Assembly (NCBI GenBank): GCA_019638695.1
Contig: JAHBTG010000023.1
Span: 1-36,762, forward strand
Source of the DNA: Bacteroidota bacterium
GTDB taxonomy: Bacteria > Bacteroidota > Bacteroidia > J057 > JAJTIE01
Length of the DNA stretch: 36,762 nucleotides
Direction: 5' to 3'
How positions within the stretch are numbered: the stretch's first letter is position 1; each line of letters starts with the position of its first letter. This document shows, one piece after another, positions 1-36,762 of the stretch. Both the position numbers and the translations under genes were made by a program. The notes under the pieces are model-generated. The model ran no database searches and had not been told where the DNA came from. It saw nothing but the letters and a program-made list of their open reading frames with translations.

Positions 1-359
1 TCTTTGCGCCCAACCTGGTAGATATGGGGCTGCTCAGTCAGCGGGAGTATACCACCTATTATCACTTGTATGACTCCGTCCGGCAACTGATACAGCCGCC
101 GGATATTGTTATTTACCTGCGCGCTTCCATTGCCAACCTGGTAGACCAGATTGCCAGCCGCAACCGGGAATATGAAGATTCCATTCGCCTGGACTATCTG
201 CGCCGCCTTAATGAGCGGTATGATGAGTGGTTCTCCAGCTATAACCTGGGCAAAAAAATGGAGTTTAACGTAGATGTACTGCGTTTTCACCAGGACCAGG
301 AACACCTGGGCATTATCCTGAACGCAGTGCAAACCGAAATGCACGGCCTGTTTCCATAG
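1..359 (+). CDS. Deoxynucleoside kinase, C-terminal part (5' end outside window)
   Basis: The frame is open from the window edge (first full codon at 3) and stops with TAG at 357-359, so only the last 118 residues are seen. They match the C-terminal half of the deoxynucleoside kinase (dCK/dGK/TK2-type) family, which phosphorylates deoxyribonucleosides for salvage in the cytoplasm. Visible landmarks are the PPDIVIYLRAS strand followed by the LID-region pattern SRNREYEDSIRLDYLRRLNE, with the arginines that contact the phosphates, and a final strand ending near FNVDVLRF. The P-loop half lies upstream of the window. A promoter directly follows its stop, so it is probably not co-transcribed with nusB by necessity. 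Confidence 0.85.
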   Translation, partial: FAPNLVDMGLLSQREYTTYYHLYDSVRQLIQPPDIVIYLRASIANLVDQIASRNREYEDSIRLDYLRRLNERYDEWFSSYNLGKKMEFNVDVLRFHQDQEHLGIILNAVQTEMHGLFP

Positions 360-364
360 ACCGG

Positions 365-394
365 TTGACAGGCATTGGGCATTGTGTAACTTTG
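365..394 (+). promoter_or_regulatory. Bacteroidota-type promoter for the nusB operon
   Basis: TTG at 365-367 and TAACTTTG at 387-394 are separated by 19 bp. They fit the -33 (TTTG/TTG) and -7 (TAnnTTTG) elements of the primary sigma factor of Bacteroidota. It starts six bases after the kinase stop codon. Transcription would begin near 400, giving a leader of about 70 nt before the nusB start. Confidence 0.7.
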
Positions 395-473
395 CGCCCG
401 CCGCACGTATCTACAGGGATACTGCGGTGTTTTTCCTCTTACTACCTCACCTTTTTTCAAGCACCTTAGAGCT

Positions 474-998
474 TTGAGCGAGAACCCCGGCAAAGAAACC
501 CCGCAGGCTCATTTGCCCAACAGAAGGCAGCTGCGCGTGAAGGCCATGCAAGCCTGTTATGCGGCAATTGCCGGTGAGAGCAAACCCCAGGAAGCTTTCG
601 GCCACCTGCTCCTCGATACCCATAAGAAGCTGGTAGCCGCCGGCAGCCAGAACCCCGAGCACCTGGACGACGCCCAGTTTCTCAAGGATCTGTTCTATGG
701 CACTATGGAGCACAAAGACGCCTATGAGGCGCTGGTGGCCCAGAAGCTGGAAAAGTGGGATATTCACCGCACGGCACTCATAGACCGCATCCTCATTCTC
801 ATGGGTATTTTTGAGCTGCTGAATTTTGCAGAGGTACCCGTTAAGGTATCTATCAACGAATATATAGAAATTGCCAAGGGGTACAGTACTGATAAGAGTG
901 CTGTTTTCGTTAACGGAGTACTGGATGCGATACAGAAAGAACTGCGGGCCGAGAACAAAATACGGAAGGTGGGCCGAGGTTTAATCGAGAATCCCTAA
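474..998 (+). CDS. nusB: Transcription antitermination factor NusB
   Basis: This 174-residue protein is an all-helical NusB/RsmB-type RNA-binding protein. NusB binds boxA RNA with NusE (S10) and suppresses Rho-dependent termination, especially in rRNA operons. The N-terminal RRQLRVKAMQACYA helix carries the family's basic RNA-binding signature. The C-terminal part has the hallmark stretch DRILILMGIFELL followed by KVSINEYIEIAKGYSTDKS and FVNGVLDAI. The only usable start is TTG at 474: the frame is open back to a TAA at 387 with no ATG or GTG, and the first internal ATG (546) falls inside the conserved first helix. No Shine-Dalgarno sequence is visible, as is common in this phylum. It is first in the operon running to coaE. 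Confidence 0.93.
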   Translation: MSENPGKETPQAHLPNRRQLRVKAMQACYAAIAGESKPQEAFGHLLLDTHKKLVAAGSQNPEHLDDAQFLKDLFYGTMEHKDAYEALVAQKLEKWDIHRTALIDRILILMGIFELLNFAEVPVKVSINEYIEIAKGYSTDKSAVFVNGVLDAIQKELRAENKIRKVGRGLIENP

Positions 999-1026
999 TT
1001 TCACCCCCATACTTTAGGACAATATT

Positions 1027-1326
1027 ATGACAAGAACCACCTCTAACCTCATAGCCTTTCTGGGCGGTTTTGCTGCAGGCATTACCGTGGGCATTCTCTA
1101 TGCACCGGACTCCGGCAAGAATACGCGGGAAAAGATCCGCAACCGGCTGAGCAAGTATTATGACCAGCTTAAAAACGTGGTGCAGGAGAAACAACAGATA
1201 CAGGACCAGGGAGATTATCTGAGTTCTTACAAAGAGCGCGAGGATTATCGCAAGGCCCAGGAACTTTTAAATGAAGTAGAGAATATATTGGATGAGCTGA
1301 AGGGCAAAGACAATGCCACAGCCTGA
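1027..1326 (+). CDS. YtxH domain-containing small membrane protein
   Basis: This 99-residue protein matches the YtxH-like (general stress, DUF948-neighbour) family. A single glycine-rich transmembrane helix lies at about residues 8-26 and is followed at once by the family signature LYAPDSGKNTREKIR. The rest is a charged, probably coiled-coil tail. Family members are anchored in the inner membrane with the helical tail in the cytoplasm; no biochemical role is established. It lies 28 nt after nusB and ends 16 nt before the likely start of the next gene, so it is probably co-transcribed. Confidence 0.8.
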   Translation: MTRTTSNLIAFLGGFAAGITVGILYAPDSGKNTREKIRNRLSKYYDQLKNVVQEKQQIQDQGDYLSSYKEREDYRKAQELLNEVENILDELKGKDNATA

Positions 1327-1342
1327 TCTTGTGTTTCCTAAA

Positions 1343-1876
1343 ATGATCCGCACCATGAATACGCGCTTTCTGATGCCCTATGTTGTCGCAGGCATGCTCT
1401 TTATCTGGGGCTGCGGCAATGAGCCTGCAAACCAGGAAAAGACGGAGAAGAACGCCCAGGCAACCACGGCCACGGAATCTTCTGCCCATGACACAGACGG
1501 CCCGGCAGAAACGACCACGCCCGGCGAACAGCCTGCAGACCCAACTACGGCACCCAGTGGTCCGGCCCGCATACAGTTTGACCGCACCAGCCACAACTTT
1601 GGCACCCACAAAGTGGGAGACAGTGTATTTACCTTCTTCAACTTCAAGAACCTGGGCAGCGAGCCGCTGGAAATTACGAACGCCAAACCCTCCTGCTCCT
1701 GCACCGGCGTGCAATACCCCAAGGGCCAAACCTTTGGGCTCGGAGAAGGCGGCAAGATCCGTATAGCTTACCCCACCAAAGACAAAGTGGGCTTCAATGC
1801 CAAGAATGTGCTGGTATTTACCAATGCAGACAAAACCCCTGTAAAACTGAGCTTTCAGCTAGAAGTAGAAGAATAA
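1343..1876 (+). CDS. DUF1573 domain lipoprotein (first copy)
   Basis: A secreted lipoprotein of about 177 residues. The frame is open from an ATG at 1313, but the signal peptide (basic start, hydrophobic core, lipobox-like IWGC) fits a start at 1343 or 1355. I use 1343, which has A-rich sequence before it. After the presumed lipidated Cys comes a linker of about 50 residues rich in T, E, A and P. A DUF1573 domain then begins at RIQFDRTSHNFG. It shows the family's FKNLGSEPLEI strand and the paired-cysteine motif PSCSCTG, and ends in a short beta strand. DUF1573 domains are Ig-like (ASH/MSP-like) folds common on Bacteroidota surfaces; no specific function is known. The next gene encodes a second, shorter paralogue 11 nt downstream. 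Confidence 0.85.
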   Translation: MIRTMNTRFLMPYVVAGMLFIWGCGNEPANQEKTEKNAQATTATESSAHDTDGPAETTTPGEQPADPTTAPSGPARIQFDRTSHNFGTHKVGDSVFTFFNFKNLGSEPLEITNAKPSCSCTGVQYPKGQTFGLGEGGKIRIAYPTKDKVGFNAKNVLVFTNADKTPVKLSFQLEVEE

Positions 1877-1887
1877 GCCCCAACCTT

Positions 1888-2337
1888 ATGATGACCAAGC
1901 GCATGCGATACCCTCTTCTCGCCAGCTTTTTGTGTGCACTCCTGCTGGCCGCCGGTTGCAAGGAAGCCGAATCTTACAAAGGCACGGATACCAGTGCAGA
2001 CGAAACGGCCAAGCAACCCATCACTACGGTGCGGTTTGACCAGACCCTGCATGATTTCGGAGAAATTCCCGAAGGGCAGATTGCTACACACCGGTTTGAG
2101 TTTACCAATACTGGCAAGTATCCCCTGCAAATAGGCCGCGTGCAGCCCACCTGTGGATGCACCACACCCGACTGGAGTAAAAAGCCGATTCCTCCCGGCA
2201 AAAAAGGATATGTAGAAGTCAAATTCGACTCCAACGGCCGGCCCGGCGCAGCCACTAAAACAGTGCGCGTGGTGGCCAATACAGATCCCCAGGAAACGGT
2301 ACTGACCTTCAAAGCTTCTGTAACCGGCAAACCATAA
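1888..2337 (+). CDS. DUF1573 domain lipoprotein (second copy)
   Basis: This 149-residue lipoprotein has a textbook SpII signal: basic MMTKRMR, a hydrophobic core, then the lipobox LAAGC, so mature Cys is residue 24. ATG codons at 1888 and 1891 are both possible starts. The DUF1573 domain follows a short linker, beginning at VRFDQTLHDFGEIPEG, with the paired-Cys motif PTCGCTTPDW, the PIPPGKKG turn and the VRVVANTDP strand. It is a tandem paralogue of the preceding gene, but with a much shorter linker and a more typical domain sequence. Its position between nusB and yajC is a recurring Bacteroidota arrangement (from memory of such genomes). It is likely anchored to a membrane and faces the periplasm or outside. 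Confidence 0.9.
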   Translation: MMTKRMRYPLLASFLCALLLAAGCKEAESYKGTDTSADETAKQPITTVRFDQTLHDFGEIPEGQIATHRFEFTNTGKYPLQIGRVQPTCGCTTPDWSKKPIPPGKKGYVEVKFDSNGRPGAATKTVRVVANTDPQETVLTFKASVTGKP

Positions 2338-2372
2338 CCGTTAAAATCATACCATCTCATACACCTCTGTTT

Positions 2373-2675
2373 ATGTTTACATCTACGCTTCTTGAAGCCG
2401 CAGCTCCCCAGGGTGCCGGTTCTATGCAACTGGTCCTGCTCGTGGGCATTGTCGTGATCTTCTATTTTTTTATGATCCGCCCGCAGATGCAGCGCCAGAA
2501 GAAAGAGAAGAATTTCCGCAGCAGCCTGGCCAAAGGAGACAAAATCATTACCATAGGAGGCATCTACGGCCGCATTGCCAGTGTTGAAGAAAACACGGTA
2601 TTGGTGGAAGTGGACGATAACCTGAAGCTCCGCATGGACCGCAACGCCATCCGCGAGAAACAACCCGAGAAATAA
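2373..2675 (+). CDS. yajC: Preprotein translocase subunit YajC
   Basis: This 100-residue protein is an accessory subunit of the SecYEG-SecDF-YajC translocon. One transmembrane helix lies at about residues 17-37 (LVLLVGIVVIFYFFMIRPQ). It is followed by the family signature of a basic segment (QRQKKEKNFRSSL), the KGDKIITIGGIYGRI strand-turn, and a small beta domain ending with the conserved LRMDRNAI. Length and architecture are normal. It is the sixth gene counted from the kinase. A weak 4-bp hairpin (AGCC/GGCT) followed by six T lies just after its stop, at about 2674-2694, and could attenuate the downstream ybbR-like gene. Confidence 0.95.
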   Translation: MFTSTLLEAAAPQGAGSMQLVLLVGIVVIFYFFMIRPQMQRQKKEKNFRSSLAKGDKIITIGGIYGRIASVEENTVLVEVDDNLKLRMDRNAIREKQPEK

Positions 2676-2720
2676 GCCCGTAGCGGCTATTTTTTGCGTC
2701 AGCCTGTGTAACTTGTCCCT

Positions 2721-3635
2721 ATGCTGCGCAGGCTTCGTTTTCTCCAGTATTTCCTCATCACTTTCCTGCTGTGGGTAGCCATCCGTCTGGTCAATGACTA
2801 CACCACTACCCTGCAGGTACCGGTAAAATATGTGAACATACCGGGCAGGATGAAGCTGACAGAGGAGCTACCGGAACACCTGACCATGAGTATAAAGGGC
2901 CGGGGACAGGATATCCTGCTCCCTTACCTGAATATTTATCTGGATACGCTGCATATAGACATGAAAGATGCATTGCGGCGCAACTACCTGGTAACCAATA
3001 ACCTGAAAGAGATCTTCAAGTCTCAGCTACCAGAGTCTTTCAGTGTGCTGAATGTGCACCCGGACACTATACCTGTCTTTTTCATAGAAAAAATCACCAA
3101 GAAGGTGCCGGTAACGCCCCAGGTCCGGCTCAAAATGGACGCCGGCTTTCTTGTCTTTCGCCAGCTGAGGCTGGAACCGGACAGTATCGTACTGACGGGT
3201 ACAGAGCAGGACCTGCGCTATATCCATAGCTGGCCCACGGAAGACTTTGCCCTAGAAAACGTCCATGAAACCGGCAGTTCACTGGTACCCCTGAAAGCCA
3301 GCACAGACCTACTGCTCAGTCACCCCACAACCAAGGTCTTCTACCGGGTAGAACGGTATACAGAGGTATCCAGGAAAATAGACATCCAAGTGGTCGGCTT
3401 GAACGAACGGCAGGTACGTATCTTGCCCAAAAGAGTCACGGTAAGTTACCTGGTACCCCTGGACCGTTACGAGGAACTGAGCACGGTCCCGCTCACAGTA
3501 CAGCTCAATGCCCGGGATATGCACCCGGAAGCCAACCTGGTGGCGCCCACGGTCCCGCAAGTGCCGGAAGGCATCCACCGCCTCAGGATATCACCAAGAC
3601 ATGTGCGGTTTGTACGCACACTCGGCGCCCAATAA
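2721..3635 (+). CDS. YbbR-like domain protein (CdaR-type)
   Basis: This 304-residue protein has an N-terminal transmembrane helix at about residues 8-24 and then repeated beta-rich YbbR-like modules. Visible strands include LQVPVKYVNIP with ELPEHLTMSIKGRG, VPVTPQVRLKM, IDIQVVGLNERQVRILPKRVTV and VPLTVQLNA. In Firmicutes, YbbR/CdaR regulates the diadenylate cyclase CdaA. In Bacteroidota the relatives lie between yajC and coaE, as here, and their role is not established. It is likely an inner-membrane protein with the repeats in the periplasm. The gene follows yajC by 45 nt and precedes coaE by 12 nt. Confidence 0.8.
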   Translation: MLRRLRFLQYFLITFLLWVAIRLVNDYTTTLQVPVKYVNIPGRMKLTEELPEHLTMSIKGRGQDILLPYLNIYLDTLHIDMKDALRRNYLVTNNLKEIFKSQLPESFSVLNVHPDTIPVFFIEKITKKVPVTPQVRLKMDAGFLVFRQLRLEPDSIVLTGTEQDLRYIHSWPTEDFALENVHETGSSLVPLKASTDLLLSHPTTKVFYRVERYTEVSRKIDIQVVGLNERQVRILPKRVTVSYLVPLDRYEELSTVPLTVQLNARDMHPEANLVAPTVPQVPEGIHRLRISPRHVRFVRTLGAQ

Positions 3636-3647
3636 GCTGTTCCACAT

Positions 3648-4244
3648 ATGAAAACCATTGGCATTACAGGAGGCATTGGCAGCGGCAAGTCCACTGTATC
3701 GCGTGCCCTGGCAGCCCTGGGATACCCGGTATTCATTTCTGACGAAGAGAGCAAACAGCTGCTGGACAAGGACTCTCAGCTCCGTGCGGCACTCAAAGCA
3801 GCCTTTGGTCAGGACCTCTATACCCCCGGCAATAAACTGGACAAAGCCCGGCTGGCAGCCATTATCTTTGGGAATGCCGAGGCCCTGCAGCAGGTCAATG
3901 CCCTGGTACACCCGGCCGTATTCCGGGCCTTTCATGCCTGGCAGGCGCAACAAGCCGCCGCCGGTCACCAACTGGCTTTTAAGGAAGCGGCCATCCTGTA
4001 TGAAGCAGGTGCCGCCGCCGAATTGGATGCCGTCATTGTAGTCAGTTGTCCCGAAGAAGAACGCATCCGGCGGGTGACCGCCCGGGACGGAATATCCCGG
4101 GAAGCCGTGCTGGCCCGCATGGCCCACCAATGGCCGGAAGCCCAAAAGGTAGCCCTGGCAGATTATGTACTCATCAATGACGGGCAGCAACCGGTGCTGC
4201 CCCAGTTACAGCATATTTTGCAACAACTGCTCAAAGGAGCATAG
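3648..4244 (+). CDS. coaE: Dephospho-CoA kinase
   Basis: This 198-residue enzyme catalyses the last step of coenzyme A synthesis, ATP-dependent 3'-phosphorylation of dephospho-CoA. The P-loop is GITGGIGSGKST at residues 5-16. It is followed by the conserved aspartate of FISDEESK, the LVHPAVFRAF segment and the LID region (CPEEERIRRVTARDGISREAVLARMAHQW). The C-terminal ADYVLINDG is the typical end of the family. Length is normal. It is the last gene of the nusB-coaE run, 12 nt after the YbbR-like gene. No clear terminator follows, and the next gene has its own candidate promoter element. Confidence 0.95.
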   Translation: MKTIGITGGIGSGKSTVSRALAALGYPVFISDEESKQLLDKDSQLRAALKAAFGQDLYTPGNKLDKARLAAIIFGNAEALQQVNALVHPAVFRAFHAWQAQQAAAGHQLAFKEAAILYEAGAAAELDAVIVVSCPEEERIRRVTARDGISREAVLARMAHQWPEAQKVALADYVLINDGQQPVLPQLQHILQQLLKGA

Positions 4245-4307
4245 CTTCCCGCATAAGATTCTACCGCGCATAGCAAGCACTACAGACAAATAAAAAATAC
4301 CATTAGA

Positions 4308-4332
4308 TTTGTTAAACGCAAGGTTATCTTTG
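4308..4332 (+). promoter_or_regulatory. Candidate promoter of the TerB-like gene
   Basis: TATCTTTG at 4325-4332 is a perfect TAnnTTTG -7 element, 20 nt before the ATG at 4353. The only upstream TTTG (4308-4311) is 13 bp away, shorter than the usual 19-20 bp, so the -33 part is doubtful. The surrounding 4285-4325 stretch is AT-rich. Confidence 0.4.
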
Positions 4333-4352
4333 CACAAGCATATTTTGAATAC

Positions 4353-4910
4353 ATGGAACTGGCTACCGAATTTTCCCAACTGCTGGAGCGTTACCGCCAT
4401 GAGCGGCAAAACCCCGGCATTACCGAAGGGCAGTTCAAAATATTGCTCCTAATATTCCCCGCTATCCTGGTATCCCAGGCAGACGGGCATATCGATACCA
4501 GTGAAATGATCCAGCTGAACAAGCTGACCAAGCACCTGGCAAACAAGCTGGCATTAACGGAAGAGATCGACCTGCATGGAGAAATACGGTACCTGTCCTG
4601 GAACGCAAGGGTGTGGCGCGGTTATTTCCTGACGGCCCTGCGCGTATTCATGGCAGAAAACAAGCTGGAAAACGAGGTCGTAGACCTGATGCTGGCTGCC
4701 GCCAGCTCCAGCACGGGTAATGTCATCAACAATATCCTGATGCGTTCTGCCAACCCCAATGTAGACATGAACAAAAGCACTATTAAGCCCGAGGGTGAGG
4801 TGGAGTTTATTTCTGCCAAAGAAAAAGCAGAGATCAACGCCATCGTAGAATACATGGGACTGGCCGAGGACGAAGCCATCAGCTGGAAGTTGTCCCACGT
4901 CCTACAATAG
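4353..4910 (+). CDS. TerB-like (tellurite-resistance TerB family fold) cytoplasmic protein
   Basis: A 185-residue, mostly helical protein with no signal peptide or membrane segment. The segment VSQADGHIDTSEMIQLNKL (about residues 41-59) resembles the acidic metal-binding signature of TerB/DjlA-type domains (ADGxxxxxE followed by spaced leucines). A similar but weaker pattern recurs near the C-terminus (EYMGLAEDEAISW). The central helices contain LTALRVFMAENKLENEVVDLML. Its function is unknown; TerB-like domains are generally linked to membrane stress and metal responses. The gene appears monocistronic. Its last 9 nt overlap the 3' end of waaA on the other strand. Confidence 0.5.
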   Translation: MELATEFSQLLERYRHERQNPGITEGQFKILLLIFPAILVSQADGHIDTSEMIQLNKLTKHLANKLALTEEIDLHGEIRYLSWNARVWRGYFLTALRVFMAENKLENEVVDLMLAAASSSTGNVINNILMRSANPNVDMNKSTIKPEGEVEFISAKEKAEINAIVEYMGLAEDEAISWKLSHVLQ

Positions 4911-6194
4911 TTGCCGGCGGCTCACCCACTGCACCACTGCCTGGGTAGCCCCCCCTCCCCGCCGGATAAATTTTAGCGCCCGCTCTCCCTTTGCCACATG
5001 CACAGGAGAAAGCTGCTCGGCCTCGCGTATCGCCTGCACCCATGTACCGGCTTGCCGCACCTCTGTGGCTCCGCCTGCTGCCAGTAGAGCGGCAGCTTCG
5101 GGGGACTTCTCATGATAAGGACCATACAGGGTGTGCACTCCATATACTGCGCTCTCCAGTATATTGTGAATACCCCCTTTCTCCAAAGCGCCCCCTACAT
5201 AATTAAGGCGTCCATAGCGGTACAGGCGCGCGAGGAGGCCTACGGTATCCACCACTAGTATCCTGGCGGCTGGCTGCACAGGCAGGGCTCCCCCTCCCCT
5301 CTGCCACTGGGACCAGCGAACAGCGATGCCCGGCCAGCGCTCCATGATCTGCTGCACCCGCCGGGCACTCACCTCATGCGGAGCAATGATCAGCGCCATA
5401 TCTCGCGGCCAGTAAGCCGTCAATGCCGATTGCAGCAGCGCTTCGCAAACGGGGTAGGTACTCCCGGCAACGATGGCCCACCTGCCCTGCAAAAAAGCCT
5501 CTATGGGCACTATAGGCTGGGCATTGGCAGCCACCTGCTGCACCCGGTCAAAACGGGGATCTCCGCACACGGTAGTGGCAGAATAGTCGAGGCGGGTACG
5601 CAACAAATCTGCCGTGCGGCTGTCCTGGCAAAAAATATGGCTGTAGCTGTGAATCAGCGGCTTATACAGCGGCCGCAGCCAGGCCCTGAGCACAGCAGAC
5701 CGGGGCGTGAGACAGGCCGCCAGCAATAAGACAGGTGTTCCCCGGACTTTGAGAGCAGACAGATAGTAGTACCAGAAGTCATATTTGACGAAAACAGCCA
5801 GCCGCACCGGCACGTATTGCAGAAAACGGCGGGCCGTCCGGGGGCCATCCAGGGGCAGATAGTAGACTCCCGCACAAGGATAATCCTTGCGCTGCTCATA
5901 GCCGCTGGGAGAAAAGAAAGTGACCACTACCGGCACCTGCGGGTATAACCCGCGCAAAGCCTCCAGTACCGGCCGGCCCTGCTCAAATTCTCCTAAAGAC
6001 GCTGCATGCAACCAGAGTACCGGCTCCGTAAAGTGCATAGCAGCCAACTGTTGTTGCCAGTCCCGGCGGCCCTGCCGCCAAAGCTGCGCTTTGGTATTGC
6101 CCAGGCCAGCCGCCAGCCAGATGGCGCACCGGTATAAACCAAGCCCCATGCGGTAACCGGATAGCCAGATCACTTTCAGCACGCGCCGCATCAA
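4902..6194 (-). CDS. waaA: 3-deoxy-D-manno-octulosonic acid (Kdo) transferase
   Basis: A 430-residue GT-B glycosyltransferase that adds Kdo to lipid A precursor at the cytoplasmic face of the inner membrane. It has an N-terminal hydrophobic anchor (about residues 8-30). The catalytic-base motif HAASLGEFEQGRPV has Glu69 matching the essential Glu of the WaaA family. It also shows VFVKYDFWYYYL, the FCQDSRTADLL and GDPRFDRV segments, VAGSTYPVCE (donor-site start), ALIIAPHE, and the C-terminal YVGGALEKGGIHNILESAVYG and GPYHEKSPEA motifs. Length is normal. It overlaps the upstream outer-membrane protein gene by 4 nt (ATGA), implying translational coupling, and its 3' end runs 9 nt into the TerB-like gene. 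Confidence 0.93.
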   Translation of the reverse strand: MMRRVLKVIWLSGYRMGLGLYRCAIWLAAGLGNTKAQLWRQGRRDWQQQLAAMHFTEPVLWLHAASLGEFEQGRPVLEALRGLYPQVPVVVTFFSPSGYEQRKDYPCAGVYYLPLDGPRTARRFLQYVPVRLAVFVKYDFWYYYLSALKVRGTPVLLLAACLTPRSAVLRAWLRPLYKPLIHSYSHIFCQDSRTADLLRTRLDYSATTVCGDPRFDRVQQVAANAQPIVPIEAFLQGRWAIVAGSTYPVCEALLQSALTAYWPRDMALIIAPHEVSARRVQQIMERWPGIAVRWSQWQRGGGALPVQPAARILVVDTVGLLARLYRYGRLNYVGGALEKGGIHNILESAVYGVHTLYGPYHEKSPEAAALLAAGGATEVRQAGTWVQAIREAEQLSPVHVAKGERALKFIRRGGGATQAVVQWVSRRQLL

Positions 6195-6994
6195 TAGTAG
6201 TAATACTTCTCCGGGGCTACATTATACAACGGCAGGACCCAGCCCAGCCGCGCACCCCAGGTAATATCCTGGCGGGTATCCGTATCCTGTAAGCCGGTAT
6301 CATAGTCCCAGCTTCTCCTGCTTTTGGTGACGTTATAGGCAAAGTCTGCAGAAATGAAAAAGTTGAGAAAACGGCGGTTACCATAATACTGATACCCGAT
6401 ACTGGCCACGCCCCCCAGGCCGTTGGTCAGCCGGTCATAGCCTTTGAGCATGTCTTTGCTCAGATAGGGCATCTGGGCATAAGCGGGCACTTCTATCTTG
6501 ATCTTGTGCTGGATAAACTGTATGCCGCCTTCCAGGAACACGCCGCAGTTGGGGTTTTGCTTGCCCAAATGAAGCTGGTGGAAGATATGACCTATGCGCA
6601 GAGGTATGGCAAAGCCCCGCATATTCATACCCGGGTAGATAATATCGCCATTGCCGTCTATCCACCCGCCTACGGTGCGGGTATTGCCGTCACCGTCTGT
6701 CCAGCTATAGAGGTAGCCCAGGTGGTTCAGCATATCCTGCTCGCGCACATCGCTCCCCACCAGGAACTGCCAGCCCACATTAGCATACCAGTTGCTCTTG
6801 TGCTTGTAGCCTGCAAATATTCCCAGACCGCTATGATAACCAAACCGGCTGGCCAGGTCTCCGCCGGGCATATATGCCTGAAAGCAGGGTCCCACGGTGA
6901 TAAAACTGATACTGGAATCTGCCATGCTCACTTGTGCATGCGATGCAGGCAAGACCCACATAAAAAGTAACACCGCAATAGCAACTATCTGCAT
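6191..6994 (-). CDS. Outer-membrane beta-barrel protein, function unknown
   Basis: The frame is open to 7042, but a start at 6994 gives a clean signal peptide: MQIVAIAVLLFMWVLPASHAQ, with cleavage before or after the final Q region. That leaves a 267-residue precursor. The mature part is rich in aromatic, alternating strands typical of an 8- to 10-strand barrel, such as LGIFAGYKHKSNWYANVGWQF, MRGFAIPLRIGHIF, LNFFISADFAYNV and ITWGARLGWVLPLY. It resembles the general Bacteroidota porin-family/outer-membrane beta-barrel proteins; I cannot name a function. The stop overlaps the waaA start (ATGA), so the two are probably made from one mRNA. The 67-bp gap to the divergent ugd gene must hold promoters for both, but I found no canonical pair. 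Confidence 0.75.
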   Translation of the reverse strand: MQIVAIAVLLFMWVLPASHAQVSMADSSISFITVGPCFQAYMPGGDLASRFGYHSGLGIFAGYKHKSNWYANVGWQFLVGSDVREQDMLNHLGYLYSWTDGDGNTRTVGGWIDGNGDIIYPGMNMRGFAIPLRIGHIFHQLHLGKQNPNCGVFLEGGIQFIQHKIKIEVPAYAQMPYLSKDMLKGYDRLTNGLGGVASIGYQYYGNRRFLNFFISADFAYNVTKSRRSWDYDTGLQDTDTRQDITWGARLGWVLPLYNVAPEKYYYY

Positions 6995-7061
6995 GGAATG
7001 TGTAGTTTTGCCCTCCGACCTAAATTTTCTATTCACCCACAAGTATAATCAATTCCCTGGC

Positions 7062-8381
7062 ATGAATATTTCTGTGATTGGCACCGGATATGTTGGACTG
7101 GTAACCGGTGTATGTTTTGCTGAAAGCGGCAACAATGTGATCTGTGTAGATAATGACCCCGAAAAACTCAGGATACTGCACAGCGGGGACATTCCTATTT
7201 ATGAGCCGGGTCTGAAACCACTCTTTGACCGCAACGTCAAGGAAGGCCGCCTGCACTTTACCAACGATCTGAAGCATGCCGTAGACAACTCGGACATCAT
7301 ATTCCTGGCACTGCCCACTCCCCCTATGGAAGACGGCTCTGCAGACCTCAAATATGTGCTGGGCGTGGCCTCGGATATTGCCGGCCTGCTGACAGACTAC
7401 CGCGTACTGGTCAACAAAAGTACCGTACCCGTAGGCACTGCCGACAAGGTGCGGGAAGCAGTAGCCGCCAAGACCCAGGTGCCGTTCGACGTCGTATCCA
7501 ACCCCGAGTTCCTGCGGGAAGGCTGGGCAGTAGAAGACTTCATGAAGCCCGACCGCGTGGTTGTGGGTACCCGCAGCGACCGTGCCCGCCAGATGATGGA
7601 CCAGCTGTACAAGCCGTTCGTGCGCAGCGGCAACCCGGTTATTTTTATGGACGAACGCAGTTCTGAAATGACCAAATATGCCGCCAACAGCTTCCTGGCC
7701 ACCAAGATCACCTTCATGAACGAAGTAGCCAACCTGTGTGAACGGGTAGGCGCTAATGTAGACCTGGTACGCAAAGGCATAGGCACCGATACCCGTATCG
7801 GTAACCGCTTCCTGTTTGCCGGCGTGGGCTATGGCGGCAGCTGCTTCCCCAAAGATGTGCAGGCCCTGCATTTCACCGCCAACGAATATGGTTACCGATT
7901 CCAGATACTGGATGCGGTAATGGAAGTCAACGAGCGACAGAAGTCCGTTATCGTCCAGAAGATCCAGCAGGTATTCGGCAAAGACCTCAAAGGCAAGAAG
8001 TTTGCCATGTGGGGGCTTGCCTTCAAACCCAATACGGACGACATCCGGGAAGCACCTGCACTGGTGATCATCAACGCCCTTAAGGAACTGGGAGCGGAGA
8101 TCACGGCCTTTGACCCGGAAGCCATGGCTGCCGTAAAGAAATACTACCCCAACCTGGGCATTACCTATGCGGACAGCATGATGAGTGCGCTGGACGGTGC
8201 GGATGCACTTCTGGTCGTCACGGAATGGAACGAGTTCCGCGGTGCGGACCTGCAGCAGGTCAAGGCCAAACTCAAGACACCCGTGCTGTTTGACGGTCGC
8301 AACGTATTTGAGCCGGAAGAAGCCCAGCAGGCAGGATTCCTCTATTACTCCATCGGCCGCCTGCCGGTGGATGGCCGATAG
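7062..8381 (+). CDS. ugd: UDP-glucose 6-dehydrogenase
   Basis: This 439-residue NAD-dependent dehydrogenase oxidises UDP-glucose to UDP-glucuronate in two steps, supplying uronic acids for capsule, exopolysaccharide or glycolipid. The start at 7062 puts the Rossmann motif at the very N-terminus (VIGTGYVG, residues 5-12). Further signatures are LPTPPMEDGSADL, NKSTVPVGTAD, VVSNPEFLREGWAVEDFMKPDR (split here by family convention), EMTKYAANSFLATKITFMNE and the catalytic GGSCFPKD with Cys261. The C-terminal UDP-binding domain has FAMWGLAFKPNTDDIREAPA. Length is normal. The same-strand downstream neighbours are the LTA-synthase-like gene (69-nt gap) and a lipid kinase. The longer frame from 6897 runs across the divergent gene's start and is not coding. 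Confidence 0.96.
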   Translation: MNISVIGTGYVGLVTGVCFAESGNNVICVDNDPEKLRILHSGDIPIYEPGLKPLFDRNVKEGRLHFTNDLKHAVDNSDIIFLALPTPPMEDGSADLKYVLGVASDIAGLLTDYRVLVNKSTVPVGTADKVREAVAAKTQVPFDVVSNPEFLREGWAVEDFMKPDRVVVGTRSDRARQMMDQLYKPFVRSGNPVIFMDERSSEMTKYAANSFLATKITFMNEVANLCERVGANVDLVRKGIGTDTRIGNRFLFAGVGYGGSCFPKDVQALHFTANEYGYRFQILDAVMEVNERQKSVIVQKIQQVFGKDLKGKKFAMWGLAFKPNTDDIREAPALVIINALKELGAEITAFDPEAMAAVKKYYPNLGITYADSMMSALDGADALLVVTEWNEFRGADLQQVKAKLKTPVLFDGRNVFEPEEAQQAGFLYYSIGRLPVDGR

Positions 8382-8401
8382 TGCCGCTTCGTGTCTGGTG
8401 A

Positions 8402-8431
8402 TTGCAGGCCTTAGGGACTATGCGTATTTTG
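8402..8431 (+). promoter_or_regulatory. Candidate promoter of the LTA-synthase-like gene
   Basis: TTG at 8402-8404 is followed after 20 bp by TATTTTG at 8425-8431, one base short of the full TAnnTTTG. Spacing is right for a Bacteroidota promoter and would put the start site near 8436, about 15 nt before the ATG. The fit is good but not perfect. Confidence 0.4.
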
Positions 8432-8450
8432 CATATCTCCAGCTGTTGTT

Positions 8451-10442
8451 ATGGACGACGAACCTTTACCTGGCAAACGACAAAACGTCTTTAAGACTGC
8501 CCTGCACAAGATCCCCGCGCGTCTGAAATGGGTAGCAGGAGTGTGGGTACTGGGCCTGCTAGTCAACCAGTTCCTGCGGTGGGTCCTATACCTGGTCAAT
8601 CCGGGCGAGTTCGCCGAGATCGACCTGTCCGGCATACTGCCGGTGACAGGCACCGCTCTGCGGTTTGACCTGGCTACACTTACGCTTACACAAGGCCTTC
8701 TGGCTGTTGCGGTATTACTACCTCTGCGGGCTACTCACCCGGGATATTACCCAAGAGTATGGGCCTTGCTGGCCACATTGTCCGCACTCCCCATGCTGTT
8801 GCTGAATGGGGCCGATATTGCCTACTTCCCCTTCACACACCGCCGCAGTACATATGAACTGGCAACCATGACCCGGGAAGTAGGGCAGCTCAGCGGCAGC
8901 TTTATGCTGGAATACTGGTGGCTGACCCTGCTGATATCCGGGCTATGTGTGGCTTACTTCTGGCTTACGTGGCGTTTAGGGCGCCATACGGCACCGGCAG
9001 CAGATACCCCCAGAGCGCTGTGGCAGCCTATAGCCTGGTGTTTGCTGGTAACCGGGTTGCTCTTTCTTGCCTACAGGGGTGGGTTGCAACAGGTACCCTT
9101 GCGGCCGGCAGATGCGTTCAGGCACCGGCATTTTGTAGCGGGGCACCTGGCTTCCAATTCTGTCTTTACGATCTACCATAGCCTGACCCAGCCCCCGGAA
9201 GCCGGACTGGCACTTGACAACCAGGGAACGCTCCCTTTGGCGCGTTATATGGTAGCAAGTACCGGTGAAGTATTCCCCGACAATGCGTATACCTTCTGGC
9301 GCAAACGCACGACCCAGGGCCCTCCCCGTCGCCTCAATGTAGTGGTCATTCTCCTGGAGAGCTTCTCAGCCACTTATGTGGGCGCACTGAACCATGCCCC
9401 TGCGGATAAAAGTCTGACACCGCACCTGGATGCCCTGTGCCGCAAAGGATTGCTGTTCACCAGCTTCTATGCCAATGGCAGCCGCAGTGCAGAAGTATTC
9501 CCGGCCATACTGAACGGATTGCCGGATATGTATGCCAGGCCCATTATTGGTTCAGATATGGAAACACACTACCCGCACGGACTGGGGCACATCCTGAGGC
9601 AACAGGGATATACTACCGCCATGTTCCATGGGGGACGGAACGGCTCCCTGGGGCTGGACACCTATGCCCGGTTCAGTGGCATTACCTACTACTATGGCAA
9701 GAATGAATACCCCGAAGCGCTGAGAGACGATGATGACAACGGCGCCTGGGGTATCCATGACGGCCCATTCCTCCACTATGCCGCAAGTAAATTCAGGCAA
9801 CTGGCGCCTCCTTATTATACCGTGCTGTTCACTCTCAGCAGCCACCACCCCTTTGTGTATCCCAAAGGAGTATACCCGGATATAGACGAGCGCAAGGACC
9901 TGAGGCCCTTTGAAAAGACAGTGCTGTATACAGACCGCAGCTTGGGCAGGTTCATGCAGCAGATGGCTACACTCCCGGAACATGACAGCACTGTGTACCT
10001 TATCACGGCGGATCATAGCTTCAACCAGCCGGGAGACCCGCTGCCTCCCTTCCCGGAGAATTATCGCATCCCGTTGCTCATCTATGCCCCCAAACTGATA
10101 CCTACGGGCATTACAGAAGTGCCGGGCACCCAGGTGAATATTCCCGCCACAGTATTACAGCTGCTCAACATCCCTGCCAGCTACGCCGCTATGGGCGCTT
10201 CTTTGCTGGATAGCTCCGCTTTTCATTTTGCCATCAACCATTACAGCAATCTCTACAGTTTTGAAACCCGGGAATGGGCATGGTTAACCAATTTCGAGGA
10301 TTATAATCAATACATGCGCCGGGAAGGAACCACATGGACCTCTGCCCCATCTATGCCACAAAACCTGCAACAAAAGATGCGGGCATTTCTCCTGCAAGCC
10401 TATTATAGTGTGCGTCACAATCGTATTGCACCCAAACCCTGA
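8451..10442 (+). CDS. LTA synthase/OpgB family membrane sulfatase-fold transferase
   Basis: This 663-residue protein has about five N-terminal transmembrane helices (residues ~25-215) followed by a large periplasmic alkaline-phosphatase-superfamily domain. The first metal-binding site is in VVVILLESFSATY (Glu near residue 299). The nucleophile region is NGSRSAE (residues 342-348), with Ser344 or Ser346 in place of the Thr of LtaS and OpgB. GIHDGPFLHY and the second metal site TADHSFN (Asp-His near 520) follow. Relatives transfer phosphoglycerol from phosphatidylglycerol to teichoic acid (LtaS) or osmoregulated glucans (OpgB), releasing diacylglycerol. The substrate in Bacteroidota is unknown; phosphoethanolamine transfer or hydrolysis are alternatives. 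A diacylglycerol-kinase-type gene lies 161 nt downstream on the same strand. Confidence 0.85.
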   Translation: MDDEPLPGKRQNVFKTALHKIPARLKWVAGVWVLGLLVNQFLRWVLYLVNPGEFAEIDLSGILPVTGTALRFDLATLTLTQGLLAVAVLLPLRATHPGYYPRVWALLATLSALPMLLLNGADIAYFPFTHRRSTYELATMTREVGQLSGSFMLEYWWLTLLISGLCVAYFWLTWRLGRHTAPAADTPRALWQPIAWCLLVTGLLFLAYRGGLQQVPLRPADAFRHRHFVAGHLASNSVFTIYHSLTQPPEAGLALDNQGTLPLARYMVASTGEVFPDNAYTFWRKRTTQGPPRRLNVVVILLESFSATYVGALNHAPADKSLTPHLDALCRKGLLFTSFYANGSRSAEVFPAILNGLPDMYARPIIGSDMETHYPHGLGHILRQQGYTTAMFHGGRNGSLGLDTYARFSGITYYYGKNEYPEALRDDDDNGAWGIHDGPFLHYAASKFRQLAPPYYTVLFTLSSHHPFVYPKGVYPDIDERKDLRPFEKTVLYTDRSLGRFMQQMATLPEHDSTVYLITADHSFNQPGDPLPPFPENYRIPLLIYAPKLIPTGITEVPGTQVNIPATVLQLLNIPASYAAMGASLLDSSAFHFAINHYSNLYSFETREWAWLTNFEDYNQYMRREGTTWTSAPSMPQNLQQKMRAFLLQAYYSVRHNRIAPKP

Positions 10443-10603
10443 GGTAATGACACAGAAGTTCACACCTACAACGGTATCAGCCGCCCAGGGCACCCACTGT
10501 CTCAAACCTTACTTTTTATCAAGGTCCAACAGGGGCGCATATCTGCAGGCGGAGACACATGGGAAAACACTCATCCGGTAGAAATGGGTAATCAGTGCCA
10601 ACC

Positions 10604-11521
10604 ATGACCCCTCTGTATGATAAAGTGCTGGTCTACTGGAATGTGCGGGCCGGACAACCCGGCAGCACACGCCCCCGGCAAGTGCGGCAGTGGCTGGAGC
10701 AGCGGTGCCGCCAGGTGAGCTGGATATGGTGCGGACGCGGGTACCCGTCGGCAGGAACGGAACTGGAAACCGCCATACGATCGGGAGGTCTGCAACTGGT
10801 AGTAGCCGCAGGCGGCGACGGCACGCTACATTATACGGCAGCCCTGCTTGCGCATACCGGCATCGCTATGGCCATATTACCCTGCGGCACAGGCAATGGC
10901 ATAGCCCGGCACTATGGCATCCCGCTGAAGCTGCACCGGGGGCTGAAGCTACTGGAGCACGGCCGGATACAGGCTGTAGACCTGGGCCAACTGGACCAAA
11001 CGATATTTATGGGCTTTATGGGGCTGGGACTGGATGCCGTGGTAGCCAGCGCATTTGAAACCACGCCGGGGAAACGGAACTTCCGAAAATACCTCCGGCT
11101 GAGCATCCGGGCGCTGAGACACTACCGACCGGTCCCGGTACACATTCAATTACCGGATGAGGGCACGGTACACATAGAAACCCAGGCGCTTCTGTTCAAT
11201 ATCACCATCACCAGCCAGTTTGGCAGCGGTGCCCGCATAGCAGCTGGCGCCACCGCCACGGATGGCCTGCTGGACGTATGCGTGCTGCGCAAGCACCCGC
11301 TCCCGGCAAGCCTTCTGCTGGCAGTGCGGCTCTTCAGGGGCACGTTAACAGGTAGCCGCTACTACAAGCATATCCGGGCAAAAACACTGGTGCTCACTTG
11401 CGATACACCCTGTCCCCTGCAACTGGACGGAGAACCGTATCCCGCCTGGACAGGCACACAACAAGTACGCTGCTTCCCCGGGTCATTACAACTGGTGGTA
11501 CCCCGGGATCACAGTTTCTAA
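10604..11521 (+). CDS. Diacylglycerol kinase catalytic-domain lipid kinase (DgkB/YegS type)
   Basis: This 305-residue soluble lipid kinase of the DAGK_cat family phosphorylates diacylglycerol or related lipids. I choose ATG 10604 over the in-frame GTG at 10595. The nucleotide-binding core is VVAAGGDGTLHYTAALL, with the GGDGT signature near residue 70, then ILPCGTGNGIARHYGIP. The C-terminal beta domain contains FMGFMGLGLDAVVASAFE, NITITSQFGSGARIAAGA with DGLLDVCVLRKHPL, and LQLDGEPY, all family landmarks. Phosphatidate formation would return diacylglycerol to phospholipid synthesis, which suits the upstream phosphoglycerol-transferase-like gene. Many Bacteroidota make sphingolipids, so a sphingoid-base or ceramide kinase is an alternative. 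The gene converges with the next one, 8 bp between stops. Confidence 0.88.
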   Translation: MTPLYDKVLVYWNVRAGQPGSTRPRQVRQWLEQRCRQVSWIWCGRGYPSAGTELETAIRSGGLQLVVAAGGDGTLHYTAALLAHTGIAMAILPCGTGNGIARHYGIPLKLHRGLKLLEHGRIQAVDLGQLDQTIFMGFMGLGLDAVVASAFETTPGKRNFRKYLRLSIRALRHYRPVPVHIQLPDEGTVHIETQALLFNITITSQFGSGARIAAGATATDGLLDVCVLRKHPLPASLLLAVRLFRGTLTGSRYYKHIRAKTLVLTCDTPCPLQLDGEPYPAWTGTQQVRCFPGSLQLVVPRDHSF

Positions 11522-11529
11522 CGTGTGTA

Positions 11530-12417
11530 CTACCGCACCACCGGCACCAGCCCCCTGACGCCCATATCCACAGGATTCTCGCCCAAGGTAGGTTCCCAAA
11601 GGCCATTGCCATTGGGGTCGTTCCACTCAAAACTGTTATTGACAGAGAAGCGGGTTTCTATGGAAACATCCCCGGTCTCATTGCCGGTGATGACCAGCGG
11701 AGGATCAAACATACCGGTTACCACACAGGAACCCTGCGGGATAGGCGAGGTATCGGCAATCGGGTTCACCACAGTAGTTGCGGCACTGCTCCCTGTATCC
11801 AGGTTGGTGTAATGGGGAGACAGGTCTGTATAGAAAGCCCAGAATCCCTGCAGGCGGTTGCCGTTGACGTGTATCTGTTCCCCGCCTTCGGTGATGTTCC
11901 CCACATAGTTGCGATATCCCAGGTAAGAGCGCAGCACGCCGATGCCATCCAGGTCGCCGGCAGGTGTGCCCGGCACATGCAGGGCGATACTCCCCTGCTG
12001 GTAGGCCAGAGACACCCGGATATACTGGTAAGTACCAGGGGGCACGTTGCGCAGCGAAATACGCACATATTCACTCCCCTGGCCTGCATAGGTCAGTTTA
12101 CTCATATCAATAGCCTGCGCGCCCCCGGCTGTAGTGCTGGGGCTATTATACAGCACCGCGCCTTCTCCCAGCTGTGTATGCGCTGTGGGCGCCAGCTCAA
12201 TATAATGCACCGCCATAGCCGCCACTTCCGGCGTCTGGGCCGCATTCCCGGCGCCAATACTACTGGGATTACCCAGGTTATCCAACCGCACCTGGTTTTC
12301 ATCAAATACCATGTAGAACACCAGTGCAGGATCCTGCTGGGTCACCGCCTCATCTTTCTGGCAACTCCACAACAGGCTTACTCCCAAAAGCAAGCCTAAA
12401 ACGATAACTTTATTCAT
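11530..12417 (-). CDS. Secreted lipoprotein of unknown function (MbnP-like architecture possible)
   Basis: I place the start at 12417, giving a short SpII signal (MNKVIVLGLLLGVSLLWSC) with the lipid-modified Cys at residue 19 and a 295-residue precursor. The mature protein is beta-rich. It has an early segment LVFYMVFDENQVRL, then VAAMAVHYIELAP, a serine/threonine-rich loop, VRISLRNVPPGTYQYIRVSLAY and LQGFWAFYTDL. It ends in SIETRFSVNNSFEW with an acidic, Asp/Asn-rich loop (WNDPNGNGLWEP) that could bind calcium. The 'vPpGtYqyIrvsl' block and overall order faintly recall MbnP-type metal-associated proteins, but I cannot confirm this. The gene stands alone: 105 nt separate it from the gene upstream, and it faces the lipid-kinase gene tail to tail. 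Confidence 0.65.
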   Translation of the reverse strand: MNKVIVLGLLLGVSLLWSCQKDEAVTQQDPALVFYMVFDENQVRLDNLGNPSSIGAGNAAQTPEVAAMAVHYIELAPTAHTQLGEGAVLYNSPSTTAGGAQAIDMSKLTYAGQGSEYVRISLRNVPPGTYQYIRVSLAYQQGSIALHVPGTPAGDLDGIGVLRSYLGYRNYVGNITEGGEQIHVNGNRLQGFWAFYTDLSPHYTNLDTGSSAATTVVNPIADTSPIPQGSCVVTGMFDPPLVITGNETGDVSIETRFSVNNSFEWNDPNGNGLWEPTLGENPVDMGVRGLVPVVR

Positions 12418-12522
12418 ATAGCCGACAGATTTTGCCCAAATATCTCTATTTTCCTGTATAGTCTTTATCAAAACACGGACGCCTCCGATAACAACCGCGG
12501 CTAATCCAGCAGCCCATATGCA

Positions 12523-12882
12523 CTAGTCATAGTCATAGATAGACGGCTCCTGCCTGGGCACCTCAAACTCTCCGGAGTAATCTTTATTCTTATAGCGAAA
12601 GTTGTATTTGTAACGCCCCGGGGCAAACTTGGCCAGGTATAATTGCACCCCATATTCGCCTTGCTTACGCACTGCAGAATGGAACCATACCTTCTTGCCA
12701 TACTTGTCCCGCACCGTAAATTCTATCAGGCCCTCAAAGCGCACCCAGTACCTGATCACATAGCTGGAATCCTCTATCCCGCTGGAGATCTCATAAAACT
12801 CCATGCGGTCCTGGGCCTGCATGGACCAGATACCCCCGGTAACAAACAGTACGGGTAATACGATACCGGCCAGCGTTTTCAT
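12523..12882 (-). CDS. Small secreted beta-sandwich protein, unknown function
   Basis: The frame is longer, but a start at 12882 gives a clean signal peptide (MKTLAGIVLPVLFVTGGIWS with cleavage near MQAQ) and a 119-residue precursor. The mature protein is about 95 residues, with the pattern IEFTVRDKYGKKVWFHS, QGEYGVQLYLAKFAPGRYKY and YSGEFEV. This succession of strands resembles the FlgD-Ig/T9SS C-terminal-domain style of sandwich ('f.v.d..G..v......geY.v.ld...l..G.Y.y.f'), here as a free-standing protein. It ends in YDYD. It lies 34 nt downstream of the crotonase gene on the same strand, so it is probably the last gene of the comEC run. Confidence 0.6.
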   Translation of the reverse strand: MKTLAGIVLPVLFVTGGIWSMQAQDRMEFYEISSGIEDSSYVIRYWVRFEGLIEFTVRDKYGKKVWFHSAVRKQGEYGVQLYLAKFAPGRYKYNFRYKNKDYSGEFEVPRQEPSIYDYD

Positions 12883-12916
12883 CACTTGAATGATACGGGA
12901 ATGCAGACAAATGGTT

Positions 12917-13699
12917 CTACCACTCCACGGGCTTGTTATCCAGCCACGCCTGAATGCCGATCTCAAACTCAACCGTCTTGCGGCTGTGAGCACCTATGCG
13001 GGCGGCAAAACCCAGTGCATCATTGGCGGGCATATCCGGCACATCTGCCAGCAGGCGCTTCAGCAACTCCAGGGTACCGGGACTATGGGTAACGCACAAC
13101 TGCCGGGCAAACTCCCGGGTAACCTCGGCAAGCTGCCCGGCAGGCACCAGCTGATCTATCATCCCCAGCGCCCGGGCCTCTTCGGCAGCAAAGACCCGTC
13201 CGCTCAGGAGCACCCGCCGCATCACGGCAGGGGCGAGGCGAGCGGGTAATAACGCAACTTCCAATGCAGGCACAAACCCCCAGCAGACATCCGTGTAACC
13301 CATCTGTGCCGTATCATCTGCCAGCACAAAATCACACATCATGGCCAGCGTACAACCACCGCCCAGCGCCTTTCCGCATACCTGCGCGATCACAGGTTTC
13401 TTATGCCGCCGAATGCGCAGGAACAACTCGGCCAGGTGTCCATTATCCAGCAACTGATCTTCCAGCGGACGAGGCTGCAAGTCCTGCAGGTGATGGATAT
13501 CCATCCCCCCGCAAAAAGCATCGCCATGCCCTGTGAGGACAATCACCTTCACCCGGGGATCGGTCTCCGCCGCGGCAAGGGCTTCCTTCAGCTCCCGGAT
13601 CAAGGCATAATCCAGTGCATTATCCTGTCCCGGGCGGTTCAGCTCCAGTGTGGCCACCCGCTGAGTAATATCCACCTTCACTATTTTCTCGGTTTCCAT
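12917..13699 (-). CDS. Enoyl-CoA hydratase/isomerase (crotonase) family protein
   Basis: A 260-residue crotonase-fold protein. The CoA/oxyanion-hole segments are clear: TGHGDAFCGGMDI (residues 56-68) and QVCGKALGGGC (106-116). The hydratase glutamates of rat enoyl-CoA hydratase are not conserved. The Glu144 position (GGGCEL in hydratases) is Thr117, and the Glu164 position (FGQPE) is Asp137 in MGYTD. It may therefore be an isomerase, lyase or other crotonase rather than a true hydratase. Length is normal, and the terminal helix ends in DNKPVEW. It starts 14 nt after the comEC stop on the same strand, with the small secreted protein following. Nothing in the neighbourhood indicates a specific fatty-acid or amino-acid pathway. 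Confidence 0.85.
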   Translation of the reverse strand: METEKIVKVDITQRVATLELNRPGQDNALDYALIRELKEALAAAETDPRVKVIVLTGHGDAFCGGMDIHHLQDLQPRPLEDQLLDNGHLAELFLRIRRHKKPVIAQVCGKALGGGCTLAMMCDFVLADDTAQMGYTDVCWGFVPALEVALLPARLAPAVMRRVLLSGRVFAAEEARALGMIDQLVPAGQLAEVTREFARQLCVTHSPGTLELLKRLLADVPDMPANDALGFAARIGAHSRKTVEFEIGIQAWLDNKPVEW

Positions 13700-13713
13700 A
13701 CAACAAAGTTATC

Positions 13714-15258
13714 CTAAACCACTGCTCCTGCAAGTACAGGCATCTGCCCCGTTTGCCGCCGCTGTATCCAGCGCCACAATACCGCCGTGCCTGCCGCCAG
13801 GGCAAGCGCCAGGAGCCATGCCTGGGGTTCTGTAAGGTGCAGCTGCAAGGCTCCTGTGCCGGGCAAAGAGGCCACCCAAACGGTAAACGCCTGCATAAAG
13901 ACGATTCCTTGTGTAAAGCACCAGGCAAGCACCTCGCCCACACCCGGCAGCCAGAAGAACAACAGCAGTGCCAGTCCTACCGGCATGAGCAACACCAGCA
14001 AGGGCAACAGCACCAGGTTGGCCAGCAGGAAATACAGGGGGAAATCTCCAAAATGCAGCAGCACCAAAGGCAGCGTGGCCACCTGTGCCGCCAGGCTGGC
14101 GGCGATCAGGCCCCAGCCATGCCGGACCAGCCAATAGCGGGGAGCAAAGAGCCGGTTCAAAGCATCGCCCAATGTAACCAGGCCGAATACGGCAGCATAG
14201 GAGAGTTGCAGACTCATAGAATACAAGAGTCGCACATCTGTCAGTACTTGCACCGTGAAACAAAAAGCAATGACATTCACCATAGATACCGGTCTCAACA
14301 GGCTATAGCCCAGCATCAGCGCGGCTGCCATAAATACCGCTCTGACAACTGAAGGCGAAAAGCCGGTGACCGCCGCATAAAAGATCATCAGCCCCAGGAT
14401 AAGCACCCGCTGGGGCCACAGCCATTTGCCCATAGGCAAAAAGCGCAATAACCAGCCGACCAACAATGCCAGCATGGAAAGATGATGCCCGGACAATGCC
14501 AGTATATGCGCCACCCCGCTCAGGGCAAACTGCTCCCGCAGCTCCCTGTTGAGGTCTGACTGCTGCCCCAGCAAAAGCGCCCTGCCCAAAGGGGCAACCT
14601 CCGCCGGCAGCACGTCATCCAGTTTGTGCGCCAGCTTATTCTGAGTGCGGGCAAAAGGCAGCATCATGCCACCACCCGGCAGGGACTGGAAACTCCGCAC
14701 CTGCAGCTTATGGGTAATACCCTTGCGGTGAAGGTATTGCTGGTAGCCATTGGTATCGGGCAGGGCAGTAAGCCGCCCGGTCATTACCCAGCGTGAACCC
14801 ACCAGCCAGTCATCCGGCTGTTGTCCCGCAGCACGGGGCAGGTAAGCCACTACTTCACCGGATAGCGGCTGCCAGGTGCCGTCTGCCAAACGGGTATGGA
14901 GCTGCACCCAGGTATAGTAGGCAAAACGGGTCTTGCGCAACTCGCGGGTTTGTTCCGCCTGCATTGTGAGCGGAGCCGACAACACATCTTCACCCAGGTG
15001 CATCACATTATCCGGACGGGTATGGTAAGCGATCCCATAAAGACCGGCCACCGCTGCGCACAGGAGTGCACCCACAGCCACCACATACCAGCCTCTTTGC
15101 TGCAGAAGCCACCCCAGCACCCCGCCGACCAGGGCCAGGCCACCCGTTGCAGCTGCCAGTCCAAAGCCATTCCCCCACACATCGGCTAACAGCAGCGTAC
15201 CCATGACCAGAAGGCCAATCACAACAAATGGATTCTGCTGCCAAAAGCGCATATACAA
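13714..15258 (-). CDS. comEC: ComEC/Rec2 family DNA-uptake channel, short form
   Basis: This 514-residue polytopic membrane protein forms the inner-membrane channel for single-stranded DNA uptake in competent bacteria. Three N-terminal helices (about 10-75) precede a DUF4131/OB-like periplasmic part (GEVVAYLPRAAGQQ, GSRWVMTGRLTALP). The Competence domain then begins at LGRALLLGQQSDLNRELREQ and has the signature GVAHILALSGHHLSMLALL, followed by about eight more helices. The C-terminal metallo-beta-lactamase domain of the Bacillus-type protein (about 775 residues) is absent; the protein ends soon after the last helix. ATG 15258 or 15252 could be the start. It is the first gene of a likely three-gene run with the crotonase and the small secreted protein. 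Confidence 0.88.
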   Translation of the reverse strand: MYMRFWQQNPFVVIGLLVMGTLLLADVWGNGFGLAAATGGLALVGGVLGWLLQQRGWYVVAVGALLCAAVAGLYGIAYHTRPDNVMHLGEDVLSAPLTMQAEQTRELRKTRFAYYTWVQLHTRLADGTWQPLSGEVVAYLPRAAGQQPDDWLVGSRWVMTGRLTALPDTNGYQQYLHRKGITHKLQVRSFQSLPGGGMMLPFARTQNKLAHKLDDVLPAEVAPLGRALLLGQQSDLNRELREQFALSGVAHILALSGHHLSMLALLVGWLLRFLPMGKWLWPQRVLILGLMIFYAAVTGFSPSVVRAVFMAAALMLGYSLLRPVSMVNVIAFCFTVQVLTDVRLLYSMSLQLSYAAVFGLVTLGDALNRLFAPRYWLVRHGWGLIAASLAAQVATLPLVLLHFGDFPLYFLLANLVLLPLLVLLMPVGLALLLFFWLPGVGEVLAWCFTQGIVFMQAFTVWVASLPGTGALQLHLTEPQAWLLALALAAGTAVLWRWIQRRQTGQMPVLAGAVV

Positions 15259-15274
15259 CTGCCCTTAATACAAA

Positions 15275-15301
15275 ACTCCCGCATGCATTACATGCGGGAG
15301 T
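15275..15301 (-). terminator. Hairpin terminator after the 15332-16174 gene
   Basis: A perfect 11-bp stem (15275-15285 with 15291-15301) closes a 5-nt loop. Read on the minus strand it is followed by TTTTG, a short U-tract. It lies 30 bp past the stop of the outer-membrane protein gene and just before the comEC start, so it probably separates the two transcripts. Confidence 0.7.
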
Positions 15302-15331
15302 ATATCTTGGAGGTACAAGGAAAGACGTTGT

Positions 15332-16174
15332 CTATCGCAATTTCAGGAAACCGCCGCCTACCGTTACCCGCAGGTAACCACCAGTAAGATTAGCAGTCTC
15401 CACACGGGCAAGCTCGGTGCCGCCATCAGACCACTTGGTGCCGCCCATCCCAAAGTATCCACCCAGTTCCAGGCCAAATGTGAGCCCGCCACGGGGGTTC
15501 TTGGTCCATTTTGTACCAATACCCACCTCAATCAATCCCTGGGTAGCTTCATACTCCTTGCTTTGCACGGGTTCAATAGAAGATTCTCCGAAATTGATGG
15601 GCTGCGGACGATAGTTGTCGATAGTCAGTTTGCCATTACCCATAAAGTGGTAAGCAGCAAACGGATAGAGCATGAAGTTGCTATTGAACACATACTCGCC
15701 TTTATCACTGTTCCAGCGATAGCAAGCCTTGTTGATCAGCACAGCGCCCACGCGCGCGCCAAAGAACTGCCAGTTGGTATGCGCCATACCCAGTTCGGGC
15801 TCGGTACCACTGGCAGGACCCAGTGCAATACGCCGGTTGTAGTTGAGGTTCATGCCTCCCACGCCTATCATGAGCCTGGAGCCGATGATCACATCTACAT
15901 GGGCGCCCAGCAGCATACCCAGCGGGTTATTCTTATAATCGGCCGTAAAAGTGCTGTCCAGACTTTTCTCCAGATTGGATTGCATACCAAAGGTAAAGCC
16001 GGGGTTCAGCTGGGCCATTACCCCGAATTTGGTCTTAACCTTTACGCTCACATGATCGCGCGTATAAGTAGTGGGCACCCCATTCTCCGGCACATCCAGC
16101 GAGGAGTCATCCTGGGCAAATCCTGGAGCAGAAGCGAATACTGTCAGCAACAGGAGGGATAGTAGGTTTTTCAT
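15332..16174 (-). CDS. Outer-membrane beta-barrel protein, function unknown
   Basis: A 280-residue precursor with a strong signal peptide (MKNLLSLLLLTVFASAPGFAQ). The mature protein alternates hydrophobic and polar residues in strand-length blocks (FGVMAQLNPGFTFGMQ, LIGVGGMNLNYNRRI, WQFFGARVGAVLINKACY, GLTFGLELGGYFGMGG, YLRVTVGGGFLKLR), and the final strand ends at the C-terminus as in barrels. It fits the broad Bacteroidota outer-membrane beta-barrel families; no closer match is recognised. The gene is flanked by its own near-perfect promoter and its own terminator, so it is a single-gene transcript and probably well expressed. Confidence 0.75.
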   Translation of the reverse strand: MKNLLSLLLLTVFASAPGFAQDDSSLDVPENGVPTTYTRDHVSVKVKTKFGVMAQLNPGFTFGMQSNLEKSLDSTFTADYKNNPLGMLLGAHVDVIIGSRLMIGVGGMNLNYNRRIALGPASGTEPELGMAHTNWQFFGARVGAVLINKACYRWNSDKGEYVFNSNFMLYPFAAYHFMGNGKLTIDNYRPQPINFGESSIEPVQSKEYEATQGLIEVGIGTKWTKNPRGGLTFGLELGGYFGMGGTKWSDGGTELARVETANLTGGYLRVTVGGGFLKLR

Positions 16175-16196
16175 GTACAGATTTTAGACGCTCTTG

Positions 16197-16227
16197 CAAA
16201 TATACAGAAGTGAATGGCAACGCCAAA
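16197..16227 (-). promoter_or_regulatory. Bacteroidota-type promoter of the 15332-16174 gene
   Basis: On the minus strand TTTG (16224-16227) and TATATTTG (16197-16204) are separated by exactly 19 bp, matching both consensus elements at every defined base. The start site would fall near 16190, leaving a leader of about 15 nt. It is the best promoter match found in the window. Confidence 0.8.
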
Positions 16228-16262
16228 TGATTTGCGAAAATGTGGGAGAAAGATAAGGATGT

Positions 16263-17108
16263 TTACAATATCTCCGAGAGGGGAAAAGTGCGGTCACTGA
16301 CAAATCCGCCTTTCTCGGTCAGCCGCACAGTGCCGCATTCATTCAGGGGATCATGCTCATAGAAGATCACCACTTCCTCACCGGCCAGCCAGGGCAGGAA
16401 GTGCTGGCGCTCTTCCAGCGTGAGCAGGGGCCGGGTATCATATCCCATCACATAAGGTAGCGGGATATGCCCGAAAGTGGGGAACAGGTCTGCTGCATAG
16501 AACAGGGTGCGGTCTTTCAGGGTAATCACCGGCAACTGCTGGGCCTCGGTATGTCCGTTGACAGTGCGCAGGGCAAAGCCGGGGAACAGTTCCATATCGC
16601 CATCCAGCAGCTGAAGCTGGCCGCTGGCGGCAACAGGCTCAATGTTCTGCCTGAGGAAACTGGCTTTTTCCCGGGCATTGGGCTGGGTGGCCCAGGCCAG
16701 GTGCCTGCGCTGTAACCAGATGCGCGCGTTGAGGAAATTGGGCTCATAGCGCTCCGTGGCCGTATTATATACTGCCGTGCCTCCGCAATGGTCAAAGTGA
16801 AGGTGGGTAAGGACCAGGTCGGTAACATCCGCCCGGGAGAAGCCATGTTTAGCAAGCCCTGCGTCCAGCCAGCCTTCATTCTCCAGGACATAGATCTGGC
16901 GAAACTTGGCATCGTGCTGTTCTCCGATGCCATTGTCAATCAGCACCAGGCGGTCACCCTCCTGTACCAGCAGGCAGCGCATGGCCATATCAATGCGGTT
17001 ATCCCCGTCGGCAGGGTTTGTGCGCTGCCAGATGGGCTTGGGCACCACCCCGAACATGGCGCCGCCGTCCAGCTTGAAACGCCCGGTCTCTATTACATAC
17101 AACTGCAT
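16263..17108 (-). CDS. Metallo-beta-lactamase-fold hydrolase
   Basis: A 281-residue protein when started at 17108 (MQLYVIETGRF); the longer frame to 17165 would begin inside the upstream terminator region and is unlikely. The zinc-binding signature is LTHLHFDHCGG (HxHxDH). A third ligand region is VNGHTEAQ, the bridging Asp is in FYAADLFPT, and the final His is probably in the C-terminal VIFYEHDP. No signal peptide is present. It resembles the lactonase-like/quorum-quenching branch of the superfamily, but substrate cannot be told from sequence. It is a single gene between the giant-protein terminator and the next gene's promoter. Confidence 0.85.
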   Translation of the reverse strand: MQLYVIETGRFKLDGGAMFGVVPKPIWQRTNPADGDNRIDMAMRCLLVQEGDRLVLIDNGIGEQHDAKFRQIYVLENEGWLDAGLAKHGFSRADVTDLVLTHLHFDHCGGTAVYNTATERYEPNFLNARIWLQRRHLAWATQPNAREKASFLRQNIEPVAASGQLQLLDGDMELFPGFALRTVNGHTEAQQLPVITLKDRTLFYAADLFPTFGHIPLPYVMGYDTRPLLTLEERQHFLPWLAGEEVVIFYEHDPLNECGTVRLTEKGGFVSDRTFPLSEIL

Positions 17109-17170
17109 ACTATCTGCGGCTTGGGTTAACTCATGGGATGCTGCAAATAACGGATATCTGGCCACAAAAG

Positions 17171-17205
17171 AAAAGGGCCCCGTTTTGACAAACAGGGCCC
17201 TTTTT
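17171..17205 (-). terminator. Terminator of the giant secreted-protein gene
   Basis: A 10-bp stem pairs 17171-17180 (AAAAGGGCCC) with 17195-17204; partial inner pairing (17182-17185 with 17190-17193) may extend it. On the minus strand the GC-rich stem is followed by TTTTCTTTT. It lies 17 bp past the stop of the 10.8-kb gene. The A/T tails on both sides mean it could act in either direction. Confidence 0.8.
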
Positions 17206-17221
17206 ATCCTTTACAATCTTG

Positions 17222-20200
17222 CTAACGGCGGGCCTCTTTGACCAACCGCAGGCTGACCACCTCGGTACCCTGTTGTAACACCAGGGTATAGGTGCCTGCA
17301 GCCAGTCCATCCAGGTTAAGGCGCCAGAGACCGGCGCGGGTATCGGGCCGCAATTGCTCCGTGCGCACTTCCTGCCCCAGGGTATTGAAGAAACGCAGGG
17401 TGGCGGTTTCTTCCAGGGGCAACCTGTAGGCAACGGAGACCTCTCCCTGTGCAGGGTTGGGGAAAAGGCGCGCCTGCAGGTGGGCCGATTGCGGGAGCAT
17501 AGCCTCCGCTACATTGCTCAGGGTAGTATTGCCATTGAAATCCACCTGGCGCAGGCGGTAGTAATAGCGCACACCGGGCAATACCTGGCGGTCATCCCAC
17601 TGGTAAGCACTGGCTGTAGCAGGGGTGCCCAGTCCGTCTACCCAGGTGAGATCCTCAAAGGAAGCGCCTGTAGTGCTGCGCTGCAGCCAGTAACCCGCAT
17701 TGTCTGTCTCGGCACGGCTGGTCCAGTTCAGGCGAATGTGCGCCTGCTCAGGGGTAGCATTTAGCCATAGCGCTTCTACCGGCAACAATACCGGCACAAA
17801 AGCGGTAGCCTTCTCAGAGAAAGAGGTCATGCCGTCACGGTAACTGAGCAGCGGATCACCTGTTGACGGGAAGTTGGAGGGTCCACAAGTGCCCTGCAAA
17901 GCCCAGGGAGCTGCATCGCGCGTGACGATGGTCCACTGGCCGCCGTCCGTCAGGTTGGTATAGCTGCCCCAGGCATGCTCCTGCACCAGGTTATAGGTGC
18001 CTGCCACACCGGCACCTTCGGGCACGGTAGTCCACAAACCGCTATTGAGCATCTCCTGGTAAGTAGCCAAGGGCGTACAGTCGGGTCCCAGTGGCAAACC
18101 ACCGGCAGAAGGATCGCCGTCCACATACGCCACACGAAGGGCAGTATGCGTAAACAGCGCGCCGGCATTGGCATAGGTATGCGTCTGGGGCATATAGTAC
18201 CGCAGATCGCCGGGACGGCGCACGCCTGTAGGATATACATAGCTGCCCAGCTGGCCCATGGCCCGCACAATGGTGGCAGGCGTACTTCCGCTTTCATAGA
18301 ACACATGCTGCTGGGCATTGGCGCCGGTAATCGCAGCCGGAGCCGGATTAAGTATACGCACCTCGTTGCCGGTGAAGATGCTGCCCTGGGTAAAGGTGAG
18401 GGTACCGGCAGCGCTTACCTGCACATCCGTATCAAAGTGTACATAGCCGTCTGCCGCATCGGTATTGATGAGCAGCAGGTCAAAAGGATTGGCAGCAGGA
18501 TCAGTAACCGACAGCAGCCCGACACCACTCTGGGCACGCAGTTCTACCTGGCGGGTGCCGCCGGTTGCGGTCTCCAGCGTACCCTGGAGCACCAGCGTAT
18601 CGCAGATGACCAAGCGGGCGCCGGCATGTGCAAACCGGAGATTACTGGCGCCCGATAGCGTGAGATGTTTAGCCAAGGCATCATAATTGCCAATGACCGG
18701 GGTACCATTGGTCACGGCTACCACATGGGTACAGTTGGGCACGCAGCCCTGGTCCCAGTTGGCCGGGTCATCCCAATCCCCCACGCCGCCTGTCCAGGTA
18801 AAGACGGTACCCGGAACAGGCGCGCCGATGGTAATGGTAACGGTATTGCTGATGACGGGTGTATTGCACGCCCCGCTCACTACTGTGCGGCGGTATTCAT
18901 ATACCCCGGCTGCGGTTAACAACGGCGGGTCATAGCTTTGGGTGGAAACGCCCAGGGAGGACCAGCCGCCACCGTCAATATTCACCTCCCAGTCATAGAC
19001 ATACACGCCTTCACCTCCCATAGGAGTGGTACCGGCAAAGAGTTCGGGATCGCCCGTACCACAGAAGCCGGTAACCGCAGGCGGCGTAATCGTATTATTG
19101 ACCAGCTCGGGTTGAATGATAATGGTAACTGCCGGGGAGATGCTGGAACCGCAGGCAGCCGTCACCACCCGCCGGTAGAGATGCGAGCCTAATACGGTCA
19201 GTACGGGCGGATCATAGGTATCTCCCGTGGCACTCGGGATATTCATCCATCCTCCGGCATTCACGTTATTTTGCCATTGATAGGTGTATCCCCCACCCCC
19301 GCCAGCCAGCACGGCAGATGCTGTGATGACCGCCGGGTCACCCGATATACAGAACTCCCGCACGGCAGGTGTCTGCAGGGTGTTGCCGCTAATGGGCGTA
19401 CCTGCCTGCAATACAATGGTCACAATATTGCTGGTATCCGCGGCACAAGTGGCCCCCAGTGTCACACGGCGGGTGTACTCATAAGTACCCGGCACCGTCA
19501 GCAGCGGCGGCGTATAGTTCTGCCCGTTATTAGTACCGGTGGCGGCGGCCCATGCGCCCCCATTGAATCGTTGCAACCAGGTATAAGTGGGTCCGCCGGT
19601 GCCTCCGGTGGGAACGGTTCCCAGAATACTCTCGGGCTGGCCGGTAGCGCAAAACTCCAGGGCCGAGGGTGGCGTAACGGTATTATTGGCAAGGGCCGGC
19701 TGCACCGTAAAGGTGGTGATATTACCGGCAAGGGCATCTCCGCAATTACCGGAGCTTACATACCTGCGGAAACGGTAACTGGCAGTGGCGCCTGCACCCA
19801 CATAGACCAATACTCCGGGCTGGTAATCTTCCACGTTTGAGCCCGGGATATCGTGCCATACATTCACACCATTGGTGTCTACCTGCCAGCGATAGGTATA
19901 GGTGCCATTGCCGCCGGTGGGCGTGCTGGCGTTAATGATAGCAGGCTGAGCACCTGAGCAAATGGTGGTATTGGTATTGGGCACCGTATTGGTAGCAAAT
20001 ACCGGGTTCCAGGTAAATACTATCGTATCGGAGGGCACAAAGTCGCAAGGCACGCCCGTGGCATTACTGCGCACCAGGCGGCGGTACCAGCGGGTGATGG
20101 TACCGGTTCCCGGCAGGGCAGGCGCCGCTTGGGAAGCCATGTTCTGCGCGGTCTGGGCAATATTAGTAAAGGTCACCCCATCTGTGCTCACCTGCCACTG

Positions 20201-23200
20201 GTAGCCATATACCCCGGTGCCACCGGTGGGCACTGCTGCATTCACTGCTCCGGTGGCAGTAGTCCCGCAGAAATCCTGGCCGGTAGTGGTTAATATATTG
20301 TTCTCAACAGGCGCACGGACGGTGATACTTACCGGAGCAGTAGCCAGATCCACGCAATGCTGGCTGCTGGTCAACCGGCGGAAACGATAGAGGGTCTGTG
20401 CCCCGCCCACCAGCGTCAGCAGAGGAGGATCGTAGGTCTGGCCGGTAGCCAGGGGGATATCATGCCACACATCCACGTTATTGGTATCCACCTGCCATTG
20501 ATAGGTATAAGAACCGGTACCGCCACCCAGCACACCGCTGTTATTGATCACGGCAGGGTCTCCGCTCTGGCAGAAATCCACGGCAGCAGGGGCCGCAAGG
20601 GTATTATTGGTCAGCGGAAGCGTAATGGTCAGGGCAACCTCATTATCACTTGGGGCATTCGTACAGGCTCCACTGGTCACCAGGCGGCGGAAGAGATAAG
20701 TACCGGGAATGGTCAGGGTGCCCAGGTCCAGATCCTGGGCGGTAAAACCCGTATTGCCGGAAGGAGGCACTGTGGCCGTTACATTTGTCCACGTCAGCAC
20801 AGTGGGTGCACCCACGGTACGCTGGTACTGCCACTGGTAGGTATAGGCACCCGTGCCGCCGCTGGGGACGCTGCCGATAATGACATCCGGGTTAGGATTG
20901 CTAGGGGTGGGACAGAAATCGACCACTGCGGGTGCAGTAATGGTGTTATCTGCGATCACCGGCAGCACAGTGATGGCATTGGCAGCCATAGCGGTGGCCG
21001 CTACACAGTTTCCTGCATAAGCTATCCTGCGGAAACGGTAAGTGCCGGGCGTGGAAATGTCTCCCAGGTCTATGGTAGCTGCAGTGACATTAGCCGTAGT
21101 TGCGGGCACAGTGGCAGTCACGGAATCCCAGGTAGTGCCACCGTCCGTACTGTATTCCCAGCTATAGGTAATAGCGCCTGTACCGCCGCTGGCAGCCGTG
21201 GACCCGCTGACTGCGGGATTGGCACTACCGCAGCCTGTGAGCGCGGTAAAGGTCACCGCACCCGGGTTGAGCACCAGGGTAATGTTCAGGGATATGACAT
21301 TGGAGGTATGGCTGCACCCGCTGGTTACTATCCGGCGAAACTCATAGGTGCCTGCCGTAGTGATGGTACCCAGGTCCAGATCACGGGCGGCAAAGCCTGT
21401 ATTCCCCGTAGGAGGGGCCGTAGCCGTCACATTTGCCCAGGTAGTTGTGGGAGCGGTCACGCGCTGCCACTGCCACTGATAGGTGTAGTTCACGCCATCT
21501 CCGCCAGTGGGATCGCTACCGGTGATCACCTCCGGGTTACCACACACATTGGTCACCGCAGGCGCGGTGATAATATTGTTACCCACATTGTCAGCGCCAA
21601 TGTTCAGGGTTACGGTATTGGTATACTCCGGTCCGCAGGGGCCGCGGGTCACCCGGCGGCGGAACAGGTAAGTGCCGGGAGTAGTGAGCACACCCAAATC
21701 CAGGTTCTGCGCCGCGAAATTGACATGGTTCACCGAAGTGGCCGGAGCAGTAGCCGCGACATCATTCCAGCTCACCCCGTTGTTCGTACTATACTCCCAT
21801 TGATAGATATAATTCTCTCCGCCAGGCACGGGGGTGCGCTGGCCCAGGGTGGCCGCAGAAGAGGTATAGGCGGGGATATTGGCAGTTACACAATACGTAA
21901 GCTGTGCCAGGTTATTGAGGGTTCCGGGATTAATAGTCTGCCGGGTAAAGAACAGTACGGGAGTTGAGTACTGGGTACCGCAAGCCGTGACCACTCCCCG
22001 GCGAAACTCATGGTACTGGGTAGCACCTGCGGCGGCAATCACATCCGGGTCATAGTCCTGCCCATTGGCACCGCTGATGAGTGTCCATGCCCCTGAAAGC
22101 GGACTGCCTGTGCCCGTCCGGTATTCCCAGATATAAGTAAAAGGATCTACAATAGCAGGCGCCGAACCGGTGATGGCGGCAGGGTCGCCGCTGTCGCAGA
22201 AGTCTACCACAGCCGGGGCTGTGATCGTGTTATCGGGAATGGTTCCGCTAATAGTGATCGCCACTTCGTTGCTGAAGTCATTGACGCAGGCACCCAGGCT
22301 CACCCGGCGGCGGAACAGGTAGTTACCGGCCACATTGATGCGGCCCAGGTCCAGGTTTTGCGCAGTAAACCCGGCATTGCCATTGGTGGGGTTGGTTACG
22401 GGAGAGTTGGCTGCCACACTATTCCAGATGGTGCCCCCATCCGTGCTCCATTGCCACAGGTAAGCGGGCGCGCCGTTACCACCCACGGGCACTAAACCTT
22501 CTATCAGATCCACATCGCCGGGAGCGCAGTAGGTAGTGGTGGCCGGCGCGGTAATGACATTATCCTGGATAGGACGGCGCACACGGTAAACGCCCGTAGT
22601 GGCAATGGTGCCGAAAGTACAGTTACCAGACCGCACCACCCTGCGGAAAGCAAACAGGGAATCAGAATCCAGCGAAGCCACCAGGAGATCCGGGTCATAA
22701 GTGGTGCCAATGGCGCCGGGAATATCTACCCATGTGCCGCCATTGACCTGCACCTGCCACTGGTAAAGGTTGACACCCATACCGCCTGTGGGCACCGTAG
22801 CGCTGGTAATAAGGGCAGGGTCTACCTGCTGGCAGTAGTCGGCAGCCGCAGGCGCCGTAATGGTATTGGTACCTGCCATAGCAGGCGTCCATGACACGCG
22901 GATAGGCGCTGAGTACACATAGTCACAAGGCACGCCCGTAGCATTGCTGCGCACCCCGCGGCGGTAGTAGCGCACCACTTCCGTAGCTGCCGGAATCGCA
23001 GGAGCAGCCTGGCTGGGCAGGTTCTGGGCAGTAGCGCCAACTACATTGGTATAGCTGAGGCCCCCATCCGTACTCACCTGCCACTGATAACCGTAAACAC
23101 CCGTGCCCCCCGTAGGAACCGAACCACTGATGACGCCGGTAGCCACGGCACCGCAGATATTGAGGTCTGCAGTCGTCACCAGGTTATTGTCAACGGGGAT

Positions 23201-26200
23201 GCGTACCGTGAAGGAGATGATATTGGAGGTATTCTCGCAGTTCCCGCTACTGGTGATGCGGCGATAACGGTAAGTGGTCTGCACATTATTTACCAGGTTG
23301 AGCACCGGCGGGTCATAACTGGCCGCCATGGCACCGGGAATATCATACCACACATTAGTGCTATTGGTATCTACCTGCCATATATACGTATACACACCGC
23401 TGCCGCCGGTCTGCACGTTGCCCGCAATGTTCAGGGCATCGCCAGATTCGCAGATCTCCACGGTAGCCGGAGCTGTGATCGTATTGGCGGAAAGTACCGG
23501 GTTCCAGGTGAATATGACCGTATCCGAGGGGGTAAAATCGCAGGGCACGCCCGTGGCGTTGCTGCGCACCATACGCCGGTACCACCGTGTGACGGTACCA
23601 GACCCCGGCAGGGCGGGAGCGGCCACATTGGTCATGTTCTGGCCGGTCTGTGCAAAATTGGTAAAGGTCACCCCGTCCGTACTCACCTGCCACTGGTAGC
23701 TATAGACGCCGGTGCCGCCGGTGGGTATGCTGCCGTTGATCACGCCCGTACCACCGGTGCCGCAGATATCGGTCACTCCGGCAGGCACTAGTGTATTGCC
23801 GGCAACAGGTGTGCGCACGGTATAGGTAACGATATTGGTGGCGATATCGCTGCAATGCCCGCTGCTGGTCAGCCGGCGGAAGCGATAGAGGGTCTGCGCA
23901 CCGGCCACCAGGTCCAGTACCGGGGGATCGTAGGTCTGTGCATTGGCACCGGGAATATCCTGCCAAATGTCGACATTGTTGGTATCCACCTGCCACTGGT
24001 AAGTATAGGCGCCGTTCCCACCGCTTAATACACCGGTATTGGGAATGGTAGCGGGATCGCCTCCGGAGCAGAAATCAGCCGCTGCCACAGCGGGCTGTGT
24101 AATGGCATTATTGACCAGTGGCGCCGTGATCTCCAGGGTAACTTCATTACTGGCATTATTGGCGCATACCCCGCTGGTCACCAGGCGGCGGAACAGATAA
24201 GTGCCGGCAATAGTGATATTTCCCAGGTCAAAGTCCCGCGCAGTGGCGCCGGTATTACCCGTGGGAGGCACGGTAGCAGATACGCTTGTCCATGTGAGAA
24301 CGGTGGGCGCACCCGCTGTACGCTGGTACTGCCACTGATAGGTATAGGCACCCGTACCGCCGGTAGGGTCATTGCCTACGATGGGGTCCGGATTGCCGCA
24401 AATGGTGGTGCTGGCCGGAGCCGTAATGGAATTCACCACCTGGGGCAGGAGGTTTACGGTAACCACCTGCGGGCTGATAACAGGTGTGGGACACAAAGCA
24501 GACCAGGCTACCCGGCGGAATTCGTAGACTACCGTGCCGGTGGTGGCATTGCTCAGGGCGGGGGGATCATAGGCCTGCGTGGTGGCCACATCCGTCCAGG
24601 CGCCGCCGTCTATGCGCTGCTGCCATTGATAGAAATAAGGCGCGCCCCCTCCATTGGTGGCCGCGGCTGCGGCCTGGTTGGGCGGATCACCTGCCGCGCA
24701 ATAGGTATACGTATTGGCAGTGATGTTATTGGTGACACCCGGCTGGATGGTAATGGTCACAATGGTACTGGTGCTATTGCACAATCCGCTGCTGACTATC
24801 CGGCGGAAGCGGTAAGTAGTGGTCACACCTCCGACCAGGGATAACAAGGGCGCATCATAGTCGCGGGCCACAGCGCCGGGAATGGCCGTGTACACAGTGG
24901 TGCTGTTAACAGACATTTCCCACTGATAGGTATAGCTGCCTTCCCCGCCGGTGGGCGTGCTGCCCACAATAAGGTCGGGATCTCCCTCCTGGCAGAAGTT
25001 TATCACGGCGGGCGCCGTCAGGGTATTGGTGCCGATGGCGGGGGTTACGGTGAGGGTAACCGTATCGCTGATGGAACTGGTGACGCCGGTACAAGCGCCG
25101 CTGGATACGATACGACGATACTGGTAGGTAGTCAATACCGCGGGATTAAGGGCCGGGGGATCATAATTGATAGTCGTGGCCACATTTGTGAAAGCGGCAC
25201 CATTGATACTCTGCTGCCACTGGTAGGTATAGGCACCGGTACCGCCGGTGGGCGTGCTGCCCAGGATAACGGTGAAATCTGCCGAGGCGCATAGACTGGT
25301 GGCAAACGGGGGGGTAATGGTATTGCCGGCAACAGGACTGAGCACGGTAATGGTCACTTCATTGCTGATGTGGTTCGTACACGGACCGGCACTTGCCAGC
25401 CGGCGGAACAGCCAGGTACCGGCAGTGGTCAGCGCCGGAGGGTCATAGGCCTGGCTCTGGGCACCGGGAATATCCGCCCAGCCGCCGCCATTGACATTCT
25501 GCTGCCACTGATAGGTAATGGGGGTAAGTGCGCCCTGCCCCACCGTGGGTACGCTACCCGCTATGTTGGCGGGATCACCGTTAAGGCATACGGTAGTGGC
25601 GGCAGGAGCCGTAATGGTATTGTTGGCAAACCCTACGTATACCGTGAGTGTGACTTCATTGCTGCTGACCTGCTGGCAAGTGCCGCTGGTCACCTGGCGC
25701 CGGAAGGTATAGGTGGTATTATTGCCGCCCACCACTCCCAGTACAGGCGGGTCATAATCGGCACTCTCTGCACCCGGGATATCTTCAAACGCACCTGCAT
25801 TAACCCGGTATTGCCACTGGTACAGATAATTCGTGCCATCTCCGCCGCTAAGTGTGGGAGGAGTAGTCCCTGTGAGGATATCGGGATCGCTGCCTGCGCA
25901 TAACTGAGAGACGGGACTGCTGATGGTATTATTGGCAATGAGATCAGCCGCTGTGACGGTGAATCCGATGGTATTGCTATAGCTGGGAGTACAATTCCCG
26001 CTCATTGCCACCCGGCGAAATTCCACGGTGCCTGTCACGGAAATGGCATCGCTGGAATAGTCTATGCCGCCACCTACAACAGTAAAGGGACCGCCGTTGT
26101 CGCTGCGTTCCCATTGATAGGTATACGTACCTGTGCCGCCGATAGGGGTAGAGCCCGTAAGGTCTACAGTACTGTGCTGACAAATGGTTGAAGGATTTGC

Positions 26201-28000
26201 GGTGGAAATGGAGTTACCGGTCACCGTGGGGTTTGTCGCCACCGTAACATCTGCTGTGCGGGTAGTTCCGCAAGCATCCTCCACCAGCACGGTATAGGTA
26301 TTCGAACCGATATTGACCCCATTTGAAGTTACTGAAGCACCATCGCAGGTAGGAGCGCAGGTCAGATCGGTGGTGGGACTCCAGCTATAGGTATAGGGTG
26401 CCACACCCCAGGTGGCAGTAGCCGTAAGCGATACGCTTTCGCCCTGACATATTTCCACAGTAGGCAGAGTCCCTACACTGGGGGCAATGACCAGCTCCAG
26501 GTTTCGGGCAAAGATGGTTACAGAGGCATCTCCGGGATTGGAGAAGAAACAACCGGCATCCGCACAGTTACCCCCACCGCAATCAGAAAAATTGCGGATA
26601 CCTGCATTAAAAGTCACTGTATAATCCGTGCACTGCGGCGTAACGCAATCTGCCAGCCAGGGTACGCCCTGGGGATCGTTCAGATCACTGGTGATACCGC
26701 AGGTACCCGGTCCTGTCCCGCCGCAAGCCCCTGCCGCAGAGCCGCAAGGGCCCACAAACTGGTAGCCGGTATTCCCTACCCAGCAGGGAAAGCTGGAGCC
26801 CGAAGGAATGCAAATACTAAAGATACATAATCCGCAGGCGCCTGTTGCACGGGAAGTACCGGCAACCCGCACATTTTCTACACGATAGCCCCCCGGCACA
26901 ACAATATTCAAATCAGGACCCAGGCAAGTGGTAAATGATTGGCTGCCATAGGTTGCAGGATTGGCTGCACTCACAGACACCTGGGGATCTATCAATACCG
27001 GGTAGCGCGTAGCATTTGCCCTCAGCAAATTGGTATGTACTGCCAGGCCCAGGTACCACCTGCCGTTCTCCTGGCGGATACGATAGCCATAATGTAGATC
27101 CGGCACCCCGGCGCTACGAAATTCGGCCACTAGTGCCTGGCGCTCTGCATCGGTCAAAGCAGCCGCTTCTCGCGCATCTGAGAGCGCAGGTTCATGAAAA
27201 CGGACAGCGGTCTCACCCTGCACATCCAGGGCCACCACTTCTCCGCACCAGATGTCATTGGCAGCCATCCGGCCCCGGCCCTGTTGCAGGCTCCACCCGG
27301 CAGGCAAACTCACTTCTTCTTCCCAGAGCATCCAGGAATCTGCATCTACATCCGGACGGGTATGCAGCAGGTAACTCGTTTTCAGGCTGCCTTTCTCAAA
27401 ATCCAGCCACCTGTCCATTCCCGGTAAAACCGAGGGAGACACTAATCTCTGGAGACCTTCCTGCACCGGGCCGGAGGCAAAAGCAAGCTGGCCTATGTGC
27501 TGGGGATTCCTACCTATTTGCCACACCTGTACCTGCTGGTTCCAGCGCACTTCCTGTCCCCCCGGCAGATTCACCCAACTGGCTCCCGTATACAAATCTG
27601 CATAAGCAGGAAGCAGCTGGCGCTCGGCGGCATACAAACGGCCCGTCAACAGACGGGGAGCAGGATCGGATATCCGCCAGTAGCCCTCCGCATCACGATA
27701 ATGCAATGGGCCATCCGATTGTTCGATAACCAATGCGCCCGGATCTTCCGGAATAAAATAATAGCGCACATTTTCCTTGCGCAGGTGAGGTTGCTCCACG
27801 CAGGTGAGGCAGCCCTGAGGTTTAATGGTACTCCCTGCATCCGGATGTTGGGCACTCAACCGGGCTTGTAATCCCTGCTGGTGAAATGATGGGCTTATTT
27901 CAGGTGCACGCTGCCCTAAGGATTGAGGATCACGCTGCGCATGCAACGCACTACACAAACTGAAAAGAACAAGAAGACCTGAACGTAGAATACATTTCAT
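17222..28000 (-). CDS. Giant T9SS-secreted Ig-like repeat protein (3592 aa), adhesin-like
   Basis: A single uninterrupted 3592-residue frame. It starts with a Sec signal (MKCILRSGLLVLFSLCSALHA). Residues ~50-335 are an unrecognised mixed region ending in RYPVLIDPQV. Residues ~345-490 are Cys- and Gly-rich. A PKD-like unit (~500-590, YTYSWSPTTDL) follows. Then come about 24 Ig-like repeats of ~103 residues (~592-3062), each with two cysteines. A beta-helix-type segment begins at FTWTGGVGDWDDPANW (~3062). Next are a fibronectin-III-like domain (~3407, IRLNWTSRAETDNAGYWLQR) and the T9SS type A sorting domain (~3507-3592, LFPNPAQGEVSV to GTYTLVL). It should cross the outer membrane by T9SS and be attached or released. 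Size and repeats suggest an adhesin or surface filament, analogous to but not homologous in detail with SprB. No enzyme domain was seen. Confidence 0.9.
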   Translation of the reverse strand: MKCILRSGLLVLFSLCSALHAQRDPQSLGQRAPEISPSFHQQGLQARLSAQHPDAGSTIKPQGCLTCVEQPHLRKENVRYYFIPEDPGALVIEQSDGPLHYRDAEGYWRISDPAPRLLTGRLYAAERQLLPAYADLYTGASWVNLPGGQEVRWNQQVQVWQIGRNPQHIGQLAFASGPVQEGLQRLVSPSVLPGMDRWLDFEKGSLKTSYLLHTRPDVDADSWMLWEEEVSLPAGWSLQQGRGRMAANDIWCGEVVALDVQGETAVRFHEPALSDAREAAALTDAERQALVAEFRSAGVPDLHYGYRIRQENGRWYLGLAVHTNLLRANATRYPVLIDPQVSVSAANPATYGSQSFTTCLGPDLNIVVPGGYRVENVRVAGTSRATGACGLCIFSICIPSGSSFPCWVGNTGYQFVGPCGSAAGACGGTGPGTCGITSDLNDPQGVPWLADCVTPQCTDYTVTFNAGIRNFSDCGGGNCADAGCFFSNPGDASVTIFARNLELVIAPSVGTLPTVEICQGESVSLTATATWGVAPYTYSWSPTTDLTCAPTCDGASVTSNGVNIGSNTYTVLVEDACGTTRTADVTVATNPTVTGNSISTANPSTICQHSTVDLTGSTPIGGTGTYTYQWERSDNGGPFTVVGGGIDYSSDAISVTGTVEFRRVAMSGNCTPSYSNTIGFTVTAADLIANNTISSPVSQLCAGSDPDILTGTTPPTLSGGDGTNYLYQWQYRVNAGAFEDIPGAESADYDPPVLGVVGGNNTTYTFRRQVTSGTCQQVSSNEVTLTVYVGFANNTITAPAATTVCLNGDPANIAGSVPTVGQGALTPITYQWQQNVNGGGWADIPGAQSQAYDPPALTTAGTWLFRRLASAGPCTNHISNEVTITVLSPVAGNTITPPFATSLCASADFTVILGSTPTGGTGAYTYQWQQSINGAAFTNVATTINYDPPALNPAVLTTYQYRRIVSSGACTGVTSSISDTVTLTVTPAIGTNTLTAPAVINFCQEGDPDLIVGSTPTGGEGSYTYQWEMSVNSTTVYTAIPGAVARDYDAPLLSLVGGVTTTYRFRRIVSSGLCNSTSTIVTITIQPGVTNNITANTYTYCAAGDPPNQAAAAATNGGGAPYFYQWQQRIDGGAWTDVATTQAYDPPALSNATTGTVVYEFRRVAWSALCPTPVISPQVVTVNLLPQVVNSITAPASTTICGNPDPIVGNDPTGGTGAYTYQWQYQRTAGAPTVLTWTSVSATVPPTGNTGATARDFDLGNITIAGTYLFRRLVTSGVCANNASNEVTLEITAPLVNNAITQPAVAAADFCSGGDPATIPNTGVLSGGNGAYTYQWQVDTNNVDIWQDIPGANAQTYDPPVLDLVAGAQTLYRFRRLTSSGHCSDIATNIVTYTVRTPVAGNTLVPAGVTDICGTGGTGVINGSIPTGGTGVYSYQWQVSTDGVTFTNFAQTGQNMTNVAAPALPGSGTVTRWYRRMVRSNATGVPCDFTPSDTVIFTWNPVLSANTITAPATVEICESGDALNIAGNVQTGGSGVYTYIWQVDTNSTNVWYDIPGAMAASYDPPVLNLVNNVQTTYRYRRITSSGNCENTSNIISFTVRIPVDNNLVTTADLNICGAVATGVISGSVPTGGTGVYGYQWQVSTDGGLSYTNVVGATAQNLPSQAAPAIPAATEVVRYYRRGVRSNATGVPCDYVYSAPIRVSWTPAMAGTNTITAPAAADYCQQVDPALITSATVPTGGMGVNLYQWQVQVNGGTWVDIPGAIGTTYDPDLLVASLDSDSLFAFRRVVRSGNCTFGTIATTGVYRVRRPIQDNVITAPATTTYCAPGDVDLIEGLVPVGGNGAPAYLWQWSTDGGTIWNSVAANSPVTNPTNGNAGFTAQNLDLGRINVAGNYLFRRRVSLGACVNDFSNEVAITISGTIPDNTITAPAVVDFCDSGDPAAITGSAPAIVDPFTYIWEYRTGTGSPLSGAWTLISGANGQDYDPDVIAAAGATQYHEFRRGVVTACGTQYSTPVLFFTRQTINPGTLNNLAQLTYCVTANIPAYTSSAATLGQRTPVPGGENYIYQWEYSTNNGVSWNDVAATAPATSVNHVNFAAQNLDLGVLTTPGTYLFRRRVTRGPCGPEYTNTVTLNIGADNVGNNIITAPAVTNVCGNPEVITGSDPTGGDGVNYTYQWQWQRVTAPTTTWANVTATAPPTGNTGFAARDLDLGTITTAGTYEFRRIVTSGCSHTSNVISLNITLVLNPGAVTFTALTGCGSANPAVSGSTAASGGTGAITYSWEYSTDGGTTWDSVTATVPATTANVTAATIDLGDISTPGTYRFRRIAYAGNCVAATAMAANAITVLPVIADNTITAPAVVDFCPTPSNPNPDVIIGSVPSGGTGAYTYQWQYQRTVGAPTVLTWTNVTATVPPSGNTGFTAQDLDLGTLTIPGTYLFRRLVTSGACTNAPSDNEVALTITLPLTNNTLAAPAAVDFCQSGDPAVINNSGVLGGGTGSYTYQWQVDTNNVDVWHDIPLATGQTYDPPLLTLVGGAQTLYRFRRLTSSQHCVDLATAPVSITVRAPVENNILTTTGQDFCGTTATGAVNAAVPTGGTGVYGYQWQVSTDGVTFTNIAQTAQNMASQAAPALPGTGTITRWYRRLVRSNATGVPCDFVPSDTIVFTWNPVFATNTVPNTNTTICSGAQPAIINASTPTGGNGTYTYRWQVDTNGVNVWHDIPGSNVEDYQPGVLVYVGAGATASYRFRRYVSSGNCGDALAGNITTFTVQPALANNTVTPPSALEFCATGQPESILGTVPTGGTGGPTYTWLQRFNGGAWAAATGTNNGQNYTPPLLTVPGTYEYTRRVTLGATCAADTSNIVTIVLQAGTPISGNTLQTPAVREFCISGDPAVITASAVLAGGGGGYTYQWQNNVNAGGWMNIPSATGDTYDPPVLTVLGSHLYRRVVTAACGSSISPAVTIIIQPELVNNTITPPAVTGFCGTGDPELFAGTTPMGGEGVYVYDWEVNIDGGGWSSLGVSTQSYDPPLLTAAGVYEYRRTVVSGACNTPVISNTVTITIGAPVPGTVFTWTGGVGDWDDPANWDQGCVPNCTHVVAVTNGTPVIGNYDALAKHLTLSGASNLRFAHAGARLVICDTLVLQGTLETATGGTRQVELRAQSGVGLLSVTDPAANPFDLLLINTDAADGYVHFDTDVQVSAAGTLTFTQGSIFTGNEVRILNPAPAAITGANAQQHVFYESGSTPATIVRAMGQLGSYVYPTGVRRPGDLRYYMPQTHTYANAGALFTHTALRVAYVDGDPSAGGLPLGPDCTPLATYQEMLNSGLWTTVPEGAGVAGTYNLVQEHAWGSYTNLTDGGQWTIVTRDAAPWALQGTCGPSNFPSTGDPLLSYRDGMTSFSEKATAFVPVLLPVEALWLNATPEQAHIRLNWTSRAETDNAGYWLQRSTTGASFEDLTWVDGLGTPATASAYQWDDRQVLPGVRYYYRLRQVDFNGNTTLSNVAEAMLPQSAHLQARLFPNPAQGEVSVAYRLPLEETATLRFFNTLGQEVRTEQLRPDTRAGLWRLNLDGLAAGTYTLVLQQGTEVVSLRLVKEARR
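19690..20960 (-). repeat. Four-unit block, copy 2 of a segmental duplication (units 18-21)
   Basis: Units 18-21 mirror units 7-10 in order and subtype, about 3.5 kb apart start to start. Similarity is strongest for units 18-20 and weaker for unit 21. The pattern indicates that a run of units was copied as a block, rather than each unit evolving independently. Confidence 0.8.
23190..24434 (-). repeat. Four-unit block, copy 1 of a segmental duplication (units 7-10)
   Basis: Units 7, 8, 9 and 10 of the giant protein lie here in that order. They match units 18-21 one for one: unit 7/18 share QYQRTxGAPTVLTWT, unit 8/19 share GAQTLYRFRRLTSS, unit 9/20 share YRRxVRSNATGVPCDF and FTWNPV, and unit 10/21 keep WQVDTN and DIPG. 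Boundaries are approximate. Confidence 0.8.
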
Positions 28001-28111
28001 ACAGGGAGCTGCTTTGAAACAGGTTAGTAAATCAGAAATACGTGAGAATAGTGAAATATACTCAAATGGTGTATGTAATAAATTTCGGCACCATACGATA
28101 TACTCTTTTTA

Positions 28112-28119
28112 CAAATATA
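28112..28119 (-). promoter_or_regulatory. Candidate -7 element of the giant-protein gene
   Basis: TATATTTG on the minus strand is a perfect -7 element, about 112 bp before the ATG at 28000. No TTTG lies at the expected -33 distance; the nearest (28153-28156) is 33 bp away. The whole 28001-28233 gap is clearly more AT-rich than its surroundings and contains three ATATAC repeats (near 28056, 28099 and 28115). Confidence 0.35.
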
Positions 28120-28211
28120 CCACTATATCAGCAGAATCTACTTATGCACACCCAAAATTCCCACGAATATATTAATAATCAGAAAATTCGGTGCTACTCT
28201 AGTAAAAAAAC

Positions 28212-28233
28212 GTTAAAAAACGCAGGCAGCGTT
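28212..28233 (-). terminator. Candidate terminator after bshC
   Basis: A short 5-bp stem AACGC/GCGTT (28219-28223 with 28229-28233, 5-nt loop) directly abuts the bshC stop. On the minus strand it is followed by a run of T, then a second T-run near 28204-28210. The stem is short, so strength is uncertain. Confidence 0.45.
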
Positions 28234-29763
28234 CTAACAGGACAAAAGCCAGGGATCCATTTCACCGGACGGCACGGCCAGTTGTTTGCACATGATCTGA
28301 AAAACAAGACCGGGATCTTCACCTAGTGCAGGCAAACCCAGCACACGTTCCTGCACCAGGCCATAGGGTTGTACCTGGCGTTGCAGGCGCAGGATACGCT
28401 CATACCTGGCCGGGTGGTGCTGCACGGCAGCGCGGTCCAGCTTACGTCCCAGGCTATCCCAGAACCGTTGCTGCCGGGCCTGCTGCGCATGCACATGTTT
28501 CTCCAGTGTTACATCCGTCTGGCCTGCCAGGCGGGCAAGGGCCTCCATCAGGTGCCGGTGGCCGGCAGATAATTCCTGAAAAGCCGCCACATCCCGCAGT
28601 TGGGCTGCCTCCCGGGCGCGTATAATCTCCGGCGCTTGTAACACATAGTCCAAACCGACTTCCAGGGTATTCAGCATATCGGCCTCCGCCGACCGGAGCG
28701 CGAGGGCAGACAAACGAGGCAGGAGTACAGGATAGAAAATACCCAGTGCATCGAATACAGGTTTCAGCTGCAGCCAGTAGGCCAGCTCGGCATGCCCGCC
28801 GATATAAGCCAGATTGGGCAAAACAGACTCCTGGTATACAGGCCGCAGTGCAGCATTGGGACTAAACCGTTCGGGATGAGCGTCCAGCTCTGCCAGCAGT
28901 TGCGTATGCGTCCAGTGCAAAGGGGTATCCTGCGCCCAATAGTGCCCGTTGTCTGCGATCAAACGGCTGCGCCTGCCCTCCGTGAGGTAAAAAAGGTTCA
29001 GCGGCCGGTGTTTCAACTGCAGCGGGTAACCCAGTTCCTGCAAACGGATATTGGCCTGATCCATACCCTGAGCGACGATAGCTTCTGTAAGCTCCCGGCT
29101 GGCCACAGGAGCAAAGACTTCCTTCAGCAAACGGTCATCGGGGTCCAGTACCAGCATTCCATACGGACCCAGTACAGCCTGTAGCAAAGACTGAAAGGCG
29201 CGTCCCCAGGTGCGGTGCGCCTGGTAATGCTGCCAATATGCTTCGGGCAATAGGGGGAGCGATCTTATTTCTGTCACATGGCGCCCTACTGCGCCCGCGA
29301 TAGAAGCGCTGTAGCGCAAAGGCTGCTCCCAGCCGGTCCATATATGGTTAACTTCGTCGGCATCATGGTCTTCCCCGGCCATCCAGAAGACAGGTACAAA
29401 CCGGTGGCCGGGGTACACCTGTTGCAACCGCTGCACCAGCTGAAGGGTACTGAGCGCCTTGTACCAGGTATATAAAGGCCCGCCTGCCAGCCCGGCTTGC
29501 TGCCCGGTAGTAACTGTAAACGTCTGAGGGTTCAATAACGCGTCCAGGTTACCGGCGGCTCTCTCAGAAAGTCCCAGGGGTTGCAGCTGCCTGCGCAAAG
29601 CGGCTACGAGGCGAGATCTGTCCACCGGGTATCTCGCACGCGCAGCCATAACGGTCTCCCAGTCTGGATCCATAGCAGGAAAGGTATACAGCGGAGATAA
29701 TTCCGGTTTACCTGCCAGGTAGTCGGCCACCAGGGCAGGACGAGAAAGCGGGAGACAATCCAT
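28234..29763 (-). CDS. bshC: Putative cysteine ligase BshC (bacillithiol biosynthesis)
   Basis: A 509-residue cytoplasmic enzyme that joins cysteine to glucosaminyl-malate (GlcN-Mal) in the last step of bacillithiol synthesis. The N-terminal Rossmann-like core has the diagnostic TVTTGQQAGLAGGPLYTWYK (residues ~84-103) and FVPVFWMAGEDHDADEVNHI. The middle carries NLAYIGGHAELAYWLQLK, matching the family's 'IaGPGElaYwaqL' region. A long coiled-coil stretch follows (around 380-440), and the C-terminus holds GLVQERVLG before a short final strand. Length is slightly below the usual 520-540. It lies 76 nt after the GWxTD-like gene, likely in one operon with rimO. The bshA and bshB genes are not in this window. 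Confidence 0.92.
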   Translation of the reverse strand: MDCLPLSRPALVADYLAGKPELSPLYTFPAMDPDWETVMAARARYPVDRSRLVAALRRQLQPLGLSERAAGNLDALLNPQTFTVTTGQQAGLAGGPLYTWYKALSTLQLVQRLQQVYPGHRFVPVFWMAGEDHDADEVNHIWTGWEQPLRYSASIAGAVGRHVTEIRSLPLLPEAYWQHYQAHRTWGRAFQSLLQAVLGPYGMLVLDPDDRLLKEVFAPVASRELTEAIVAQGMDQANIRLQELGYPLQLKHRPLNLFYLTEGRRSRLIADNGHYWAQDTPLHWTHTQLLAELDAHPERFSPNAALRPVYQESVLPNLAYIGGHAELAYWLQLKPVFDALGIFYPVLLPRLSALALRSAEADMLNTLEVGLDYVLQAPEIIRAREAAQLRDVAAFQELSAGHRHLMEALARLAGQTDVTLEKHVHAQQARQQRFWDSLGRKLDRAAVQHHPARYERILRLQRQVQPYGLVQERVLGLPALGEDPGLVFQIMCKQLAVPSGEMDPWLLSC

Positions 29764-29839
29764 GCGGCAAGCTTAACGATTTTCCGGGGCAGAAAGTGCA
29801 GGGTTACCCAAGCTATCTGCATCGGACCAGCTGCAGGCA

Positions 29840-31027
29840 CTACAGTTCGCCATACGGATTAATGCGGCGGGCAGCCTGTATGCCCAGCACCAGATCATAA
29901 TCGGGATAACACCATATCTCCGTATCCCCCTGCCAGCGGCGCTGGGCAGGCATCCCAAACAACTGGTGGGTTTGAAAAGGGGCACCTTGCCAGCTGCCAT
30001 ACTCACTGGCAGCCTGTGCCGCCTGGTAATACCAGGCCGACATAAATACGCCCGGCTGCTGCACCCAGCGGGCGGCCAATTCTTCCCAGGCATTGGCCAG
30101 TTCTTCCCTGGGCATGCCCGATGTCTCTAACCGGCGGATGAAATACCTGCCCAGTGCGGGCACCGCCCACTCCGCCGCCAGGGCTCTGTCCGACAGCAAA
30201 CTATCCAACCCAAGCCAATAGAGCGAGAATGCCTTGCGCCGGCGCCAAAGCACCTGGCCGTCCAGGCTGGCATATAGTTCGAGCAGATATTCACCGGGGG
30301 GAAGCTGTTCGGTAAGCAGTACATCAGCCAGGACATTCCTTCCCTTTCTGAGCTGAACCGTCTCGGTATACTGCTGCACGGAGACATATTGCTGAGCCAC
30401 CTGCGCAGGCGAGCTGGGGGGCTTCTGATAAATGGTAGCACGCAGGCTTACCGGCTGGGCCTGCGGACTCTCCAGCTCCACATACCACCCCATACCCGGG
30501 GTATTGGCGGGCAGATAGGCAGATACCCAGGGTTGCAACCGGCCAAAGTCAAAACTGTAGTTGGCCGAAAGCAGCAGATCGCTGCCCGTCAAGACAATAG
30601 CCTTCTCAGGGAAAAAGTCGAGACTGAGGCGTTTGGCGGCCATAAACTCGCCGCCCACATCACGGGCATCTACACGCAGGGTATACCTCCCGTAAGGAAG
30701 ATCCAGCCATTGTTGCAGCACAAAATACTGCTGTACCAGGGGCAGGTTCTCCACTTGCTCCAGTACCGGCTGATGCGGAGACAACCAAGTGCCCTGCCGG
30801 TTACCGGCTTCATCCCAGCAGGAGACCTGCAGCTCTACAAATGCACGGCAGCGAGATTTCTGCGCCGCAAAATGGAGATCCGCCGCAGGCACACGCACCT
30901 GCACCAGCGCCTGTGCGCCCTGCAACCGGCGAAAGGCCAGCGCCTCTGCCTCAAAGACGGGCTGCGCCGCCAGTCCCAGCGGACTGAGCAGCAGGCACCA
31001 CATCCACCACTTTGGCAAACAGGTCAT
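29840..31027 (-). CDS. GWxTD-domain-like secreted protein
   Basis: A secreted protein of about 395 residues. The frame is open to 31156, but the signal peptide (PKWWMWCLLLSPLGLAAQ) requires a start at 31039, 31027 or 31003; I take 31027. The middle is beta-rich with Ig-like blocks (VQVRVPAADLHF, GRYTLRVDARDVGG, PPGEYLLELYASLDGQ). A helical segment follows (ALAAEWAVPALGRYFIRRLE), and the C-terminus carries GSWQGAPFQTHQLFGMP and GDTEIWCYPD. These correspond to the 'GWxTDRG.iyi.yG.Pd' and 'EiWyYp' parts of GWxTD domains, but the GWxTD motif itself is degenerate (GSWQGA). Function is unknown. The start lies inside the 3' end of rimO (77-nt overlap). Confidence 0.6.
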   Translation of the reverse strand: MTCLPKWWMWCLLLSPLGLAAQPVFEAEALAFRRLQGAQALVQVRVPAADLHFAAQKSRCRAFVELQVSCWDEAGNRQGTWLSPHQPVLEQVENLPLVQQYFVLQQWLDLPYGRYTLRVDARDVGGEFMAAKRLSLDFFPEKAIVLTGSDLLLSANYSFDFGRLQPWVSAYLPANTPGMGWYVELESPQAQPVSLRATIYQKPPSSPAQVAQQYVSVQQYTETVQLRKGRNVLADVLLTEQLPPGEYLLELYASLDGQVLWRRRKAFSLYWLGLDSLLSDRALAAEWAVPALGRYFIRRLETSGMPREELANAWEELAARWVQQPGVFMSAWYYQAAQAASEYGSWQGAPFQTHQLFGMPAQRRWQGDTEIWCYPDYDLVLGIQAARRINPYGEL

Positions 31028-32303
31028 ATTCGGTAGCATCGTAGATCTCTGCCTGGCAAAAATGCCCCACTTGCACCAGGCCTTGTAAGTGCACCTCGTT
31101 ATCCACCTCGGGACTATCGTATTCCGTGCGGCCCACATACCCCTCTCCTTCTGCACGGTCCACCAGCACCTGGAATGTGCGGCCGATCAGGCTTCGGTTA
31201 TAAGCGGCAGAAATTTCCTGCTGCACCGCCATTACTTCTGCAGCGCGGGCTTCTTTAACTTCCTGCGGCACAGTGTCCTCAGACTTTGCCGCATGGGTAT
31301 TGTCCTCATGGCTATAGGTGAACACACCCAACCGCTCAAAGCGCGCCTGGCGGATAAAATCCAGCAAAGCCGCATGGTCAGTATCCGTCTCCCCGGGGTG
31401 TCCTACGAGCATAGTAGTACGCAGGGCAATGCCCGGCACCCTGGCCCGTATGGTGGCGATCAGCTCCTCCGTTCTGGCACGGGTAATTCCCCTTCGCATA
31501 GCCTTGAGAACGGGATCTGCAGCATGCTGCAAGGGAATGTCCAGGTAGTTGCAGATATTAGGGCGGCGGGCCATGACCTCCAGCACCTCCAGCGGAAAGC
31601 CGCTGGGATAGGCATAGTGCAGGCGGATCCAGTCCAGCCCGGGCACATCAGCAAGTGCATTCAGCAAATCTGCCAGCCTGCGCTTGCCATACAGGTCTAT
31701 TCCATAGTAGGTGAGGTCCTGGGCAATGAGCATGACTTCCCGCACGCCCCTGTGGGCAAGCCAGGTGGCTTCCTGCACCAGGCTTTCGATATCCCGGCTC
31801 TGGTGCCCGCCCCGCATCAGGGGGATGGCACAAAAACTGCAGGGACGGTCGCAGCCTTCGGCTATCTTCAAATAAGCATAATGGCCATCCGTTACAGGCT
31901 TGCGTTCTCCTACCAGCTCATGCTTGTAGTCGGCCCCCAGCGCCTGCACCAGGTCCGGCATATCCCGGGTGCCAAACCAACCATCCACTTCAGGAATCTC
32001 CTCGCGCAGTTCATCGCGGTACCGTTCGGAAAGACAGCCGGTGACAAACACTTTCTCTATCAACCCCTCGCCTTTGCGGCTTACATAGTCCAGAATGGTA
32101 TTGACGCTCTCTTCCTTGGCACGGTCTATAAACCCGCAGGTATTCACCACCACCACTCCGGCACCCGCGTCCTGTTCATGCACGGCATCCAGTCGATTAC
32201 CCTGCAACTGGGTGAGCAGCACCTCGGAATCTACCAGGTTCTTGCTACAACCCAGGGTAATGACATTGATGCGGGGGGAGGTGGCGTGGGGCCGGGTCTT
32301 CAT
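30951..32303 (-). CDS. rimO: Ribosomal protein S12 methylthiotransferase RimO
   Basis: A 450-residue radical-SAM enzyme that methylthiolates Asp of ribosomal protein S12. The N-terminal MTTase (UPF0004) domain has the three cluster cysteines in TLGCSKN (Cys19), NTCGFID (Cys56) and VTGCLSERY (Cys90). The radical-SAM motif is EGCDRPCSFC (Cys151, 155, 158). RGGHQSRDIESLV, LIAQDLTYYGIDLYG and LDIPLQHA follow, typical of RimO rather than MiaB. A C-terminal TRAM domain (GRTFQVLVDR to EYDLFAKVV) completes it. A tail of about 17 residues rich in Ala and Gly extends past the TRAM domain and lies in the region shared with the next gene. It is first of a probable rimO-GWxTD-bshC transcript. Confidence 0.95.
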   Translation of the reverse strand: MKTRPHATSPRINVITLGCSKNLVDSEVLLTQLQGNRLDAVHEQDAGAGVVVVNTCGFIDRAKEESVNTILDYVSRKGEGLIEKVFVTGCLSERYRDELREEIPEVDGWFGTRDMPDLVQALGADYKHELVGERKPVTDGHYAYLKIAEGCDRPCSFCAIPLMRGGHQSRDIESLVQEATWLAHRGVREVMLIAQDLTYYGIDLYGKRRLADLLNALADVPGLDWIRLHYAYPSGFPLEVLEVMARRPNICNYLDIPLQHAADPVLKAMRRGITRARTEELIATIRARVPGIALRTTMLVGHPGETDTDHAALLDFIRQARFERLGVFTYSHEDNTHAAKSEDTVPQEVKEARAAEVMAVQQEISAAYNRSLIGRTFQVLVDRAEGEGYVGRTEYDSPEVDNEVHLQGLVQVGHFCQAEIYDATEYDLFAKVVDVVPAAQSAGTGGAARL

Positions 32304-32339
32304 GCAGGAAACGGGAACAGGAAATCTATGGGATAACTA

Positions 32340-32347
32340 CAAAATTA
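32340..32347 (-). promoter_or_regulatory. Candidate -7 element of the rimO operon
   Basis: TAATTTTG on the minus strand is a perfect TAnnTTTG, 37 bp before the rimO ATG at 32303. No TTG lies at the right -33 distance. It sits in the 122-bp gap shared with the divergent bioD gene. Confidence 0.4.
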
Positions 32348-32416
32348 CGGCTAAAGTAATTCACATGACGCGCCCCCTGCGATGTATGTAGTGATAGTGG
32401 TGTAGGAGAAAAATAC

Positions 32417-32424
32417 TATTTTTG
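32417..32424 (+). promoter_or_regulatory. Candidate -7 element of bioD, nearly touching its start codon
   Basis: TATTTTTG is a perfect TAnnTTTG, but it ends one base before the ATG at 32426. If used, transcription would start at or near the second ATG (32429), giving a leaderless mRNA. No clear -33 TTG is present, so chance is possible. Confidence 0.3.
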
Positions 32425-32425
32425 A

Positions 32426-33055
32426 ATGATGTCAGATTCCCCGAAATATGTGGTGGCCGGTATCGGCACGGATGTGGGCAAGACAATGGTAAGCGCAGTG
32501 CTGGTAACCGGCATGGAAGCAGATTACTGGAAACCGGTGCAGGCAGGCACTACCCCTCAGACAGACAGTGCACGCATAGCAGCCCTTACGGGAGTTCCCG
32601 CCAGCCGCATCCACCCGGAGGCCTATCTGCTGAAAGCGCCCGAAAGCCCGCATGCCGCAGCAGCCAAAGAGGGCCTGGAAATTGAGGCGGCACGTTTATA
32701 CGCATTGCCCCAGACTACCCGTCCGCTGATCATCGAAGGGGCCGGGGGACTAATGGTGCCGCTGAACGAAGAGGTCTTGTACCTGGATATCCTGCGGGAA
32801 TGGCGCCTGCCAGTCATCCTGGTGGCACGCCTGTACCTGGGGGCTATTAACCATAGCTTATTATCCATTGATGCGCTGGAAACCCGCGGGATAGAACCGC
32901 TGGGCATTGTTTTCTGCGGAGAACAGGCCCCCGACATGGAGCAGTTTATCCTCAATTATTCAGGACTGGATAAGATAGGTCATGTGCCTCTATTTGATTC
33001 GGACCCTACGCCGGAACAGTTAAAAGAAGTGTTTGACCGGCACTTTAACCTGTAG
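32426..33055 (+). CDS. bioD: ATP-dependent dethiobiotin synthetase
   Basis: This 209-residue enzyme closes the ureido ring of dethiobiotin from 7,8-diaminopelargonate, CO2 and ATP, the penultimate step of biotin synthesis. Signatures are the P-loop AGIGTDVGKT (residues 11-20), KPVQAGT with the substrate-binding Lys, LKAPESPHAAA, LIIEGAGGLMVPL and VARLYLGAINHSLLSIDAL. It is of the short Bacteroidota type, and length is normal. ATG codons at 32426 and 32429 are both possible starts. No other biotin gene is in the window, so it stands apart from its pathway partners, or those lie elsewhere. It is divergent from rimO. Confidence 0.95.
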   Translation: MMSDSPKYVVAGIGTDVGKTMVSAVLVTGMEADYWKPVQAGTTPQTDSARIAALTGVPASRIHPEAYLLKAPESPHAAAAKEGLEIEAARLYALPQTTRPLIIEGAGGLMVPLNEEVLYLDILREWRLPVILVARLYLGAINHSLLSIDALETRGIEPLGIVFCGEQAPDMEQFILNYSGLDKIGHVPLFDSDPTPEQLKEVFDRHFNL

Positions 33056-33394
33056 CCCAATCTCCTATTAGCCCCAGATCTGTTTCGATACCTTCTGCAT
33101 TACAGGATTGGGAAGGACTTACCAGTGCTGCGCAGGAGATACCAAGACAAGTCCGGCATGACGGGGAGCAAACACCCCCTACAAACTGCCTAAGCGAAAA
33201 GGGCGGCCCCGCAGGCGAACCACCCAAAACCCCACTTCCATTGGATCGGTATCTTTTACCAGATCCGGGGCACTGATCATCCCGTATCTGGCTGGCAAGA
33301 ATTGCCGCCCCGGCAGGAGCCTTGATTTTCGGCGTACTTTTTATCGTACCAATAAAGAACCCGTGCAATACCATATGCCACTATGCAGGGGGAG

Positions 33395-33420
33395 GGATCC
33401 TTCGCTTCGCTCAGGATGAC
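33395..33420. repeat. REP-like short interspersed element
   Basis: This 26-bp core contains CCTTCGCTTCGCTCAGGATG within ATCCT/AGGAT inverted ends. It matches a short motif scattered through intergenic DNA of many bacteria, whose reverse-strand translation gives the well-known spurious peptide VILSEAKD. Only one copy is in this window. Confidence 0.6.
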
Positions 33421-33448
33421 GCTGCGCGAGGCGGGGGCGTATACATAA

Positions 33449-33474
33449 AAAAGCCCCTCCTGGGAGGGGCTTTT
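33449..33474 (-). terminator. Strong hairpin terminator of the tail-fibre-like gene
   Basis: A 12-base perfect inverted repeat (33449-33460 with 33463-33474) is GC-rich in the centre, and its A/T ends extend to six T on the minus strand. In practice it would form an 11-bp stem with a 4-nt loop. It lies 25 bp after the stop at 33500. The A-tract on the other side allows bidirectional use. Confidence 0.85.
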
Positions 33475-33499
33475 ATCTTTCAGGAAAACCGGATGGGAC

Positions 33500-36400
33500 C
33501 TAGCGGCCAATGGGTTTTACGTCTTCCATCTTTTGCCCGGTACGCATAGGCTGAATCTCCTGCATAGTGGTGGGGCCACCCAGCGGCTTCAGCTCTGTTT
33601 TTTGCTTATGTTTATTACTGAACAAGCTCTTACTAGCAGGCTGACCATACAACTCAGGCGTAAAGTATTTGCCACGCATGGAAGCAGGTTTGTCAATCTC
33701 CACCTGACGCTTATGGGGATACTGCTGCAGATAAGGATCATTACGTTCGGCATATACTACCCAGCTGATCTTCTGCCCGGGGTTTCCGCCTGCAATCACA
33801 AACCGGTCTCCCTGCAGCTCTTCCTTGATATAAGCATTGGCCTGCTGGCCGATAGCCGTAAGCTGGTAAGTAAAGTTGATATTATTGGCAGTCACATAGT
33901 TTTTGAGCGTTACCACAGCCTCGCCACTGGCATCCAGGGTAATAGTGCCACGGTACACATTCAGCACCTCGTCACTTTCCAAAGCAAAGTGGCGCAGAAT
34001 TTTATTGGCAGGATCCTGCGGGTGGTCTATGACAAAAGGTTTAGTCCCGCTGGCACCCACATCCCCCTGTGCATAAGTACCGAATGTAAACAGCCCTCCT
34101 ATTGGAGCTTCACCCAATACGCCAACGCTGATCAAGGGATCTACAGCCTGGCCATAAACGCCCACAGGAATAAATACAAACCCTGAAGGTTGATCATTGA
34201 TACCCGCCACACCATAACCAGCATCAGTAAGGGCAACACCCCATACACCATTTACACCGGAGCCTACGACACCACAACCGTCTGTGGGGAAAGATCCCAG
34301 AATAGCAGTTGCATTATTACCAAAGCCCAGCAAACCGATACCAGATGTCGCATTAGTACCCACACCTTGTACCCCATAAGTGCTGCCTTCACCAGACACA
34401 CCGGCGCTACCGCCCAAGGCAACACTCAGGGCGCCATAGCCACGGATACCCGCGGTATTGCCACGGCCAATGACCCCGGCACCTGTAGCTGAAATGGGGA
34501 AACTCGTAAGGTTATTGCCCAGACCAATGATACCAATGCCATTAGCCACAGTACTGCCCTGGAAGAAGCCGCCGCGTAGCGTACCAAGACCCAGCACACC
34601 GGCACCCTCAGCAGGGCCCACCAATGCCGTATTATTTGCCTGGCCTACTACCCCAAACGAACTGGCAACGTTAACACCCAGACCATATATACCAAAACCG
34701 CCACTGGCAGAGCCGGCACCTACGACACCGTTCAATGTACCTTCGGCCACCACGCCACCGCCTGTGGTGAGGCTGGGCGTAAAGGTTGTAAGATTATTGC
34801 CCAAAGCGAAAACACCGATACCAGTAGTGGCAGTCGTACCGTTGGCTTGCAAACCATAGGTAGCGCCCGTACCGCTTACGCCCACGCTACCGCCGGCGAC
34901 TTGCGTGCGGGTACCCACACCTGTCATCCCCACTACCAGACCTTCGCCCCGCACACCGGAACCGCCACCACTGGTACGGCCCAGCACAGCGGCGGCATTG
35001 TTACCAGCCACTCCTGTGGGAGAAGTAATAGAAGCTTCAATGGCCACCACATTGGCCACATTATTGGGGTGACTGGCAAAGATGGCGCGGGTAGCGTCTA
35101 CGGCAGGTGCCGTCACATGCAATCTGTGCGTGGGCGCAGCCTGGCCAATACCCACGTTACCATTACCGGTAAAGGTGAGGTTAAAACCTGCCTGGGCTAC
35201 ATCCGTAGCACGCAAGAGCGTGCCGCCCAGCTCTACGGCGCCAGTACCACTGGCCGTAGTATTCAGGCCATTCTGGGCATTGACCGTAGAGGCCGCCCAG
35301 GTACCATCACCACGAAGGAAATTGTTCTGCTGACCTGCCAGCGGCTGGGGAACGATACCCGCAGTACCGTTGGCAGCGCCGGTGGCGCCTACCATCGCTG
35401 CAGCTGTAGGTGCAGCCGCCCAGGTGCCGTCACCGCGAAGGAAGTTGTTCTGCTGACCTGCCAGCGGCTGGGGAACGATACCCGCAGTACCGTTGGCAGC
35501 GCCGGTGGCGCCTACCATCGCTGCGGCTGTAGGTGCAGCGGCCCAGGTGCCGTCACCGCGAAGGAAGTTATTCTGCTGGCCTGCGGCGGGTACGGGAACG
35601 ATACCTGAAGTACCGGGCGCACCGGCAGAGGCGCCGGTCATCACAGGCGCGGTGATTGTACGGGCCGTTGTGCCATTATAAGTGGTGCCTGTGGTAAATG
35701 CAATGCCGGCACCGGCGGTAAGATCATTGGGCGTAGGAATAGCCGTGGGAGTCCAACTGGCTCCATTAAAGATAAGTATCTGTCCCAGTGTAGGGGCGGT
35801 AGCGGATACAGGGGTAGTTTGAATTCTACTGACAACCGTAGAACCGGGTGCACCGGTTACATCTCCGGCCAGGTTATCGACGCTGAAAGTAGTGCCCGTG
35901 AGCGTAAGACCCGTACCGGCGCTATAATTAGTCCCGGCATCTGCAGCGGGTTCCCACTGGCTCAGGGCGTTGTTCCATTTCAGTACCTGGCCGTTGGTAG
36001 GGGCGGTATTGACCACTGCGCGGCCTTGCAGCTGGTTGGCGTTCCAGAAGGCAGCAGTATTATTAATGGTAATGGAAGTACCTGTGCCCAGCACAGCCCC
36101 GGTACCATTGGTAACGGTTGCTATGGTGGCAGGGTTGGTCAGCGTAAGATTACCGGAAGTGGGTGCAGGCACGGCAGTGGGCTCCCAGCGGCTCAGGGCG
36201 TTGTTCCAGGTAAGCACCTGGCCATTGGCAGGCGCCGTATTGGCCATAGCACGGCCTTGCAAACGCTCCACTACGGTAGCGTTGGGTGCACCGGTCACAT
36301 CTCCGGCCAGGTTATTGACGCTAAACTGCCCTGCGGTAAGCGTAAGGCCGGTACCAGCCGTATAGGCAGTCCCGCCCGCCGTAAGGCTCACCCAGGTGGG

Positions 36401-36625
36401 TACGCCGGCTACCATCATCAGGCCCTCAAAATCTGCGCCTGTATAACGGATAGCACCCAGGCTGGTAGCGGCAGTGCTGCCGGTATTGCCCAGCTTAACG
36501 GCCCCGGCCACATCCAGTTTCTCCACCGGGTTGGGCACTCCTATGCCAAAGTTGTTTTGAGCAAACAGGGCAGGCGCTCCCAGCAGCATGAGCACCCCCA
36601 GCAATTGTAGTTTCTTTACATTCAT
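33500..36625 (-). CDS. Secreted tail-fibre-like repeat protein (1041 aa)
   Basis: With the start at 36625 (MNVKKLQLLGVLMLLGAPALFAQ) it has a clean Sec signal; the frame continues to 36643 but that start is poor. The N-terminal third carries phage-tail-fibre-style modules: FGIGVPNPVEKLDVAGAV, then LAGDVTGAPxxTVV, NGQVLxWNNALSxWEP and NNFLRGDGTWAA repeats. A second NVGIGQAAPTHRLHV follows near residue 490. The middle is a long Gly/Val-rich array (GVxGxG, GIGxxGxGN) likely to form a beta-helix or triple-stranded fibre. The C-terminal ~190 residues (FVIDHPQDPANKILRHF, YQLTAIGQ, FVIAGGNPGQKISWVVYAERND) match a module I recall at the ends of similar proteins across several phyla. No S74 peptidase or T9SS domain was recognised. 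Confidence 0.75.
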   Translation of the reverse strand: MNVKKLQLLGVLMLLGAPALFAQNNFGIGVPNPVEKLDVAGAVKLGNTGSTAATSLGAIRYTGADFEGLMMVAGVPTWVSLTAGGTAYTAGTGLTLTAGQFSVNNLAGDVTGAPNATVVERLQGRAMANTAPANGQVLTWNNALSRWEPTAVPAPTSGNLTLTNPATIATVTNGTGAVLGTGTSITINNTAAFWNANQLQGRAVVNTAPTNGQVLKWNNALSQWEPAADAGTNYSAGTGLTLTGTTFSVDNLAGDVTGAPGSTVVSRIQTTPVSATAPTLGQILIFNGASWTPTAIPTPNDLTAGAGIAFTTGTTYNGTTARTITAPVMTGASAGAPGTSGIVPVPAAGQQNNFLRGDGTWAAAPTAAAMVGATGAANGTAGIVPQPLAGQQNNFLRGDGTWAAAPTAAAMVGATGAANGTAGIVPQPLAGQQNNFLRGDGTWAASTVNAQNGLNTTASGTGAVELGGTLLRATDVAQAGFNLTFTGNGNVGIGQAAPTHRLHVTAPAVDATRAIFASHPNNVANVVAIEASITSPTGVAGNNAAAVLGRTSGGGSGVRGEGLVVGMTGVGTRTQVAGGSVGVSGTGATYGLQANGTTATTGIGVFALGNNLTTFTPSLTTGGGVVAEGTLNGVVGAGSASGGFGIYGLGVNVASSFGVVGQANNTALVGPAEGAGVLGLGTLRGGFFQGSTVANGIGIIGLGNNLTSFPISATGAGVIGRGNTAGIRGYGALSVALGGSAGVSGEGSTYGVQGVGTNATSGIGLLGFGNNATAILGSFPTDGCGVVGSGVNGVWGVALTDAGYGVAGINDQPSGFVFIPVGVYGQAVDPLISVGVLGEAPIGGLFTFGTYAQGDVGASGTKPFVIDHPQDPANKILRHFALESDEVLNVYRGTITLDASGEAVVTLKNYVTANNINFTYQLTAIGQQANAYIKEELQGDRFVIAGGNPGQKISWVVYAERNDPYLQQYPHKRQVEIDKPASMRGKYFTPELYGQPASKSLFSNKHKQKTELKPLGGPTTMQEIQPMRTGQKMEDVKPIGR
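35292..35660 (-). repeat. Three 123-bp tandem coding repeats
   Basis: Copies begin at 35292, 35415 and 35538, exactly 123 bp (41 codons) apart. The first two are almost identical in DNA over the whole unit, including silent positions; the third keeps the first ~45 bases and then diverges. They encode the QQNNFLRGDGTWAA unit with a TAAAMVGATGAANGTAG spacer. Near-identity at synonymous sites points to a recent duplication or gene conversion. Confidence 0.9.
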
Positions 36626-36762
36626 AGCAACAGAATAAGGCATTTTGAGTATGCAAACGATTTAGCTGGTGAAGATAAGAAAGATGACTGCATGAACAAT
36701 ACCTGCCCGCTAAAAAAAATTCTGTGCCAACTATAGACAAGGGTGTATTTTGCAGATTGTCA

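Follow-up and report, generated by a model that had tools for sequence, protein, structure and literature searches.

A giant T9SS-exported protein of 24 Ig-like units in which conserved cysteines probably staple neighbouring domains into a surface stalk

Results

The window, that is, the whole 36,762-nucleotide stretch of Bacteroidota DNA analysed here, holds a single uninterrupted frame for a giant protein, P0001, which is read on the minus strand from position 28000 to position 17222 (Table 1). A giant T9SS frame with about 24 units of about 103 residues had already been described in a sequence-only reading of this DNA; the counts given there are correct, and we add the strand. From its N-terminus, P0001 consists of a Sec-type signal peptide that is clear by eye, an N-terminal domain, a Cys-rich domain, an Ig/PKD-like domain (D0), the array of repeat units, a post-array region, a domain found in many T9SS proteins of the same genome, and a type A sorting domain that scores 31.1 bits against TIGR04183 (cut-off 23) and 33.2 bits against PF18962. 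The apparent signal peptide and the sorting domain agree with the earlier proposal of Sec export followed by T9SS passage. The N-terminal domain recurs in one further protein, so that within one genome the same head is found on two anchors, type A in P0001 and type B in L117. The Cys-rich domain has no relatives among the fetched ORFs. No whole-protein orthologue of P0001 was found, the genus being represented by one genome and the family mate having single units only, and a single-protein scan with P0001 returned 9 loci with few true relatives among them.

Two other features of the window may be mentioned here. Upstream of P0001 lies the gene for BshC, a thiol-redox enzyme of bacillithiol synthesis, probably as a chance neighbour. 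Further along lies a frame for a 1,047-aa secreted-looking protein, with an N-terminal start like 'FGIGVPNPVEKLDVAG' and an internal tandem repeat, for which there was no family match.

Table 1. Features of P0001 and of the surrounding window
Feature	Position in window	Strand	Basis
Giant T9SS protein P0001, 3,592 aa, one uninterrupted frame	17222..28000	-	ORF reading
Sec signal peptide, about residues 1-21 (MKCILRSGLLVLFSLCSALHA, followed by Q)	27938..28000	-	judged by eye from sequence
N-terminal domain, residues 48-343, common to P0001 and L117	26972..27859	-	phmmer E 4e-26
Cys-rich domain, residues 346-505, 13 Cys (odd number)	26486..26965	-	read from sequence
Ig/PKD-like domain D0, residues 506-590	26231..26485	-	sequence reading
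Array of 24 RemA-type Ig-like units, residues 591-3061, C17/C88 invariant	18818..26230	-	unit alignment
Units 7-9, first copy of old three-unit duplication (70-72% aa identity)	23501..24448	-	sequence comparison
Units 18-20, second copy of the three-unit duplication of units 7-9	20009..20962	-	sequence comparison
Post-array region, residues 3062-3430, with C3086, C3090, C3133, C3308 and C3372	17711..18817	-	sequence reading
Domain ahead of sorting domain, residues 3431-3511	17468..17710	-	
T9SS type A sorting domain, residues 3512-3589	17234..17467	-	TIGR04183, PF18962
BshC gene	28234..29763		
Secreted-looking protein, 1,047 aa	33503..36643	-	
123-bp tandem repeat within the 1,047-aa protein, 87-92% matches	35292..35653		

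The 24 units are 94-116 residues long (mean 103) and have a mean pairwise identity of 37%. Together they hold 48 cysteines, exactly two per unit, which fall into two invariant alignment columns (C17 and C88); apart from these, invariance is seen at Y39, W41 and R81 alone. This two-cysteine regularity over 24 units is far above chance, and both the equivalent placing of the cysteines and the variability of most other positions, as first noticed from the sequence, are upheld by the alignment. The motifs proposed for the two sites are apt only loosely: the residue preceding the first cysteine ('FC') is F, I, V, Y, L or G, and of the forms suggested for the second ('SGxC or VPCD'), VPCD belongs to units 9, 11 and 20. 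The working alignment was made from mostly non-overlapping unit triplets; MAFFT loses register on overlapping ones. The spacing from C88 of one unit to C17 of the next is 27-33 residues (SD 1.4), compared to 63-85 residues (SD 5.4) from C17 to C88 within a unit, and in other arrays the corresponding distances are 24-31 at the boundary and 44-81 within the domain. Judged by these spacings, it is the geometry of the boundary, not the distance within the unit, that is kept constant.

Internal stops and assembly collapse had been named as what could undo the frame. There are no internal stops, and a collapse is unlikely because the units are not near-identical: the top internal DNA repeat of the gene, between units 7-9 and units 18-20, is 905 bp long and 73% identical. 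Tandem Repeats Finder reported no repeat inside the gene. Searches of Pfam and NCBIfam placed no named domain above cut-off on the units of P0001, and sub-threshold matches to Reelin, BPTI and BNR were rejected. While phmmer with the array alone gave no match among PDB sequences, a profile of the 24 units did find one strong match, chain 8gl6_D (labelled RemA; E 5e-38), which contains three units with both cysteines. Pfam contains no dedicated model for the RemA-type unit.

D0, which the sequence-only reading did not include, lies ahead of the 24 units and has its own equivalents of the two cysteines (C518 at the C17 position and C577 at the C88 position) along with an extra pair, C548/C552. 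Directly N-terminal to D0 and the array is the Cys-rich domain, with 13 cysteines in 160 residues, which may act as the acceptor of a staple from C577 of D0.

The AlphaFold (AF2) model of a single unit is an Ig domain (pLDDT 95.5) that matches CD22 domain 3 (Z 10.8, rmsd 2.1 over 88), in agreement with the Ig-like fold suggested earlier; the three-unit model (units 3-5) has a pLDDT of 91.7 and a pTM of 0.76. DSSP on the unit model places C17 in the AB turn, between bridge residue 15 (A') and strand B (from residue 20), and C88 in the FG hairpin, where it opens strand G after strand F (76-85) and a two-residue turn. In the Ig topology, the C-terminus shares one pole of the domain with the AB and EF loops, and the N-terminus shares the other with the BC and FG loops. 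This puts the two cysteines of a unit at opposite poles of the predicted fold, and C17 of unit n would face C88 of unit n+1. A classical Ig domain with a B-F disulfide was considered and rejected, since the canonical positions (about A26/G27 and R81) carry no cysteine in the units of P0001, the cysteines being at the AB turn and the FG hairpin instead.

Cysteine variation among the 24 units of P0001 is zero, and the pairing rule is transferred to it from relatives. Cysteine parity in the flanking regions of P0001 does not discriminate between pairing models. Our comparison set comprised 43 proteins with homologous or related Ig/PKD arrays from the same genome, family and order and from other Bacteroidota, six of the array patterns having been hand-corrected or extended after sequence reading. 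We scored each domain by two signs for the presence (+) or absence (-) of C17, given first, and of C88, given second. The first domain often has C17 without C88 and the last often has C88 without C17: there are 9 cases of 'C17 only' at the first position and 13 of 'C88 only' at the last, and six proteins (two at L076 and one each at L077, L080, L081 and L082) are ordered +-, ++, ..., (-+), the closing -+ applying to those in which the end of the array is visible. In L075 (genome G019) U(-,+) and B(+,-) domains alternate, and a bond within the domain is impossible there because no domain holds both cysteines. The chain of L084 is broken (+-, -+, +-, ++), with a domain lacking C17 followed by a domain lacking C88.

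Counted over adjacent domains, with p-values that overstate independence because arrays within one genome are partly related, C17(n) versus C88(n+1) gives [[239,2],[0,6]] (p=9e-11) with SprB-repeat proteins set apart, [[280,2],[5,6]] (p=1.5e-8) with these included and [[272,4],[6,5]] (p=3e-6) with zero hand corrections; C17(n) versus C88(n) of the same domain gives [[251,14],[18,4]] (p=0.04, SprB-repeat proteins set apart), and the reverse pairing, C88(n) versus C17(n+1), gives [[216,16],[10,5]] (p=0.005, OR 6.8). The two exceptions to the forward rule are homologous PKD pairs (L083 and L124) in which the second domain lacks C88 and an extra cysteine is present at the junction. Five further exceptions come from SprB-repeat proteins, some of which have three cysteines per repeat. 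In L112, L129 and L130 the SprB-type repeats often carry a third cysteine, in the EF loop or strand F, which breaks the simple two-cysteine rule; a different pairing scheme seems likely for such repeats. Domains from two Hymenobacter loci (L027 and L031) were left out of the evidence on account of a second cysteine inside strand F and Cys-rich neighbours. There, isolated Ig units lie between Cys-rich domains and have an extra cysteine before strand A, possibly another staple pattern. The second genome of the order (G021) encodes arrays of 25, 15 and 13 units, all of which keep C17 and C88. The 25-unit frame (L072, on the 8,327-bp contig C120) extends to the contig ends, and the within-unit spacing in the arrays of this genome is almost fixed (64), in contrast to P0001.

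The domain ahead of the sorting domain provides a further view of the C-terminal end of such chains. In a first set of 24 type B sorting proteins this domain nearly always has a lone C88, without C17. Where it does have C17, a cysteine is found inside the sorting domain itself (L116) or at position -9 (L119). We then classified by eye the Ig, PKD and SprB-like pre-sorting domains of a fresh set of 30 further loci, drawn from 149 sampled genomes of the class. A cysteine 8-11 residues ahead of the sorting motif was present in 8/8 domains with C17 and in 0/9 without it (p=4e-5, a generous value given that several of the loci are related). In L152 C17 and the junction cysteine are present and C88 is absent. 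The 8/8 versus 0/9 distribution of the junction cysteine, together with L152, argues that the partner of C17 lies downstream and not in its own domain.

Discussion

Taken together, these results make it likely that P0001 is a T9SS type A, adhesin-type surface stalk, possibly released at a later stage, in which C17 of each unit is stapled to C88 of the next. This reading builds on the computed frame, units, invariant cysteines, fold and sorting domain and on the co-occurrence rule in the relatives; from these we infer the disulfides, the rigidity and inextensibility of the chain, its adhesin role and the stage at which the bonds would close in the course of export. The bond would join C17, whose AB turn lies at the C-terminal pole of unit n, to C88, whose FG hairpin lies at the N-terminal pole of unit n+1, which would give 23 staples inside the array, one to D0 and one to the downstream region, where the cysteines of the post-array region are candidate partners for C17 of unit 24 (C2980). 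Such staples would create two interleaved covalent short-cuts along the chain, each with about 30 residues per two units. The covalent path would be 30 residues per unit if the bond were intra-domain, and about 103 residues per unit without a disulfide. Two folded Ig domains are about 80-90 Å long, and a fully stretched short-cut would measure about 105 Å, leaving a rod that could hardly be extended even with the Ig cores unfolded. Because the stretched short-cut barely exceeds two folded domains, the stalk would best be seen as a nearly inextensible rod on the order of 100 nm.

The sequence-only reading had proposed a disulfide in every domain, giving a rigid filament; such a bond, between C17 and C88 of the same domain, would stabilise each bead. 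The earlier emphasis on the cysteine pairs is supported, and with exactly two cysteines in 24/24 units P0001 alone fits either model, as do the long arrays, which mostly have both; we nevertheless regard the intra-domain bond as improbable. Judging from the predicted fold, with the two cysteines at opposite poles, and from the coupling of C17(n) to C88(n+1) in relatives, one disulfide inside each domain is probably wrong: half-cysteine domains are frequent and ordered by position (the first without C88, the last without C17), and L075 lacks any domain that could form such a bond. The nearly fixed distance of 27-33 residues might instead suggest that C88(n) is bonded to C17(n+1), only about 30 residues away. 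That pairing is highly improbable. Its co-occurrence in relatives is weak, with 26 exceptions versus 2 for the forward rule; a first domain without C88 would orphan C17 of the second domain, and a last domain without C17 would orphan C88 of the preceding one, while the Ig topology places both residues at the far ends of the G and A strands. There is also very little chance that the cysteines are not disulfide-bonded at all and serve as free thiols or bind metal. This would suit a genome in which an FrnE-like DSBA was detected but neither DsbB nor VKOR. It is hard to square, however, with cysteines that are strictly conserved in exported proteins and, where lost, are lost in pairs, and disulfides do form in envelope proteins of F. 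johnsoniae (PMC12635249).

As to function, a giant adhesin, one of the two options raised earlier, is supported, and we favour an adhesin-type surface stalk over a gliding filament, although this argument is weaker than that from the cysteines. Cargo with a type A domain travels via PorV and is then anchored at the surface or released. The mobile adhesin SprB, by contrast, relies on a type B domain together with SprF, and it is this domain that loads cargo onto the gliding machinery; when given the type A domain of RemA, SprB is exposed but immobile (PMC12618676). A SprB-like filament moved along the cell by the gliding track, the other option, is therefore unlikely for P0001, whose sorting domain is of type A. 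The kinship of its units with those of RemA/RemZ (8gl6_D) would speak for gliding, in which RemA takes part (PMC12618676), as would the presence of the translocon gene sprA in the genome. Against it stand, besides the sorting domain, the flanking genes, which are housekeeping (BshC, MiaB-type, metallo-hydrolase and ComEC-like); no PorP/SprF gene was present among the neighbouring genes tested. If P0001 is an adhesin-type stalk, its putative binding activity probably resides in the N-terminal 500 residues; neither Pfam nor NCBIfam gave a lectin domain match in P0001.

The genome encodes the T9SS translocon (sprA; SprA_N E 5e-137), and across its 2.9 Mb the sorting-domain matches number 74 for type A and 24 for type B. 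T9SS substrates exit SprA through an opening in the side of the pore, with PorV, and with the sorting domain leading (PMC10994853), and because of this mode of exit a folded chain of beads could pass end-on. Neither DsbB nor VKOR was detected in the genome, which is 96% complete, and its sole DSBA-family match resembles the cytosolic FrnE type. If the staples are real, the question raised is where dozens of them are closed relative to T9SS passage, and by which oxidant in a genome without detected DsbB or VKOR. They would explain why the cysteine pair is retained while almost all other positions of the repeat drift, and they would predict the mechanical behaviour of the stalk.

Whether the C17(n)-C88(n+1) rule extends across Bacteroidota, to very many T9SS-exported Ig, PKD and SprB-like arrays, is a closer call, which we judge slightly in favour of a shared rule. 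In that case, many surface adhesins, filaments and hooks of this phylum would be single-chain rods with neighbouring domains held by disulfides, and the arrays would amount to single-gene, covalently continuous and nearly inextensible polymers. The number and placement of staples could then be read from sequence, from free ends, breaks and junction cysteines. The rule would also offer a simple means to count domains and to locate array ends in sequences outside Pfam coverage.

Among the closest known systems is RemA/RemZ of Flavobacterium johnsoniae, which like P0001 has at least three units of the same family with both cysteines, as well as a type A sorting domain and the PorV route (PMC10994853, PMC12618676). 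It is 1,436 aa long and has 3 matching units versus 24 in P0001. Chain D of 8GL6 is labelled RemA, and in the paper on it the trapped substrate goes by the name RemZ (Fjoh_0803); the resolved part is the sorting domain alone, leaving the unit without a solved structure in that entry. P0001 thus has homologous repeat units in common with a RemA-like adhesin, but not a lectin domain match. P0001 adds a long protein to the known RemA-type T9SS adhesins, and the proposed pairing rule departs from the earlier assumption.

SprB is also a giant T9SS repeat protein. Similarity to the SprB repeat (PF13573) is weak and below cut-off, in 10/24 units of P0001, and many SprB-type repeats have a third cysteine where the units of P0001 have two. 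SprB has a type B sorting domain and an SprF anchor; P0001, with its type A domain and tested neighbours that are housekeeping rather than a linked PorP/SprF, was not assigned to the SprB-type gliding adhesins, which are defined by a type B (CHU_C) domain with such a gene. Ig_7 (PF19081), the CHU_C-associated Ig-like domain, has a unit layout similar to that of P0001, but matches weakly in only 3/24 units (best E 0.0075).

GhpA, the grappling-hook protein of Aureispira (PDB 9FLP, 9FLW, 9G8B, 9FLU and 9FLX, among others), is reportedly a T9SS substrate as well, and its assembly is heptameric. About 40 of its domains are related by sequence (listed with a PDB query that was a hand-made consensus of a B-type domain, used for that alone), and the stretch shown has cysteines at the C17 and C88 positions. 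Staples between C17(n) and C88(n+1) are described in none of the papers found in a partial coverage of the literature, and the GhpA structures might already show them. The best multi-domain match of our three-unit model is to three consecutive GhpA domains (9flw; Z 11.8, rmsd 4.7 over 246); Titin I67-I69 and others lie within 1 Z of it, and because Titin scores equally well, the match reflects a common bead-chain arrangement, not function. At about 83 aa, the GhpA domains belong to a shorter subtype than the units of P0001. The two proteins are alike in being giant chains of Ig domains with both cysteines; the heptameric hook and the role in predation are features of GhpA.
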